Below are positions 1 through 64,000 of a stretch of DNA of 64,000 bases, in pieces. The notes beneath the pieces are model-generated. The model did no database searches and was not told where the DNA came from. It saw nothing but the letters and a program-made list of their open reading frames with translations. The stretch spans positions 434,001 to 498,000 of the forward strand of contig NZ_LNBY01000017.1 in assembly GCF_001542855.1 (NCBI RefSeq), read 5' to 3'. Origin of the DNA: Erythrobacter sp. AP23. GTDB taxonomy: Bacteria; Pseudomonadota; Alphaproteobacteria; Sphingomonadales; Sphingomonadaceae. The position numbers and the translations under genes were made by a program. Within the stretch, counting starts at the first letter, position 1. The number at the start of each line of letters is the position of its first letter.

Positions 1-245
1 GGAGCGATATCGGCATGTGGCTGCAGACCATCGGCCTGCTGTGCCGCGAAGAAGGGCTCGACACCTGCTTCCAGGAAGCCTGGGCGGTCTATTCCCCGCA
101 GATCCGCGAAGTGGTCGACATCCCCGAGGACCACACCTTCTTCTGCGGCGTCGCCATCGGCTACCGCGACGCGGAGGCGCCGGTGAACAATTTCGATGTC
201 AAGCGCGCCGCGCTGGACGAGAGCGTGCGCTGGGAAGGGTGGTGA
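1..245 (+). CDS. nitroreductase family protein, C-terminal part
   Basis: The frame is open from the left edge and ends at a TGA, so only about the last 81 residues are present. The stretch with SDIGMWLQTIGLL followed by an acidic helix and a closing FFCGVAIGYRD strand is typical of the C-terminus of FMN-dependent nitroreductases (PnbA/NfnB-like), where a glycine-rich strand precedes the dimer-swap tail with the NNF motif. Such enzymes reduce nitro groups or quinones with NAD(P)H in the cytoplasm. The catalytic and most FMN-binding parts lie outside the window, so the substrate cannot be judged. A hairpin-forming repeat follows directly and may end transcription. Confidence 0.75.
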   Translation, partial: SDIGMWLQTIGLLCREEGLDTCFQEAWAVYSPQIREVVDIPEDHTFFCGVAIGYRDAEAPVNNFDVKRAALDESVRWEGW

Positions 246-252
246 TTTCCAT

Positions 253-330
253 CGTCATCCCAGCGCAAGCTGGGATCGGGTGCAATTCCGCGCCAAACCG
301 GCAGCGATCCCAGCTTGCGCTGGGATGACG
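253..330. repeat. inverted repeat, two perfect 25-bp arms around a 28-bp spacer
   Basis: Arms at 253-277 and 306-330 are exact reverse complements; each carries the core CATCCCAGCGCAAGCTGGGA, which is itself nearly palindromic. Repeats of this CATCCCAGC...GCTGGGATG type are scattered between genes in many alphaproteobacteria. Here it fills the gap between the nitroreductase and cysS and could fold in RNA as a large hairpin. There is no T-run, so a classical terminator is not supported. Confidence 0.85.
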
Positions 331-349
331 GGATAGTATCAGGCCCCGC

Positions 350-1792
350 ATGACCGACACGCCGCTCAAGCTGTTCAATTCGCTGACCCGTCAACTGGAG
401 GAATTCCGGCCCGTCCACGAGGGCGAGGCGCGCGTCTATTCCTGCGGGCCGACGGTCTACAACTACCAGCACATCGGCAATATGCGCGCTTATGTCTTCG
501 CCGACACGCTGGGGCGCACGTTGCAGTGGAAGGGCTACAAGCTCACCCATGTCATCAACATCACCGATGTCGGACACCTCACCTCCGACGCGGACGAGGG
601 CGTGGACAAGATGGAGCGGATGGCGGCGAAAGAAGGCAAGTCCGCCTGGGACATCGCAAAGTTCTATCAGGAGGATTTCGAACACGACCTTGCGCGCCTC
701 AATGTCCAGCCCAAGCAGCACCCGCGCGCGACCGAGTTCGTCGAGGCAATGATTGTCTGGGGCGAGAAGATCGCGCCGGAGCATTGTTACGAGCTCGACA
801 GCGGCCTCTATTTCGACGTCTCGACCGTTGCCGATTACGGCCGTCTGGCACGCGCGGTGACCGAGGACGGCGAAGGCCGGATCGACACGGTCGAGGGTAA
901 GCGCAATGCCGCAGATTTCGCCATCTGGCGCAAGACCCCGGCGGGCGAGACGCGGCAGATGGAATGGGACAGCCCGTGGGGCAGGGGCGCGCCCGGCTGG
1001 CATCTCGAATGCTCGGTCATGGGCGAGAAGCTGCTGGGTTTCCCCTTCGACATCCATACCGGCGGGATCGACCACCGCGAGATCCACCACCCGAATGAGA
1101 TCGCGCAGAACCAAGCCTTCTGCGGGTGCGGCAGCCTCGACGATGCGACCCACTCGGGCGCGAAGATCTGGATGCACAACAACTTCCTCGTCGAGCGCTC
1201 GGGGAAGATGAGCAAGTCGTCGGGCGAGTTCCTGCGGCTGCAATTGCTGGTCGACAAGGGCTACCACCCGCTCGCCTACCGCATGATGTGCCTCCAGGCG
1301 CATTACCGCAGCGAGCTGGAGTTCTCGTGGGAGGGGCTGGGCGCAGCACTCACGCGGCTCAAGCGCATCGTGATGGCGGTCGAGCGGCTGAAGGACGCAC
1401 CCGCAGGCGATCCCTCGCACCAGAAGTTCGCTCCCATGCGCGCAAAATTCGCCGAGGCCGTTTCGGACGATCTCAACACGGCTGTCGCGCTGGTCGCTCT
1501 CGAAGAGGCGCTCGCGGTCAAGAAGGTCGATGCCGGTGTGAAGCGCGTGGTGATCGAGGATATGGACGCGGTCCTCGGTCTCGACCTGTTTGGTGTGACC
1601 CGCACCGACCTGCGTATCCGGCCCAAGGACGCCCGGATCACCGAGGCCGAAATCGAGGCCGAGCTGCTCCGCCGCAAGGAAGCGCGCATGGCCAAGGATT
1701 TCGCCACTTCCGACGCGATTCGCGAAAGCCTTGGGGAAAAAGGCGTCGAGGTGATGGACGGCGACCCGCTCGGTTGGGAATGGAAGCTCTGA
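350..1792 (+). CDS. cysS: cysteinyl-tRNA synthetase
   Basis: Class I aminoacyl-tRNA synthetase that charges tRNA-Cys in the cytoplasm; 480 residues, about the family norm. Visible signatures are the zinc-ligand cysteine in SCGPTVYN (Cys32), the HIGH-type motif HIGN at 41-44, a conserved SVMGEKLLG...DIHTGGIDHREIHHPNEIAQ zinc/adenylate region (key residues around 215-255) and the KMSKS loop at 286-290, followed by the helical DALR-type anticodon domain. The ATG at 350 places HIGN at the usual depth. The stop is two bases before the next gene, so the DUF559 gene is probably cotranscribed. Confidence 0.98.
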   Translation: MTDTPLKLFNSLTRQLEEFRPVHEGEARVYSCGPTVYNYQHIGNMRAYVFADTLGRTLQWKGYKLTHVINITDVGHLTSDADEGVDKMERMAAKEGKSAWDIAKFYQEDFEHDLARLNVQPKQHPRATEFVEAMIVWGEKIAPEHCYELDSGLYFDVSTVADYGRLARAVTEDGEGRIDTVEGKRNAADFAIWRKTPAGETRQMEWDSPWGRGAPGWHLECSVMGEKLLGFPFDIHTGGIDHREIHHPNEIAQNQAFCGCGSLDDATHSGAKIWMHNNFLVERSGKMSKSSGEFLRLQLLVDKGYHPLAYRMMCLQAHYRSELEFSWEGLGAALTRLKRIVMAVERLKDAPAGDPSHQKFAPMRAKFAEAVSDDLNTAVALVALEEALAVKKVDAGVKRVVIEDMDAVLGLDLFGVTRTDLRIRPKDARITEAEIEAELLRRKEARMAKDFATSDAIRESLGEKGVEVMDGDPLGWEWKL

Positions 1793-1794
1793 CC

Positions 1795-2106
1795 ATGGCC
1801 GATCCGCAGACTCTCCTCTGGCAGCATCTCAAGGATACGCCGAAGGGCCTGCAATTCGTCCGGGACCATGAAGCCGGGGGTTTCGTCCTCCCGCTCTACT
1901 GCGCCGAGGCGCATCTCGCGATCGAGGTCGACGACGATCCCTTCAAGCCGAAGAACGACAGCGAGCGCGAACGCTGGCAGGAACAGCACCGCGTCGACAT
2001 CATGCAGGTCCCGCCCAGCCATGTGCTGCGCAATGCCAGCGAAGTGGCCGCGGCGATCCTCGACATTGCTGGTCGCCGCAAGGAACGGTTTGCGAAAATC
2101 GGCTGA
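1795..2106 (+). CDS. DUF559 (endonuclease-like) small protein
   Basis: A 103-residue protein starting two bases after the cysS stop. The order LLWQHLKDTPKG...GFVLPLYCAEAHLAIEVDDDP resembles DUF559, a small fold related to very-short-patch-repair nucleases, with the acidic EVDDD strand at the expected place. DUF559 proteins are widespread and their function is largely unproven. Compared with usual members, the typical FRRQHPIGPYVVDFYC stretch is replaced by FVRDHEAGGFVLPLYC, so the first catalytic acid (the D of VVDFYC) is missing and nuclease activity is doubtful. The start is chosen for its tight coupling to cysS. Confidence 0.75.
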   Translation: MADPQTLLWQHLKDTPKGLQFVRDHEAGGFVLPLYCAEAHLAIEVDDDPFKPKNDSERERWQEQHRVDIMQVPPSHVLRNASEVAAAILDIAGRRKERFAKIG

Positions 2107-2137
2107 AGCGGCAACAGGGGGCATCGAGGAGAAATCG

Positions 2138-3076
2138 ATGACCAAAGCCGTATTGTCCGCCCTCATCCGCCCGCTGGTCGAGCCGCGCCTGCCCGATTGG
2201 GTCGAGCCGCTGTGGTTCGCGAGCAAGGAGCAGGCGCTGGAGTTCGCGCCGGAAGCGGAGATCGGCTGGTTCGACCTCAACGAGAAAGAGCCGATGATCG
2301 AAATCGCGCAGGTCGCGACCAGGCTCAAATGGATGAACTCGATCTATGCCGGGCTCGATTTCATGCCGCTCGATCTACTCAAGCAGCGCGGTGTCACCGT
2401 GACCAACGGCGTCGGCATCAATGCCATCACCATCGCCGAATATGTCGTCATGCTGATGCTTGCCCATGCCAAGGGCTATCGCGAGGTCGTGCGCGCGCAG
2501 GAGCGGCACGAATGGCTGCTCGACAGCCCGGGCAAGCGCGAATTGTCGGGCGAGCGCGTGCTGCTGCTCGGCCTCGGTGCGATCGGCCGGCTGGTCAAGA
2601 CGCGGCTCGAGGCGTTCGATATGAAAGTCGTGCCCGTGCGCCGATCGGGTGCCGACGGGGCCTTGAAGCCCGGCGAATGGCGCGAAAAGCTGGGCGAGTT
2701 CGACTGGGTCGTGCTTGCGGTTCCCTCGACTCCCGAGACCAAGCACATGATCGGCGCGATGGAGCTCGCCGCAATGCGTCCCAACGGCGTGCTGGTGAAC
2801 ATCGCGCGCGGCGACGTGGTCGATCAGGAGGCGCTGGTCGAGGCTCTCAAGGAGAAGAAGATCGAGGCCGCGCTGCTCGATGTGACCGATCCCGAACCGC
2901 TGCCCGAAGACCACCCGCTGTGGGACCTCGACAATGCGCAGGTCACCATGCACCTGTCGGGCCGCGCGCAGACCAAGATGTTCCAGCGCAGTGCGGATCG
3001 CTTCATCGAGAACCTCGAACGCTGGCACCGGGGCGAACCGGTCGAGCCGCAGCTGGACCTCGACCTCGGCTACTGA
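2138..3076 (+). CDS. D-2-hydroxyacid dehydrogenase family protein
   Basis: A 312-residue NAD(P)-dependent oxidoreductase of the D-isomer-specific 2-hydroxyacid dehydrogenase family, which interconverts 2-oxoacids and D-2-hydroxyacids. The dinucleotide fold shows GLGAIG near residue 150, then the downstream family signature LVNIARGDVVDQEALVEAL and the terminal MHLSGRAQTKMF stretch, which holds the expected catalytic histidine. The family glutamate lies in the TDPEPLPEDHPL segment. A GAGGAG ribosome site precedes the ATG at 2138. The substrate cannot be told from sequence. It precedes a TPP enzyme and an aldehyde dehydrogenase on the same strand, which suggests a shared 2-oxoacid pathway. Confidence 0.88.
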   Translation: MTKAVLSALIRPLVEPRLPDWVEPLWFASKEQALEFAPEAEIGWFDLNEKEPMIEIAQVATRLKWMNSIYAGLDFMPLDLLKQRGVTVTNGVGINAITIAEYVVMLMLAHAKGYREVVRAQERHEWLLDSPGKRELSGERVLLLGLGAIGRLVKTRLEAFDMKVVPVRRSGADGALKPGEWREKLGEFDWVVLAVPSTPETKHMIGAMELAAMRPNGVLVNIARGDVVDQEALVEALKEKKIEAALLDVTDPEPLPEDHPLWDLDNAQVTMHLSGRAQTKMFQRSADRFIENLERWHRGEPVEPQLDLDLGY

Positions 3077-3173
3077 CCCGGTCCCGCGGCTCCGCCGATC
3101 CGTAACCGGACGCGTGGCGGTTGCGAATAGGTCGCTGTCCTGCAAGGAGGTGGCAACGGGAGATTCGCGTAGC

Positions 3174-4829
3174 ATGGCCGATACCAGGAAAGCGTCCGAC
3201 CTGTTCGTGGAATGCCTCGAGGCCGAGGGCTGCGAATATATCTTCGGCGTCCCGGGCGAGGAGAATCTCGACTTTCTCGACAGCCTCAGCCGGTCGAAGC
3301 AAATCAAGCTGGTCCTGACCCGGCACGAACAGGGCGCGGGTTTCATGGCCGCGACCTATGGCCGCCACACCGGCAAGACCGGCGTGTGCATCGCCACGCT
3401 GGGGCCGGGCGCGACCAATCTCGTCACTGCAGCCGCCTATGCCCAGCTGGGCGGCATGCCGATGATGATGATTACCGGGCAGAAGCCGATCAAGAAATCG
3501 AAGCAGGGCCAGTTCCAGATCCTCGACGTGGTCGCGATGATGGACCCGCTGACCAAATATACCCGCCAGCTGCACGCAGGCGACAATATACCGAGCCGCG
3601 TGCGCGAGGCCTATCGCCTGGCCGAAGAGGAGAAGCCCGGCGCGGTGCATCTCGAGCTGCCCGAGGACATCGCCGCCGAGCCGACCGCTGCGACGCCGAT
3701 CCCGCGCAGCGTCGCTCGGCGGCCCAGCGCCGAACCCAAGGCGGTGAGCCAGGCGGTCGCCGCGCTGGAAAAGGCGAGCAAGCCGATCCTCGTCATCGGG
3801 GCGGGCGCCAATCGTACCATGACCGGCAAGATGCTCGCCGAATTCGTCGAGAAGACCGGCATCCCCTTCGTTCACACGCAGATGGGCAAGGGGGTACTCG
3901 ACGAGCGGCACCCGCTGTTCCTCGGCTGCGCGGCGTTGAGCGCGGGCGATTTCTGCCACCGCGCGATCGAGGAGGCCGACGTGATCGTCAATGTCGGCCA
4001 TGACGTGATCGAGAAGCCCCCCTTCTTCATGCATGACGACGGACACACCGTCATCCATGTCAGCAACAAGAGCGCCGAGGTCGACCCGGTCTATTTCCCG
4101 CAGATCGAAGTGATCGGCGACATCGCCAACGCCATCTGGCAGATCAAGGAAAGCATCCACAAACAGGAGCATTGGCAAAGCGGCGAACTCACGCGCTACC
4201 ATCAGGCGGAACTCGACCATACCGCGACGCTTGCCGACGATACGCGCTTCCCGATCTTTCCGCCGCATCTGGTGAAGCAGGTGCGCGCGAGCCTGCCCGA
4301 GGACGGAATCATCTGCCTCGACAACGGAATCTACAAGATCTGGTTTGCGCGTTGCTATTGCGCTTCGCAGCCCAACACCGTGCTGCTCGACAATGCGCTC
4401 GCCAGCATGGGCGCGGGGCTGCCCTCCGCGATGATGAGCGCCATGCTCTATCCGAAGCGCAAGGTGATGGCGATCTGCGGCGATGGCGGGTTCATGATGA
4501 ACAGCCAGGAGCTGGAGACCGCGGTGCGGCTCGGCCTGAACCTTACGGTGCTGATCCTGCGCGACGATGCCTATGGCATGATCCGCTGGAAGCAGGCGCA
4601 TATGGGCTTTGCGGACTACGGCCTGACCTATGGCAATCCCGATTTCGTCGCCTATGCGCAAAGCTATGGCGCGCAGGGCCACCGGGTGGAGAGCAGCGAC
4701 CATCTGCGCGACCTGCTCGCCCATTGCCGCGACACGCCGGGCGTCCATCTGATCGACTGCCCGGTCGATTATTCGGAAAACGACCGCATCCTCAACGAAG
4801 AGATCAAGGAACTGAGCGCAAGGCTCTAG
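3174..4829 (+). CDS. thiamine-pyrophosphate enzyme, acetolactate synthase-like large subunit
   Basis: A 551-residue TPP-dependent enzyme of the acetohydroxyacid synthase/pyruvate oxidase family. The N-terminal Pyr domain has the cofactor-activating glutamate (Glu52 in RHEQGAGFMA); a central Rossmann-like domain follows; the C-terminal PP domain has GDG at 436-438 and the downstream DDAYGMIRWKQ motif that binds Mg-TPP. It is annotated as acetolactate synthase by similarity, but no ilvN-type regulatory subunit or ilvC lies nearby. The immediate neighbour, 24 bp downstream, is an aldehyde dehydrogenase, so a catabolic decarboxylase or carboligase role is as likely as branched-chain amino-acid synthesis. 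Confidence 0.85.
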   Translation: MADTRKASDLFVECLEAEGCEYIFGVPGEENLDFLDSLSRSKQIKLVLTRHEQGAGFMAATYGRHTGKTGVCIATLGPGATNLVTAAAYAQLGGMPMMMITGQKPIKKSKQGQFQILDVVAMMDPLTKYTRQLHAGDNIPSRVREAYRLAEEEKPGAVHLELPEDIAAEPTAATPIPRSVARRPSAEPKAVSQAVAALEKASKPILVIGAGANRTMTGKMLAEFVEKTGIPFVHTQMGKGVLDERHPLFLGCAALSAGDFCHRAIEEADVIVNVGHDVIEKPPFFMHDDGHTVIHVSNKSAEVDPVYFPQIEVIGDIANAIWQIKESIHKQEHWQSGELTRYHQAELDHTATLADDTRFPIFPPHLVKQVRASLPEDGIICLDNGIYKIWFARCYCASQPNTVLLDNALASMGAGLPSAMMSAMLYPKRKVMAICGDGGFMMNSQELETAVRLGLNLTVLILRDDAYGMIRWKQAHMGFADYGLTYGNPDFVAYAQSYGAQGHRVESSDHLRDLLAHCRDTPGVHLIDCPVDYSENDRILNEEIKELSARL

Positions 4830-4853
4830 GATTGACCGGGTGAAGGAGACGCC

Positions 4854-6287
<1,434 letters not shown>

Positions 6288-6386
6288 TCAGGGGCGCGGA
6301 AGGGCAGTTTTCCGCTTTGGCTGCCCGAAACGGCTATTCCGCTGACGACGACATTGCGGTCGCTCTCCTGTCTTCGTCGAATGACG

Positions 6387-7169
6387 CTAAGCAGACGTTC
6401 CGATCACTAGCCGCAATGGCCCGTCGAAGAATGGCTGTGAGCGCAGATGGCCATACTTTTCGTCCCACCGTCCACTTTCTAAGTCTCTCGATAACTTGGA
6501 TACAAAGCGCTCGACAGCGGCACTCGGCACAAGGCTCCAGCTAGAGCAAGCCAACCTCGCCTCTTTGTTCAGAAATGCTTCTGGGCGACCGTAATAGGCC
6601 TCGTTGAAGCCGTCTTGGCATTCGAGCGGGACCGGAACGCCTTCCACATCTACATGTCCTCCAAGCGCGGCTTTGATACGCCTAATTGGTGGGAAACGCT
6701 TAGCCTCAACCTCGCGGACTTCGGGAATGTAATCCGCCAGCCAATAATCCATCATCAACGCGGGATCGCAAACCAGTAGAACGACACGACCGCGGGTGAC
6801 GCGCCGCATCTCCGACAGGCCGGCTTCTAAGTCCGACCATTGATGGGCTGTCACCAATGCCATCGATGCATCGAAACTGTTGTCCTCAAAAGGCAAATCT
6901 TCGGCGACCGCGTCGATCGCCATCGCAAGATGTGCCGGGCGCTGCGCTCGCATCGACGCCGACGGTTCGACCGCCGTCACTTCGCAATGGGTGGGTTCGT
7001 ATGACCCAGCTCCCGCACCCACGTTCAAAACGGTTTTCACATCGCCGAGTGAGCGATGAATCTGCGCCGCGATTATGGGATCAGGTTGGCGATAGCGGCT
7101 GTAAGTACCGCCAATCTTTGCGTAGTCGACATCTCCCGCGCTGCCATCAGTTCGCTGTGTTTCGCCCAT
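6387..7169 (-). CDS. class I SAM-dependent methyltransferase
   Basis: A 260-residue protein with the AdoMet-binding motif TVLNVGAGAGSYE in its N-terminal third, a following acidic EPS strand, then LPFEDNSFDASMALVTAHQWSD, which is the usual motif II/III region of Methyltransf_11 enzymes. The methyl acceptor is unknown. An upstream TTG start at 7181 is possible, but the first ATG (7169) is closer to a GGATGGGAC ribosome-site-like stretch. Base composition is visibly less GC-rich than in the flanking metabolic genes and it stands alone on the minus strand, both consistent with acquisition by transfer. Confidence 0.85.
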   Translation of the reverse strand: MGETQRTDGSAGDVDYAKIGGTYSRYRQPDPIIAAQIHRSLGDVKTVLNVGAGAGSYEPTHCEVTAVEPSASMRAQRPAHLAMAIDAVAEDLPFEDNSFDASMALVTAHQWSDLEAGLSEMRRVTRGRVVLLVCDPALMMDYWLADYIPEVREVEAKRFPPIRRIKAALGGHVDVEGVPVPLECQDGFNEAYYGRPEAFLNKEARLACSSWSLVPSAAVERFVSKLSRDLESGRWDEKYGHLRSQPFFDGPLRLVIGTSA

Positions 7170-7304
7170 TGTCCCATCCAAACGATATCAACTGGAGCCA
7201 GTAGTCCACTTTCTCGCGTCAACAAACTGAAAGCGGAATGTCCGTTCCCCCCAAACAAGCGAAACCATCCGCGGTCGCCGCGCAAGCTCCCAGCGCACAC
7301 AAGA

Positions 7305-7333
7305 AAACGCCCGCCGGGTGAGGGCGGGCGTTT
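7305..7333 (-). terminator. rho-independent terminator of the entericidin-like gene
   Basis: An 11-bp perfect stem (AAACGCCCGCC at 7305-7315 and its complement at 7323-7333) with a 7-base loop. Read on the minus strand it is followed by a T-rich tail (TTTTCTT). It lies 22 bases past the stop of the small lipoprotein gene at 7356-7484. Confidence 0.85.
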
Positions 7334-7355
7334 CGCTTTCGCTTGTGCGAGTGCC

Positions 7356-7484
7356 TCAGGTTTCCTCGTCGACCGCATTGGCGGCCGATTGCAGGTCGCT
7401 GCCGACACCGCGCACGGTGTTGCAGGCGGCTGCGGTCAGCGTCATCGAGGTAATGCCGAGTGCGAGCAGGATTTTCTTGATCAT
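7356..7484 (-). CDS. entericidin A/B-like small lipoprotein
   Basis: A 42-residue protein: basic start MIKK, hydrophobic signal, lipobox LTAAAC with the lipidated cysteine at 21, then CNTVRGVGSDLQSAANAV, which is the hallmark of the entericidin EcnA/EcnB family. In enteric bacteria these form an envelope toxin-antidote pair, whereas single copies like this one are common in alphaproteobacteria and their role is unclear. A GGAAGGA ribosome site precedes the ATG at 7484 and a strong terminator follows. A longer frame upstream of this start has no family match and is not used. Confidence 0.85.
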   Translation of the reverse strand: MIKKILLALGITSMTLTAAACNTVRGVGSDLQSAANAVDEET

Positions 7485-7600
7485 CGTCGGTCCTTCCCAA
7501 AAGGTACCCCGTCCGGGTTTCCGATACGACAACGGAGGCATGGGCCCCCGGTTCCCCGGCTTGTTGCGCTGGAGGGGCGCGGCACCCATATGGCCGGGCC

Positions 7601-7831
7601 GTGTTCGAACCCGATTTCCTGCGTTTCGCCAGCGATGCCGAACTGGTCGCCTATTGGGGCGGCGCGTTCCTGCTTGCCGCGCTGGTCTGCATGGCGATGG
7701 AGCGGCGCCGGCTGAAGCGCGCGCAGATCAACCGGGTGGGCTGGATGCCGTGGACCGGGCTCTTCCTGGTCTTCGCGGTGATTGGTGGCGGATTGCTGGC
7801 CGTCGCGATTCCGGGGATCATCAAGGGCTAG
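7601..7831 (+). CDS. small two-helix membrane protein, unknown function
   Basis: A 76-residue protein with a GTG start. Two hydrophobic stretches, about residues 18-33 (YWGGAFLLAALVCMAM) and 51-73 (WTGLFLVFAVIGGGLLAVAIPGI), are separated by a basic loop ERRRLKRAQINRVG. I recognise no family. It is divergent from the entericidin-like gene (117 bp between starts) and converges on the small gene at 7835-7975. Coding status rests on clean GC-rich third positions and the amphipathic layout, so it is moderately sure. Confidence 0.6.
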   Translation: MFEPDFLRFASDAELVAYWGGAFLLAALVCMAMERRRLKRAQINRVGWMPWTGLFLVFAVIGGGLLAVAIPGIIKG

Positions 7832-7834
7832 CGC

Positions 7835-7975
7835 TCAATTCTTGTGGCTGCGTGCGCGCATTTCGGTGAAGCTCTGCATGTAAAGCGCTTCGAAATGCCT
7901 TTCGCGATCACAACTGCGCTGTCGTTGCTCGCGCTTGGCCTTCGTAGCCTTCGGAAAGAGAATTTTGTCCAACAT
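7835..7975 (-). CDS. small basic protein of 46 residues, hypothetical
   Basis: An open frame of 46 codons from ATG (7975) to TGA (7835). It begins MLDKILFPKATKAKREQR and continues with RHFEALYMQSFTEMRARSHKN, giving a hydrophobic start and then a highly charged, probably helical protein. A purine-rich AGGACG stretch sits upstream of the ATG. Its stop is 3 bases from the convergent stop of the membrane-protein gene, which argues that both frames are real. No family is recognised. It ends 81 bp before the 3' end of cpaF on the same strand, so it could be read from cpaF transcripts. Confidence 0.45.
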   Translation of the reverse strand: MLDKILFPKATKAKREQRQRSCDRERHFEALYMQSFTEMRARSHKN

Positions 7976-8056
7976 CGAGTCGTCCTGCCTCTTGCGGAGG
8001 TATAGGAGATCTGAGCCTTGCTTGATTGTATGGACTCGACGCCGCCCGGCGCGATC

Positions 8057-9586
8057 CTAGAGACAGGCTTCGAGATAGGCCTGGTCGAAGCCGAACTGAC
8101 GCGCCTTTTCGAGCGTATACGGGCGCAGACCCGATGAGCGGAACTCGCCCATGATCTTCCCGTCTTCGCTCTCTTCGAGATATTCGAACTTGAACAGTTC
8201 CTGCGTCACGATCACGTCGCCTTCCATCCCGATCACCTCGGTGATGTTGGTGGTGCGGCGCGAACCGTCGCGCAGGCGCTTCACCTGAACGATCAGGTCG
8301 ACCGATTCCGCAATCTGGCGCGAGATGGCTTCCTTCGGGATCTTGATGTCGCCCATCAGAATCATGTTTTCCATACGGCCGAGGCACTCGCGCGGACTGT
8401 TCGCGTGCAGCGTACACATCGACCCGTCGTGACCGGTGTTCATGGCGGCGAGGAGGTCGAAACACTCCGCGCCGCGAATCTCACCCAGGATGATGCGATC
8501 TGGGCGCATACGCAGGGCGTTCTTCACGAGGTCGCCGATGGTGATCGCGCCCTGGCCTTCGAGGTTCGGCGGACGCGTTTCGAGCGGCAACCAGTGCGGT
8601 TGCTGCAGGCGAAGTTCGGCCGCGTCCTCGATGGTCAGCACGCGCTCGCCCGGGTCGATCATCTTCGACAGGGCGTTGAGCATGGTCGTTTTACCCGAAC
8701 CCGTACCGCCCGAAATGACGATGTTCATCCGGCATGCGCCCGCGATCTTGAGCGCGGTACACATCTTCTCGCTCATCGAACCGAAGTCCTTGAGCATGTC
8801 CAAGGTGATCGGCTTTTCGGAGAACTTACGAATAGAGATCGCAGTGCCGCGCAGCGAAAGCGGCGGCACGATCACGTTCACACGTGAGCCGTCCTTGAGG
8901 CGCGCGTCGGCCAGCGGCGTGGTCTGATCGACGCGGCGGCCGACCTGGTTCACGATGCGCTGGGCGATCTGGAAAAGATGGGTCTCGTCGCGGAACTTGA
9001 TCGGCGCGATGACCAGCTTGCCCTTCTTTTCGATGTAGGTCTGGTCGGGGCCGTTCACCATTATGTCCGACACATCGGGATCGTTGAGCAATTCTTCGAG
9101 CGGGCCGAAGCCGAGCAGTTCGTCGACGAGAACCTTCTCGAGCGCGAACTGTTCGCGGCGGTTGAGCGTGACCTTGAGCTCGGCCAGCACTTCCATGATG
9201 ATCGGACGGAATTCTTCCGACAGCTCGTCTTTCGACAGCGTGGCCGCGGCTTCGGGGTCGACGCGTTCGAGCAGGCGCGGAAGCACCTGTTCCTTGATCT
9301 TGTGGATGCTCGCTTCGAACCCGCCGACTTCGCTCTGGTTCGAATGAGTGGAATTCATGCGCTCTTCGAGCCGCGACATTGCGTCGCCGTTCATGGCGGC
9401 GCCGGTCGGAGCGGAAGGCGAGTCGGTTTCGGGCAGCGGCGGGAATTGCTCGCCGCCCTTGTCGCCATCGTTACGCGATTGCGCGGGGGTGGGCGTGCCG
9501 CCACGCATGGGCTTGGCGACACCGAACTGCGGACGGGCACCGGCGCTCATGCCTGCCGGTCCGTTCTTCCGTCCGAATGCGCTCAT
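8057..9586 (-). CDS. cpaF: CpaF-family pilus/secretion ATPase
   Basis: A 509-residue type II/IV secretion ATPase of the TadA/CpaF family, which powers Flp (tight adherence) pilus assembly at the inner membrane. A Pro/Gly-rich N-terminal tail of about 75 residues is followed by a helical domain, the LLGFGPLEELLNDPDVSDIMVNG family block, the Walker A motif GGTGSGKT (Lys299), the Asp box (VLTIEDAAEL), Walker B (RIILGEIRG) and the His box (MCTLHANS). All catalytic motifs are intact. No cpaA-E or tadBC genes are in the window, so it stands apart from any pilus cluster visible here. Confidence 0.95.
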   Translation of the reverse strand: MSAFGRKNGPAGMSAGARPQFGVAKPMRGGTPTPAQSRNDGDKGGEQFPPLPETDSPSAPTGAAMNGDAMSRLEERMNSTHSNQSEVGGFEASIHKIKEQVLPRLLERVDPEAAATLSKDELSEEFRPIIMEVLAELKVTLNRREQFALEKVLVDELLGFGPLEELLNDPDVSDIMVNGPDQTYIEKKGKLVIAPIKFRDETHLFQIAQRIVNQVGRRVDQTTPLADARLKDGSRVNVIVPPLSLRGTAISIRKFSEKPITLDMLKDFGSMSEKMCTALKIAGACRMNIVISGGTGSGKTTMLNALSKMIDPGERVLTIEDAAELRLQQPHWLPLETRPPNLEGQGAITIGDLVKNALRMRPDRIILGEIRGAECFDLLAAMNTGHDGSMCTLHANSPRECLGRMENMILMGDIKIPKEAISRQIAESVDLIVQVKRLRDGSRRTTNITEVIGMEGDVIVTQELFKFEYLEESEDGKIMGEFRSSGLRPYTLEKARQFGFDQAYLEACL

Positions 9587-9844
9587 TCCGGTAACCCCCG
9601 AGGAAACTCAAGTTTGATCCAGTCAGCCTTTGCGAACCTACGGCAAAGCCCGTCTCTCTAGGCGTGGTGAATAGAAAGGAAACCTTGATTTTTCCCTAAT
9701 GGCCGAGGGCACTGAACGCTGCCGACCACGGCCTGGAACCGTGCGATTTTCCAGGCTCCGGAGCGGCCTTTCCGGTGGACCGATTGATTGCTTCCGAATA
9801 ACGGCTAAGTCTCGGCGCGATCAGCTATTTGGAGAAGTCGGTTC

Positions 9845-11668
9845 ATGTGTGGAATTATCGGTATCGTCGGTGCTCAGCCGGTCGCAGATCGCCTCGTCGA
9901 CGGCCTGCGCCGCATGGAGTACCGCGGCTATGACAGCGCCGGGATCTGCACACTGCACGACGGTCGGCTTGTTCGTCGGCGCGCCGAAGGCAAGCTCAAC
10001 AATCTCGTCGCCGAACTCGCCGACAATCCCGCTCCGGGCGAGATCGGTATCGCACACACTCGCTGGGCCACGCATGGCGCGCCCACGGCCACCAACGCGC
10101 ATCCGCATGCGACCGATCACGTGGCGCTGGTCCACAATGGGATCATCGAGAATTTCAAGGAATTGCGCGCCGAATTGCGCGAGGCCGGGCGGACGTTGGA
10201 AAGCGATACCGACAGCGAAGTGGTCGCCCACCTCGTCTCGCGCCGTGTGGAAGAGGGCGCAAGCCCGCAAGAGGCGGTGGCCGATGTCCTGCCGCGCCTG
10301 CGCGGTGCCTTCGCGCTGGCGATCGCCTTCCGCGACCATCCCGACCTGCTGATCGGAGCGCGGCGCGGCTCGCCGCTGGTGGTCGGCTATGGCAAGGGCG
10401 AGACCTATATCGGTTCGGACGCGCTGGCGCTGGCGCCGCTGACCCAGCAGATCAGCTATCTCGAGGAAGGCGACTGGGTGGTCGTCACGCGCGAGGGCGC
10501 GACCATTTACGATGCCGAGAACGAGCAGGTCGAGCGTGAAGTCCGCGCTTCGGGAGCTTCGGCGGCGGCGGTCGAGAAGGGCAATTACCGCCACTTCATG
10601 CAGAAGGAGATTTTCGAGCAGCCGACCGTGGTCGCGCAGACGCTCGGCTCCTACCTGCGCCGGTCGGACAATGCGGTGGCCCTACCGCAGTTTGATTTCG
10701 ATATTTCCAGCATCAAGCGCATCACGATCGTCGCCTGCGGTACCTCGTTCTATGCGGGCATGGTGGCGAAATACTGGTTCGAACAGTTCGCGCGTGTACC
10801 GGTCGATATCGATGTGGCGTCGGAGTTTCGCTATCGCGAGCCGGTGCTGGAAGAAGGCGGCCTTGCGCTGTTCATCTCGCAAAGCGGGGAGACTGCGGAT
10901 ACGCTCGCGGCGCTGCGGCATTGCAAGGAAAACGACCAGACGATCGGTGTGATCGTCAACGTGCCGACGAGCTCGATGGCGCGCGAGGCGGACCTGATGC
11001 TTCCGACCCATGCCGGGCCAGAGATCGGTGTCGCTTCGACCAAGGCCTTCACCTGCCAGCTGGCGGTGCTGGCCGCGCTGGCCGCGCATATGGCGGTCAA
11101 GAAAGGCCTGATGAGCCATGAGGAGGAGCAGGACGTTGTGGCACATCTGCTCGAGGCGCCCGCCTGCCTCAATGCCGCGCTCGATCATGACGAGGATATC
11201 GCCAGCATGGCGCATCTCATCGCCCCGGCACGCGACGTGCTCTATCTCGGCCGGGGTCCGGATTTCCCGCTGGCGCTGGAGGGTGCGCTCAAGCTCAAGG
11301 AAATCAGCTATATCCATGCAGAAGGCTATGCCAGCGGCGAGATGAAGCATGGCCCCATCGCGCTGATCGACGACGATGTGCCGGTGATCGTCCTCGCGCC
11401 GTCCGGGCCGCTCTTCGAGAAGACCGTATCCAACATGGAAGAGGTACGCGCCCGCGGCGGGAAGATCGTGCTGATTTCCGATGCGCAGGGTCTGCAAGAA
11501 GCCGGCGAGGGCTGCCTGGCGACCATCGAAATGCCGCGTGTCCACCCGCTGATCGCACCGCTGGTCTATGCCATCCCGGTCCAATTGCTCGCTTATCACG
11601 TAGCCTGCGTCAAAGGCACGGATGTCGACCAGCCGCGCAACCTGGCAAAATCCGTTACGGTGGAATGA
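9845..11668 (+). CDS. glmS: glutamine--fructose-6-phosphate aminotransferase (isomerizing)
   Basis: Makes glucosamine-6-phosphate from fructose-6-phosphate and glutamine, the first step towards UDP-GlcNAc for peptidoglycan and lipopolysaccharide. The 607-residue length is standard. The N-terminal glutaminase domain starts MCGIIGIVG, so Cys2 becomes the nucleophile after Met removal; HTRWATHGAPT is conserved. Two SIS domains follow, with CGTSFYAG and SQSGETADT in the first and GPDFPLALEGALKLKEISYIHA in the second, and the C-terminus ends in NLAKSVTVE as expected. A GGAG site lies before the ATG. No self-cleaving glmS ribozyme was recognised in the 258-bp upstream gap, as expected for this phylum. 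Confidence 0.98.
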   Translation: MCGIIGIVGAQPVADRLVDGLRRMEYRGYDSAGICTLHDGRLVRRRAEGKLNNLVAELADNPAPGEIGIAHTRWATHGAPTATNAHPHATDHVALVHNGIIENFKELRAELREAGRTLESDTDSEVVAHLVSRRVEEGASPQEAVADVLPRLRGAFALAIAFRDHPDLLIGARRGSPLVVGYGKGETYIGSDALALAPLTQQISYLEEGDWVVVTREGATIYDAENEQVEREVRASGASAAAVEKGNYRHFMQKEIFEQPTVVAQTLGSYLRRSDNAVALPQFDFDISSIKRITIVACGTSFYAGMVAKYWFEQFARVPVDIDVASEFRYREPVLEEGGLALFISQSGETADTLAALRHCKENDQTIGVIVNVPTSSMAREADLMLPTHAGPEIGVASTKAFTCQLAVLAALAAHMAVKKGLMSHEEEQDVVAHLLEAPACLNAALDHDEDIASMAHLIAPARDVLYLGRGPDFPLALEGALKLKEISYIHAEGYASGEMKHGPIALIDDDVPVIVLAPSGPLFEKTVSNMEEVRARGGKIVLISDAQGLQEAGEGCLATIEMPRVHPLIAPLVYAIPVQLLAYHVACVKGTDVDQPRNLAKSVTVE

Positions 11669-11757
11669 CTTAGCGTCGCAAGGCGGACAACCGACTGTAA
11701 CAATTGGTGTATCGGGTCTTTACCCGGAGATAACCCTTTGCGGTTAACCCTACGCGT

Positions 11758-14124
11758 GTGAGCGAGCAGACCCCATCCGCGGACGCAGGAGCGACGCCGC
11801 TGTCGATACGGCAGGTCATCGGGCTTGAAGCGCCCGAGGGCACCGATTGGGCGGTCGTCCATGGCCAGCAATATGCCGTGCTCAAGGATCGCGTCGTGGC
11901 GCGCTTCGGGCTGCATCTGGTCGGTTTCGCACTGATAGCTGCGACGCTTTATCGCACAGTTCCGATCCCCGTGCTTGTGGTATGGGGGATCGGCCTGCTC
12001 GTCACCGTAGTGTATTCCGCGCGGGGCGACATCAGGCTCGGCGATGCGGACAGGCGTCCGATCTCGCTCGCGGAAGTGAAATCGCATGCCGTCACCAGCG
12101 CAGCCAAGGGCGCGGTTTGGTCCCTCGGCGTGATAGCTTCGGCGCTCGTGGCCGATGCCGCCGCGATGGTTCTGGTCTGGGCCGCGATCGCCATGCTGGT
12201 CGTGGGCAGCAGCGCCAGCCGTTTCAGCGCGCCGCTCAGCACCATTGCCTTTACGGTGGCCGCCGGCATTGGCGGCCTGGTAGCCAGCCTGGTGACACTG
12301 CAATTCACCCTGGCAGCGATAGTCCTTGTGACCACCTTGCTTGCCAGCTTCGGCGTGGTCGAAAGCGCGCGAGTGGCCGTGACGGCGCGTCTCGCCGAAT
12401 CCGCATCGCAGGAACAGAGCGAAGTGGTTTCCATGCTGCTGCGCGAATTCGAGGAAGGCCAGGCCGACTGGTTGTGGCAGGTCGATACCAGGCGCCGACT
12501 GAAAGCCGTATCGCCCCGTTTCGCCTTCGCTCTTGGCAAGGAACCCGCAGAAACCGAAGGGCAGTCCTTCCTCCAGCTGATTTCGGGCGATGGTTGGGAA
12601 AGCGGCCAATTTCCGCCGAGCCTGCATGAGCTGGCCGAAAAGCTGAAGCGCAAAGAAAACTTTTCCAACCTCAGTGTGAAGGTCTCGATCGACGGAGAAG
12701 ACCGCTGGTGGGAGCTTTCGGGTACGCCGATCGTCGACGAACTCGGCAATTATCAGGGTTTCCGCGGCGTCGGCTCGGACGTTACCGAGCAGCGCAAGTC
12801 ATCGGAAAAGATCGAATATCTGGCGCGCTACGATACGCTCACGCAATTGCCCAACCGGCGGATGCTCAACGAAGCGTTGGGCGATGCCCTGCAATATGCC
12901 GCCAAGTGGCGCTCGCGCTGCGCTTTCCTGATGATCGACCTCGACCGGTTCAAGGCGGTCAATGATTCGCTCGGCCATCTGGTCGGCGACCAGATGCTCG
13001 CCGAGGTCGCAGCCCGCCTCAGGGGTCTGATCCAGGAAGGCGAGATTTGCGGCAGGCTCGGCGGGGACGAGTTCGCCGTCGTCATCCGCGACGCGCCGCA
13101 CAAGGGCAGGATCGAACTTCTGGCTCGCGCCATTATCGAGCGTTTGTCGGAACCATACGAGATCGAAAACCACGTCCTCTATGTCGGTGCCAGCGTTGGC
13201 TCGGCAATGGGGCCGCGCGATGGGAGTACGGTCGAAGAGCTACTGCGCAACTCCGACCTCGCGCTCTATCGCGCCAAAGACGAAGGCGGCGGAACGCACC
13301 GCGAATACGAGCCGGCCTTGCACGCCAATGCAGAAGAGAAGCGCCAGCTCGAGCATGCCCTGCGCCATGCGCTCGATCGCGACGAATTCCTCCTGCATTT
13401 CCAGCCGGTGGTGAATGCCAAGACCGAAGATATCGTCAGTTTCGAGGCACTGGCCCGCTGGAACAGCGCCGAACACGGTTTTGTCAGTCCCGGCAAGTTC
13501 ATCCCGCTGGCCGAGGACACGCGGCTGATCGTGCCGATCGGTACCTGGGTCCTCCAGGAAGCGTGCCGCGAGGCGGCCGAGAACTGGCCCGAGCACGTCA
13601 AGGTCAACGTCAACGTTTCGCCCGAGCAGCTGCTCGAGCCCGATTTCGCCGCTACCGTCGTGCGTGCACTGTCGCATAGCCGGCTCGAACCCAAACGGCT
13701 CGAGATCGAAGTGACCGAGAGCATCTTCATGCGCGACGCCAGCGTGGCCCGCAAGGCGCTCGAACAGTGCATGGCGCTGGGCTGTTCGGTCGCGCTCGAC
13801 GATTTCGGCACCGGCTATTCTTCGCTCGGCTACCTGCGCAAGCTGAAATTCTCGACCATCAAGATCGACCGCACATTCGTCCAGGGCGCGGCGCAGCACA
13901 GCCCCGAATCGATCGCCATTATCCGCGCGGTCATAGCCATGGCCGACAGCCTCGACATGACCACCACCGCCGAGGGCGTGGAGAACGAGGAGGAAGCGGC
14001 GATGATCCGCGGAATGGGCTGCACGAAGATCCAGGGCTTCCATTTCGGTCGCCCGATGCCCGCGGAGGATGTCTGCGGATTGTTTGCTCGCAGGGCGATG
14101 GAACAGCGGCTGGCCCGCGCCTGA
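11758..14124 (+). CDS. membrane-bound PAS-GGDEF-EAL cyclic-di-GMP protein
   Basis: A 788-residue signalling protein with a GTG start. Up to six membrane helices lie at about residues 50-90 and 115-205, followed by a PAS-like sensor at about 235-345 (ending GVGSDVTEQRK), a diguanylate cyclase domain with intact GGDEF at 435-439, and a phosphodiesterase domain with intact EAL at 563-565 and DDFGTGYSS at 681-689. Both output domains keep their signature residues, so synthesis, breakdown or switching between them is possible. It sits alone between glmS and the convergent purQ. The signal sensed is unknown. Confidence 0.93.
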   Translation: MSEQTPSADAGATPLSIRQVIGLEAPEGTDWAVVHGQQYAVLKDRVVARFGLHLVGFALIAATLYRTVPIPVLVVWGIGLLVTVVYSARGDIRLGDADRRPISLAEVKSHAVTSAAKGAVWSLGVIASALVADAAAMVLVWAAIAMLVVGSSASRFSAPLSTIAFTVAAGIGGLVASLVTLQFTLAAIVLVTTLLASFGVVESARVAVTARLAESASQEQSEVVSMLLREFEEGQADWLWQVDTRRRLKAVSPRFAFALGKEPAETEGQSFLQLISGDGWESGQFPPSLHELAEKLKRKENFSNLSVKVSIDGEDRWWELSGTPIVDELGNYQGFRGVGSDVTEQRKSSEKIEYLARYDTLTQLPNRRMLNEALGDALQYAAKWRSRCAFLMIDLDRFKAVNDSLGHLVGDQMLAEVAARLRGLIQEGEICGRLGGDEFAVVIRDAPHKGRIELLARAIIERLSEPYEIENHVLYVGASVGSAMGPRDGSTVEELLRNSDLALYRAKDEGGGTHREYEPALHANAEEKRQLEHALRHALDRDEFLLHFQPVVNAKTEDIVSFEALARWNSAEHGFVSPGKFIPLAEDTRLIVPIGTWVLQEACREAAENWPEHVKVNVNVSPEQLLEPDFAATVVRALSHSRLEPKRLEIEVTESIFMRDASVARKALEQCMALGCSVALDDFGTGYSSLGYLRKLKFSTIKIDRTFVQGAAQHSPESIAIIRAVIAMADSLDMTTTAEGVENEEEAAMIRGMGCTKIQGFHFGRPMPAEDVCGLFARRAMEQRLARA

Positions 14125-14802
14125 TCAGGCTTCGGCCAAAGCCTTTATCGCGTTTTCGAAAAGGGCGAGACCGTCGGTTCCGCCATGCGCCGGATCGACC
14201 GCACGCTCGGGGTGCGGCATCATTCCGAGCACATTGCCCGCCGCATTGAGGACGCCGGCGATATCGCGGCGCGAGCCATTGCAATTCTCGACATAGCGGA
14301 AGGCCACGCGCCCATCGCCTTCGAGCCGGTCTAGCGTGTTGTCGTCGGCAAAATAATTGCCGTCGTGGTGGGCCACGGGAATGTCGATCGTCTGGCCGCT
14401 GTCATAGCCTGCGGTAAACAGCGACTGGTTGTTCTCCACCGATAGAGCAACAGTTCGGCAGATGAAATTCTGGCTGGCATTGCGCATCAGCGCACCGGGC
14501 AGCAATCCGGCCTCCGTCAGCACCTGGAAGCCGTTGCACACGCCCAGGACCGGCACGCCGCGCTCGGCCCTGCGCTTCACGCTGCGCATGATCGGGCTGT
14601 TCGCCGCCATTGCGCCCGAGCGCAGATAGTCGCCGTAGGAAAAACCGCCAGGCAGCGCGATGAAGTCGAGATCCTCCGGCAAGTGCGCATCGCCGTGCCA
14701 CACGCGGATCGGTGCGATGCCCGATACCTTCTCGATCGCCACCGCCATGTCGCGGTCGCAGTTCGAACCGGGAAAAGTGATGACGGCGGCGCGGAAAGCC
14801 AT
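14125..14802 (-). CDS. purQ: phosphoribosylformylglycinamidine synthase, glutaminase subunit
   Basis: A 225-residue class I glutamine amidotransferase that feeds ammonia to PurL in step four of purine synthesis. The start [19 protein letters not shown], the nucleophile elbow [11 protein letters not shown] and the terminal [10 protein letters not shown] (His and Glu of the triad) are all present. Its ATG overlaps the purS stop by one base (TGATG), so the two subunits are translationally coupled. purL is not in the window. Confidence 0.97.
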
Positions 14803-15035
14803 CAGCCGACCTTCTCGATGCGATAATTCTCGATAACCGTGTTGGCGAGCAGCTTCTCGCACATCTCGTCGAGCGCCGCGTCGCCGGTGTCGTCGGCGAC
14901 GTCGAGTTCGATCAGCCGACCCACGCGAACATCCTCGACCCCCGAAAAGCCGAGCCCCTCGAGCGCATGATGGACGGCCCGGCCTTGCGGATCGAGGACT
15001 CCGGGCTTGAGCGAGACATGGACGCGGATCTTCAT
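14802..15035 (-). CDS. purS: phosphoribosylformylglycinamidine synthase subunit PurS
   Basis: A 77-residue protein that bridges PurQ and PurL in the three-part FGAM synthase. [18 protein letters not shown]...HHALEGLGF and a C-terminal ENYRIEKVG are the standard PurS pattern. An upstream in-frame extension lacks family similarity, so ATG at 15035 is used. It is coupled to purQ by a one-base stop/start overlap. In many relatives purC stands immediately upstream; here purC is 5.5 kb away, beyond the M16 protease and TonB receptor genes. Confidence 0.95.
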
Positions 15036-15304
15036 GCGTTGAGGCCTTTCGTTTGGCGCGCCTATGGCGCAGCCGCCGCGCGCATTCAAGCGCCTCGCGC
15101 AGTTCGTTCCGCAGCGGTCGGGCAAGTGACATATGAGTCACGGCTGTAGCGGGATTGCAACAATTGTAATGATTCTGCCGCACGGCGCCGCGTCGTTCCC
15201 CCACTTGGGCGCGCAAGCTGCTATCGGGATCGCACGGCGATGACGCCGCTTCCCTCCAAATGCCCGCTCCGACATGCGCGTGCTCAAGCAGGAACTCTCC
15301 CCAA

Positions 15305-17557
15305 ATGACCATCCGCTCCACCGCTGCCCGTCTTCTCGGTGCCAGCACTCTCGCTTTGGCGGCCTTTGCCGCGCAACCCGTGCTGGCGCAGGACGCAGCC
15401 GCAACCGGTGCCGAAGAAGCGGCCGACGGCCAGCTCAACACCATCATCGTGACCGCCAACCGGCGTGAAGAGAACCTCCAGGACGTCGCCGTTTCGGCCG
15501 CCACTCTCGATGCCGGCACGGTCAAGACGATCTTCGATGCCGGCGCCGAAGTGACCGCGCTCGCCGCGCGCGTCCCCGGCCTGTTCGTCGAAAGCTCGAA
15601 CGGTCGCGCCGCCCCGCGCTTCTACATTCGCGGCCTCGGCAACACCGATTTCGATCTTGCCGCCTCGCAGCCGGTTTCGGTCGTCATGGACGAGATCGTG
15701 CTCGAGAATGTCACGCTCAAGTCCTTCCCGATCTTCGATGTCGAGCGGATCGAAGTCCTGCGCGGACCGCAGGGCACTCTGTTCGGCCGCAACACGCCCG
15801 CCGGGATCGTCAAAATCGATACCGCCAGGCCGGGCGACGAATTCACCGCGCAGTTTTCGGCCAGCTATGGCAGCTTCAACTCGCTGTCGATGGACGGCGG
15901 CGTGACCGTACCGATCGCTCCCGGTGTCGCTTCGCTGCGCCTGTCGGGCCTTTACCAGCATCGCGACAACTGGATCGACAACGGCTTCACCGGCGAAGAC
16001 GATTTCATCGGCGGGTTCGACGAGCTTGCCGGTCGTGCCCAGCTGTTGATCACGCCCGACAGCCGCCTGTCGATGCTCGGCACCATCGCCTTCCGCGATC
16101 TCGACGCCACCTCGACGCCGTTCCGGGCCAATATCCTCGGTCCGCGCAACAACGACCTCAACGCCAATTACGACCGCGACACCGTGTTCTACGACGCGGG
16201 GGGCGGCAATCCTGCCGACTACGATGCCCTCATCGCCAGCTTCCGTCTCGACTACGAAGCCGATTTCGCGACGCTGACCAGCATCACCGCCTATGCCGAA
16301 AGCGAAGGCTCCAGCCGCGGCGATATCGATGGAGGATTTATCCGACGGGATGCCAATGGCAACATAATCGAAACCGGCCCGGGCTTAATTCTGTTTGAAT
16401 CGGACACGCAGGACTCGATCGACCTCGATCAGCTCACCCATGAAGTTCGGCTCGCCTCGAACCCGGGTGGCACGATCGACTGGCAGGTCGGCATGTTCGT
16501 GTTCGAGAGCGATTTCGACGTGACCACCGCCGGCTTTCCCTTCCCGCCGCCGGTCACCGTGCGTCATACCAATGACGCCTGGGCGGTCTTCGGCCAGGTT
16601 TCCGCACGGGCGAGCGATGTGCTCAAGCTCACGGGCGGCCTGCGCTGGACGGACGACGAGAAGCAGTTCGCCGTCGTCTCGCCCTCGTTCGCCTCGGGCC
16701 CGGGCGCACAGTTCCGTAGCGTCGAGGACGATCGCCTGAGCTGGGATCTGTCGGCCTTTCTCGACGTCAGCGACGAGGCCAGCGTCTATGCGCGTCTGGC
16801 CAACGGGTTCCGCGCGCCGACCATCCAGGGCCGCGACGTGGCCTTCGGTTCGCCGCCTTCGGTAGCGACGTCGGAAAAGATCATGAGCTACGAAGCGGGC
16901 TTCAAGTCGGAATTCGCCGGCCGCAGCATCCGCCTCAACGGCGCGGTGTATTACTACACGATCGAGGACCCCCAGTTCACCGCAGTGGGCGGCGCGGGCA
17001 ACCTCGTGCAGCTGGTCAATGCCGACAAGGGTCGCGGCCTCGGCTTCGAGCTCGACAGCGCATTCCAGGTGACGCCCGATTTCCTGATCACTGCCGGCGT
17101 GAGCTGGAACGACACCAAGATCCAGGACGACACGCTGGCGGTGGGCATCTGCGCGCAGTGTACCGTGACCGACCCGACAGTCGTGCTCTCGGGCACTACC
17201 CGCGCACTGGTGGACGGCAACCCGTTCCCCAACGCTCCCGAATGGATCGCAGACGTGACCGCGCGTTATGCCTTCCCGGTGAGCGATGCCGGCGAGGTCT
17301 TCGTCTTCACCGACTGGACCTATCAGGGGGCGACCAACTTCCTGATCTACGAAAGCCTCGAGTTCAACGCGAACAACCAGATCGAAGGCGGCCTGCGCAT
17401 CGGTTATGCCCGCAACGACGGCCTGTTCGAAGTGGCCGCGTTCGTCCGCAACATCACCGATGCGGACAATGTTAAGGGGGCCATCGACTTCAACAACAAC
17501 ACCGCCTTCGTCAACGATCCGCGCGTGTTCGGTATCTCGGCACGCCTCAACTATTGA
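15305..17557 (+). CDS. TonB-dependent outer-membrane receptor
   Basis: A 750-residue outer-membrane transporter. The signal peptide runs to about residue 28 (PVLAQ/DA), then a TonB-box-like TIIVTANRR, a plug domain at about 50-165 with FYIRGLG and [22 protein letters not shown], and a 22-strand-type barrel ending in the aromatic ISARLNY that marks outer-membrane insertion. It is energised by TonB-ExbBD. The ligand is unknown: nothing in the sequence marks siderophore, vitamin or sugar transport. It converges on a secreted M16 protease with a terminator between them, and both split purC from purS-purQ. Confidence 0.93.
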
Positions 17558-17581
17558 GCGCGATCGAAGGGTTGAGACAAG

Positions 17582-17613
17582 GGGCCGGGGGGAGCGATCC
17601 TCCCGGCCCTTTT
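17582..17613 (+). terminator. rho-independent terminator after the TonB receptor gene
   Basis: A 12-bp stem with one G/T mismatch (GGGCCGGGGGGA at 17582-17593, complement at 17598-17609), a GCGA tetraloop and a TTTT tail at 17610-17613. It lies 24 bp beyond the receptor stop, in the short gap before the convergent protease gene. Confidence 0.88.
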
Positions 17614-17620
17614 CGTATGG

Positions 17621-20497
17621 TCAGGGCACGAGGCTTTCGTGCAGAATGCGGATCTTTAGCGCCTCGGCGGGGTCGAGATAGCGCCGCGCGGCGTCCTGCA
17701 ACATCGCGGGCGTGACCGCGCGGATGCGGTCCTCGTAGCTGCGGACGCGGTCGAGCCGGTCGGCGCGCAATTGTGCCTCGTCGATCGCACCCAGCCACCA
17801 GCCATTCTCGCGGCGGCTCAGCGCGATCTTCTCCAGCAGGGGCGTGCGTGCGCGTTCGAGCAGGTCGGCATCGATCGGGCCGGCGCGGAATTCCGTGGCG
17901 ATCGCATCGACCACTGCGAAGACTTCGTCCGCCTCGCCGGGCGCGACCACCGCAGAGGTCGAAAACGTCCCGAAATCGCGATAGATATGCGACATGCCCG
18001 AGTTCGCACCGGGCGAGTAGGATGCTCCCAGTTCCTCGCGGATGCGATCGAGCATTTCAAGCCGCATCACCGTGGCGAGGAGCTGCATGGTCGCCTCTTC
18101 TTGCGCATCGTCGTCGTCGGTGGTCGGCCAGAAGGTCATGGCGAGCGCCTGGTCGGGGGCCCCGGCATGGGTCAGCACGCGCTCGCCGCGGTCGGATGTG
18201 AACCGCGCGAGGCGTTCGCTCTCCCAATCGTCGAGCGCCTCGGCCCGGGCGGGCAGCGCGCCGAAGGACGATCCGACCGCGGCGACCACCGCCTCGCTGT
18301 CGAAATCGCCGACGACGGAGATTTCGATCGGGGCGGCGGCGAATTGGTCGGCGACCAGTCGGCGTGCTTCGGCAAGGGTCACTGCGGCCAGCTCTTCTTC
18401 GGAGGGGATCCCGAAGCGCGGATTGCCATCCGTGACGATCCGCGCCACCTGCGCGCGTGCAACCGCCTGGGGCGTCGCATCGAGCTGCGCGAGATAGGGC
18501 GGCAGGATCGCCTGCCAGCGCGTCAGCATTTCGGATCTGAGCCCCGGATCGCTGAAATAGGCGGCGCTGAGTTGCATCTGCAGCGGCAGATCGGCCATGG
18601 TGCCGCTGCCGCGCACGATGAACTTGTCCTCGCCCGCATCGAACCCGTAGGTCAGGCGGCGCCCGGCAAGGATCTGGCGCAATTCGTCATAGCCATGCTC
18701 GCCCAGCCCGCCGAGCGCGCTGACCGTGGAGAGGAAAGCGGCCTGGCCCATTTGTGTCGCGGGCAGGGCGAGCTGACCGGACCCGATACGGATCGCATAG
18801 CGCAGCCGGCCCTTCTCATGGGCAGTAAACTTCAAGTTCAATCGAACATTATTTCCGAAGCGGATGGTTCTGACGCCGAGATCGTCGATCGTCGTGTCCG
18901 CGACGACGGGCGAGGGCGTGCCGAATTCGCCATAGGCGAAGGCCAGTCCGCTCCGGTCTTCCGGCGGATCCACGGATTGTGCCGAGGAGCTTCGCCAGGC
19001 CTTCAGGATGGTCTCCTGCGCGCCAGGAATGGCCTGTTTTGTCGAAACATGGATCAGCGGGTCCGACAGGGCATAGTGCCGGGCGAAGGCTTGCGAGACC
19101 GCTTCGACCGTGATTGCCGGCTTCTGGGCGAGGAACAGCTCGTAAGTCGTTTGCGGGCTCACGAAGATGCGCTCGCGCCGCGCGGTCGAGAGGATGCCCT
19201 CGGCGAGCTGGCGGTTGCGCCGCGTGTCCTGCTGGTTGGCCGCATCGCGATAGCGCTGTTCGAAATTGGCGAGCTGTTCGGCCAGTTCCGCCTCGGTAAA
19301 ACCGTGTTCGACCGCGCGGCGCCACTCCTGCTCGCCGATTGCGAGCGCGCGCTCCCATTCGCCCTCGCGCGCCTGGAGCTGCAACTGAGCCCGGCGCTGG
19401 ATGTCGAAGAAGTCGGAGGCCGAGGCGCCTCCGCTTATGATCGGCGCATCGGCGGAGTTGGCGATCCTCTGCAGACGGCGATTGAGGATCGCGGTGCCGA
19501 GCGCGACCAGGCGGGACCGATCGTTTTCCGCGATAGTCGGCTTGCGCTCGAGATAGGGCGCAAAGCGATCGATCACGACCATGTGCTGCACATCGGGATC
19601 GACGAAATTGGCTGCCGCCGGGCCGCGCGCCAGGTCGACATTGCCCTTCGCGACCTCGACCCGGGGCGTCGACGGCACCGCCCAATCGCCGAACCGCTCG
19701 CGGATCTTCGCCTCGATCGTGTCGGGGTCGACATCGCCCACCACCACCAGCGCCGCATTGTCGGGGCGATAGAAGCGGCGGTAGAGATCGCGCAGCGCCC
19801 GGCCGGGAGCGGTATCGATGATCGTATCGGTGCCGTCGGCGCGGAAGCGCGCCGCGTAACGCGTTTCCGGCGCGACGAAGTCGAAATAATGCTTGTAGCG
19901 GCGGATGGTGAAATTGTTGCGGGTGCGCGTTTCGGACTGGATGATCCCGCGTTCGCGATCCACCGCATCGTCGGCGATGGTCAGCTCGCTCGCGGTCTCG
20001 CGCATCAGCATGAGCGCCGTGTCGAGCAGCTCCATGTCGGTGCGCGGCAGGTCGAGTTTGTAGATCGTGTCCTCGAACCCGGTCGAGGCGTTAGTATCCG
20101 CCCCGAAGGCAAGACCCAGCCGTTCGAGCAGCTTGATCATCTCGCCTTCGGGCACGTTGCGCGAACCGTTGAAGGCCATGTGCTCGAGCATGTGCGCAAG
20201 GCCCAATTCGCCTTCGCTCTCGTCGATCCAGCCGACATCGAAGCCGAAGCGGATGACGGCGGTATCCCTGGGCGTGCCATTGCGCAGGATCGCATAACGC
20301 AGGCCATTGTCGAGCACGCCGAACCGCACCGCCGGATCGGGGGCTATGTCATAGACCGGATGGCCCCAGCCGGTAACCGCCTGGACGGTTGCGGCCTGCA
20401 CGATGGCCGGCGCGTCTTCAGCGGCAAGCGGCTGCGCGAGGGCGATAAGCGGGAGCGCCGCGAGCATGCGGCGGGCACGGGAAACGGACACGGACAC
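17621..20497 (-). CDS. secreted M16 family zinc metalloprotease (two-lobed)
   Basis: A 958-residue periplasmic or secreted protease. The signal peptide (residues about 1-26, LAQPLAAEDA) precedes the first M16 lobe with the inverted zinc motif HMLEH (His102, Glu105, His106) and a downstream glutamate in the second half of that lobe. A second, inactive M16 lobe makes the closing half of the clamshell, as in pitrilysin, insulysin and FusC-type enzymes. These degrade unfolded or small proteins and peptides. The gene is convergent with the TonB receptor. Because FusC processes ferredoxin taken up by the TonB receptor FusA, a functional pairing is possible but unproven. Confidence 0.93.
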   Translation of the reverse strand: MSVSVSRARRMLAALPLIALAQPLAAEDAPAIVQAATVQAVTGWGHPVYDIAPDPAVRFGVLDNGLRYAILRNGTPRDTAVIRFGFDVGWIDESEGELGLAHMLEHMAFNGSRNVPEGEMIKLLERLGLAFGADTNASTGFEDTIYKLDLPRTDMELLDTALMLMRETASELTIADDAVDRERGIIQSETRTRNNFTIRRYKHYFDFVAPETRYAARFRADGTDTIIDTAPGRALRDLYRRFYRPDNAALVVVGDVDPDTIEAKIRERFGDWAVPSTPRVEVAKGNVDLARGPAAANFVDPDVQHMVVIDRFAPYLERKPTIAENDRSRLVALGTAILNRRLQRIANSADAPIISGGASASDFFDIQRRAQLQLQAREGEWERALAIGEQEWRRAVEHGFTEAELAEQLANFEQRYRDAANQQDTRRNRQLAEGILSTARRERIFVSPQTTYELFLAQKPAITVEAVSQAFARHYALSDPLIHVSTKQAIPGAQETILKAWRSSSAQSVDPPEDRSGLAFAYGEFGTPSPVVADTTIDDLGVRTIRFGNNVRLNLKFTAHEKGRLRYAIRIGSGQLALPATQMGQAAFLSTVSALGGLGEHGYDELRQILAGRRLTYGFDAGEDKFIVRGSGTMADLPLQMQLSAAYFSDPGLRSEMLTRWQAILPPYLAQLDATPQAVARAQVARIVTDGNPRFGIPSEEELAAVTLAEARRLVADQFAAAPIEISVVGDFDSEAVVAAVGSSFGALPARAEALDDWESERLARFTSDRGERVLTHAGAPDQALAMTFWPTTDDDDAQEEATMQLLATVMRLEMLDRIREELGASYSPGANSGMSHIYRDFGTFSTSAVVAPGEADEVFAVVDAIATEFRAGPIDADLLERARTPLLEKIALSRRENGWWLGAIDEAQLRADRLDRVRSYEDRIRAVTPAMLQDAARRYLDPAEALKIRILHESLVP

Positions 20498-20590
20498 CTG
20501 TTCGGTTGCGGCGCGGGGGCCGGATAGACTCCAAGCTATGCCGCACGCGGCCTGAATCCAAGCTTTCCGCGTTTCGCCGAGGCGTCCGAG

Positions 20591-21394
20591 CTACTTCTTG
20601 GGCTTCGACGGCGTCCGCAGCCGTCCGCGGTGCGCATTCATATCCAGCACTTCGCCCGGGCCGCTGTCGTCGTTCTGCAACAGGCCGAGCCGGCGCGCGA
20701 CTTCCTGATAGGCTTCGCTCTCGCCGCCCATGTCGCGGCGGAAGCGGTCCTTGTCGAGCTTTTCACCGGTGTTGATGTCCCACAGGCGGCAGCCATCGGG
20801 GCTGATCTCGTCGGCCAGGATGACGCGGCTGTAATCGCCGTCCCATATGCGGCCGAATTCCAGCTTGAAGTCGATCAGGCGGATGTCGATCGCGCTGAAC
20901 ATGCCGCACAGGAAATCGTTGATGCGGATCGCCATCGACGACATGTCCTGCAGCTCTTCATGGCTGCACCAGTTGAAGCAGGCGATTTCCTCTTCGGAGA
21001 CCTTGGGGTCGCCGAGTGAATCGTCCTTGAGGCAATATTCGATCAGCGTGTGCGGCAGCAGCTCGCCTTCCTCGATGCCGAGGCGCTTGCTGAGCGAACC
21101 GGCCGCGACGTTGCGCACCACCACTTCCAGCGGGATGATCTCGACCTGCCGGACGAGCTGCTCGCGCATGTTGAGACGGCGGATGAAATGCGTCGGGATG
21201 CCGATGTGCGACAGGCGCGTGAAGACATACTCGCTGATGCGATTGTTGATCACGCCCTTGCCGTTGATCGTGCCCTTCTTCTCGGCGTTGAAGGCGGTCG
21301 CGTCATCCTTGAAATACTGGATGATCGTGCCCGGTTCGGGACCTTCGTAGAGTATCTTGGCCTTGCCTTCGTAGATCTGGCGGCGACGTGCCAT
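20591..21394 (-). CDS. purC: phosphoribosylaminoimidazole-succinocarboxamide synthase
   Basis: A 267-residue SAICAR synthetase of purine synthesis. [18 protein letters not shown] at the start, FNAEKKG, the [18 protein letters not shown] block and [16 protein letters not shown]...[14 protein letters not shown] are diagnostic ATP- and substrate-binding stretches. The C-terminal SKPKK tail is basic. It shares strand with purS-purQ, but two unrelated genes lie between them. Confidence 0.98.
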
Positions 21395-21569
21395 GGGCGT
21401 GCATTCCTTAGCGCTTCAAAGACTTGCGCCCCGGCGACGGAATCGACTGGCGATTGCGACTGCCGGGGCGAATGCCAGTGCGCATACAGAAGCGACGCGA
21501 CAAACGCAATTGCGCTGCTGGCGGCGTATGTCGGTCGTCAGTCTATCGGGACGGGCTCGGGTAGCGAAG

Positions 21570-21644
21570 TGGTGCCCAGGGGCGGAGTCGAACCACCGAC
21601 ACGACGATTTTCAGTCGTCTGCTCTACCACTGAGCTACCCGGGC
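21570..21644 (-). tRNA. tRNA-Phe (GAA), CCA encoded
   Basis: On the minus strand, a 75-nt cloverleaf: acceptor GCCCGGG pairing with CCTGGGC (one G-U), D-arm GCTCAGTGGTAGAGC, anticodon stem ACGAC/GTCGT around the loop CTGAAAAT with anticodon GAA, T-arm GGTGGTTCGACTCCGCC, discriminator A and a genomic CCA end. It follows yacG on the same strand, in the order seen in related genomes. Confidence 0.97.
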
Positions 21645-21734
21645 ACACTGCTTCGGCAAGAGGGGCGTTGGCCGCCCCGCGAGCAATGAGAGCGCGCCTA
21701 TGGCGAAGCTGGCGCGCCTTGGCAAGGGGCAAAT

Positions 21735-21926
21735 TCAGTCTTCCTTGCCGCCCGTGACTTCGGCCGCGATCTCCTCGGGCAGGGCGGGGCGCCCCGGCAC
21801 CGCATAGCCATCGCCGAACCATTGCGACAGGTCGCGGTCGCGGCAGCGGCTGGAGCAGAACGGGGCGTGCTCCTTGCTGCGCGGTTTCTTGCAGATCGGG
21901 CAGGGTCGGGCGGGTTTAGTCGTCAT
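21735..21926 (-). CDS. yacG: DNA gyrase inhibitor YacG
   Basis: A 63-residue zinc protein. Cys9-Cys12 (CPIC) and Cys24-Cys28 (CSSRC) form the zinc site, followed by RDRDLSQWFGDGYAVPG, the family signature that contacts GyrB. In E. coli it inhibits gyrase activity; the physiological need is unclear. Its start overlaps the end of the RNase G-like gene by 11 bp, so the two are cotranscribed with maf and infA. Confidence 0.93.
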   Translation of the reverse strand: MTTKPARPCPICKKPRSKEHAPFCSSRCRDRDLSQWFGDGYAVPGRPALPEEIAAEVTGGKED

Positions 21927-22896
21927 GCGGGACGATCTGGGCGGTGGCCGCCTCTATCGCAAGTCCCGGGTCGGTTTCTACCCGCACGGCGCGCGCGGTG
22001 CGGCGTTCGAGTTCGGCGAGCCACTCGGGCTTGAGCTTGGCCTTGAGCGCGGGATGCACCGTCAGCAGCGTCAGGCCCGGCCCCTCGACCATTTCCGCGC
22101 GGCGCAGCGCCATGCGTGCGGCCATGCCGACGCGCGAGGTGGCGAATCGGTGGAGGAGCGATGGACCTTCGAGCCGCGCGACGATCTGGACGAAGCCGAA
22201 ACCGTTCATCGCGGTGCGCTCGTGGGGGAAGCCGGCGAGCGCTTCCTCCAGCGCTGCGTCCACCGCCTTGCGGTCGGCCTTCGCTTGCAGCGTGGGAAAA
22301 TCGATTCCGATCGACCCGCCCAGATCGAACAGCGGGAGCCAGCGCGCGATGGCGGGGACCGCGGCCAGCGCCAGCTCGCGCGGTGAAAGGTCGCCGTCGA
22401 TGTCGATCAGCGTCATCGCGGGCGTGACGGAGAACAGCAGCGAGCCGCCGGGAAACTCCATCGCGCCCGAGGATGCCGCGTGCCAGATGTCTTCCCACTC
22501 TCCGGCAGGCAGGCGGCGGACGCAATCCGCGCTCACGAAAATGTTGTCCGTGTGGGTCGAATCATCCTCGCGGAGGTCGAGAATGCGGCCCTGCGCGCGC
22601 TTGAAGCGGCCGCGCTCGGCGATTGCAGCGCGGGTGATTTGGATCGGTACGGGGCTGCCCTCGGTCATGCGTTCGGGGATGCGATCGACCATCACTTCGG
22701 TGCCGTTATCGAGCCGGGCGAGCCCGCGCGTGCGGCCCTTGGGCTTGGAAACGAGAAGCCCGGTAGTGCGGCTGCCGGCCGGAAGGTCGCCCCGCCACCG
22801 CAGTTTCGCGGCGAGCACCTCGGCTCCCTCGACCAGCAGGGCCCGGCTCTCGCCGATGCCGTGCTCGACGAGCCACTCGGGCGCCGGGTCAGGCAA
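21916..22896 (-). CDS. ribonuclease E/G family protein
   Basis: A 326-residue, short relative of RNase E/G found between maf and yacG in this group. The catalytic acid pair sits in LIDIDGD (Asp165 and Asp167), and GGSIGIDF and NGFGFVQIVA match the conserved DNase I-like subdomain. The long C-terminal scaffold of RNase E is absent. The probable start is a TTG at 22896 inside the maf stop region: it gives an 8-bp overlap with maf, and residues further upstream in this frame merely mirror maf. It probably processes or degrades RNA; targets are unknown. Confidence 0.85.
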   Translation of the reverse strand: MPDPAPEWLVEHGIGESRALLVEGAEVLAAKLRWRGDLPAGSRTTGLLVSKPKGRTRGLARLDNGTEVMVDRIPERMTEGSPVPIQITRAAIAERGRFKRAQGRILDLREDDSTHTDNIFVSADCVRRLPAGEWEDIWHAASSGAMEFPGGSLLFSVTPAMTLIDIDGDLSPRELALAAVPAIARWLPLFDLGGSIGIDFPTLQAKADRKAVDAALEEALAGFPHERTAMNGFGFVQIVARLEGPSLLHRFATSRVGMAARMALRRAEMVEGPGLTLLTVHPALKAKLKPEWLAELERRTARAVRVETDPGLAIEAATAQIVPHDD

Positions 22897-23464
22897 TTGC
22901 GAACCCCGCTGCCTTGAGCAGCGCGCGCGTTTCGTAGAGCGGCAGACCGACGACGCCCGAATGGCTGCCCTGGATGCGGCTGATGAGCCCTTCGGCGATG
23001 CCCTGAATGGCGTATCCGCCTGCCTTGCCGCGCCATTCGCCACTGGCGATATAGGCGTCGATTTCCTGCGCCGAGAGCCGCTTGAAGATCACCACCGTCT
23101 CGCTCAGCCGCTCGCGGATCGTACCGTCGGGCGCGCGCAGCGCAATGGCCGAAAGGACACGGTGGCGGCGGCCGGAAAGCAATTCGAGGCACCGGCGCGC
23201 AGTCGCCTCGTCCTCGGCCTTGGGCAGGATACGGCGTCCTGCAGCGACTACCGTATCGCCTGCCAGCACGTGTCCGTCATCGCTCGCCGCTGCTTCCGCC
23301 TTCTCGCGCGCCATGCGCCTGGCATAATCGCGCGGCAGTTCGCCTTTATGGGGCGTCTCGTCGATATCGGCTGGCGCGATGGCAGCCGGCGTCACGCCGA
23401 GGCGCGCGATAAGCTCGCGCCTGCGGGGACTTGCCGATGCCAGGATGAGTGTGGGCTGGCCCAC
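22889..23464 (-). CDS. maf: Maf family nucleoside triphosphate pyrophosphatase
   Basis: A 191-residue house-cleaning pyrophosphatase that hydrolyses non-canonical or modified nucleotides such as dTTP/UTP analogues. ILASASPRRRELI (substrate loop), DIDETPHKGE, LAGDTVV with the catalytic Asp, and the terminal GVVGLPLYE are all conserved. It lies 6 bp downstream of infA and overlaps the next gene, forming the infA-maf-RNase G-yacG operon. Confidence 0.95.
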   Translation of the reverse strand: MGQPTLILASASPRRRELIARLGVTPAAIAPADIDETPHKGELPRDYARRMAREKAEAAASDDGHVLAGDTVVAAGRRILPKAEDEATARRCLELLSGRRHRVLSAIALRAPDGTIRERLSETVVIFKRLSAQEIDAYIASGEWRGKAGGYAIQGIAEGLISRIQGSHSGVVGLPLYETRALLKAAGFAIA

Positions 23465-23470
23465 CTGCGC

Positions 23471-23716
23471 TTATTGCGGGCCGGGGCCGCCGCGACCGGG
23501 CATGAAGCGGTAGGTGATGCGCGCCTTGGTCAGATCGTAGGGCGTCAGTTCGCACAGCACTTCGTCGCCGACCAACACGCGGATGCGGTTCTTGCGCATC
23601 TTGCCGGCGGTGTGGCCGAGCACTTCATGGCCGTTCTCGAGCTCGACGCGGAACATCGCATTGGGCAGCAATTCCACCACGCGCCCGCGCATTTCGAGAA
23701 GTTCTTCTTTCGCCAT
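23471..23716 (-). CDS. infA: translation initiation factor IF-1
   Basis: An 81-residue S1-like OB-fold protein that occupies the ribosomal A site during initiation. [22 protein letters not shown], the [23 protein letters not shown] core and [15 protein letters not shown] are near-universal. It carries an extra Gly/Pro-rich tail (about 9 residues, GRGGPGPQ) beyond the usual end. First gene of its operon. Confidence 0.98.
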
Positions 23717-23840
23717 GTAGTGTGTCGTGTCCGTTCGCTTGTGCAGTAAGAGCCGCGCCCTTTAGCGGTGAAGGGGGCAAAAGGGAAGCCTCGGCGCGTT
23801 TCCGCTCGCCCGGTCAGGGCCGGAAAGGCGATTCAGGCCG

Positions 23841-24620
23841 TCAGTGCAGCGCGCGGCGGGGGAAGAACAGGCTCGCCAGCCCGGACGCGCGGAACGGTTT
23901 CCATGTGCCTTCCGCCTGCGCCAGCCGGTCGGCGATGGCATAGACCGCCGCCGGATTCACGCCGAGGCCGCAGTGACTTGCCAGCACTTCGATGTTCTCG
24001 CATTCGGCATGGTCGCCGCATTGCACCGATCCGCGCCAATGAACCACGCCATCGGTCCGAGTGAGGATCGAGGTGGTGGGCACCGGCGGGGCCTCGGCCA
24101 GCTGGCGGAAATTGCCGTCCTGCATCGGTTCGGGCTCCTCGCCATTGAGGTATTCGAACAGCCGCCTTGCATTGGTGTGGCCGCGGTCGTCGCTGATCGG
24201 CGAGCCGAGGCTGATCACGCCGCGCACCTTCTCGGGCGCCATTTTGGCCAGTTCGCGCGCGAACACGCCGCCCAGGCTCCAGCCGACGATCGAGACTTTG
24301 CTCCCGGTGCGATCGTTAAGCTCCTCGACGCAGCCCATCATCGCTTCGATACGGGCGTTGTCGACGCGGACGTTGCGGCCCAGGTTCCAGCCGACCGCGT
24401 CATAGCCGAGGTCCGACAGCAGCGAACGCAGCGGCCGGGTCGAATAATCCGAGGCCATGAAGCCGGGCAGCACCAGCACGCCATGTCCGTCGCCGCGCGG
24501 CAGGCCGGACAGCAGCGGGCGCAGCGCGTAGAAACTGGCCAGTTCGCCCATCGCGCGTCCCGGTTCGGCCAGCGTCAGCAGGCGGCTGGGCGGGCGGGCT
24601 TCGATTGCTTGTGTCGTCAT
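23841..24620 (-). CDS. alpha/beta-fold hydrolase (lipase-like)
   Basis: A 259-residue alpha/beta hydrolase. HGVLVLPGFMASDYST gives the oxyanion-hole strand, GWSLGG the nucleophile elbow with the catalytic Ser, and ASHCGLGVNP the likely catalytic His. The ATG overlaps the stop of the wax-ester synthase gene (ATGA), so the two are translationally coupled. That pairing suggests a lipase or esterase acting on the neutral lipid made by its partner; the substrate is inferred only from position. Confidence 0.85.
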   Translation of the reverse strand: MTTQAIEARPPSRLLTLAEPGRAMGELASFYALRPLLSGLPRGDGHGVLVLPGFMASDYSTRPLRSLLSDLGYDAVGWNLGRNVRVDNARIEAMMGCVEELNDRTGSKVSIVGWSLGGVFARELAKMAPEKVRGVISLGSPISDDRGHTNARRLFEYLNGEEPEPMQDGNFRQLAEAPPVPTTSILTRTDGVVHWRGSVQCGDHAECENIEVLASHCGLGVNPAAVYAIADRLAQAEGTWKPFRASGLASLFFPRRALH

Positions 24621-26230
24621 TCTGTGGTCGGACCTTTCAGGGGATGGGCAGCCTTGGGCTTGGAACGCGCGCCGGAGGTCTTGGTGCCCCCTTTGACCGG
24701 TTCTGCGGGCTTTTTCTTGGGCGCTACCCGCTTCTTGGCGGCGGGCTTCTTCCCTCTCGTCTTGGTTGTGCGCTTCTTCGGTGCAGGTTTCTTCGCCGAT
24801 GTGCCGGTCTCCTTGGCGGCAGCATCGCGCAATTCCTCGAAGCTTTCGCGAATGCAGTCTGCGTAGAATTCGGGATCGTCCATCATCTCGCGGTCGGCGG
24901 TGAAGGCGATGGTCGCTTCCTCGGTATAGCTCTGCACCACATGCGCGAGGCCCATGCCGTCGGTCAGGCAAATCAGCCCCATCATGCTTTCCAGCCGCGC
25001 GCCGGCCGAATAGATCGGCACCGGCGGGCCGGGCACATTGGTCACCACCGTGGTGAAGATCGGGCCGACCCCGCGATTGGCGAGGCTGAGGCGGGTGTAG
25101 AGCTGCGCGCCGAGGCTCATCCACAGCGCCGGGCTGACCTTGCTCATCTCGGTCATGTTGCGCGCGCCCATGGCGTCGGTCATCGTCTTGGAATTGGTCG
25201 TGCGGTTGTTGACATATGCGAGGCGTTCGAGCGGGTCGGCGATATGCGTGCCCAGCGGCGCGATCATCGCGGCAACCTGGTTGCCCATCGCATTCTTCTC
25301 GCCCTTCGAGCGGACCGAGATCGGCGCCATGGCGGTGAGCGACTTCCTTGGCAGTTCGCCCTTGCTATCGAGATAGCGGCGCATCGCGCCGCCGATGATC
25401 GTCAGGAAGACATCGTTGACCTTCGCCCCCTCATGCGCAGTGCGGATCGCCTTGATATCGGCAAGCGGGACGCTGACGCCTTCGACCACGCGGTGCGGGC
25501 TGATCTTGCGATTGAAGCGTGTCTTGGGCGCGATCATCTCGGTCGAGACGTCGAATTCCTTCGCCGCGAGGCCCTTCAACGCCTTGGCGAGACCCGGCGC
25601 GGCCTTGGCGGCGACTTCGAGCTGCTTCAGCGGATTGGTGATCGCATTGAAATAGCTCTTGCCAAGCAGCTCGACCGGGTTGGGCACCTTTTCGGGTTTC
25701 CACTCGTCGGGGCCGGGTGGCGGCGGCTCGTCGGGCGAAAGCGTATGCGTCGCCTCCATCAGGTCGATCCCGCTCATCCCGTCGATCGCGGCGTGATGGA
25801 CCTTGGTGATATAGGCGTAGCTGCCCTTGGGCACGCCTTCGACATTGTCGAGCCCTTCGACCACGGTGAATTCCCACGGCGGGCGTTCGAGATCGAGCGG
25901 GCGGGCGAAGATGCGCGCCGCCTGGATGCACAATTGCCGCCAGTCGCCCGGCGCGGGCAGGGCGACGTGTCGCACGTGGTATTCGAGATCGAAATCGGGG
26001 TCCTCGATCCAATAGGGATAATCGAGGTCGAAGGGCACGCGCACCATGCGTTGGCGCATGGTCTTGGACAGCTGCAACCGGCTTTCGAAGAAGGCGAGGA
26101 TATCCTTGAACCGGACGAAGCCGCCTGGGGCGGTTGCCGGATTGTAGATCAGGATCGACCCGATATGCATCGGCGAGTTACGCGTTTCCAGCGCGACAAA
26201 GCTCGCATCCATGCCTTGGAGCTGCTGCAT
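24617..26230 (-). CDS. wax ester synthase/diacylglycerol acyltransferase with Lys-rich tail
   Basis: A 537-residue WS/DGAT enzyme that esterifies acyl-CoA to long-chain alcohols or diacylglycerol, making storage wax esters or triacylglycerol at the membrane. The condensing motif HHAAIDG is at His145-His146 and Asp150, and the second conserved motif VTNVPGPPVPIYSAGA is present. The end is unusual: from about residue 470 a 65-residue Lys/Pro/Ala/Thr-rich tail (for example KKPAPKKRTTKTRGKK) resembles a histone H1-like tail and is not part of the catalytic fold. It is coupled to a lipase-like gene by a 4-base overlap. Confidence 0.93.
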   Translation of the reverse strand: MQQLQGMDASFVALETRNSPMHIGSILIYNPATAPGGFVRFKDILAFFESRLQLSKTMRQRMVRVPFDLDYPYWIEDPDFDLEYHVRHVALPAPGDWRQLCIQAARIFARPLDLERPPWEFTVVEGLDNVEGVPKGSYAYITKVHHAAIDGMSGIDLMEATHTLSPDEPPPPGPDEWKPEKVPNPVELLGKSYFNAITNPLKQLEVAAKAAPGLAKALKGLAAKEFDVSTEMIAPKTRFNRKISPHRVVEGVSVPLADIKAIRTAHEGAKVNDVFLTIIGGAMRRYLDSKGELPRKSLTAMAPISVRSKGEKNAMGNQVAAMIAPLGTHIADPLERLAYVNNRTTNSKTMTDAMGARNMTEMSKVSPALWMSLGAQLYTRLSLANRGVGPIFTTVVTNVPGPPVPIYSAGARLESMMGLICLTDGMGLAHVVQSYTEEATIAFTADREMMDDPEFYADCIRESFEELRDAAAKETGTSAKKPAPKKRTTKTRGKKPAAKKRVAPKKKPAEPVKGGTKTSGARSKPKAAHPLKGPTTE

Positions 26231-26340
26231 CCTGTTCCCCTTGCATGCCCCGCTTTTGCGAGTGCGAAAGGAGAGGCTAGCAGCTAGCGGTCCCCCGTCA
26301 ACTTGCCGTGCCCGTCAAGGCCTTCCCTAGCGGAGAACGC

Positions 26341-27513
26341 TCACAAGGCGTCGCCCGCCGCCACGCCGCTGGCCCAGGCCCATTGGAAGTTGTAACCGCC
26401 CAGCCAGCCGGTCACGTCGACCGCCTCGCCGATGGCGTAAAGGCCCGGAATGCGCTTGGTTTCCATGGTCTTGGAGGAGAGTTCGGTGGTGGCGATCCCG
26501 CCCACGGTCACTTCCGCCTTGGCGAAGCCCTCGGTGCCGTTGGGGTGGAAGGTCCAGCGCTTGAGCCGCTCGCCCGCCGCGCGCAGCGCCTTGTCGGGGA
26601 GGTTGCCGAGGTCGCCTTCGAGGCCGAGCTTGTCCGCGAGGATATCGGCCAGCCGCGCGGGGAGGGCATCGCGCAGCAGCGATTTGAAACCGGCCCGCGG
26701 GGTGTCGCGCTTGGCATCGAGCAGCCACTCGGTGCTGCGATCGGGCACGAAATCGACGAACAGTGGCTCGCCCGGGCGCCAATAGGAGCTCGCCTGCAGG
26801 ATCGCCGGGCCGGACAGCCCGCGGTGGGTGAAGAGCGCGGCTTCGGCAAAGCGGATCTTGCCGGCAGTCGTGACCACGGGAGCGGACACACCCGAGATAT
26901 CGCGGAACAGCACCTCCTCTCCGCCCAGCGTCAGCGGGACCAGCGCGGGGCGCGGCTCGACCACCTTGAGGCCGAACTGGCGGGCAAGGTCGTAGGCGAA
27001 GCCGGTCGCGCCCATCTTGGGGATCGAGGGACCACCCGTGGCGATGACGAGGGCAGGGGCGGTGTAGGTGCCCGTCTGCGTGGTCACGGCGATGCCATGG
27101 CCATGCTCGACCGAAGCGACCTCCTCGGCGCAGCGGACGGTCACGTCGCCCTTGGCGCATTCCTCCAGCAGCATGGCGACGATCTGTTTCGCAGACCCGT
27201 CGCAGAACAGCTGGCCCAGCGTCTTCTCGTGCCACGCGATCCCGTAACTCTCGACCAGATCGAGGAAATCGCGCGCGGTGTAGCGCGCCAGCGCCGACTT
27301 GGCGAAATGCGGATTGCTCGACAGGTAACTGGCGGGGCCCGCGCCGATATTGGTGAAATTGCACCGCCCGCCGCCCGAAATGAGGATCTTCTTGCCCGGC
27401 TTCTCGGCGCGTTCGAGCACCAGCACGCGCTTGCCCCGCTGGCCGGCGCGCGCGGCGCACATCAGCCCCGCGGCACCCGCGCCGAGGACGATCGCATCGT
27501 AGCTTTCGGCCAC
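26341..27513 (-). CDS. HI0933/YhiN-like FAD-dependent oxidoreductase
   Basis: A 390-residue flavoprotein with a GTG start. The N-terminal Rossmann motif AIVLGAGAAGLMCA, the KPGKKILISGGGRCNFTN block and the C-terminal GLYAIGEAVDVTGWLGGYN are the signature of the HI0933 family. The role of the family is not firmly known; some members are described as aminoacetone oxidases. It starts immediately after the permease stop with no spacer, so the two are likely one operon. Confidence 0.9.
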   Translation of the reverse strand: MAESYDAIVLGAGAAGLMCAARAGQRGKRVLVLERAEKPGKKILISGGGRCNFTNIGAGPASYLSSNPHFAKSALARYTARDFLDLVESYGIAWHEKTLGQLFCDGSAKQIVAMLLEECAKGDVTVRCAEEVASVEHGHGIAVTTQTGTYTAPALVIATGGPSIPKMGATGFAYDLARQFGLKVVEPRPALVPLTLGGEEVLFRDISGVSAPVVTTAGKIRFAEAALFTHRGLSGPAILQASSYWRPGEPLFVDFVPDRSTEWLLDAKRDTPRAGFKSLLRDALPARLADILADKLGLEGDLGNLPDKALRAAGERLKRWTFHPNGTEGFAKAEVTVGGIATTELSSKTMETKRIPGLYAIGEAVDVTGWLGGYNFQWAWASGVAAGDAL

Positions 27514-28797
27514 CTATGCCTCGTCGATCGAATACTCGGGCTGCTGCCGCGCCGCGATGAAATAGAGCAGCGTGCCCGCAGCGATGAAACCGCCGAGAAC
27601 CAGCCAGGCCTGCGCCTGCGCCTGCGCGGAAATGAACAGCGAGCTGCCGACCGCGAAGATCACGCAGAACAGGTGGAACGGCACGATCCGCCCCTCGCGA
27701 TGTTCGAGCACGGGCAGCGCGCAGCTGGTCACGATATAGGTTACCAGCCGCACCAGCGTGCCCGCGATGGCGAGCACTTCGAAGCCTTCCCACAGGCCGA
27801 ACAGGATCGCGACCACGCCGTAGAACAGGATCGCGTTGAACGGCGTCAGGAAGCGCGGGTGGACATATTCGAACCAGCGCGGGAGCATGCCGCGCTCGGC
27901 CATGCCGTACATCAGCCGGGGCTGGGCGACGCCGCTGGCGAAATTGTTCGCGCCGATGGAAAAACTCGCCGCGATGACGATGGCGAGCGAGCCGAGCTGG
28001 CCCATCGATGCCCCCGCAACCCCGGCCAGCGCATTGTTCTCGCCCGCGAACTCAGGCCCGATGGCGATGAAGGCCCAGATGATCGCCATGTAGAGCAGCG
28101 TCACCCCGCTCACCATGGTAACGATCGACAGCGGCACGTCGCGCTTGGGGTTCTTGAACTCGCCTGCCGCCTCGACCACGCCCTCGAAGCCGATGAAAGC
28201 GTAGAAGGTCAGCAGGATCACCGTCTCGACCTGGCTGAATTGGGGCAGCGCGATGGCGCCGATCTCGCCGCCCGCGAAGAAGGCCGACAGCACTAGCAGG
28301 CCCAGCGGCACCAGCTTGATCGCGGTCATGATGCCGAGCGTGCCGACCGATGCGCGCATGCCGTAGAGGTTGATCGCAGTGATCAGTCCGATCCCGACGG
28401 CGACCGCAATCGGCGCCACGGTGGGATCGGACAGCACCGGGAACAGCGCCGCGAGATAGGCGATCATCACATGCATGTTCGCCGCTGCGGTCACGATCGC
28501 GCTGGCATAGCGCGCCCAGCCCGCCTGGAAGCCGACGAAACGCCCGAAGGCGGCCTCGCCATAGAGCACCGATCCGCCGCTATGTTCGAACCGGCTCGCC
28601 ATCCAGGCGTAGCACAGCGCCAGCGGCAGGAAGAGCACGCCGCCCACCAGCATCATCCACGGCGCGAAATTGCCCACGGCCGCGACCAGCACTGCCGGGA
28701 GGGCGAAAATCCCCGCGCCGATCATCCCGTTCAGCGGAAAAAGCGATGTGCCCCAGAAGCCGACCGTGCGCGGCGGTGCGATTTTCGTCCCGTCCAT
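27514..28797 (-). CDS. APC superfamily amino acid permease
   Basis: A 427-residue inner-membrane transporter with about 12 hydrophobic helices. PLNGMIGAGIFALPA in the first helix is the Gly-rich substrate-binding bend of the amino acid-polyamine-organocation family; the FYAFIGFEGVVEAAGEFKNPKRDVP segment in helix six to seven is also diagnostic. The specific amino acid is unknown. The start is the ATG at 28797, since sequence further upstream is antisense to uvrC. It is divergent from uvrC with 78 bp between starts. Confidence 0.9.
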   Translation of the reverse strand: MDGTKIAPPRTVGFWGTSLFPLNGMIGAGIFALPAVLVAAVGNFAPWMMLVGGVLFLPLALCYAWMASRFEHSGGSVLYGEAAFGRFVGFQAGWARYASAIVTAAANMHVMIAYLAALFPVLSDPTVAPIAVAVGIGLITAINLYGMRASVGTLGIMTAIKLVPLGLLVLSAFFAGGEIGAIALPQFSQVETVILLTFYAFIGFEGVVEAAGEFKNPKRDVPLSIVTMVSGVTLLYMAIIWAFIAIGPEFAGENNALAGVAGASMGQLGSLAIVIAASFSIGANNFASGVAQPRLMYGMAERGMLPRWFEYVHPRFLTPFNAILFYGVVAILFGLWEGFEVLAIAGTLVRLVTYIVTSCALPVLEHREGRIVPFHLFCVIFAVGSSLFISAQAQAQAWLVLGGFIAAGTLLYFIAARQQPEYSIDEA

Positions 28798-28875
28798 CGG
28801 GCGGGGGATGGCCGCAAACGGCGCTTTGCACAAGCGGCCTTTGCCTAAGCTGTTCGGGCGCACTATCTCCACCCC

Positions 28876-30948
28876 ATGTCGCGCACGAAGGCCGGTACTC
28901 CCCACGATCCAAGAGGAAAGGAGCGTTTCAACGAGGAACGCGCCACCAAGACCGTGGCCAGCGCGCAACCCGATCTCGAGGCCGGCATCGCCGCGATCCG
29001 CGAAACGGTGAAGACGCTCAAGCCGCGCCCGGGCGTATACCGCATGCTCGATACGCGCGGCGACGTACTCTATGTCGGCAAGGCGCGCAGCCTCAAGGCG
29101 CGGGTGGCGAACTATACGCAGGTCAAGGGCCTCACCAACCGCACGCTGCGAATGATAAGCCAGACCCGCGCGATGGAGATCGTCACCACCAATTCGGAAG
29201 CCGAGGCGCTGTTGCTCGAGGCGCAACTGGTCAAGCGCTATCGCCCGCCGTTCAACGTCCATCTGCGCGACGACAAGAGCTTTCCCTTCATCCTCCTGCG
29301 CGCCGACCATGCCTTCCCGCGCATCCAGAAGCACCGCGGCGCGCGCCGGGCCAAGGGCAATTACTACGGCCCCTTCGCCAGCGCGGGTTCGGTCAACAGG
29401 ACGCTGAATGCGCTGCAGAAACTGTTCCTGCTGCGCAGCTGCACCGACAGCTTCTTCAACAATCGCGACCGGCCCTGCCTGCTCTACCAGATCAAGCGCT
29501 GCTCGGCCCCCTGCGTCGGGCGCATCGACGAGGACGGCTACGAGAAGCTGGTGCGCGAGGCGAAGGACTTCCTCGGCGGCAAGTCCAGCGCGGTGCAGGC
29601 CGAGATCGAGAAACAGATGGCGAAGGCCGCCGAAGATCTCGATTTCGAGACCGCGGCGATCCTGCGCGATCGCCTTCGCGCGGCGACCTTCATCCAGGGC
29701 AGCCAGGCGATCAATGCAGCCGGCGTGGGCGATGCCGACGTCTTCGCGCTCGCCGCCAAGGGCGGTCAGGTGGGCGTGCAGGCCTTCTTCATCCGCGGCG
29801 GGCAGAACTGGGGCCACCGCACCTTCTACCCGCGCAATACGGGCGATCTGGAGAAGGCCGAAGTGCTCGCCGACGTGCTGCTGCAATTCTACGAGGAAGT
29901 GCCGCCGCCGCGCACCGTGCTGGTCGATCGCGAACTGGCCGAGCAGGCGCTTATCGCCGAGGCGCTGGCGGAAAAGGCGGGCCATGCCGTCGCCATCTCG
30001 ATCCCGCAACGAGGCACGCGGCGCAAGCTGATGCAGCAGGCCAGCCGCAATGCGGTCGAGGCGCTCGACCGGCGACTGGCCGAAACCGGCACCAAGGCCA
30101 AGATCCTGCGCGACCTGGCCGAATTCCTCGAGCTTGACGATGTGCCGCAGCGGATCGAAATCTACGACAACAGCCATATCCAGGGCACCAAGGCGGTCGG
30201 CGCGATGGTCGTCGCCAGTCCCGAGGGGTTCGAGAAGGGGCAGTACCGCAAGTTCAACATCAAGAGCGCGCAGACCAACGACGATTTCGGCATGATGCGC
30301 GAGGTGATGAGCCGGCGGTTTCGCGCCCTGGCCAGCCTCCCCGAATTCGGGGAGGGGGACCATGCACAGCATGGTGGAGGGGCACCGGAGGATGGTCATG
30401 ACGGCAGAGGTCCGGAGCAGCAGTCCGTGCCCCACCACCCCCAGCCTGCGGCTGGCGGTCCCCCTCCCCGGTCCGGGGAGGATCACAGGACAATCTGGCC
30501 CGACCTCGTCCTGATCGACGGCGGCAAGGGGCAGATGTCCTCGGTGCGCGATACGCTGGAGGAGATGGGGATCGAGCACGTGCCCCTGATCGCCATCGCC
30601 AAGGGTCCGCACCATGGGCGTGAGGGGCGCGAGGTGTTCCACTTCCCCGACGGGCGCGAGAAGACGCTGCCGGTCAATTCGCCGCTATTGTTCTACCTCC
30701 AGACGCTGCGCGACGAGGTCCACCGCTACGCCATCGGGGCCCACCGCGCCAAACGCAGCCGCGCCATCACCGCCTCACCGCTCGACGAAATCCCCGGCAT
30801 CGGCCCCGCGCGCAAACGCGCGCTGCTGCTGCATTTCGGCACGGCCGGCAAGGTGCGGGCGGCGGCGCTGGACGACCTTAAACGCGCCCCCGGCATCAGC
30901 GCCGGCGTGGCGCAGCAGATCTACGATTTCTATCACGCGGGTGGGTGA
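28876..30948 (+). CDS. uvrC: UvrABC excinuclease subunit C, with in-frame repeat insertion
   Basis: A 690-residue nucleotide-excision-repair nuclease that makes both incisions around a lesion bound by UvrB. A GIY-YIG domain (GVY at 53-55, YVG at 66-68) makes the 3' cut; CxxC-type cysteines follow around residues 190-215; then a UVR motif, a C-terminal RNase H-like domain (IEIYDNSHIQGT, LVLIDGGKGQ) for the 5' cut, and a helix-hairpin-helix end (IPGIGPARKRALL). Residues about 487-536, between FGMMREVMSRRF and WPDLVLIDGG, derive from a palindromic repeat and have no counterpart in ordinary UvrC; the reading frame stays open through it. Confidence 0.96.
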   Translation: MSRTKAGTPHDPRGKERFNEERATKTVASAQPDLEAGIAAIRETVKTLKPRPGVYRMLDTRGDVLYVGKARSLKARVANYTQVKGLTNRTLRMISQTRAMEIVTTNSEAEALLLEAQLVKRYRPPFNVHLRDDKSFPFILLRADHAFPRIQKHRGARRAKGNYYGPFASAGSVNRTLNALQKLFLLRSCTDSFFNNRDRPCLLYQIKRCSAPCVGRIDEDGYEKLVREAKDFLGGKSSAVQAEIEKQMAKAAEDLDFETAAILRDRLRAATFIQGSQAINAAGVGDADVFALAAKGGQVGVQAFFIRGGQNWGHRTFYPRNTGDLEKAEVLADVLLQFYEEVPPPRTVLVDRELAEQALIAEALAEKAGHAVAISIPQRGTRRKLMQQASRNAVEALDRRLAETGTKAKILRDLAEFLELDDVPQRIEIYDNSHIQGTKAVGAMVVASPEGFEKGQYRKFNIKSAQTNDDFGMMREVMSRRFRALASLPEFGEGDHAQHGGGAPEDGHDGRGPEQQSVPHHPQPAAGGPPPRSGEDHRTIWPDLVLIDGGKGQMSSVRDTLEEMGIEHVPLIAIAKGPHHGREGREVFHFPDGREKTLPVNSPLLFYLQTLRDEVHRYAIGAHRAKRSRAITASPLDEIPGIGPARKRALLLHFGTAGKVRAAALDDLKRAPGISAGVAQQIYDFYHAGG
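30336..30481. repeat. palindromic repeat element inserted in the uvrC frame
   Basis: About 146 bp bounded by two hairpins: a perfect 20-bp palindrome at 30336-30355 (CCTCCCCGAATTCGGGGAGG) and a near copy at 30463-30481. Inside, GGGGAGGGGGACC at 30350-30362 is inverted at 30457-30469, and GGGGCAC at 30379-30385 is inverted as GTGCCCC at 30427-30433. Together they make one long imperfect palindrome. Elements with this composition are usually intergenic in sphingomonads; this one is translated as part of UvrC. Confidence 0.88.
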
Positions 30949-30989
30949 AAATGGGGCAATTGCCCTCGACACGCGCAAAATCATTCCCT

Positions 30990-32024
30990 TCAGGAACCTA
31001 GGCGTGGAAGCTCACCCGAACGAGCCTGCACGCTTAGGCAAGGATTGGCGCGCACTGACGCTCCTTTGGCCGCGGCTGAATTGCCTTCCATTCTCATTCG
31101 AAAAATGCCCATCAACGCTAGGTGACACGCTGCGGCAGCCACTGCACCAACGAGGCCGTCCACGGCATAATGCCAGCCGAGCGATATCGAGAGCAGGAAT
31201 ATCAAGAGCCAGAACACCAAGGCCAAGGGAAGCCAGGGCCGCGCAAACATGTAAAAAGCCAGTACAACCCAAGAGCTGATTGTCACATGCATTGATGGCA
31301 TCGCCGAGATGCCGCTTCCAGCTCCGAAGCTCTCGCTCGCATAGATCGACCAGAGGTAGTTAGCCACCGCTGTCGCTTCAGCTCCACCATCCAGTCCCCC
31401 GAATCGAGATCCGTAGCCCATTCGTTCGTAAAAGATCGGTCCCGCTGCCGGGAGGAGGCAGTGGATTAGGGGACCGATGACCGACCACAGGACGAAATAG
31501 TTTAGAAGTACGGCAGACTTGCCCGGTGATGCAGGAGCGAACGCTGCCATAAGAAGCGAACCGATCATGACGAGAAACCAGACCGGATGATACACCACAC
31601 CCATCGCGGGAAAGCTGAACCAGTCCAAGACTTGCCACGGCTCATGACCCAGAAACAGGATGCGATCCCAGCTGGCCAGCAATGGATCTGCCCAAAACGG
31701 TACCAGGTAGTTCAAGAGCGGCTTGACCCACATAAATGCTATCATGTTCAGGCCTGCGAGAAGAATGGCCGACGCAACAATCAGCAGTCTGCCTTTGTGT
31801 TTGCGAGCAAATCGGACGGTTCCAAGTAGCGGCTGCGCTATGCCATGCAGCATCATCCAGGCGAAGCCGTAAAGGCCAGCAATCAGCGCGGCCGCCGCTA
31901 TCCAGGCAGGAAGAATGGAAAGCGCCGGAAGAAGGCCCGACACTGACGGCATGACTAGCAATGCCATTGAACCCATGAGAAAGGTCAATGCGACACCCGG
32001 AATTAGCCAATCGCGCTCACTCAT
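30990..32024 (-). CDS. PAP2-superfamily membrane protein (phosphatase-like)
   Basis: A 344-residue polytopic membrane protein. SAMPSMHVTISSWVV and SISLGWHYAVDGLVG correspond to the second and third phosphatase motifs of the PAP2 family, including the active-site histidines. This arrangement is typical of inositol phosphorylceramide synthase-like and lipid-phosphate phosphatase enzymes. The ATG at 32024 (MSERDW) is preferred to a more upstream start because the upstream segment is not hydrophobic and has no family match. GC content is clearly lower than uvrC, suggesting acquisition. It is convergent with uvrC. The lipid substrate is unknown. Confidence 0.85.
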   Translation of the reverse strand: MSERDWLIPGVALTFLMGSMALLVMPSVSGLLPALSILPAWIAAAALIAGLYGFAWMMLHGIAQPLLGTVRFARKHKGRLLIVASAILLAGLNMIAFMWVKPLLNYLVPFWADPLLASWDRILFLGHEPWQVLDWFSFPAMGVVYHPVWFLVMIGSLLMAAFAPASPGKSAVLLNYFVLWSVIGPLIHCLLPAAGPIFYERMGYGSRFGGLDGGAEATAVANYLWSIYASESFGAGSGISAMPSMHVTISSWVVLAFYMFARPWLPLALVFWLLIFLLSISLGWHYAVDGLVGAVAAAACHLALMGIFRMRMEGNSAAAKGASVRANPCLSVQARSGELPRLGS

Positions 32025-32354
32025 TGCGACCCCAGTAATTACCGATTGCCCACTGTTGATAAGTAGACTCAAATAAAGAGATTCCGTAAAATTCAGGTTT
32101 ATGAAGAAAAAGGATAGACACGTTTTCCCACGTTTGCGCTGGCACGCCGGTCTTTCGAGTTGGAAAGCAATCATCGCTCTCGACGCGAGGAGGGGCGCAA
32201 TAGCGTCCCCGCCGACCGGTCGGAAGCGTGGCTCCTTAATCTTCAAACTGAGGGAGTCCAGCAGACGGCATCTGCCTCCGGGGGCGAACCCGAGGCGGCG
32301 TGATGGAGGCGAAACACTTTCCTACACCCCCCATCCCGTGCCTTACCCTGCCGG
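32025..32354. other. intergenic stretch without a recognisable gene
   Basis: 330 bp between the divergent PAP2-like and HTH-like genes. The left half is AT-richer (for example GAAGAAAAAGG near 32102) and probably contains the PAP2 promoter; the right half is GC-rich. Short open frames here show no family pattern. No repeat or RNA gene was found. Confidence 0.6.
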
Positions 32355-32846
32355 ATGAAACACTACCCTCCGCGTTCCCCGCAGCCACGCACCCCCACCA
32401 TCACCATCCCGCCGTTCCATGCGGTCCCTCTGCGCCATCGTGCGGACGGGTGGACGCCCGTGCGGCAGGCGGAGTTCATTGGGCATCTTGCCGCCATGCG
32501 CTCGGTCGCGGCGGCGGCGCGGGCGGTTTCGATGGCGCGGGAGACCGCCTATCGCCTGCGGGAGCGTCCGGGTGCGAAAGGGTTTGCGGCGGCGTGGGAT
32601 GTCGCGCTGGCGCGGCGGCATTCGCCCGCCGGGAGGGCGCGGCTGGATGCGGCGCTGGATGCGGCGCGCGCGGCCTTGAAGGCCGATCGGAAGGTCACGA
32701 TCCCGCAGCTCGAATGGCGCGTGGAAACCGGCATCTGGCAGGTCATGCTGCGCCGCGGACGCTATGTGGGCGTGGTCCGCAAACCCGATGAATCCGCGCT
32801 TCTTGCGCTCATTTCGCGCACCAACCGGGCGGAGGCGGCGCTATGA
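32355..32846 (+). CDS. small helix-turn-helix-like protein, unknown function
   Basis: A 163-residue protein. After a Pro-rich start, residues about 35-75 (VRQAEFIGHLAAMRSVAAAARAV, then SMARETAYRLRER) read as a helix-turn-helix: the AAMRSVAAAARAVSMARETAY portion matches the recognition fold seen in small terminase and transposase-type HTH proteins. The rest is helical and Arg/Ala-rich. Homologous small proteins recur in this group, always as hypotheticals, as far as I recall. There is no visible ribosome site. It may bind DNA; targets are unknown. Confidence 0.6.
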   Translation: MKHYPPRSPQPRTPTITIPPFHAVPLRHRADGWTPVRQAEFIGHLAAMRSVAAAARAVSMARETAYRLRERPGAKGFAAAWDVALARRHSPAGRARLDAALDAARAALKADRKVTIPQLEWRVETGIWQVMLRRGRYVGVVRKPDESALLALISRTNRAEAAL

Positions 32847-32945
32847 CCCCGCCCGAAGGTCACGGTTTCCGGCAATGCGATATGCGGTCCATGTCGGCAC
32901 CTTCGCGTGCGGCCATCTTCGCGGCCTTCCGGATGCCGCTGCAAA

Positions 32946-32959
32946 TTGATGCAGATCAA
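32946..32959. promoter_or_regulatory. FNR/FnrL-type operator
   Basis: TTGATGCAGATCAA is a perfect match to the FNR/CRP-family consensus TTGAT-N4-ATCAA. It lies 83 bp upstream of the ATG of the universal stress protein gene, a position compatible with activation of that promoter when oxygen is low. The regulator gene itself is not in the window. Confidence 0.85.
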
Positions 32960-33042
32960 GGTGCGGGGGCCGCGGTGATGTATAGTGCGACTGCAAGCCG
33001 GGACGTGGCCCGTCGGCCCTCCCGCCAACAGGAGACGGAGCC

Positions 33043-33861
33043 ATGAAGACCATTCTGTTCAACGCCACCGGGGACGAAGGCTTCTCCGGGCGGCTCGACG
33101 CCGTGCTCGACCTCGCACGCGCTTTCGATGCGCATGTCACGCTGCTGCACGCCATCCCCTACGAGGCCGCCGGAGCGATCGATTTCCACGGCGCGGCCTT
33201 CGCCGCCATGGTTCCCTTCTGGCGCAAGGAGGCCGAAAAGCTGCGCGAGAAGACGCTCGACGACCTGTCGAACGAAGGCGTTTCGTGGAACTGGGTCGAG
33301 GCGGCGGGGCCGGTGGCGCTGGCGATGCTGCGCGAATCCTCGCTGCACGATCTCGCCGTGGTCAGCGCGCGCGATCCCAATACGGTCGACGGCACGCCGT
33401 CCTTCACCGCCGGCGAGCTGGCGGTGACCGCCGATTGCCCGGTGCTCGTGCTGCCCGATACCTGCAAGCGCTTCGATCCGACGGCGCCCGCGTTGGTCGC
33501 CTGGGACGGGTCTGCCGAAGCCTCGCACGCGCTCAAGGCCGCCGTGCCGCTGCTGCACAAGGCGCAAACCGTGTATCTCGTCACGGTCAAGGAACCCGCG
33601 AGAGGCAAGAGGGAGCCCGAACTGCCACCGGTGAGCGGGGCGGACTACCTCTCTCGCCACGGCATCTCGAGCGAGATGATCGAGGCGGAAGCGGGCGAGA
33701 AGGGCGTGTGCGCAACGCTGGTCGAACACGCGGAAAACCGCAAGGCGGGGCTCATCGTGATGGGCGCCTATGGCCGCACGCGGCTGACCGAGCGGATCTT
33801 CGGCGGCGCGACGCGCACGATGCTTTCCGACGTGCGCATTCCGCTGCTGATGACCAACTGA
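33043..33861 (+). CDS. universal stress protein (tandem UspA type)
   Basis: A 272-residue protein made of two UspA folds. The C-terminal domain ends with the ATP-binding motif GAYGRTRLTERIFGG followed by TRTML, of the G-x2-G-x9-G(S/T) type; the N-terminal domain lacks it. Tandem Usp proteins bind ATP or other ligands and support survival in stasis or low oxygen. An AGGAG site precedes the ATG. A perfect FNR box upstream points to induction in microaerobic conditions, as known for Usp genes of denitrifiers and pseudomonads. Confidence 0.92.
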   Translation: MKTILFNATGDEGFSGRLDAVLDLARAFDAHVTLLHAIPYEAAGAIDFHGAAFAAMVPFWRKEAEKLREKTLDDLSNEGVSWNWVEAAGPVALAMLRESSLHDLAVVSARDPNTVDGTPSFTAGELAVTADCPVLVLPDTCKRFDPTAPALVAWDGSAEASHALKAAVPLLHKAQTVYLVTVKEPARGKREPELPPVSGADYLSRHGISSEMIEAEAGEKGVCATLVEHAENRKAGLIVMGAYGRTRLTERIFGGATRTMLSDVRIPLLMTN

Positions 33862-33883
33862 GCGGGTATGCGGGCAGGCCCGG

Positions 33884-35704
33884 TCAGCCCTTGCGCGGGC
33901 CGCCGGGCTTGCCCTTCGCTTTGCCCTTACCGCTGAATTTGGGCTTACCCGCGAAGGGCTTACCGCCGCCGGGCTTGCCCTTCTTGAACGGCGGCCGGCC
34001 ACGCGAGGGCTTGTCCCCCGATGGCTTGCCGAGCGGGCGGGCGTGGACCTTGCCTCCGCCGCCGTGCTTGCGGTTCTGGCGGGCCTCGACGCGCGGCCCG
34101 TCGGGCGCCTCGAGAATGGCTATCGCGTCCTGCTCGTCCTCGGGCGAGGCGGTGCGCTGGACGGTGTCGGCGAACTTGGCGGCGACCGCGCGGGGCACCT
34201 GGAACCAGCTCTCGTGCTGGCCGATGCGGATGGCGCCGATCTCGTTGCGGGTGATGTGGCCGCGGCGGCAGATCAGCGGCAGCAGCCAGCGCGGTTCGGC
34301 ATTGTGGCGGCGGCCGATGTCCATCTTGAACCACACCACGTCCTCGAAGCCGGGACGGTGGCGCTCGGCCTTGGCCTTCTCGCGCGCTTCGGGCGTGTTG
34401 GCGAGCAGCTCCTCGGGGGTTGGCAGCTCGGCGCGGTGGGCGTGGACCAGCGCGGCGGCGATGTCCTCCGCGCTCATCCGCGCCATGATGTCGGCGGCGA
34501 GGGTGCGGTCGCCCTCCTCGTACTCGCGCGGGGTCGTGATGGTCTCGAGCAGCCGCGCCCAGTCGCGCTTGGCGATCGCTTTGGGCGTGGGCGCATCGAC
34601 CCACTCGGCCTCGATCCGCGCGCCGCGCAGCATCCCTTCGACCCGGCGGCGGCGGTTGTAGGGCACCACGATCGCCGCCGTGCCCTTCTTGCCCGCGCGG
34701 CCCGTGCGGCCCGAGCGGTGCTGCAGCGTTTCCGCATCGCGCGGGATCTCGACATGGATCACGAGGCTCAGCGTCGGCAGGTCGATCCCGCGCGCGGCGA
34801 CATCGGTGGCGACGCACACGCGGGCACGCCGGTCGCGCAGCGCCTGCAGCGCCTGGTTGCGCTCGCTCTGCGAATGCTCGCCCGACAGCGCCACCACGCC
34901 GAAGCCGCGGTTCTGCAGCGTCGTGTGCAGCCGCCGCACGCTCTCGCGCGTGGCGCAGAAACAGATCGCGGTCTCCGCTTCGTGGAAACGCAGCAGGTTC
35001 ACCACCGCATTCTCGATCTCCGACGGGGCGACGGTGACGGCCTGATAGGCGATATCGCCATGCCCGCGCGTCTCGCCGACGAGGCTGAGGCGCAGCGCAT
35101 CGCGCTGGTAGCGCTCGGCCAGCCGCTCGATCGGGCGCGGCATGGTGGCGGAGAACAGCAGCGTGCGTCGGCCCTCGTGCGTCGCGTCGAGGATCTCTTC
35201 GAGGTCCTCGCGAAAGCCCATGTCGAGCATCTCGTCGGCCTCGTCGAGCACCACGCCGATCAGGCCCGACAGGTCGAGCGCGCCGCGTTCGAGATGGTCG
35301 CGAAGGCGTCCGGGCGTGCCGACCACGATCGCCGGGCCGCCGCGCAGATTGCGGCGTTCCTTGCTCGCATCCATCCCGCCGACGCAGGTCGCGATGCGCA
35401 GGCCCGCGCCCGCATAGAGCCAGCCGAGCTCGCGGCTGACCTGCAGCGCGAGTTCGCGCGTGGGCGCGATGACGAGCGCCAGCGGGCTCTTGCTGAGCGG
35501 CGATCCGCCGAGTTCGCCCAGCAGCTGCTCGGCCAGCGCGAGGCCGAAGGCGACGGTCTTGCCGCTGCCGGTCTGCGCCGAAACGATCAAGTCGCGCCCG
35601 GCCGCTTCGGGATCGATGACGGCGGCCTGGACGGGGGTGGGGGCTTCATAGCCGCGTGCGGCCAATGCTTCGCCGAGGACCGGCGGGAGGGTATCGAAAG
35701 ACAT
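33884..35704 (-). CDS. DEAD-box RNA helicase with DbpA-like domain and basic tail
   Basis: A 606-residue ATP-dependent RNA helicase. Walker A AQTGSGKT at 43-50, PTRELA, TPGR, VLDEADEMLDMGF, SAT and HRSGRTGRAG are all present and make two RecA lobes to about residue 370. A DbpA-type RNA-binding domain follows (about 440-520; ITRNEIGAIRIG), then a Gly/Lys/Pro-rich tail of about 60 residues (GKPKFSGKGKAKGKPGG). This is the CsdA/DbpA layout used in ribosome assembly and cold adaptation. The ATG at 35704 is chosen because helicase similarity begins there. The exact RNA target is unknown. Confidence 0.95.
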   Translation of the reverse strand: MSFDTLPPVLGEALAARGYEAPTPVQAAVIDPEAAGRDLIVSAQTGSGKTVAFGLALAEQLLGELGGSPLSKSPLALVIAPTRELALQVSRELGWLYAGAGLRIATCVGGMDASKERRNLRGGPAIVVGTPGRLRDHLERGALDLSGLIGVVLDEADEMLDMGFREDLEEILDATHEGRRTLLFSATMPRPIERLAERYQRDALRLSLVGETRGHGDIAYQAVTVAPSEIENAVVNLLRFHEAETAICFCATRESVRRLHTTLQNRGFGVVALSGEHSQSERNQALQALRDRRARVCVATDVAARGIDLPTLSLVIHVEIPRDAETLQHRSGRTGRAGKKGTAAIVVPYNRRRRVEGMLRGARIEAEWVDAPTPKAIAKRDWARLLETITTPREYEEGDRTLAADIMARMSAEDIAAALVHAHRAELPTPEELLANTPEAREKAKAERHRPGFEDVVWFKMDIGRRHNAEPRWLLPLICRRGHITRNEIGAIRIGQHESWFQVPRAVAAKFADTVQRTASPEDEQDAIAILEAPDGPRVEARQNRKHGGGGKVHARPLGKPSGDKPSRGRPPFKKGKPGGGKPFAGKPKFSGKGKAKGKPGGPRKG

Positions 35705-36260
35705 GGAATCTCGTGTGTTGTCCGGCGCTGCGGTGCGAGGGGGCACGGCTCTGGGCGCACGGGGTCGCGGCGCCTATAGCGCCATTCGCCCGGTTTGGCT
35801 TGCGATTTCTTGTGCGGGTGCGAAGGGGGGCGGGAGCGCGAGCGGCGCTGGGGAGTTCGTAGAGGATTATACGATCGACAATTGTGACGGCTTTGCGCCC
35901 CAATTTCGGACGTTCGACCTTTCCCAGAGAATGCCTGAAAGCGGATCGGCAGCTATGCGCCGGCAATGAGCTCAATCGTGTCCAAAGATTGGTGGTAGTG
36001 AGCGAAAGTTATAACGTCCGCCCTTGCCGATCATATCAAGCCAGCGCTGACAACAGTGTGACCCTCATATCTAGCGACAAGGGCGACGCCCTAGAGCTGG
36101 AAGAGCCTGCCGCCGGTGAACGCGGATACCGGAGGTGGCCGGAGCGAACGACGAGAGTGCATTCTGAAGTCTTTCGAGCACCCGCAGAACCGTTTAGTAG
36201 GGCCGCTGATACGTCAGCTTGGTTGCCCTCATCTTTACCCGGTCGGTTCTCGGCTACGGA
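35705..36260. other. intergenic stretch, no supported gene
   Basis: 556 bp with no convincing coding region. Open frames exist on the plus strand (about 35884-36264), but their predicted products are rich in Ser/Arg/Cys with no hydrophobic core or family pattern, so I treat them as chance. Base composition drops towards 36000, consistent with an island boundary next to the secreted protein gene. Confidence 0.6.
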
Positions 36261-37883
36261 CTAGGGAGTGCCGCCGATCGTGAACTTCGAGCCGAAGAAC
36301 AGGGCGGCGCCGCACTCACCTTCGATTTCGAAGCCACCGTCGGTGGTGCCATCCTCGGTGCACGTGAACTTGATACCGCCGTTGAGCTTTCCCTCGGCGT
36401 CCGCAAGGAAATAAATGGGGACCTCGACGCCGAACTGGTCGATGTCGAATGCGTAGCTCGGCTTGATGGTGAAGCCCGTCTCTGGAAGGAAGGCGAGCCT
36501 CGGCATCTGGAACTTCAGAGCGGTCGCGACGACGAAGCCCTCCCTCTCGTATGGCGCGCCGATGTTCACGTTCCTGCATTGCTCGAAGTTCGTCCCGGTC
36601 ACGTCGACGCAGACGGTCTGGTCCCTCAACGACTTCGGGACCTCGAACGACCGACGATAGGTCAGGGAGCCGGACAGGCCAATCGAGCCATCGGAGCCGC
36701 TGAAGATCGGAGGGCTGAACGGACGGGTGCCGCCGACGTAGGCGCTCAGGGAGAACGGGTTGGTGTCCTGAGGGGTGGCACCTTCCTTGGCGAGAAACCC
36801 TGCAGGCAGGTCGTTACCAAGTAGCGCACCGGTATTCGTATCACGCAGTGGGTAGTAGCTAGTCTCGGACCATGCGTAGCTTGCCTCCAGACCGCCGTAC
36901 ATGACCGGCTTTCCATCGTAGCCCCAGATGGGCTTAACGATGCTGGCCCAATTGCCAGCTGCATCCTTCCGAAGCCATTCGAGCAGCTCTTTGCCAGCGC
37001 ACTCGCCAAGAAGATTCTCGCCCGACCTCAGGCCAAGTTGCGAAGGACGATCGGCCTCCGTCTCACTTTTTTCGAGAGGAGCGAGCGGATCGACTACCGA
37101 CTTCGCGGCGATGCAGCTTGCCCGCGCCGTCGCGATCGCGGCGTTGATGTCGCCGACGAGCTTGCTTCGTTTCTTGGAGGAGTGCCGTCCGAACTCGACG
37201 CCTAGCTTTATTCCGATCCCGCTTTCGAACTGGAACTTGTCGAGATCGAAGAGTGCGGCATCCGTCGCATCCGCAGTGCTCACGAAGACGGCTGGACGGA
37301 TCGTGCGATAGCTCGTGTTGAAGAGCTGGTCGGGACCGATGTCATTCGACGAGTTCAGCCAGCGACGGGTGAAACCCAAGCCGGCCTCCACCACTCCGTC
37401 CGCCGAGGAGGCGGTCGCCTTGATATCGAGGACCGTAACGTCCTTGTAGTCCCTCCACCTCTTCAGACCGAGGCAACTCGCGGTGAACCAGTTCAGTCCC
37501 CCCTCGACTTTATCGTCGCCGACCTCTCCTGTCTTCAGCATCTCGGCGGCGGTGTTCTGCTCTGATACATCCTCGCAGAAGTTCTCCCTAGAGACTGTGG
37601 GCGAAGCGGTTAAATCCGCACTCGCAATGACGGGGCCGGATTTTGGCAACCCGCTTTCTTGCGCGAGTTCGCTGGACTGTCCTAGCATCCGCTCCGCGGC
37701 CTGTAGAGCAGCGTCCGCGTCGTCGAGTGCTTTTCGCGCTTGCTCTCTAGCCTCCCTCGCCTCCTCAAGAATGGCGATCGCCTCCTCGCGCGTGATTTCC
37801 TGTGCCGACAACAGCGTTGGCGTGCAAGCTGCCAATACCGTCGATGCCAAAATGACCCCACGGATCGATTGTATCCGACTCAT
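36261..37883 (-). CDS. secreted coiled-coil plus beta-rich protein, unknown function
   Basis: A 540-residue protein I do not recognise. A signal peptide ends at LLSAQ (about residue 27). Residues about 30-70 form a strongly charged, Ala/Glu-rich helix (EEAIAILEEAREAREQARK) typical of a coiled-coil trimeriser. The remainder has alternating hydrophobic and aromatic strands (for example SGSLTYRRSFEVP, and a Phe-rich end FFGSKFTIGGTP), which suggests a periplasmic or outer-membrane beta structure. Six to eight cysteines may form disulfides. It stands alone with lower GC than the core genes, and no known partner is near. Confidence 0.75.
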   Translation of the reverse strand: MSRIQSIRGVILASTVLAACTPTLLSAQEITREEAIAILEEAREAREQARKALDDADAALQAAERMLGQSSELAQESGLPKSGPVIASADLTASPTVSRENFCEDVSEQNTAAEMLKTGEVGDDKVEGGLNWFTASCLGLKRWRDYKDVTVLDIKATASSADGVVEAGLGFTRRWLNSSNDIGPDQLFNTSYRTIRPAVFVSTADATDAALFDLDKFQFESGIGIKLGVEFGRHSSKKRSKLVGDINAAIATARASCIAAKSVVDPLAPLEKSETEADRPSQLGLRSGENLLGECAGKELLEWLRKDAAGNWASIVKPIWGYDGKPVMYGGLEASYAWSETSYYPLRDTNTGALLGNDLPAGFLAKEGATPQDTNPFSLSAYVGGTRPFSPPIFSGSDGSIGLSGSLTYRRSFEVPKSLRDQTVCVDVTGTNFEQCRNVNIGAPYEREGFVVATALKFQMPRLAFLPETGFTIKPSYAFDIDQFGVEVPIYFLADAEGKLNGGIKFTCTEDGTTDGGFEIEGECGAALFFGSKFTIGGTP

Positions 37884-37934
37884 GATTCCCGCCCCCCTTG
37901 CCCGGCAAGAGGATGAACAATTCGCCCGCCGATT

Positions 37935-38602
37935 TCAATGGAGCAAGTAAAACCGACGCCAGGTCAGATGGAATTGACTTATCGAGTTCGACGATTCGTC
38001 AATATTGGGGCCAATTAGCTCGACGCCGATCTCTTTTCCGTAACCAAGGATCGCGTATCTCACGATCCTTTCAAGGCCGCAGAAGCGCGATGTCCTATGC
38101 ATCGTCTTCGCCAGATCGTTGTCGGGCAGTACTGGTTTACCTCCCTGTATCTCCGCGCAGATGCCCTCTGAGGCGATCCAAGCACCGAACTCGAAGCCCA
38201 AAGCACGTGCCGGCTCCTAACGTCGTAAGCGGCGGAGACCCGGCGCTCGAAGTCCTCCCGACCGAGTGCCTTGAATTCGCGCTTGGCTTCGCGACTGTCG
38301 AAGAAGACGTCGTCGATGTACCCGACCAGAGCGTCGATGAATCGCGTTTGTTGCGGCGCAGTTATGGCCAGTCCGCAAAGCGCCCCAATGTCGGTCGTTT
38401 GTATGATCGCGCCGTGTTTCAAATAGCTGCCGTGGGCATGGGTTTCGGTGTTACGTGGTGTCGAAGCGGGGTGATGGAGACCCGATAGAAAAGTGCAACG
38501 CGTCGATCGACCTTGATGTCGGCCGAAGTTCTTGAGAGCTTTCGCAAGCTTTACCCCCGGCAAAACTAGCGATTCTTGATGAACTGTTGTATTTGCGTGC
38601 AA
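37935..38602 (-). pseudogene. probable frameshifted hypothetical gene
   Basis: Two overlapping minus-strand frames appear to be parts of one gene. One, open from 38602 to 38060, reads sensibly through RFIDALVGYIDDVFFDSREAKREFKALGREDFERRVSAAYD and then becomes Arg/Ser-rich. The other, open from 38216 to 37935, picks up with GFEFGAWIASEGICAEIQGG and RFCGLERIVRYAILGYGKEI. A single-base shift near 38216 would join them. No family is recognised and the 5' end is uncertain, since it overlaps the regulator gene. It may be decayed, or the sequence may carry an error. Confidence 0.35.
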
Positions 38603-39549
38603 TGACAGACCGACATGAAGCGATTGTTGAAGGGGTTTTGCAGTCCTCGTCCAGTGCAGCGCATTCGCTTGTTGCGGCGAGCTGGTGTCGTTCTGGCCTC
38701 AAGCACGGTCTCGATGCGGGAGCCGATCGCGCACCGGAACTCGTGTCCGGCAGCGACCTTACCCAGCGGAGGCAGCGCCATGAGTTTATGCTGGATGTGG
38801 CGCGGCCCCTGCTGGACCAGTTGTTCCAGACCGTTTCTGCGACCGGCTGTGCCGTGATGATGTCCGATAGTGACGGTGTCGTGCTGGAAGCACGCAGCCT
38901 GGCCGGTGATCGCGAGCTTTTCGACAGTGTCGGTTTGACCCTTGGCGGAGTGTGGAGCGAGAGCCGGGAAGGCACGAATGGTATCGGAACCTGCCTTATC
39001 GAGGGACGGCCAGTGACGATTCACCGTGACGAGCACTTTGCAAGCCGCAACATCGGGATCAGCTGCATGGATGCCCCTGTTCGCGATGCGAAAGGCCGGC
39101 TTCTTGGCGCGCTCGATATCTCGAACTGCCGCGACGATCACAGCGCTGCGATGGGCATACTCGTGCAGAAGATCGTCCAGGATGCAGCACGGCGGATCGA
39201 GAGCGGTGTCTTTCGCAAGCATTTTGCCACGCACCGAATCATCGATGCCAATTTGCCAGGCGGCGATGCTGCCTTGCTGGCCGTGGATCGCGACGACCTA
39301 GTCGTTGGAGCGACCTTTGCGGCACGGCATCGCTTCGGGCTGACGGATGCCTGCCTTGAGGGGCGCCGCACCGCCTCCGACATTCTCGGACGCGACGAGG
39401 CCATCTCTTTCAGCGACTCGGAAAGGGCCGTGCTGCGGCAGGCCTTGGCGCAGGCTGGTGGCAATGCCACGAAGGCGGCGAAATTGCTCGGTATCGGACG
39501 CGCCACACTTTATCGGCGGATGGACAAGGCAGGCCTGACGCGCGACTGA
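38602..39549 (+). CDS. AcoR-like transcriptional regulator lacking the AAA+ domain
   Basis: A 315-residue regulator. A GAF-like sensor spans about residues 60-200 (SDSDGVVLEARS, SREGTNGIGTCLIEGRPVTIHRDEHF), as in the AcoR/AcxR family. A Fis-type helix-turn-helix ends the protein (VLRQALAQAGGNATKAAKLLGIGRATLYRRMDKAGL). The sigma-54 AAA+ ATPase domain that normally joins them (GAFTGA, Walker motifs) is absent, so it cannot remodel sigma-54 polymerase and should act as a simple DNA-binding regulator. It lies immediately upstream of the alcohol/aldehyde operon, which it probably controls. Confidence 0.88.
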   Translation: MTDRHEAIVEGVLQSSSSAAHSLVAASWCRSGLKHGLDAGADRAPELVSGSDLTQRRQRHEFMLDVARPLLDQLFQTVSATGCAVMMSDSDGVVLEARSLAGDRELFDSVGLTLGGVWSESREGTNGIGTCLIEGRPVTIHRDEHFASRNIGISCMDAPVRDAKGRLLGALDISNCRDDHSAAMGILVQKIVQDAARRIESGVFRKHFATHRIIDANLPGGDAALLAVDRDDLVVGATFAARHRFGLTDACLEGRRTASDILGRDEAISFSDSERAVLRQALAQAGGNATKAAKLLGIGRATLYRRMDKAGLTRD

Positions 39550-39562
39550 CGCCGAACGCAAT

Positions 39563-39613
39563 GCAAGAGTGTCCCGATAGCGAGACAGTCTTGCTCTTCG
39601 GCCCACGTGGGCC
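39563..39613. promoter_or_regulatory. two adjacent palindromes upstream of the aldehyde dehydrogenase gene
   Basis: The first is an imperfect 32-bp inverted repeat at 39563-39594, with half-sites GCAAGA-TGTC and GACA-TCTTGC (single mismatched bases between). The second is a perfect 14-bp palindrome GGCCCACGTGGGCC at 39600-39613. They fall 14 bp after the regulator stop and 77 bp before the aldehyde dehydrogenase ATG. They are good candidates for the regulator binding sites, although the first could also act as a hairpin terminator. No -24/-12 promoter (TGGCAC-N5-TTGC) was found. Confidence 0.6.
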
Positions 39614-39690
39614 TCTGTTAATTCTTTCGATTTCACGGAACCATCATCCTCGCGACCGGGACAACCCGGCGAGCTTGAGAGGATAACCAG

Positions 39691-41211
39691 ATGGACATGC
39701 AGACCAATCCCGCCGCATCGATGACGGCTCCATTCGCGGAGCGCTACGACAACTTCATCGGTGGCAATTGGGTGGCTCCGATGGATGGGCGCTACTTCGA
39801 CAATATTTCATCGGTGACCGGCAAGGCGGTCGGCCAGATCGCGCGCAGCCAGGCAGCTGACGTCGAGGCGGCGCTCGATGCCGCCCATGCAGCCAAGCAG
39901 TCCTGGGGTCGCACCAGCGCAGGCGAGCGTGCCCTGATCCTCAACCGCATCGCAGACCGGATGGAGAAGAACCTCGAAAAGCTCGCCATCGCGGAAACCT
40001 GGGACAACGGCAAACCGCTGCGCGAGACGATGGCGGCCGACATTCCGCTCGCGATCGATCATTTGCGCTATTTCGCGGGCTGCATCCGCGCGCAGGAAGG
40101 CAGCATTTCCGAGATCGACCATGACACGGTCGCATACCATTTCCACGAACCGCTCGGCGTGGTCGGCCAGATCATCCCGTGGAATTTCCCCATCCTCATG
40201 GCGGTGTGGAAGCTCGCTCCCGCACTCGCGGCGGGGAACTGCGTGGTTCTGAAACCCGCCGAGCAGACACCGGCCTCGATCCTCCTCTGGATGGAACTGG
40301 TCGCAGACTTGCTGCCTGATGGCGTCCTCAACATCGTCAGCGGGTTCGGACTAGAAGCCGGCAAGCCGCTCGCCAGCAGCAACCGGATCGCCAAGATCGC
40401 CTTCACCGGCGAGACGACCACCGGGCGCCTGATCATGCAATATGCCAGCGAGAACCTGATCCCGGTCACGCTGGAGCTCGGCGGGAAGAGCCCGAACATC
40501 TTCTTCGCGGACGTGTGCCGCGAGGACGACGATTTCTTCGACAAGGCCATCGAAGGCTTCGTGATGTTCGCGCTGAACCAGGGCGAGGTATGCACCTGTC
40601 CGAGCCGTGCGCTGATCCACGAAAGTATCTACGACCGCTTCATGGAAAGGGCGATCGCCCGCACCGAGGCGATCGTTGCCGGCAATCCGCTGGACATGGC
40701 CACGATGATCGGCGCGCAGGCATCGTCCGAACAGCAGGAGAAAATCCTCTCCTACATCGACATCGGCAAAAAGGAAGGTGCTGAGCTTCTGACCGGTGGC
40801 GAGGCCGCCCGCTTCGAGGGCGACATCGCGGACGGCTATTACGTGAAGCCGACGATCTTCAAGGGCAACAACCGGATGCGCATCTTCCAGGAAGAGATCT
40901 TCGGCCCTGTCGTCTCCGTCACCACCTTCAAGGACGATGAGGAAGCGCTGCAGATCGCCAATGATACGCTCTATGGCCTGGGCGCAGGGGTGTGGAGCCG
41001 CGATGCGAACACCTGCTATCGTTTCGGGCGCGCGATCGAGGCCGGGCGCGTGTGGACGAACTGCTACCACGCCTATCCGGCCCACGCGGCCTTCGGCGGT
41101 TACAAGCAGTCCGGCATCGGGCGCGAGAACCATCTGAAGATGCTCGACCATTATCAGCAGACCAAGAACATGCTGGTCAGCTACAGCTCGAAGAAGCTCG
41201 GCTTCTTCTGA
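39691..41211 (+). CDS. aldehyde dehydrogenase (acetaldehyde-oxidising type)
   Basis: A 506-residue NAD-dependent aldehyde dehydrogenase of the ExaC/AcoD/AldA branch. [21 protein letters not shown], the base Glu262 in LELGGKSPN and the nucleophile Cys301 in GEVCTCPS are present. Enzymes of this branch oxidise acetaldehyde in ethanol and acetoin use. A GAGAGGAT site lies ahead of the ATG. It opens a three-gene operon with an alcohol dehydrogenase and a DUF779-acetyl-CoA synthetase fusion, the expected order ethanol, acetaldehyde, acetate, acetyl-CoA. Confidence 0.95.
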
Positions 41212-41284
41212 GGCCGCTTGCCCGGCGGCCTTCGCCCCCGACGGCCGCCGGACACCAAATCCCATAAAAATCAGGAGAGATGTC

Positions 41285-42319
41285 ATGAGCAAGACTATGA
41301 AAGCCGCCGTCGTGCGCGAATTCGGCGCCCCGCTGCAGATCGAGGAAGTGCCGGTACCCGAAGTCGCGCCCGGGATGATCCAGGTCGCGATCCAGGCGTC
41401 GGGCGTGTGCCACACCGACCTGCACGCCGCCGAAGGCGACTGGCCGGTCAAGCCCGAGCCGCCTTTCATCCCGGGCCACGAGGGCGTCGGCTTCGTTTCC
41501 GCGGTGGGCGCGGGGGTGACGAACGTGAAGGAAGGCGACCGGGTCGGCGTGCCTTGGCTCTACACCGCCTGCGGCCATTGCAACCATTGCCTGGGCGGTT
41601 GGGAGACGCTGTGCGAAAGCCAGCTCAACACCGGCTATTCGGTCAATGGCGGCTTCGCGGACTACGTGCTCGCCGATCCGGACTATGTCGGCCACCTGCC
41701 CGACAATGTCGGCTTCAACGAGATCGCGCCTGTGCTGTGCGCGGGCGTGACGGTCTATAAGGGCTTGAAGATGACCGAAACGAAGCCGGGCGATGCGCTG
41801 GTGGTATCGGGCATCGGCGGGCTCGGTCACATGGCGGTGCAATACGCCGTCGCGATGGGCCTCAACGTGGTCGCGGTCGATGTCGACGATGCCAAGCTCG
41901 ATCTGGCGAAGCGCCTTGGCGCGAAAGAGGTGGTAAACGCGCGCACCGACAACGATCCTGCGGCGACGGTGAAGACACTGACCAGCGGCGGCGCGCGCGG
42001 CGCGCTGGTGACGGCGGTGAGCGAAAAGGCGTTCGAGCAGGCGGTCGGCATGGTCGGGCGCGGCGGAACGATCGCATTGAACGGCCTGCCGCCAGGCGAC
42101 TTCCCGCTCAACATCTTCGGCATGGTGCTCAACGGCATCACCGTGCGCGGATCCATCGTCGGCACGCGGCTGGATCTGCAGGAATCGCTCGATTTTGCAG
42201 GCGATGGCAAGGTGAAGGCGACGATCTCCACCGCAAAGCTCGACGACATCAACGCGATCTTCAAGCGGATGCACAAGGGGCAGATCGAGGGCCGCGTGGT
42301 GCTCGATCTGACGCAGTAG
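41285..42319 (+). CDS. adhP: zinc-dependent alcohol dehydrogenase (AdhP type)
   Basis: A 344-residue medium-chain alcohol dehydrogenase using NAD. The catalytic zinc site has Cys and His in [14 protein letters not shown] and GHEGVG; the four-cysteine structural zinc lobe is [15 protein letters not shown]. The Rossmann motif is [13 protein letters not shown], and [12 protein letters not shown] with its acidic residue supports NAD rather than NADP. AdhP-type enzymes act on ethanol and other short alcohols. An AGGAGAGA site precedes the ATG, and it is 73 bp behind the aldehyde dehydrogenase gene. Confidence 0.95.
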
Positions 42320-42338
42320 GGCGCGAGGGGAGGCGATC

Positions 42339-44588
<2,250 letters not shown>

Positions 44589-44602
44589 AATTCGATATTT
44601 TG

Positions 44603-44899
44603 CTATGTCCGCTTAGCGCGCTTTCTAGCCAAAGCCGGACTGACCACTAGCGGCCCAAAAGTGTCGAGATCCGCAGCGCTGAGCGGTTTTCGGAAAAGGT
44701 CCATCGCAAAACACTTGAGCAAGCTCGCAAGGCCCCAATCCCGCCAATTGGATTTAAGTTTGGTGTGCCCGCAGTCGTTAGCGAGAGCCAGAAAATGCAC
44801 TTGATCACACAATTCGCTAATCGAAATTTCGGGAGCAAACCAGTACTCAGAATACTTACAATCGCGGACCAATGAATTTGCAAATGTGGAGGATTGCAT
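44603..44899 (-). CDS. hypothetical protein of 98 residues
   Basis: An ATG-started frame with a protein-like make-up: MQSSTFANSLVRDCKY, then ISELCDQVHFLALANDCGHTK, WRDWGLASLLKCFAMDLF and a basic end ARKRAKRT. It has four cysteines and a likely helical core. It is convergent with the acetyl-CoA synthetase gene (14 bp apart) and divergent from the lipoprotein gene. No family is recognised. GC is lower than in the operon to its left, so it probably belongs to the same acquired segment as the large lipoprotein. Confidence 0.5.
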   Translation of the reverse strand: MQSSTFANSLVRDCKYSEYWFAPEISISELCDQVHFLALANDCGHTKLKSNWRDWGLASLLKCFAMDLFRKPLSAADLDTFGPLVVSPALARKRAKRT

Positions 44900-44968
44900 T
44901 CACTTTAAGATTGAAACATGGTTGGCGAGGGAATTTTTTATAGAAGTTGCAAGCTGGGGGGCGATGCA

Positions 44969-47200
44969 ATGCGTTTCATCAAATCAATTCTGGTAACCGG
45001 GGCATGTATGACGTCGGCATGTTCGTCGATGTCGCCAGACTATCGCGTGAACTCGGTAGACTATGCGGATGATGTTGGAACGGTAACAATATCTCCGGTG
45101 TCGGTATCTCGGTGGGAGAAGGTCGCGCCGCAGCTAAAACCTGCTTTCAAGATGGACGCGACAACCGCGCTCGCTCAATCGATGCCCGTCGGTCAAACCT
45201 TGACTGAGAAACTCATCGAAAAAATTGCCGTCAACGCCGGTCTTTCGCTCCCGACAACGAGTGCGACAAATATCACCGGTTACATCACCAATGCCGAGAC
45301 CAGTGAGCGTCAGTCTATCGATAGCGAAACCGTCGTTCAGGAGGAGGGAGTGCTCTCGCGTATTCCTGATGTCTCGCTCTCACCGTTGGCCGACCTCGCG
45401 ATCGCTTCGCCGACCGCGCAGATTGATAACGATCCCATGCTGAAATATTTGGCAGCAACGGCGCTTCTGCAGGAAGTCCGAATGCTCAACCGGTATGTTG
45501 ACGACGTGGTGAAGGTTGAGAATGGCCAGGCATTTCTGGTCCGCTTTCAGTTGGCAATGCTGCCGAACGCCCGCAATATGCCCTACGACGTTGTGACCGA
45601 CATTACGCTACACGCAGATGACGTTCAGGCTGATGCCGGCTTTTGGAAGCAAGATGACGAGGTCGGATCGCCCGCCTCATGCGGGTCATCGTTCGACCGG
45701 GTGCACGTCATGCCGATGATAGTCACTGACAACCTAGAGAACCTGCGAGCTTCAAGGTCTTCGGACCAAGCCCGGCAGATTGGTCTCGCACTCTTGGCGA
45801 CTGCTCAAGGTGTGGGAGCGAGGGGGCAAGTGAACAGCTTGATGCGCCTGCTTAGCCAGATCGAAGGTCAGGATGCCAACAGTCTGTTGACTGTTTCACG
45901 GCTGAGCGATTCAACGGTGCGTGTACGGCTTGGCGCGGCGCTGTCGCCGCAAAGCCAATACAGTACCGTCGCTCGCAATCATAACGTTAGCCTCATGGTT
46001 ATTTACGAGCCGTGCGAAGGTGCGGGCGTCAAGAAAGTCGATGTCGACCGTGTTATCACTGCCGTAGCCCGTTCCTCATTTTATGATGCCCGCACCGGTA
46101 CCAAACTCCCCAACCGGGATACGCGGGTCGAACTCAATCGCAAGGCCACGCAGTTCAGGGACAAATATGCAGGCGATCCCAGCCTGCTGGAACTTGCTGC
46201 GCTCTATCGAGCGGCGATGCGACAGGATTGGAATAGCTTCCGCAGCTATTACACATCCAAGTATGAAGCGTCTGGCCTTTGCGATTTCAAGCAACTCGCA
46301 AAACTGTATTACGGCCTTCGTTATGGCGGCGACCTCGACGCAGACGTGACTGGCTATCATGGGGTCGGTGAAAACGGAGAGATGCCCTCTGCGTTGCTCG
46401 GGGCGGCTAGCCGAACTGAAAATTTAACCGACCCCTGCGCCTATCTAAATGCGCTGCGTTACGAAGCGATTGCCGCGGGGCTCTTCACAGATCTAATCGG
46501 TGTGAGACCAACTGGCGAGTTCGCTTTTGCTCGCATCCCTGTGCAGCTTCGAGCTCCGGGAATGGCCTTACCCCCCGTTCAGTCTCCGCTACTTGAGACC
46601 AGCGAAAAAGCGAGCGTTGTTACCCTTTACGGCGGTAGCGATCTCGACTTAATGAAGGACCTGAAAATTTCGCTAACTTCGGGTGCGACGACCCTCATTC
46701 CCTCTGCCGTTTCTGTCTCTAATGATGAGGAGCAGCTCACCGCCTCATTTAGGTCCATTAAGCTCTATGGCTGGGACGAGAAAGCAACTCCGGTCCTGCG
46801 CTTGAGTTCGGGAGAACTTTCGCAGGAATACAAGCTGGTGATCGTCAGCAAAAAAGATGAAGCGCAGGCTCCCGGCTTCACGATGAAGACTGGAGCTAAG
46901 GCTATTGTCTATCAAGCAAATGCGCGTGGCACGGTTTTGTTGCAGATTGCACCCGCTAAGGACGTCGATGGACGCACTATTAAGTCTCTTCAAGTAAGTG
47001 GAGGCGATGCGATTGCGCTTGAAGGCATCGAAAGAACATCGTCCGGATTTAAGGTCGGACAAACCGGCGAAGTTCGAGTGGGTCTCGCCAATCTCGTTCC
47101 GAACCAGATCGTGGAAATCACACTTACTGATGACAAGGGCGGTGCCACGAAGCTGAGTCTTCCTGTGCTTGCAATCGCCACAGATAAGAAGTCAGACTGA
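44969..47200 (+). CDS. large lipoprotein, unknown function
   Basis: A 743-residue protein beginning MRFIKSILVTG with lipobox MTSAC, so it should be anchored to a membrane at Cys18. After a Ser/Ala-rich linker the body has no hydrophobic helix. The middle (about 350-560) is alpha-helical (FRDKYAGDPSLLELAALYRAAMRQDWNSF), and the last 200 residues read as beta domains with repeated xVVTLYGG / VSNDEEQL / GWDEKATPVLRL strands resembling immunoglobulin-like folds. I recognise no family. Two weak alternative starts lie upstream, but the lipobox fixes the start at 44969. GC content is well below that of the core genes and it has no operon partners. Confidence 0.8.
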   Translation: MRFIKSILVTGACMTSACSSMSPDYRVNSVDYADDVGTVTISPVSVSRWEKVAPQLKPAFKMDATTALAQSMPVGQTLTEKLIEKIAVNAGLSLPTTSATNITGYITNAETSERQSIDSETVVQEEGVLSRIPDVSLSPLADLAIASPTAQIDNDPMLKYLAATALLQEVRMLNRYVDDVVKVENGQAFLVRFQLAMLPNARNMPYDVVTDITLHADDVQADAGFWKQDDEVGSPASCGSSFDRVHVMPMIVTDNLENLRASRSSDQARQIGLALLATAQGVGARGQVNSLMRLLSQIEGQDANSLLTVSRLSDSTVRVRLGAALSPQSQYSTVARNHNVSLMVIYEPCEGAGVKKVDVDRVITAVARSSFYDARTGTKLPNRDTRVELNRKATQFRDKYAGDPSLLELAALYRAAMRQDWNSFRSYYTSKYEASGLCDFKQLAKLYYGLRYGGDLDADVTGYHGVGENGEMPSALLGAASRTENLTDPCAYLNALRYEAIAAGLFTDLIGVRPTGEFAFARIPVQLRAPGMALPPVQSPLLETSEKASVVTLYGGSDLDLMKDLKISLTSGATTLIPSAVSVSNDEEQLTASFRSIKLYGWDEKATPVLRLSSGELSQEYKLVIVSKKDEAQAPGFTMKTGAKAIVYQANARGTVLLQIAPAKDVDGRTIKSLQVSGGDAIALEGIERTSSGFKVGQTGEVRVGLANLVPNQIVEITLTDDKGGATKLSLPVLAIATDKKSD

Positions 47201-47864
47201 TTAACAATCGATTCGTTTACGAGTTTGTTCTGACGGCTCCGCAGTGTCCCAGATTGGAGTCTGAACGTTTCTCGTATTGTGTCGTCCGGAATTGTCATTG
47301 GGAGTCTATTGCTTCTAAATTCGCAGTATGAACGACTTGGAGATGTGGTGGGCTTCAAGAAGCGGAGACTGAACGGGGGGTGAAGCCATTCCCGGAGCTC
47401 GAAGCTGCCAGGGATGCGAGCAAAAGCGAACTCGCCAGTTGCCTGACTATCCTGAAAGAACAGTCACGAACGACTGCGCCGGAGAAAAAAACATCCTGTC
47501 TGGTTGTGGTTCGTTAGCCGAGACGCGACTTTGCGCCGTTTGACCACCGGAAACGGACTGTCTCCTTCCGGCCCCATAGCCGACCGAAGGCCCAGCAGAC
47601 CTTTCTCGTCACCATATTTTCCTACATCCCCCGCGTGGTGCTAGCTTTGCATCGGGCCTTCGCCGGGTTCAGGACATGCTCTTTCACACCGTCTGCATCC
47701 TGACCGCTCCGCCGTGGCTCTATTGCGGCTTTTTGCGCCTCGCGCCCCCGTGTCACCTTTATGCGGAGGTCGGAGAATATCGTTTTATACCAGACATTTG
47801 CCAGAAGAACGCGAAAGTGACACGCTGTCACCTTTGTCCGTCCTACCGCTTCGCTACTTGAGGA
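47201..47864. other. intergenic stretch with a small palindrome, no supported gene
   Basis: 664 bp without a convincing coding region; short open frames near 47622-47941 are Cys/Arg/Pro-rich and look accidental. The sequence carries GTGACA-CGC-TGTCAC, a perfect 6-3-6 palindrome at 47817-47831, and a second direct TGTCACCTTT copy near 47751, either an operator-like site or a decayed repeat. Base composition changes across the gap from the AT-richer lipoprotein to GC-rich tesB, marking the edge of the accessory block. Confidence 0.6.
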
Positions 47865-48794
47865 CTAGTCCTCCCGCTTCACGCGTTTGCGCATCATGCC
47901 TTCCTGCGCGACGCTGGCGATCAGCTCGCCGTCGCGGTTGAAGATGCGGCCACGGTTGAAGCCGCGCCCGCCTCCGCTCCACGGAGCGTCGGTGGCGTAG
48001 AGCAGCCATTCGTCGGCGCGGGCCGGGCGGTGGAACCAGATCGCATGATCGAGGCTCGCGCCGACCAGCTCGCCGCGCATCCAGGACAGGCCGTGCGGCA
48101 GCGCGCTGGTGCCGAGCAGGGTGTAGTCGCTGGCATAGGCGATCACCGCGCGGTGGAGCGCCGGGTCGTCCTCGATCGCGGGCAGCGGCGCCGCGGTGCG
48201 AAACCAGCTGTGCGCCTTGGGCTCGCGCGGTTCGCTGTTCATCCAGTGCAGCCGGTCGACCGTGCGCATCTCGATCGGGCGCGGGCGCAGCACGAGGTTG
48301 CGCTGCTGCTCGCTCATCCGGTCGCCCGCACGCTCGACCATGGCCCGGCGCATCTCCATGTCGCTCTTGAGCTCTTCGGGCGGGGCGACGTCGGGCATGG
48401 TCACATCGTCGTGGCTCAGGCCCTCCTCGGGGCGCTGGAAACTGGCGGTGAGGTTGAGGATCGGGCGCTGGTTGCCGTCTTCCGCAGGCTGGCTCGCCAC
48501 CACGCGGCGATTGGCGAAGCTGCGTCCGTCGAAATCGCGCGCGGTGGTATAGGCGATGTCAACGCCCTCCTTGCCGCCGCGCAGGAAATAGGCGTGGAGC
48601 GAATGCGCCTCGAGCCCCTCGGGCGCGGTCGCCTGCGCCGCCTGCAAGGCCTGTGCGATGACCTGGCCGCCGAAGACGCGGCCCACGCCGCCCGGCTGCT
48701 GGGGCGCGGTGAAGGCGTCCTCGCCATTGCGGGTAACGGTCAGCAGGCGAACGAGGCCGGCGACAAGCTCTTCAGGTTTCTTTTCGATACTCAC
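47865..48794 (-). CDS. tesB: acyl-CoA thioesterase II
   Basis: A 309-residue double hot-dog thioesterase that hydrolyses acyl-CoA to free fatty acid and CoA in the cytoplasm. VFGGQVIAQALQAAQAT and LHAYFLRGGKEGVDI in the first half and the ASDYTLLGTSALPHG and SLDHAIWFHRPARADEWLLY block in the second are TesB signatures with the active-site Asp/Thr/Gln set. It uses a GTG start. It lies 21 bp downstream of the membrane-protein gene on the same strand, so it may be the last gene of the acyltransferase operon. Confidence 0.95.
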   Translation of the reverse strand: MSIEKKPEELVAGLVRLLTVTRNGEDAFTAPQQPGGVGRVFGGQVIAQALQAAQATAPEGLEAHSLHAYFLRGGKEGVDIAYTTARDFDGRSFANRRVVASQPAEDGNQRPILNLTASFQRPEEGLSHDDVTMPDVAPPEELKSDMEMRRAMVERAGDRMSEQQRNLVLRPRPIEMRTVDRLHWMNSEPREPKAHSWFRTAAPLPAIEDDPALHRAVIAYASDYTLLGTSALPHGLSWMRGELVGASLDHAIWFHRPARADEWLLYATDAPWSGGGRGFNRGRIFNRDGELIASVAQEGMMRKRVKRED

Positions 48795-48815
48795 CTGGCG
48801 AGCTTTGCGGGCGCT

Positions 48816-49853
48816 TTACGTTTGCGTCAAGCGTCCACCCGTGCGCCATTGCCGGAAAGCATAGGCGGCTAGGCCGAGGCACAGGAACAGCTCGCGATAT
48901 TCGGAGCTGTCGTACATCATCACCATGGTGTGGCCGAGAAGAAGGTGGAGCAGCTGGCCGAGCGCGACCCACAGCGCGAACACGCTCCACAGCGCCCGCT
49001 CGCGAGTGCTTGCCGCGCTTCGGGCGAAGGCGATGCAGGCGAACAGCCCGATCCAGAAGGCCGCCTGCACGGGTAGCAGCGTCCAGTGGCTGTAGGTGAA
49101 GACCAGCATCGGCGCGGAGATTGCGGCCACGGTGCGGTCCGGCAGGAAGGCGGCGAAAGGCCGGACGATAGGCAAGCGGACGAGTGCGCTTTCGCGAACC
49201 AGCGGGAGGAGCATCAGGAATAGGCCGGTGCCCGCATAGAGGACGAGTTCGGTGAGGTCGGTCTGGAAGTTGTGCAGGTTGAATTCGCCCTGCCAGTTGC
49301 GCGCTGCAATCTTCTCGGGCGTGTCGAAACCGATCTGGCGCTGGAACCAGCTCACCTCCTCGCCGCCCATGAGCAGGAACAGAAGGGCGAAACCTGCCGC
49401 GCCGAGCAGGTGAAGGCGGCGGAACGGGGTGGCGGGGTCCGTGCGACGCAGATCGAGGAACCGCATTGCCATGGCGGTGGCAGCGGCGAAAAGGAGCAGG
49501 GCGCTGAGCCATTCGATCGCGCTGTCTTCCGCCCCGACGCGGGCATAGGTTGCGGGGCTGGCGACAAGCAGTAGCGTGGCCGCCGCGGTAAGCGCTGCAA
49601 CCAGCCAGGCGAGCGTGAGAGCACCCGGGGAAAGCGGTTCGCCATGTCGGCGGGCGCGGGCAAGGGCGATGACAAGCGCGGCGCAGAGCACGGCGTTGAC
49701 GCTGCGGCGGAGCCAGTGCCAGCCGGTGTGCAGCGGGGCTTCCTCGCGCGCAAAGGGCCAGCCGAAGGCCAGCTGCTCATAGGCCATCATACCCAGCAGG
49801 AAGGCGGCAAGCAGGCCGATAGCGCCGAGGATTGCGAGGGTGGAGCGGGTCAT
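48816..49853 (-). CDS. polytopic membrane protein, unknown function
   Basis: A 345-residue inner-membrane protein with about eight to nine hydrophobic helices, starting MTRSTLAILGAIGLLAAFLLG. Between helices lies GGEEVSWFQRQIGFDTPEKIA followed by NLHNFQTD; this EE(V/I)SW...QR...TPE...N(L/V)HN pattern marks a widespread family of uncharacterised membrane proteins. Its acidic and His residues could bind metal, but nothing is proven. The ATG overlaps the stop of the upstream acyltransferase gene by four bases (ATGA). It is probably the membrane partner of the flanking acyltransferases. Confidence 0.75.
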   Translation of the reverse strand: MTRSTLAILGAIGLLAAFLLGMMAYEQLAFGWPFAREEAPLHTGWHWLRRSVNAVLCAALVIALARARRHGEPLSPGALTLAWLVAALTAAATLLLVASPATYARVGAEDSAIEWLSALLLFAAATAMAMRFLDLRRTDPATPFRRLHLLGAAGFALLFLLMGGEEVSWFQRQIGFDTPEKIAARNWQGEFNLHNFQTDLTELVLYAGTGLFLMLLPLVRESALVRLPIVRPFAAFLPDRTVAAISAPMLVFTYSHWTLLPVQAAFWIGLFACIAFARSAASTRERALWSVFALWVALGQLLHLLLGHTMVMMYDSSEYRELFLCLGLAAYAFRQWRTGGRLTQT

Positions 49854-50896
49854 TGTGGACGCTCCCACCAGCGGCGCAGGAGCATTGCCGGCAGCCGCCC
49901 GCGCACGAACAGCAAGTCTACCATCTCTGGGCCGGGCTGCGCGCCCATCTCGCCCTTGTAGCCGGCATCGCCGAGACCCCAGCTGATCCGGGCTATCCCG
50001 CGATCCGCTGCACGGGCGAAATCGTCGTAGAGCAGCACGCGGCCCGGACCGAACTTGGTGAACCGCTCGTCGAAATTGTTGGCGATGTAGTAGCGCGTAT
50101 CGCCCGCCTCGACGCCGAAAGTGAAGGCTGCAGGGACCTCGCCGATCCACATGAGGCTGCCGAACAGCATGTCGGCGAGCACGGGGTCGTCGCACAGCTC
50201 TTCCCAATAGCGGCGCCTGGCCGGATCGCGGAATTTGGTGTCGCCGCCATCGTCGAGCTTGCCGAGCCAGCTTGCCGCTTCGATCGCGGCCATCGCGTCG
50301 CGCTGATCTGCGGTCCAGTCGCTACCCGAGAAGACCTCGGTGCGTAGCGGTCCGCCATCCTCTTCCAGCCGCCGCTTACGCCAGCGGTTCTTGCGTTTGG
50401 TCTTGGACGAAGGCCAATCGCCCCCATCGCCAAGCGCTGCAAGGTCGAGTTCGAATACCTGCCCTAGCGGCCGGGAAAGCACCGTCCATCCTGCCTGACG
50501 AGCGGCGGCAAGCAAAGTTGCGAGCGCCGGATCAGCGTCTTCGGCCGGACCCAGCCGCCAGACGGCCCCGAGCCTCTGGCGTTCGGAGCGAAGTGCAGGC
50601 GCGAGCGTTTCGGCCGTTGCGTCCTCCGCAATCGGTATCCCCCGGAATGGCCAATAACACCCGCCGACCTCTCGCAGGCGCAATGGACCCTTGCGTCGTT
50701 CGGCGAGGGCGATCGCCGCCAATGGCGCACCCGTGGCGTCTCGCAGCACTAGGGTTTCATCAGGCGAGCGTGCGCCCGCAGTGAACCACCGGCTGCGCAG
50801 GAAAGAGCGATTCGACTGCCCGGATTGAGCCAGTGCATCGAACATGGCGGCATCGCAGGCCTGCTGGTCGCTTGGCACCATGGCCCCCATTATCAT
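49850..50896 (-). CDS. BioF2/CelD-type acyltransferase-like protein (second copy)
   Basis: A 348-residue GNAT-fold protein of the FemAB/CelD-like group (Acetyltransf_6). The C-terminal half shows the usual order: a basic KTKRKNRWRKRRLEEDGG segment, a long helix, SWLGKLDDGG, then the acyl-CoA-fold strands FGSLMWIGEVPAAFTFGVEAG and YYIANNFDERFTKFGPGRVLLYD. The N-terminal half is a diverged second copy of the fold. The start follows the JmjC-like stop with one base between (TGAAATG), and the stop overlaps the next gene. It probably transfers an acyl or aminoacyl group; the acceptor is unknown. Confidence 0.8.
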   Translation of the reverse strand: MIMGAMVPSDQQACDAAMFDALAQSGQSNRSFLRSRWFTAGARSPDETLVLRDATGAPLAAIALAERRKGPLRLREVGGCYWPFRGIPIAEDATAETLAPALRSERQRLGAVWRLGPAEDADPALATLLAAARQAGWTVLSRPLGQVFELDLAALGDGGDWPSSKTKRKNRWRKRRLEEDGGPLRTEVFSGSDWTADQRDAMAAIEAASWLGKLDDGGDTKFRDPARRRYWEELCDDPVLADMLFGSLMWIGEVPAAFTFGVEAGDTRYYIANNFDERFTKFGPGRVLLYDDFARAADRGIARISWGLGDAGYKGEMGAQPGPEMVDLLFVRGRLPAMLLRRWWERPQ

Positions 50897-50897
50897 T

Positions 50898-51776
50898 TCA
50901 TCCCGCGGTGCCGAAGGCCTTGCGCCAGGCCCGGAAGGCAAGAGATTTTGCACGGTTGCTCGCCGGCCACCGGCCCGGAGCGCGCGGATTGACGCCCAGC
51001 TTGCGAACGATGCCGTTGAAGCAGCGCGCGCCGGCTTCGGCATAGCTCCATTCGCTGCGCCATGTGATCGACAGCGAGATCGAGGGTTCCGATCCGTTGC
51101 GCACGAAATGGGGCGCCATGACGGGAACGTAAACGGCCTCGCCCGGCTCGATGGCGAAGGGAGTGCCACCGGCGAGCAAGCCATCGTGCCACGGAAGCTC
51201 GCGCGGGCCGCCGAGGTGGTAAGTCTCGTGAACGGTGTCCGGCGCATAGGCAGGATCGCCTGCGGGAAACTGCGTCATGACCTTGCTACCGCGCAATTGC
51301 AGCAGGATGTTGTGCTCGGGATCGAAATGATAGGGCGTGACCGCATTGGGGCTCGAGATGAAGACGAAGCCCTGTGGTGTCAGCATGTCGCCGGTCGTCG
51401 CCTCGATCGTCGGACGAAGCTCGTCGAGCAGGTCCATTAGCAGCGCCTGATATTGAGGCACCTGCTCGATATTCTTGAGCACCGCCCAGCTGTTGCTGGT
51501 CACGATATGGCGGATCGTTTCGCCGATGGTGAGGCCGTTGGCGTCGGGCTTGCCTTCGACCCCGACCGGCAGATCGCCACGATTGTATTCGATGGAGGCG
51601 GGCGGAAGCGCCTCACCCAGAGCGGCGAGCGCGTCCAGTGTCAGGCGCTCTTCCGCGCGAAGCCGATGGCGCAGGACATGTGGCGTTTCGGGATAATCGC
51701 GTGCGAAGGCGGCGCGCGATTCGGGTGGGAAGACCCGCGATGACCGGGCGGAAATCGAGCTATCGTGACGGGTCAT
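50898..51776 (-). CDS. JmjC/cupin-like Fe(II)-binding protein
   Basis: A 292-residue protein of the cupin_8/JmjC-like superfamily. The iron facial triad is visible: His150 and Asp152 in YHFDPEHN and His223 in APHFVRNG, with LLQLRGSKVMTQFP and VYVPVMAPH as the cupin strands around it. Related enzymes are 2-oxoglutarate-dependent hydroxylases of proteins, lipids or small molecules; whether 2-oxoglutarate is used here is inferred. It lies between two acyltransferase-like genes, coupled by a four-base overlap upstream and a one-base gap downstream, so it probably hydroxylates a shared substrate. Confidence 0.85.
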   Translation of the reverse strand: MTRHDSSISARSSRVFPPESRAAFARDYPETPHVLRHRLRAEERLTLDALAALGEALPPASIEYNRGDLPVGVEGKPDANGLTIGETIRHIVTSNSWAVLKNIEQVPQYQALLMDLLDELRPTIEATTGDMLTPQGFVFISSPNAVTPYHFDPEHNILLQLRGSKVMTQFPAGDPAYAPDTVHETYHLGGPRELPWHDGLLAGGTPFAIEPGEAVYVPVMAPHFVRNGSEPSISLSITWRSEWSYAEAGARCFNGIVRKLGVNPRAPGRWPASNRAKSLAFRAWRKAFGTAG

Positions 51777-52948
51777 GCGCGGGTTTCCATCCTGCGCAAT
51801 TCGATGGCGGAAAGGGCCGCGCCGACGCTCCGGCGGATCCGCCCCCCGATGCCGACCGACAGCATTGCGATCCGTCGCCGGTCCGGCCAGATCTGCCCGA
51901 TCATCGGATGGTCGGGCGTGGCGCAGCTATCAGACAGTTCGATGTCTTCGCGCTCCAGGACGGCGAGGTTCTCGACTTGCAGGAGCATTCCCGGCGAGAG
52001 CTTCGCCAGGTTCTCGTCATAGGCCGTCTTGAAACCGAAACAGAGCGGGGGTGCGACAAAAGAGCACAGCATTGCGACGGGCCTGTCGTCGAGATGGAAA
52101 GCAAGCCTCTCGAGGCGCCCCCGCGCGGCCGCGCCCGCAAGACTGTCGCGAAACAACGCTTCGGTGGTCGAATGGCTGGCCAGTGCGGATCCCTGCGCGC
52201 CCTTCCAGCCGGCTCTTTCCAGATCGAGAAATTCGTCGATCCACGCGACAAGATCATCGTCGCCTCGCTGGCGGGAGAAACGGAACGCTCCGGACTCTGC
52301 CAGGCGGCGGTGCTTGCGCTGCAATTCCTTGCGGCGCTTCTTGACGAGGGCTGATGCGAGATGTTCCTGCGGTGACAATCCCGCGCGCAAGGCGGCGCGT
52401 TCGATCCGTTGCACGACCTTCACGCTGCGACCCGATTCCCTGCCGATTTCGTGCAGCGTGCGATAGGCGGTACCGTCGCAGGGAAGGTTCGCCAGGTGGA
52501 GAAACAGGCTCGTGCGGCCATGGCGATCGCACCAGCCGAGCATCCCATCCCAGAACCTGCGCGAATGTCGCTGCACCACCAAAGGCTCGCCACAAAAGGC
52601 ATTGGCGTGCAGCCAGTTGGCGAGATGGGGCAGGGCCGTTCCGTGATAATTGCCGTCACGCCGGATCGGCATCAGACCGACGAGTTCCCCGTCGACCACG
52701 AGCGTGGCCAGGTTGACCTCGGCCTTGGGATCGAACTGGCGCAGGGACGGTTCGAGAAACCACTGCTCGAAAAACGGATTGGGAGTGGCGCATGTCGTGG
52801 CAAGCTCATCCCAGTGCGTCGTGAAGCTCCTGCCGACGACCTCAGGCCATGGAGCTACAGTGAACCCCTCCTCCAGCTCCGCGCACGCACGGCCCTGCAC
52901 GTGCGCGCCGTGCCATCGATTGCCGACAAGTTCCTCTATGCGCGTCAT
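51773..52948 (-). CDS. BioF2/CelD-type acyltransferase-like protein (first copy)
   Basis: A 391-residue GNAT-fold protein of the CelD/BioF2-like (Acetyltransf_6) group. Residues from about 190 read KKRRKELQRKHRRLAESG, DEFLDLERAGWKGAQGSAL and then ARGRLERLAFHLDDRPVAMLCSF with FGFKTAYDENLAKLSPGMLLQ, the classic family order. The ATG at 52948 has a GGAGTGGGG ribosome site; a TTG fifteen bases upstream is possible. It opens the operon and overlaps the JmjC-like gene by four bases. Despite the shared fold, the two acyltransferase copies are not obviously recent duplicates. Substrate unknown. Confidence 0.85.
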   Translation of the reverse strand: MTRIEELVGNRWHGAHVQGRACAELEEGFTVAPWPEVVGRSFTTHWDELATTCATPNPFFEQWFLEPSLRQFDPKAEVNLATLVVDGELVGLMPIRRDGNYHGTALPHLANWLHANAFCGEPLVVQRHSRRFWDGMLGWCDRHGRTSLFLHLANLPCDGTAYRTLHEIGRESGRSVKVVQRIERAALRAGLSPQEHLASALVKKRRKELQRKHRRLAESGAFRFSRQRGDDDLVAWIDEFLDLERAGWKGAQGSALASHSTTEALFRDSLAGAAARGRLERLAFHLDDRPVAMLCSFVAPPLCFGFKTAYDENLAKLSPGMLLQVENLAVLEREDIELSDSCATPDHPMIGQIWPDRRRIAMLSVGIGGRIRRSVGAALSAIELRRMETRA

Positions 52949-53019
52949 TGGACCCCACTCCAAATTGCGCGCAGCATAGGCGCAAGGCGCTTAAAGTCGG
53001 TTAACGCGCTGAAAAGGAA

Positions 53020-53051
53020 GGGGCGGCAATACACGTCGGTACCGCCGCCCC
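53020..53051 (-). terminator. rho-independent terminator of hppA
   Basis: On the minus strand an 8-bp perfect stem (GGGGCGGC and GCCGCCCC, 16-base loop) is followed by TTCCTTTT. It lies 22 bp beyond the hppA stop and before the acyltransferase operon on the same strand, so the two transcripts are probably separate. Confidence 0.85.
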
Positions 53052-53073
53052 TCGTTTCGGTTGGATATGAAGA

Positions 53074-55230
53074 TCAGCCGGCTGCAAGCGCCGCGAGCAA
53101 AAGCAGCGCCACGATATTGGTGATCTTGATCATCGGATTCACAGCCGGACCCGCGGTGTCCTTGTAAGGATCACCCACGGTGTCGCCGGTTACCGCGGCC
53201 TTGTGGGCTTCGGAACCCTTACCGCCGTGATTGCCGTCTTCGATGTACTTCTTCGCATTGTCCCACGCGCCGCCGCCCGCGGTCATCGACAGCGCGACGA
53301 AGATCCCGCCGATGATCACGCCGAGCAGCAATGCGCCCACGGCGGCGAAGGCATTTTCCTGACCCGCAAGGAAGAGGATCGCGAAATAGACCACGATGGG
53401 TGCCAGAAGCGGCAGCATCGAGGGCAGGATCATTTCCTTGATCGCAGCCTTGGTCACGAGGTCCACGGTCTTGGCATAGTTCGGCTTGGAAGTGCCGGCC
53501 ATGATGCCCGCATCGGCAGCGAACTGCTCGCGCACATCGACCACCACGTCACCGGCAGCGCGGCCCACGGCGGTCATGCCCATCGCACCGAACAGATACG
53601 GGAGCAGCGCACCGAGCAGCAGGCCGACGATGACGTATGGGTTCTCGAGGCTGAAATCGACATCGGCATCGGGGAACAGCTTCGCCAGGTCGGTCGTGTA
53701 GGCTGCGAAGAGCACCAGCGCGCCGAGTCCCGCCGAACCGATGGCATAGCCCTTGGTCACGGCCTTGGTCGTATTGCCGACCGCGTCGAGCATGTCTGTC
53801 TTCTCGCGAACGCTGTCGTCGAGACCGGCCATTTCGGCAATGCCACCCGCATTGTCCGTCACCGGGCCGTAGGCATCGAGCGCCACGACCATGCCCGCGA
53901 GCGCCAGCATGGCGGTCGCCGCATAGGCGATGCCCATGAGGCCGGCGAGCTGGAAGGTGCCGATGATGCCTGCCACGATCACGAGGGTGGGCAGCGCAGT
54001 CGATTCAAGGCTGATGGCCAGCCCCTGGATCACATTGGTGCCATGGCCCGTTTCCGAACTCTTGGCGATCGAGCGCACCGGACGATAGTTCGTGCCGGTG
54101 TAATACTCGGTGATCCAGATGATGAGGCCGGTGATGGCGAGCCCGATGACCGAGCACAGGAACAGGTCCATGCCGGTGAAGCCGACGACCTGTTCGGCCG
54201 TGCCTTCTTCCGCCAGCGGAGCCCCAGGATCAATGCCCGCGACAGCGCCGCCGATCTCCGTACCCATACCGCCCAGCGCATAGCTGATGACGAAATAGAT
54301 CAGCGGGATGGCGAGGACCGCGGAGACGATGAAGCCCTTGTACATCGCGCCCATCACATTGGTGCCGCCCTTGCCGAGCTTGACGAAGTAGGTGCCGATG
54401 ATGCTGGTCAGGATGCATGCACCGCCGATCAGCAGCGGAAGGGCCATCATGGGCATAAGCAGGTCGCCCAAAACTTCGCTGAAGAGCAGCGCGGTCAAGA
54501 CCATGGTCACGCCGACGGTCACCACATAGGTCTCGAACAGGTCGGCGGCCATGCCGGCACAGTCGCCCACATTGTCGCCGACATTGTCCGCGATGACAGC
54601 GGGGTTGCGCGGATCGTCTTCGGGAATGCCTGCCTCGACCTTGCCGACCAGGTCGGCGCCGACGTCGGCGGCTTTGGTGAAGATGCCGCCGCCAAGACGC
54701 GCAAAGATCGAGATCAGCGATGCACCGAAGGCGAGACCGACGAGGCCGTAGACCACTGCGTCGCTATCGGCGGCAAAGCCGGCCGGACCGACGAGATACC
54801 AGAAGAAGACCGCAATAGAGAGCAGGGCGAGACCTGCCACGAGCAAGCCGGTGATGGCGCCTGCGCGGAAGGCGAGGGTGAGCCCCTGCTGCAGCCCGCT
54901 CTGCGCGGCGGCGGCCGTGCGAACGTTCGAGCGCACCGAGATGTTCATTCCGATGAAGCCCGCGACGCCCGACAGGATCGCACCGATGACGAAGCCGATG
55001 GCCGGTACGATGCCGAGGAAGACGTATACGAGCACCGCGACGACGATGCCGACGAAACCGATCGTCGTATACTGCCGCTTGAGATAGGCCTGCGCGCCTT
55101 CCTGAATGGCGCCGGCGATTTCCTGCATCTTTTCGTTGCCAGCACCCGATTTGAGCACCTGGCGGCTGGTGACGAAGCCGTACAGTACGGCCAGCAGTCC
55201 CAGCAAAATTGCTATGAGAACAAGGTCCAC
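53074..55230 (-). CDS. hppA: membrane-bound proton-pumping pyrophosphatase, potassium-independent
   Basis: A 718-residue protein with about 16 membrane helices that couples pyrophosphate hydrolysis to proton export. The Mg-PPi site motifs are present ([34 protein letters not shown], and the third acidic cluster near the end, [14 protein letters not shown]). At the position that decides cation use it has GNTTKA with Lys489, as in the potassium-independent class, rather than GNTTAA. The start is GTG. It follows thiL on the same strand across 154 bp and has its own terminator. Confidence 0.97.
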
Positions 55231-55384
55231 GAAGAAATTCCCCCTCCCGATTGGTTTTATTGATTATGCGACCCGGCGCGGGAAGCGCCGGAACATGGGT
55301 CGAGAGGTATAAGGGCCATCTGTTGCGTGACAAGGTCGAAATACGCAGCAATCCGCGCTTATCGATAGGGCCGCGCGCAAGCGA

Positions 55385-56245
55385 TCAATGCTGGTAGCCG
55401 AGGCCGTCTTCGGGGTGTAGATTGCGTCCGTCTAGCAAGAGGACCGGATCGGACCTTTCGACGATGCCGATCCTTGCGGCTGGCACGGGCAGCTCGATCG
55501 ATGCCGGCGCCGTAAACAGCAACTGGTAATCGTCACCCCAGCGGATGCAGTCGTCGAAGCGGGCGGGGTCGGCTACGGGGATCGCCTCCCTCTCGAGCGC
55601 GAAACCGACCCCGCTGGCACGCGCCATGCGCCAGCCATCGAGTAGCAGTCCGTCGGAGACATCCATCATCGCGCCGACATGCGGGGCCAGTTTGCGCCCT
55701 TCGGTCAGGAGCGGGCGAGGTCGACGATAGGCGCGATCGTTTACGTCGCCCGAACCGCGTTCGGACATCCCGAGCATTGCTCGCCCCAGCGTGCCCGTGA
55801 CATAGATCGCCTCGCCGATGCGTGCATTGCGCCTGTCGGGCACGGGCGTGTGCGTGGCCCTGCCGATTGCAGTGCAGCCCCACACGCGGCGCCCGTCGGC
55901 CCGCACCGTGTCCCCGCCGAGCAGGGGTGTACCGTACTCATCAAGAACCTCGCGAAGGCCCGCGACGAACCGGTCGTCATCGGCGCCAAGCATGTGCGAA
56001 ACGAGCACGCCGACCGGCTCCGCACCCTTTGCCGCAAGGTCCGAGAGATTCACTGCGACCAGCTTCCACGCGATATCGGCGGGATCCTCGCCCTCGCGAA
56101 CGTGGACGCCCTCAACCAGCGTGTCATGGGTGAGGACGAGCGTTTCGCTGCCGATCGCGATGACTGCCGCATCATCATCGAGCCCGCGCGCGGCGGGGCT
56201 GCTGGCCAAGGCCTTGAGGGCGGCGATAAATCCAGTCTCGTGCAC
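55385..56245 (-). CDS. thiL: thiamine-monophosphate kinase
   Basis: A 286-residue PurM-like ATPase that phosphorylates thiamine monophosphate to the coenzyme thiamine diphosphate. The N-terminal GLDDDAAVIAI and LVLTHDTLVEGVHV metal sites, LSDLAAKGAEPVGVLVS and MDVSDGLLLD are characteristic. The start is GTG at 56245. Between it and nusB lies a repeat, but both genes are in the same direction, so readthrough from the his-nus transcript is possible. Confidence 0.96.
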   Translation of the reverse strand: MHETGFIAALKALASSPAARGLDDDAAVIAIGSETLVLTHDTLVEGVHVREGEDPADIAWKLVAVNLSDLAAKGAEPVGVLVSHMLGADDDRFVAGLREVLDEYGTPLLGGDTVRADGRRVWGCTAIGRATHTPVPDRRNARIGEAIYVTGTLGRAMLGMSERGSGDVNDRAYRRPRPLLTEGRKLAPHVGAMMDVSDGLLLDGWRMARASGVGFALEREAIPVADPARFDDCIRWGDDYQLLFTAPASIELPVPAARIGIVERSDPVLLLDGRNLHPEDGLGYQH

Positions 56246-56258
56246 AATCGCCCTCTAT

Positions 56259-56353
56259 CCGTTCGCCTTGAGCTTGTCGAAGGGCCGTGCTTTTGATCAG
56301 GCGGTGTGCTCACCAACAGAAGGACGATGCTTCGACATGCTCACCACGAGCGG
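56259..56353. repeat. degenerate inverted repeat between nusB and thiL
   Basis: Two 34-base arms, 56259-56292 and 56320-56353, are imperfect reverse complements around a 27-base centre. Each has the core TGAGC-TGTCGAAG, the hallmark of a repeat family common between genes in sphingomonads and xanthomonads. It could form a stem in the nusB-thiL transcript, perhaps lowering thiL expression. Confidence 0.75.
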
Positions 56354-56362
56354 ACGTGAAAA

Positions 56363-56815
56363 CTAGCGCCCGGCCTCTTTGGCCACCGCGTCGAGGATGC
56401 CGTTGACGAATTTCGCCTCGCGATCGTCGAAGAAAGCCTTGGCGACATCGACATATTCGCTGATCGCGCTGGCCTTGGGGACATCGGGGCGGGCTAGCAG
56501 TTCGTAAGAGCCCGCGCGCAAGATCTGCAGCATGGTTTTGTCGAGCCGAGCGAGCGTCCAGCCCTGCGCAAGCCTTGCGGTCAGCTTGGCATCGATTTCC
56601 TCGCGCCTCGCATCGACGCCGCTGACCAGGTCGTCGAAGAAATCGACATCGGCCTCGGCATATTCCTCGTCCTCGATCACACGGCCCAGCCGATGCTGGT
56701 GGAATTCGTCGAGCAATTTGGCGAGCTTGGTGCCCTCCATCTGCTGCTGGTAGAGCGCCTGCACGGCGCCGAGGCGGGCGGCGCTGCGAGCCTGGGACTT
56801 GGGATTCTGGCTCAT
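56363..56815 (-). CDS. nusB: transcription antitermination factor NusB
   Basis: A 150-residue helical protein that with NusE (S10) binds boxA RNA for rRNA antitermination. SAARLGAVQALYQQQMEGT at the N-terminus and LRAGSYELLARPDVPKASAISEYVDVAKAFF and KFVNGILDAVAKE near the C-terminus are conserved. The ATG overlaps the hisD stop by four bases, so it is coupled to histidine genes, a known arrangement in this group. Confidence 0.96.
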   Translation of the reverse strand: MSQNPKSQARSAARLGAVQALYQQQMEGTKLAKLLDEFHQHRLGRVIEDEEYAEADVDFFDDLVSGVDARREEIDAKLTARLAQGWTLARLDKTMLQILRAGSYELLARPDVPKASAISEYVDVAKAFFDDREAKFVNGILDAVAKEAGR

Positions 56816-58101
56816 TTCAGTCTCGTCGAAATCGATAGCGCATGCGCGGGGAGGCCTTCCGCCTCCGCCAGCCTGACCGCCGCCGGACCGATCGCCGCAA
56901 GCGCGGCCTCCGACGCGTCGATAAAGCTGGTGCGCTTCATGAAATCGAGCACCGACAATCCGCTGGCAAAGCGGGCGCGGCGCCCGGTGGGAAGGACGTG
57001 GTTGGGCCCGGCGATATAGTCGCCGACGGCTTCGGGTGTGTGCCGGCCGAGGAACACGCTGCCTGCATGGCGCATGGCGTCGAACAGCTTTTGCGGTTCG
57101 TCCACCATCAGTTCGACATGCTCGGCGGCCAGATGGTCCGACAGGGCGGGGGCCTGGTCGAGCCGATCGACGATCACGATCAGCCCGTGCTCGTCCCAGC
57201 TGGCCTTGGCGGTCTTGGCGGTCGGCAGTTTCATCAGCGCAAGGTCGATCGCATCCTCGACCTGCCGGGCGAGGCTTTCGCTATCGGTGATCAGGATCGA
57301 CTGGCTGGTCGGATCGTGTTCCGCCTGGCTGAGAAGGTCGGCGGCGATCCATTCGGGATCGTTATTGGCGTCCGCGATGACAAGAATTTCGCTCGGCCCG
57401 GCCACCATGTCTATCCCGACCACGCCATAGAGCTGCCGCTTTGCCTCGGCGACCCAGGCATTGCCCGGCCCCGCGATCACGTCGACCTTGCCGATCCGCT
57501 TGGTGCCATAGGCCAGCGCTGCCACGGCCTGTGCGCCGCCGACGCGCCAGATTTCGTCGACGCCCGCGATATGCGCGGCGGCAAGCACCAGCGGATTGAC
57601 CTCGCCCTTGGGCGTGGGTGTCGTCACCACCAGACGGTCGACCCCAGCGACCTTGGCGGGGATGGCGTTCATCAGCAGCGAAGATGGATAGGCCGCGCGT
57701 CCGCCAGGGACGTATAGCCCCGCAGCATCGACCGCAGTCCACCGCGCGCCGAGACGCATGCCGATATCGTCGGTATAGTCGCGGTCTTCGGGTAACTGGC
57801 CTTCGTGATAGGCGCGGATGCGGCTCGCGGCCGTCTCCAGCGCCTCGCGCAGGTCGGCATCGAGCGCGTCGTAGGCGGCGCGGCACTCTTCCGCCGAAAT
57901 CTGCCAATCGCTGTCGGTACCAAGACCATGATTATCGAAGCGAGCGGTGTATTCGACCAGCGCATCGTCACCACGCTCGCGCACTTCGTTGATCATCGTG
58001 GCCACGTCGCGCCCGACCTGCCGGTCGCTCTCGCGGCGATTACGCACCACGCGGGCAAAGGCCTTCTCGAAGCCGTCGTCCGAAATCCGCAGCAGCTGCA
58101 T
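56812..58101 (-). CDS. hisD: histidinol dehydrogenase
   Basis: A 429-residue zinc enzyme that oxidises L-histidinol to histidine in the last two steps of histidine synthesis. GLYVPGGRAAYPSSLLMNAIPA, KVDVIAGPGNAWVAEAKRQLYG, SEILVIAD and the zinc ligands in SQAEHDP and, further on, GPNHVLPTG are conserved. The ATG at 58101 shares one base with the hisG stop (TGATG). Confidence 0.97.
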   Translation of the reverse strand: MQLLRISDDGFEKAFARVVRNRRESDRQVGRDVATMINEVRERGDDALVEYTARFDNHGLGTDSDWQISAEECRAAYDALDADLREALETAASRIRAYHEGQLPEDRDYTDDIGMRLGARWTAVDAAGLYVPGGRAAYPSSLLMNAIPAKVAGVDRLVVTTPTPKGEVNPLVLAAAHIAGVDEIWRVGGAQAVAALAYGTKRIGKVDVIAGPGNAWVAEAKRQLYGVVGIDMVAGPSEILVIADANNDPEWIAADLLSQAEHDPTSQSILITDSESLARQVEDAIDLALMKLPTAKTAKASWDEHGLIVIVDRLDQAPALSDHLAAEHVELMVDEPQKLFDAMRHAGSVFLGRHTPEAVGDYIAGPNHVLPTGRRARFASGLSVLDFMKRTSFIDASEAALAAIGPAAVRLAEAEGLPAHALSISTRLK

Positions 58102-58757
58102 CAGGCGGCCTCGCGCCGGGCCGCATCGGCGCGGAACGCCTCGACGAGCGCGGCGACGCGCGGATCGGTCTTGAGCGCCGCGCGGTTGACGATCAGGCGC
58201 GCGGAGATGTCGAGAATACGGCTGGTTTCGACCAGCCCGTTCTCGCGCAGCGTCGTCCCCGTGGAAACGAGATCGACGATCCGGCCTGCGAGGCCTAGCT
58301 CGGGCGCGATCTCCATCGCGCCGTTGAGCTTCACGCATTCCGCCTGGATCCCCTGCCGTTCGAAGTGGCGACGAGTCAGATTGGGATATTTGGTCGCCAC
58401 GCGCAGGTGGCTTGCACCATCGACGCTCGCCCCGCCTTCCTTGGGTTCGGCCACGGCGAGGTAGCAGTGACCGATGTCGAGGTCGACCGGGGCGTAGAGA
58501 TCGGCGTAGTCGAATTCCTCGATCACGTCCGATCCGACGATGCCCAATTGCGCCGCCCCATGCGCGACGAAGGTTGCCACGTCGAAGGCGCGCACGCGAA
58601 TGAGGCGCATGTCGTCGCGCGTGGTAGCGAAAGTCAGCGAGCGGTTGGCCTTGTCGTGAAAGCCGTCTTCCGGCACCACGCCGGCACGGGCCATCACGGG
58701 CAGCGCCTCGTCGAGGATGCGGCCCTTGGGAACAGCGAAGGTCAGGCTATCGTTCAT
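58101..58757 (-). CDS. hisG: ATP phosphoribosyltransferase catalytic subunit, short form
   Basis: A 218-residue short-type HisG, the first step of histidine synthesis. [25 protein letters not shown] and the PRPP site [14 protein letters not shown] are present. The C-terminal regulatory domain of long HisG is missing, so the enzyme needs the HisZ subunit for activity and feedback; hisZ is not in this window. The ATG at 58757 is preferred to upstream candidates because family similarity starts there. It is first in hisG-hisD-nusB and is divergent from the DUF2332 gene by 36 bp. Confidence 0.96.
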
Positions 58758-58793
58758 GGGATGCGCAGATAAGCAGCGGGGTGGCAAAGGGCA

Positions 58794-59885
58794 ATGGCGA
58801 TCGACAAGGCGGAGTATGTCGTGATCGAACCCGATGCCACCGGACCCGAAGCGGTCGCGCGGGCCTTCGAGAACCAGGTCGCTTATTGCCGGGAAAATGG
58901 CGCGCCGATCACGGCCCAGATTTGTCAGTCGCTACGGGAATTGCTCGACACCGAACGGGGCGGGGCGGTGATGCGCCGCGTACGGCGTTGGGCGGGGCCT
59001 GCGCTTGCAGATGCCCTGCCGCTGCGGGTGGCGGGCGGATTGCATGCGCTTCACTTGACCGGCGAGGAGCCTGCCCTAGCGCCAATCTACGAAGGGTTGG
59101 GGCCAACCAACGCGACCGAGGTCGTCGCCGACGCGATCGAACGGCACGAACCGTTCCTGATGCCGTGGCTCGACGGACCACCGCAAACGAACGAGGCAGG
59201 CCGCTCGGCCAGTTTCGCGGCGGCGTTCCTGTGGCTCGTCGACCAGGGCCTGCCGGGAAATTTCGACCTGCTCGAGATCGGCTCGAGTGCGGGCATCAAC
59301 CTGATGATGCGGCGTTATCGCTACGATCTGGGCGGCGTGACAGTCGGGCCCAGCACGTCGCGCATGCAGATTACGCCCGAATGGCGCGGCGATCCGCCAC
59401 CCGATCGCGGTTTCGACATCGTGGGGGCGGAAGGGTGCGATGTCGCTCCGGTCGATCTCACCGACGAAGCACAGGCATTACGCCTAAAGGCCTATATCTG
59501 GCCCGAATTCACCGAACGCTTTGCACGGATGGATGCGGCGATAGAGGCGGCTAAGACCTTCCCGCCCGAGATCGAGCGCATGCGCGCGGGTGATTTTCTT
59601 GCCCATCGGCTCAAACGACCGCAGCAGGAAGGCACGACCCGTGTGCTGATGCATTCGGTGGTGTGGCAGTACATCCCGCGCCCCGAGCGCGACCGGATCG
59701 TCGAGCTTATGGAAGCCGCCGGCGACCGTGCAAGCGAGGATACGCCGCTCGCCTGGGTCAGCCTCGAGGCCAATCGCGATACGCATCGCCACGAATTGAT
59801 GGTCAGCTATTGGCCGAATGGCGACATGCGCCGCCGATTGGCAACCGCGCATCCGCACGGCGAATGGATCAAATGGCGCAGCTGA
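58794..59885 (+). CDS. DUF2332 domain protein
   Basis: A 363-residue protein of the DUF2332 family. [20 protein letters not shown] at the start, TNATEVV near 105, then [22 protein letters not shown], the family signature resembling a methyltransferase nucleotide loop, and [21 protein letters not shown] near the end are all there. Function unknown; the EIGSSAGIN loop suggests a SAM-dependent enzyme ancestry, which is inference. It is divergent from hisG, and its stop abuts the convergent hydrolase stop with no base between (TGATCA). Confidence 0.85.
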
Positions 59886-60803
59886 TCAGCCGGTCTTGGC
59901 GAGGAAAGCGTCGGCTGCGGCGTTGAAGGCATCGGGCTTCTCCCACTGCACGAAATGGCCGCACTCGGGGACCTGCACCACCTCGGGATTCTCGATAACT
60001 TCGTCGAGGCCGTCGAGGTTGGCAGGCGGCAGTGCCTGATCTTCCATCGCCCAGATCACCAGCGTGGGGATCGTCAGCTTGGGCAGCGGGACCGGTTGGT
60101 ACCCTTCCGGCAGCGCGAACGGGGCATCCATCGGCAACACCTCCATCGGGCTCGCGCGATAGTAATTGAGCATGCCGATCGCCGCATCGGGACTGGACCA
60201 TTCCTCGAGCAGGGCAGCCTGTTCCTCGGGCTCCATAGTCGTGGTCAGCCCGCCGCCGAAGACCTTGACCAGCAGGGCGCCCAACCCATGCTCGCGCACC
60301 AGCGCGTCGTTCGCCGGGTCGCGGAAATCGCGGAAATACTGGCTCGCCTCGCGCTGCTCGCGGTTGGTGTAGAGCAGCTTGGGAAACAGCACCGGATGCG
60401 GCGCATTGGCGATGATCGCGCGTGTCACCCGGCCGTTCATCATCCCGGCATAGGCAACACCCCAAGCGATCGCGCCGCCCCAGTCGTGACCGACCACGGT
60501 AAAGGTGTCGACGCCGAGCGCATCGGCGAGCAGGAAGACATCGCCCACCAGCTTGTCGGGCGTATAGGCCTCGACCTCCTGCGGCTTGGACGAACCGCGA
60601 TAGCCGCGCTGGTCGGGCGCGATCACGCGATGGGTTTTGGCAAAATGCACAATCTGGTGCCGCCATGTGCGGTGCGATTCGGGAAAGCCGTGCAGCAGGA
60701 TCAGCGGCCGCGCGTCCTCCGCACCGGCCTGAGCGACGTCAAGTTCCACGCCGGTTGAGAGGGATATGCGGGTGAGGTCGAAGGGCGGGATATGTTCGGC
60801 CAT
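59886..60803 (-). CDS. alpha/beta hydrolase, epoxide hydrolase/dehalogenase-like
   Basis: A 305-residue alpha/beta hydrolase. Oxyanion-hole LLHGFPESHRTWRHQ, the nucleophile elbow GHDWGGAIAW with an aspartate nucleophile, and the catalytic His in PECGHFVQWEKP place it with epoxide hydrolases and haloalkane or haloacetate dehalogenases rather than serine lipases. The start ATG at 60803 follows a gap of upstream, unlike sequence. Its natural substrate is unknown. Confidence 0.9.
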   Translation of the reverse strand: MAEHIPPFDLTRISLSTGVELDVAQAGAEDARPLILLHGFPESHRTWRHQIVHFAKTHRVIAPDQRGYRGSSKPQEVEAYTPDKLVGDVFLLADALGVDTFTVVGHDWGGAIAWGVAYAGMMNGRVTRAIIANAPHPVLFPKLLYTNREQREASQYFRDFRDPANDALVREHGLGALLVKVFGGGLTTTMEPEEQAALLEEWSSPDAAIGMLNYYRASPMEVLPMDAPFALPEGYQPVPLPKLTIPTLVIWAMEDQALPPANLDGLDEVIENPEVVQVPECGHFVQWEKPDAFNAAADAFLAKTG

Positions 60804-60944
60804 ATAGGGACCATCCGCATTCGCCCTGTCTTTTGCAAGCCCAAGATCAAACCATAAAACCGGACCGATAAATCGGCATTGACATAGGTGTATTATGCGC
60901 ACTACACACCCAATTCAACCACAAACGTAAACAAAAGACGATTC

Positions 60945-62192
60945 GTGTCGAAAACCCTCCCCAAAGCCATCATCGCTCTTTCCCTGATGAGCGCATGCGC
61001 ACCTGTCGCATTGGCGCAAGATACCCAGCCCCAGCCTGCCGCAGCGATAGCCGATACCGACGCGGCCCGGATTACGCAGTTTGAAACGCGGCTCAAAAAT
61101 TTGCGCGAGTATGACAATCCCGATGCCGAGCGCTGGACCATCGAGCAGCGTATGGAAAACTATGGCGTCCCCGGCATGGGCGTGGCGATCATCGACAAGG
61201 GCAAGATTGTCTTCGCCAAGGGCTATGGTGTGCAATCCGCCACTTCGGACGCGCCGGTCGATGCCAATACCGTTTTTTCCGCAGGTTCTGTCAGCAAGAT
61301 CATCAACGCCGCGCTGATCCTGCGTCTGGTGCAGGAGGGGCAGCTCGATCTCGATACGGATATCAATCGTTATCTGACATCATGGAAAGTGCCGGAAAAC
61401 GAATATAGCAGCGGCAACAAAATCACATTGCGCATGCTGTTGTCGCACACTTCGGGGTTCAGTCAGCATGGTTTTGAGGATTTTCTACCTGACGAAGCGC
61501 TGCCGACGGCATTGCAGACGCTGAATGGCGAGGCACCTGCCAAACATGACCCGGTGCGCATCCTGTTCACACCGGGCAGCAAGATGAAATATTCCGGCGG
61601 CGGCATAACGGTCAGTCAAGTGCTGGTTGAGGATGTAACCGGCATGCCTTATGCCGAAGCGGCGCGTAAATATGTGTTTGCGCCGCTGGGGATGACGCGC
61701 AGCACCTTTGTCAGCCCGCTGCCCGAAAGCCATGGCAATATCGCCAGGGCGCATGACAGCGATGGCCAGCCCAAAGCCCTGCCGCGCGGCTATGAATCTT
61801 TTCCGGAAATAGCCGCATCCGGCCTATGGACCAGCGCAGGCGATATGGCGCGCTTTGTCCTCGCGCTGATGCAGGATGAGGATTTCCTCACCGCTGAGCT
61901 CAGAGCCGATATGCTGACACGCGTGCCGTTGAGCTGGCATGGCCTCGGCCCGCGGCTCAATGGCGAGGGTGATATGCTGGTATTTCATCATGGCGGCGCC
62001 AATGACCATTATCAGACCTGGATCGAAGGGCAGCCGGTACATGGCAATGGGTTTATCGTGCTGACCAATGGCGAGGCCGGGCGGCCGCTGGGCTATGAGC
62101 TGCGCTTCTCAGCCGATGCGGCCTTTGGCTGGCCGATTCCCTTCCCCGATGGCTATAGGGAACCGGATTTGGGGGCATCTGAGGAAGAGTAG
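60945..62192 (+). CDS. serine hydrolase of the beta-lactamase/penicillin-binding family
   Basis: A 415-residue secreted enzyme with a GTG start (an upstream start at 60888 is less likely because the signal peptide begins here). The signal sequence ends at PVALAQ. The catalytic motifs are SxxK (Ser115-Val-Ser-Lys118), YSG at Tyr216 and HHGG for the third motif. These match the class C-like esterase/D-amino-peptidase group, and a true beta-lactamase is less likely because the third motif is not KTG. GC content is lower than that of its neighbours, and codon use differs, suggesting transfer. It is divergent from the epoxide-hydrolase-like gene. Confidence 0.88.
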   Translation: MSKTLPKAIIALSLMSACAPVALAQDTQPQPAAAIADTDAARITQFETRLKNLREYDNPDAERWTIEQRMENYGVPGMGVAIIDKGKIVFAKGYGVQSATSDAPVDANTVFSAGSVSKIINAALILRLVQEGQLDLDTDINRYLTSWKVPENEYSSGNKITLRMLLSHTSGFSQHGFEDFLPDEALPTALQTLNGEAPAKHDPVRILFTPGSKMKYSGGGITVSQVLVEDVTGMPYAEAARKYVFAPLGMTRSTFVSPLPESHGNIARAHDSDGQPKALPRGYESFPEIAASGLWTSAGDMARFVLALMQDEDFLTAELRADMLTRVPLSWHGLGPRLNGEGDMLVFHHGGANDHYQTWIEGQPVHGNGFIVLTNGEAGRPLGYELRFSADAAFGWPIPFPDGYREPDLGASEEE

Positions 62193-62210
62193 GGAGATTC
62201 CCTAACCCCC

Positions 62211-62236
62211 GTTCGCGTCGAGCGAAGTCGAGACGC
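62211..62236. repeat. short dispersed repeat, GTTCG...CGAAGTCGAG type
   Basis: GTTCGCGTCGAGCGAAGTCG and the following six bases contain GCGTC at 62215-62219 inverted as GACGC at 62232-62236. The core is a familiar intergenic repeat of sphingomonads. It sits between the convergent serine hydrolase and pirin genes. Confidence 0.65.
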
Positions 62237-62289
62237 TGCTCGCGCCTGTGATCCAGGCGGTCTTGCTTTCGAAACTCATGAATGCCCCC

Positions 62290-63180
62290 TCACGGATAGG
62301 TGATCGTCTTCGGCGTTCCGTCGGGCAGGGGGATGAACTCCTTCTCGTCGCCCGGTACCGCTGCAAAGCGGCCTTCGCGCCAGTCTTCCTTGGCCTGGTT
62401 GATCCGATCGCGGCTGGAACTGACGAAGTTCCACCAGACGTGGCGATGAGTCTGAAACGCTTCGCCGCCCAGCAACATCACGCGTGCTCCGCTCTTGCTT
62501 TCCAGCGTCATGTCGCGGCCCGGTTGCAGCACCGCCAGTTCGAATTCGTTCAGTAGGTGCCCATCGACGCACGCCTCGCCCCCCACCAGCATGACGGCAC
62601 GCTCGTCGGCATCCTCTTCCAGCGGTATCGCGCCGCCGGCGCCGAGCACGATTTCAGCATAGATTGTGTCGGCATAGGTCGTGGTCGGTGCGCGCTCGCC
62701 CCACAATTCGCCCATGATGACGATGGCCTTGGCGCGCCCGTCCTCGATGACTGGGAGGTCCTTGACCGCTTCGAAGGCCGGATCGATCTCTTCCCGCCCG
62801 TCAGGCAAGGCGAGCCATGTCTGCATGCCGTAGAGCTTCGGCCCCGCCTTGCGTTCGGCCGCAGGCGAACGTTCCGAATGAACGATACCCTTGCCGGCGG
62901 TCATCAGATTGACCTGCCCGGGCCTGATGGTCGAGAAACTACCGATGCTGTCGCGATGATCGATCGCGCCCTCGAACAGCCAGGTTACCGTGGCGAGATT
63001 GATATGCGGATGCGGGCGGACATCCATACCCTTGCCGAGGTCTAGTTGGGCAGGGCCGAACTGGTCGACGAAGATGAACGGGCCGACCATCCTTCGCGCC
63101 TTGGCCGGGAGCACGCGCCTGACTTCGAACTGGCCGAGATCGTGCGTGGTCGGGGTGAGGACCTGATCGATCTGGCTCAT
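62290..63180 (-). CDS. pirin family protein
   Basis: A 296-residue bicupin of the pirin family. MVGPFIFVDQFGPAQ, VRPHPHINLATVTWLFEGAIDHRDS (His-rich metal site) and LMTAGKGIVHSERSP are diagnostic of the N-terminal cupin; the C-terminal pirin domain contains VMLVGGEACVDG and RVMLLGGEAFQTHRHVWWNFVSSS. Some bacterial pirins are quercetinases or regulate pyruvate metabolism; others have no known role. It follows BolA on the same strand with 13 bp between. Confidence 0.93.
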   Translation of the reverse strand: MSQIDQVLTPTTHDLGQFEVRRVLPAKARRMVGPFIFVDQFGPAQLDLGKGMDVRPHPHINLATVTWLFEGAIDHRDSIGSFSTIRPGQVNLMTAGKGIVHSERSPAAERKAGPKLYGMQTWLALPDGREEIDPAFEAVKDLPVIEDGRAKAIVIMGELWGERAPTTTYADTIYAEIVLGAGGAIPLEEDADERAVMLVGGEACVDGHLLNEFELAVLQPGRDMTLESKSGARVMLLGGEAFQTHRHVWWNFVSSSRDRINQAKEDWREGRFAAVPGDEKEFIPLPDGTPKTITYP

Positions 63181-63193
63181 CTTCGCTCGGCTC

Positions 63194-63466
63194 CTAGCTC
63201 GTGGGGGCCGAAGCCTGGATGGCGAGGGCATGGACCCGTTCGCCGGGAATGTCACCCAGCGCCTTGTTGACCATGCGCTGGCGGTCGAGGCGGGATTTAT
63301 CGGCAAAGGCGGTCGCTTCGATCACGATGGTGAAGTGGGATTCGCCGCTGCCATCATCGCCCGCATGGCCTGCATGCTGGGCGCTGTCGTTGATTACTTC
63401 GAGTCGCGTCGGGTCGAAGGCTTCGGTCAGAAGGCGCTCCATTTCCTGCTGCACTGGTTCTGGCAC
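63194..63466 (-). CDS. BolA family protein
   Basis: A 90-residue BolA-like protein. VQQEMERLLTEAFDPTRLEVINDSAQHAGHAG leads to the SHFTIVIEATAFADKSRLDRQRMVNKAL core with the conserved histidines used with monothiol glutaredoxins in iron-sulfur handling. The GTG at 63466 is chosen over longer upstream starts because an AGGAGA ribosome site precedes it and upstream residues are unlike the family. It is divergent from the J-domain gene by 58 bp and probably cotranscribed with the pirin gene. Confidence 0.9.
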   Translation of the reverse strand: MPEPVQQEMERLLTEAFDPTRLEVINDSAQHAGHAGDDGSGESHFTIVIEATAFADKSRLDRQRMVNKALGDIPGERVHALAIQASAPTS

Positions 63467-63524
63467 GAGTTCGAATCTCCTCTCGAGGGTTTTCTTACAG
63501 GCTTTGCGCCCCCATTCTAGAACG

Positions 63525-64000
63525 AATGCGGCAGACAAAGTTTCACGGACGGTACCAGGACAGCGGCAGGGTGTGCGCGCATCCAACCTGCCAGGAAGCG
63601 GGTGAATTCCGCGCGCCGGGCGGACGCGGGCACGGCTTCGACGGACCGGGTGAATGGCGCTGGCTATGCCTCGATCACGTGCGCGAGTTCAACGCGGGCT
63701 ATGATTGGTTCGAGGGGATGAGCGCGGAAGAGGTGTTCGCAGCCCAATCCCCCAGTGCAGGCTGGCGCACCGAAAGCCCGAGCTTCCGCCCCACGGGGGG
63801 CGTCGACGGCATGCCCCGCTGGGCCGATTTCGACGATCCGCTCGATGCGATTTCGGCGAGGGCGGCAGGGATCAAGAGCCGCGCCCGACGCGAAGCGGAA
63901 ATGGCGATGGACGGCCGCTACAGCCGCGAAGAGGCCGAGGCCTTGGAGACCATGGGGCTGGGCCTCGATACCGACCGCCGCCGCCTGCGCCGTCGTTATT
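63525..64000 (+). CDS. J-domain-type protein, 5' part cut by the window edge
   Basis: An open frame from ATG at 63525 to the right edge, at least 158 residues. The start MRQTKFHGRYQDSGRVCAHP and Cys/His pairs in CAHPTC and CLDHVREFNAGYDWFEGM resemble the N-terminus of a J-domain protein that lies beside bolA in related genomes. The last visible residues (DTDRRRLRRRY) correspond to the expected start of a C-terminal DnaJ helix II. The HPD motif itself lies beyond the edge, so the chaperone assignment rests on this layout. Confidence 0.7.

Follow-up and report, generated by a model that had tools for sequence, protein, structure and literature searches.

The locus considered here, in the genome of Erythrobacter sp. 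AP23, raises the question of whether its five same-strand genes (Table 1) form one pathway and, if not, which of them work together and on what molecule. The initial annotation had proposed that two acyltransferases, a JmjC-like hydroxylase, a membrane protein and tesB assemble and hydroxylate an N-acylated lipid or envelope molecule. The window, i.e. the whole stretch of 64,000 nucleotides that was analysed, does carry these five open reading frames, and the reported couplings of the first four are real: ATa and JMJ overlap by 4 bases (51773-51776), JMJ and ATb are separated by 1 base, and ATb and MEM overlap by 4 bases. MEM and tesB are 21 bases apart. All four coupled genes are under purifying selection: compared with four relatives, or three in the case of MEM, they gave dN/dS of 0.13-0.29, with dS partly saturated.

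Table 1. Genes of the locus and its flanks, with positions in the window.
Gene	Assignment	Coordinates	Strand	Basis and status
hppA	hppA-like proton-pumping pyrophosphatase	53074..55230	-	Named by eye; usual upstream neighbour, not in module
ATa	PF13480 GNAT acyltransferase, 391 aa	51773..52948	-	Pfam match; first gene of conserved pair
JMJ	JmjC/Cupin_8-like Fe(II)/2-oxoglutarate dioxygenase, 292 aa	50898..51776	-	Cupin_8 match, invariant residues
ATb	Second PF13480 GNAT, 348 aa	49850..50896	-	Pfam 70.5 bits; accessory gene
MEM	Membrane protein carrying GEEVSWFQ and NLHN, 345 aa	48816..49853	-	No family match; accessory gene
tesB	tesB-like acyl-CoA thioesterase	47865..48794	-	PF02551 115 bits; flanking gene

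Gene content was compared in 80 named loci, which are those found through JMJ. ATa was present in 80/80, ATb in 14/80, MEM in 6/80, tesB in 74/80 and hppA in 73/80; every locus with MEM also had ATb, and all four coupled genes occurred together in only 6/80. On these counts the four-gene operon was rejected as the unit, and conservation of four or five genes as one operon was not confirmed: what is conserved is the leading pair, ATa and JMJ, and ATb and MEM are lineage-restricted additions. A wider frame including tesB was not supported either, because tesB and hppA persist in loci lacking ATb and MEM, which most of them do. In the other settings mapped tesB does not adjoin ATa/JMJ, and the pair is also found elsewhere without hppA. 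tesB, which had been counted as a pathway member, was rejected as such and is probably outside the ATa/JMJ module. Its identity holds at the level of TesB-like protein, and not at that of the TIGR00189 equivalog, against which it scored 233 bits, under the cut-off of 292.85.

Association of ATa with JMJ was observed well beyond the window. Among 199 genomes of the family, ATa was found in 94, of which 93 also carry JMJ; one genome has ATa alone, two have JMJ alone and 103 have neither. Of 98 ATa sites in these genomes, 96 lie at most 300 bp from a JMJ. Outside the family, a GNAT neighbour was found at 24 of 35 JMJ sites (once on the opposite strand), with a profile in whose construction some of these very neighbours had been used; for ten of the neighbouring GNATs a separate Pfam check was made. 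The remaining 11 sites, including L219 and L220, have no GNAT neighbour. Genes were located by six-frame search in L221, L225, L230 and L214, and in L221 also by longest open reading frames. In conclusion, ATa and JMJ are a near-obligate pair in the family and the pairing recurs in other orders, so that the proposal that an acyltransferase and a hydroxylase act together is strong for these two genes. A keyword search on JmjC/cupin, exosortase, HfsK, exopolysaccharide and sphingolipid, made partly on titles and the beginnings of abstracts, found no description of a GNAT paired with a JmjC hydroxylase.

The enzyme classes first assigned, GNAT/FemAB-like acyl transfer and JmjC-like hydroxylation, proved right. 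Both ATa (90.8 bits) and ATb belong to PF13480 Acetyltransf_6 (cut-off 22). The sole NCBIfam match of ATa was the BspF crotonyltransferase model NF047385 (148 bits, residues 42-386), far below the cut-off of 775 bits, so that the likeness is that of the GNAT superfamily only; an ATa profile gave no meaningful match against PDB sequences. JMJ scored 28.9 bits against Cupin_8 (PF13621), narrowly above the cut-off of 27.4. Its HxD...H iron triad (H150, D152, H223) is invariant in 20/20 aligned homologues, the window's own included, and in 57/57 sequences of another alignment. K165 is invariant in the same alignments, and H, D, K and H are all kept in 23/23 sequences from the family and other orders. 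In FIH the 2-oxoglutarate-binding lysine sits 15 residues after the first histidine, and K165 occupies this position relative to H150; it also pairs with a lysine of JMJD5 in the profile alignment. Against the PDB, the JMJ profile matched JMJD5 (1.1e-8), C2orf60 (1.3e-5) and FIH (1.2e-4 at best). JMJ resembles the JMJD5/FIH/Cupin_8 hydroxylases in the HxD...K...H core and the C-terminal half, which align by profile; unlike JMJD5 and FIH, it has about 130 N-terminal profile positions without a match, is bacterial and is paired with a GNAT. Because H150, D152, K165 and H223 are kept and the profile matches JMJD5 and FIH, it is very probable that JMJ works as a hydroxylase dependent on Fe(II) and 2-oxoglutarate. 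As for the accessory genes, a PF13480 GNAT likewise directly follows JMJ in L053. MEM has seven hydrophobic stretches and a paralogue in the same genome (56% identical); its best Pfam match had an E value of 0.34, and NCBIfam gave none.

The window's pair sits between hppA and tesB, outside any exopolysaccharide (EPS) cluster, and the indications of its substrate come from a minority of relatives. In one 889-aa open reading frame the GNAT is fused to a flippase of the Wzx type (PF01943, 34.4 bits, cut-off 28.2), and JMJ follows. A wzx-type gene lies directly upstream of GNAT-JMJ in L212 and L213, directly adjoins the pair in L050, L063, L074 and L228, and stands beside it, with a score under the cut-off, in L227. 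The pair is adjoined by TIGR03108 and exosortase A (XrtA) in L051 and by TIGR03100 in L074, and has Wzy_C and a glycosyltransferase nearby in L058. In another class of the phylum, at two sites without a GNAT neighbour, JMJ adjoins TIGR03013 (L220) and is one gene from TIGR03013, TIGR03027 and TIGR03007 (L219), all over cut-off. In total, EPS genes were seen in only 8/20 distant neighbourhoods, and scanned EPS neighbours in 6/14 family loci away from the hppA and paralogue sites; none was recognised among the genes listed for L216-L218, L222-L224 and L226. A neighbour in L050, L053, L070, L071 and L074 had been labelled polysaccharide deacetylase-like by eye; this label was dropped and is not relied on, because scanned members had no Pfam match at 0.001 (L053, L070, L071) and no NCBIfam match (L053).

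XrtA was present in 91/95 family genomes with JMJ versus 38/104 without it (Fisher 2e-20, ancestry not corrected), and a flagellin control gave p=0.37; the association may partly reflect shared ancestry. XrtA occurs without JMJ in 38 genomes, and JMJ without XrtA in four, one of which (G172) is 99% complete in 3 contigs. The XrtA/PEP-CTERM system (TIGR03109, 03108, 03013, 03019, 03098, 03099) is also present in the window's own genome, where its cluster includes curated acyl-CoA ligase, decarboxylase, FemAB and deacetylase genes, with an acyl carrier protein and another PF13480 GNAT near it. XrtA/PEP-CTERM clusters in these genomes carry PF13480 GNATs, as the pair does, and JMJ lies inside or beside the system in L051, L219 and L220. 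Unlike the genes of that system, neither ATa nor JMJ (nor ATb or MEM) matches any of its curated NCBIfam models, and in the window's genome ATa and JMJ are on another contig.

We propose, at about even odds (probability roughly 0.5), that ATa and JMJ together form a module of two enzymes modifying a surface polysaccharide, most likely that of the XrtA/PEP-CTERM exopolysaccharide system. ATa would work in the manner proposed for Caulobacter HfsK, acylating or aminoacylating an amino sugar within the repeat unit; this transfer would be cytoplasmic, taking place while the unit is lipid-linked and has yet to be exported by the Wzx flippase. JMJ would hydroxylate the transferred group, either beforehand or once it is in place, with Fe(II), O2 and 2-oxoglutarate, and ATb with MEM would perhaps perform a second acylation. 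We infer which acceptor and donor are used, in what order the steps run and that the XrtA polymer is the target of the window's own pair. HfsK is a GNAT needed for a cohesive holdfast, has a c-di-GMP-binding C-terminal tail, and has many orthologues that cluster with EPS genes; its modification of polysaccharide rests on indirect evidence (PMC5362036). Compared by description, ATa shares with HfsK the GNAT family, and the EPS context of its kind is absent in the window and seen in a minority of relatives; a difference is that the part of the HfsK report cited here mentions no hydroxylase partner. More tentatively, a widespread GNAT and JmjC-hydroxylase cassette may equip lipid-linked repeat units with a hydroxylated N-acyl or aminoacyl substituent immediately ahead of Wzx flipping, in exopolysaccharides both associated with XrtA/PEP-CTERM and of other kinds.

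The product first suggested for the locus fares differently in its two forms: an envelope molecule, broadly understood, is compatible with the findings, and for an N-acylated lipid no support was seen in the gene contexts, the informative ones of which point to exopolysaccharide. It is unlikely that the pair makes a hydroxylated N-acyl lipid, for instance through 2-hydroxylation of the amide-linked fatty acid in sphingolipids or other aminolipids. Sphingomonads do carry 2-hydroxymyristate in glycosphingolipids, a trait regarded as general in the family; the pair is nevertheless missing from 103/199 family genomes. In favour of a lipid, ATa, JMJ and tesB are neighbours, and the bacterial ceramide synthase CerS (CC_1154) is described as an N-acyltransferase, forming an amide as ATa might; Sphingomonas wittichii has orthologues of the ceramide genes (PMC11324152). 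Compared by description, the pair differs from CerS in that no sphingolipid gene (such as spt, acpR, cerR or aasR) was recognised by eye beside it among the neighbours listed. CerS may instead be a different GNAT (G000:C6:20125, by eye), which has RidA- and GDPD-like genes next to it, and the EPS contexts also count against a lipid product. The paralogue locus L055, first read from gene sizes as a sphingolipid cluster, was dropped because its sequences read by eye as acpP-, fabF-, mltG-, aspS- and rnd-like.

Improbable as well is a role in a peptide-like product: JMJ would hydroxylate one of its amino acids or acyl groups in the carrier-bound state, and the GNAT would attach it, polysaccharide being only one of several acceptors. 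Two NRPS-type C-A-carrier modules in the JMJ region of L234 (adjoining L220) and one adenylation-carrier protein in that of L221, both without an adjacent GNAT, would fit, as would the acyl-CoA ligase (close to adenylation domains), decarboxylase and ACP of the own XrtA cluster; no NRPS was recognised by eye among the neighbours listed for the other loci.

Similarly improbable is a JMJ that hydroxylates a ribosomal protein or translation factor with the GNAT as matching protein acyltransferase: the best solved matches JMJD5, C2orf60 (which we take to be the tRNA hydroxylase TYW5) and FIH act on proteins or tRNA, and the pair is one gene upstream of ribosomal protein genes in L222 and L223 (the L223 region also contains a gene read by eye as tuf-like) and beside a lepA-like gene in L056 (by eye), but PF13480 GNATs are, as far as we know, not of the Rim type, the Wzx fusion and XrtA neighbours speak against it, and the subset of genomes with JMJ tracks XrtA.

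ATa/JMJ occurs in roughly half of the 199 genomes sampled from the family and in other orders; modification of a surface polysaccharide by this pair makes a chemical prediction, a hydroxylated N-acyl sugar. If true, it would extend the JmjC/2-oxoglutarate oxygenases to the tailoring of surface polysaccharides.

ORF calling confirmed the five minus-strand genes of the block, with four shared bases between ATa (the first GNAT acyltransferase) and JMJ (the JmjC/Cupin_8 protein) and between ATb (the second GNAT) and MEM (the membrane protein), a single base between JMJ and ATb, and 21 bases between MEM and the tesB-like gene. The enzyme types proposed in the initial annotation were correct: Pfam assigned PF13480 to both ATa and ATb, Cupin_8 to JMJ (a narrow match), and acyl-CoA thioesterase domains to the last gene; MEM had no Pfam match of weight. 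The sole NCBIfam match of ATa was to the BspF model (148 bits, cut-off 775), and no block gene matched the NCBIfam models associated with XrtA, the exosortase A of the PEP-CTERM system. When ATa, JMJ and ATb were compared with four relatives and MEM with three, dN/dS came to 0.13-0.29, which, with dS partly saturated, indicates that all four are maintained as proteins. Elsewhere in the window, an ORF resembling a wax ester synthase/diacylglycerol acyltransferase was noticed by eye.

Table. Location of the genes and regions discussed.
Feature	Location	Strand	Content
hppA-like	window 53074-55230		
ATa	window 51773-52948	minus	PF13480 GNAT
JMJ	window 50898-51776	minus	JmjC/Cupin_8
ATb	window 49850-50896	minus	PF13480 GNAT
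MEM	window 48816-49853	minus	membrane protein
tesB-like	window 47865-48794	minus	thioesterase
Acyltransferase-like ORF	window 24617-26230	minus	
Second JMJ region (L055)	G000:C1:91000-108000		
Flippase-GNAT ORF (L215)	G658:C1, L215:5473-8142		889 aa
Polysaccharide cluster (L213)	G506:C1:1252000-1269000		
Tandem JMJ genes (L214)	G472:C93:46074-47822		
Own XrtA cluster	other contig		amidotransferase, exosortase A, glycosyltransferase, FemAB, deacetylase (each above curated cut-off)
Own XrtA cluster, continued	other contig		chain-length, export, decarboxylase, acyl-CoA ligase (each above curated cut-off)

The proposal that these genes act as a system held for ATa and JMJ, and was not supported for an operon of four or five genes. 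Forty loci were mapped in a first set, and a further 80 named loci (Qipengyuania, Erythrobacter, Altererythrobacter, Porphyrobacter, Novosphingobium and others) were found via JMJ. In these 80, which are the best 80 of 539 matching stretches and therefore biased to close relatives, ATa always adjoined JMJ (80/80); tesB was present in 74, hppA in 73, ATb in 14 and MEM in 6, every MEM-bearing locus also carrying ATb. Among 199 genomes of the family, 95 contained JMJ (E up to 1e-10) and 94 contained ATa (profile A2, E up to 1e-30): both were found in 93, ATa only in 1, JMJ only in 2 and neither in 103. JMJ lay within 300 bp at 96 of the 98 ATa sites; among the exceptions to the pairing were G026, where the JMJ match is partial with an in-frame stop, and G193, whose assembly is in about 210 contigs. 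Eight of the 105 JMJ matches had no ATa inside 300 bp: five second copies (one being the paralogue of the window's own genome), two matches that are incomplete or broken, and G014. The locus map and these counts argue that ATa and JMJ are inherited as a module and that the other genes are local. No description of this pair turned up in searches of open-licence papers.

In L055, a second JMJ (35% identical) lies without ATa between rnd-like and aspS-like genes, a few genes from a MEM paralogue (56% identical; GEEISWGQ, TLHN); relatives of two window genes thus co-recur in one other region.

Residues H150, D152, H223 and K165 of JMJ were invariant in 20 aligned homologues, in 57 mostly closer ones, and in 23 sequences including other orders. 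Among solved structures, the JMJ profile matched JMJD5 (1.1e-8), C2orf60 (TYW5; 1.3e-5) and FIH (1.2e-4 at best); the first His, Asp, Lys and distal His are in register in the printed JMJ-JMJD5 alignments. From its sequence, JMJ is taken to be a catalytically active oxygenase dependent on Fe(II) and 2-oxoglutarate.

Own family included, homologues detected with the JMJ profile A1 occurred in 16/385 genomes across the class and 35/398 across the phylum. Flanks were obtained for 35 of the 42 distinct JMJ sites outside the family, and a search with a GNAT profile built partly from such neighbours gave an adjacent GNAT at 24, on the same strand in 23; two of the 11 GNAT-less sites (L177, L184) are close to contig ends. 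Ten neighbour GNATs scanned separately were all above the PF13480 cut-off. The window's own genome has nine PF13480 matches (seven above cut-off), from which the chance of a GNAT neighbour for a random gene was estimated at well below 1%. Two tandem JMJ genes were seen in L214, with no GNAT found within the 17-kb stretch.

Exosortase A was above cut-off in 129/199 family genomes: 91 of the 95 with JMJ vs 38 of the 104 without (Fisher 2e-20, kinship ignored). Flagellin, the single control gene and thus a limited comparison, is likewise patchy (133/199) and was not associated with JMJ (p=0.37). Four genomes carry JMJ without XrtA (G070, G117, G135, G172); as the assembly of G172 reaches 99% completeness in 3 contigs, XrtA cannot be the sole partner of JMJ. 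In the window's genome, a different contig carries an XrtA cluster, with an ACP and a further PF13480 GNAT nearby.

Of 40 fetched family loci, 21 were at hppA, 5 at paralogue sites and 14 elsewhere; exopolysaccharide (EPS) or XrtA neighbours were detected by scanning in six of these 14 (L050, L051, L053, L058, L063, L074). EPS-type genes were present in 8 of 20 distant JMJ neighbourhoods; the printed genes of seven others (L216-L218, L222-L224, L226) included none that was recognised, and the remaining five (L214, L225, L229, L230, L231) were read only in part. The L215 ORF joins a Wzx/MATE-type flippase domain to a PF13480 GNAT, and JMJ follows in the same direction with a 4-base overlap. The order wzx-type gene, GNAT, JMJ recurs in L212, near a Poly_export gene, and in L213, near Wzz-like and deacetylase genes. 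The flippase of the L213 polysaccharide cluster is surrounded by two JMJ genes and three GNATs. A flippase adjoins JMJ in L228, and L227 has one below the Pfam cut-off with Wzz-like and Wzy_C proteins. In another class of the phylum, JMJ lies, with no adjoining GNAT, near a curated XrtA/PEP-CTERM glycosyltransferase (L219, L220) and, in L219, export and chain-length genes. In L221, a UDP-sugar dehydrogenase is encoded alongside an adenylation-carrier protein. The region around JMJ contains sugar-nucleotide genes as well as NRPS-type modules in L234/L220 and L221, where JMJ has no adjoining GNAT.

The lipid pathway initially suggested for the block was unsupported. A protein-modifying pair would suit L222 and L223, where ribosomal protein genes lie beside the pair and could hint at a protein substrate in the family concerned; this setting argues against an EPS role, as does the location of the window's own pair between hppA and tesB. 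By eye, GNAT-JMJ stands one gene upstream of the ribosomal protein gene run in both regions, and L223 also has a tuf-like gene.

An EPS role has a parallel in HfsK, a GNAT which, according to PMC5362036, is required for a cohesive Caulobacter holdfast, has many orthologues in EPS gene clusters of strains of different phyla, and modifies the polysaccharide on what its authors give as indirect evidence. A second paper (PMC6372794) terms it a putative N-acyltransferase and places it downstream of glycosyltransferases, on lipid-linked or polymerised substrates. In Aquincola, a PEP-CTERM gene is linked to floc formation and bound exopolysaccharide (PMC9850573). The Wzx fusion, found in one genome, suggests that the GNAT acts on a lipid-linked unit at the inner membrane face. 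In the proposed EPS role, the GNAT would acylate an amino sugar and JMJ would hydroxylate the acyl group concerned; the acceptor, the donor and the sequence of steps are inferred.
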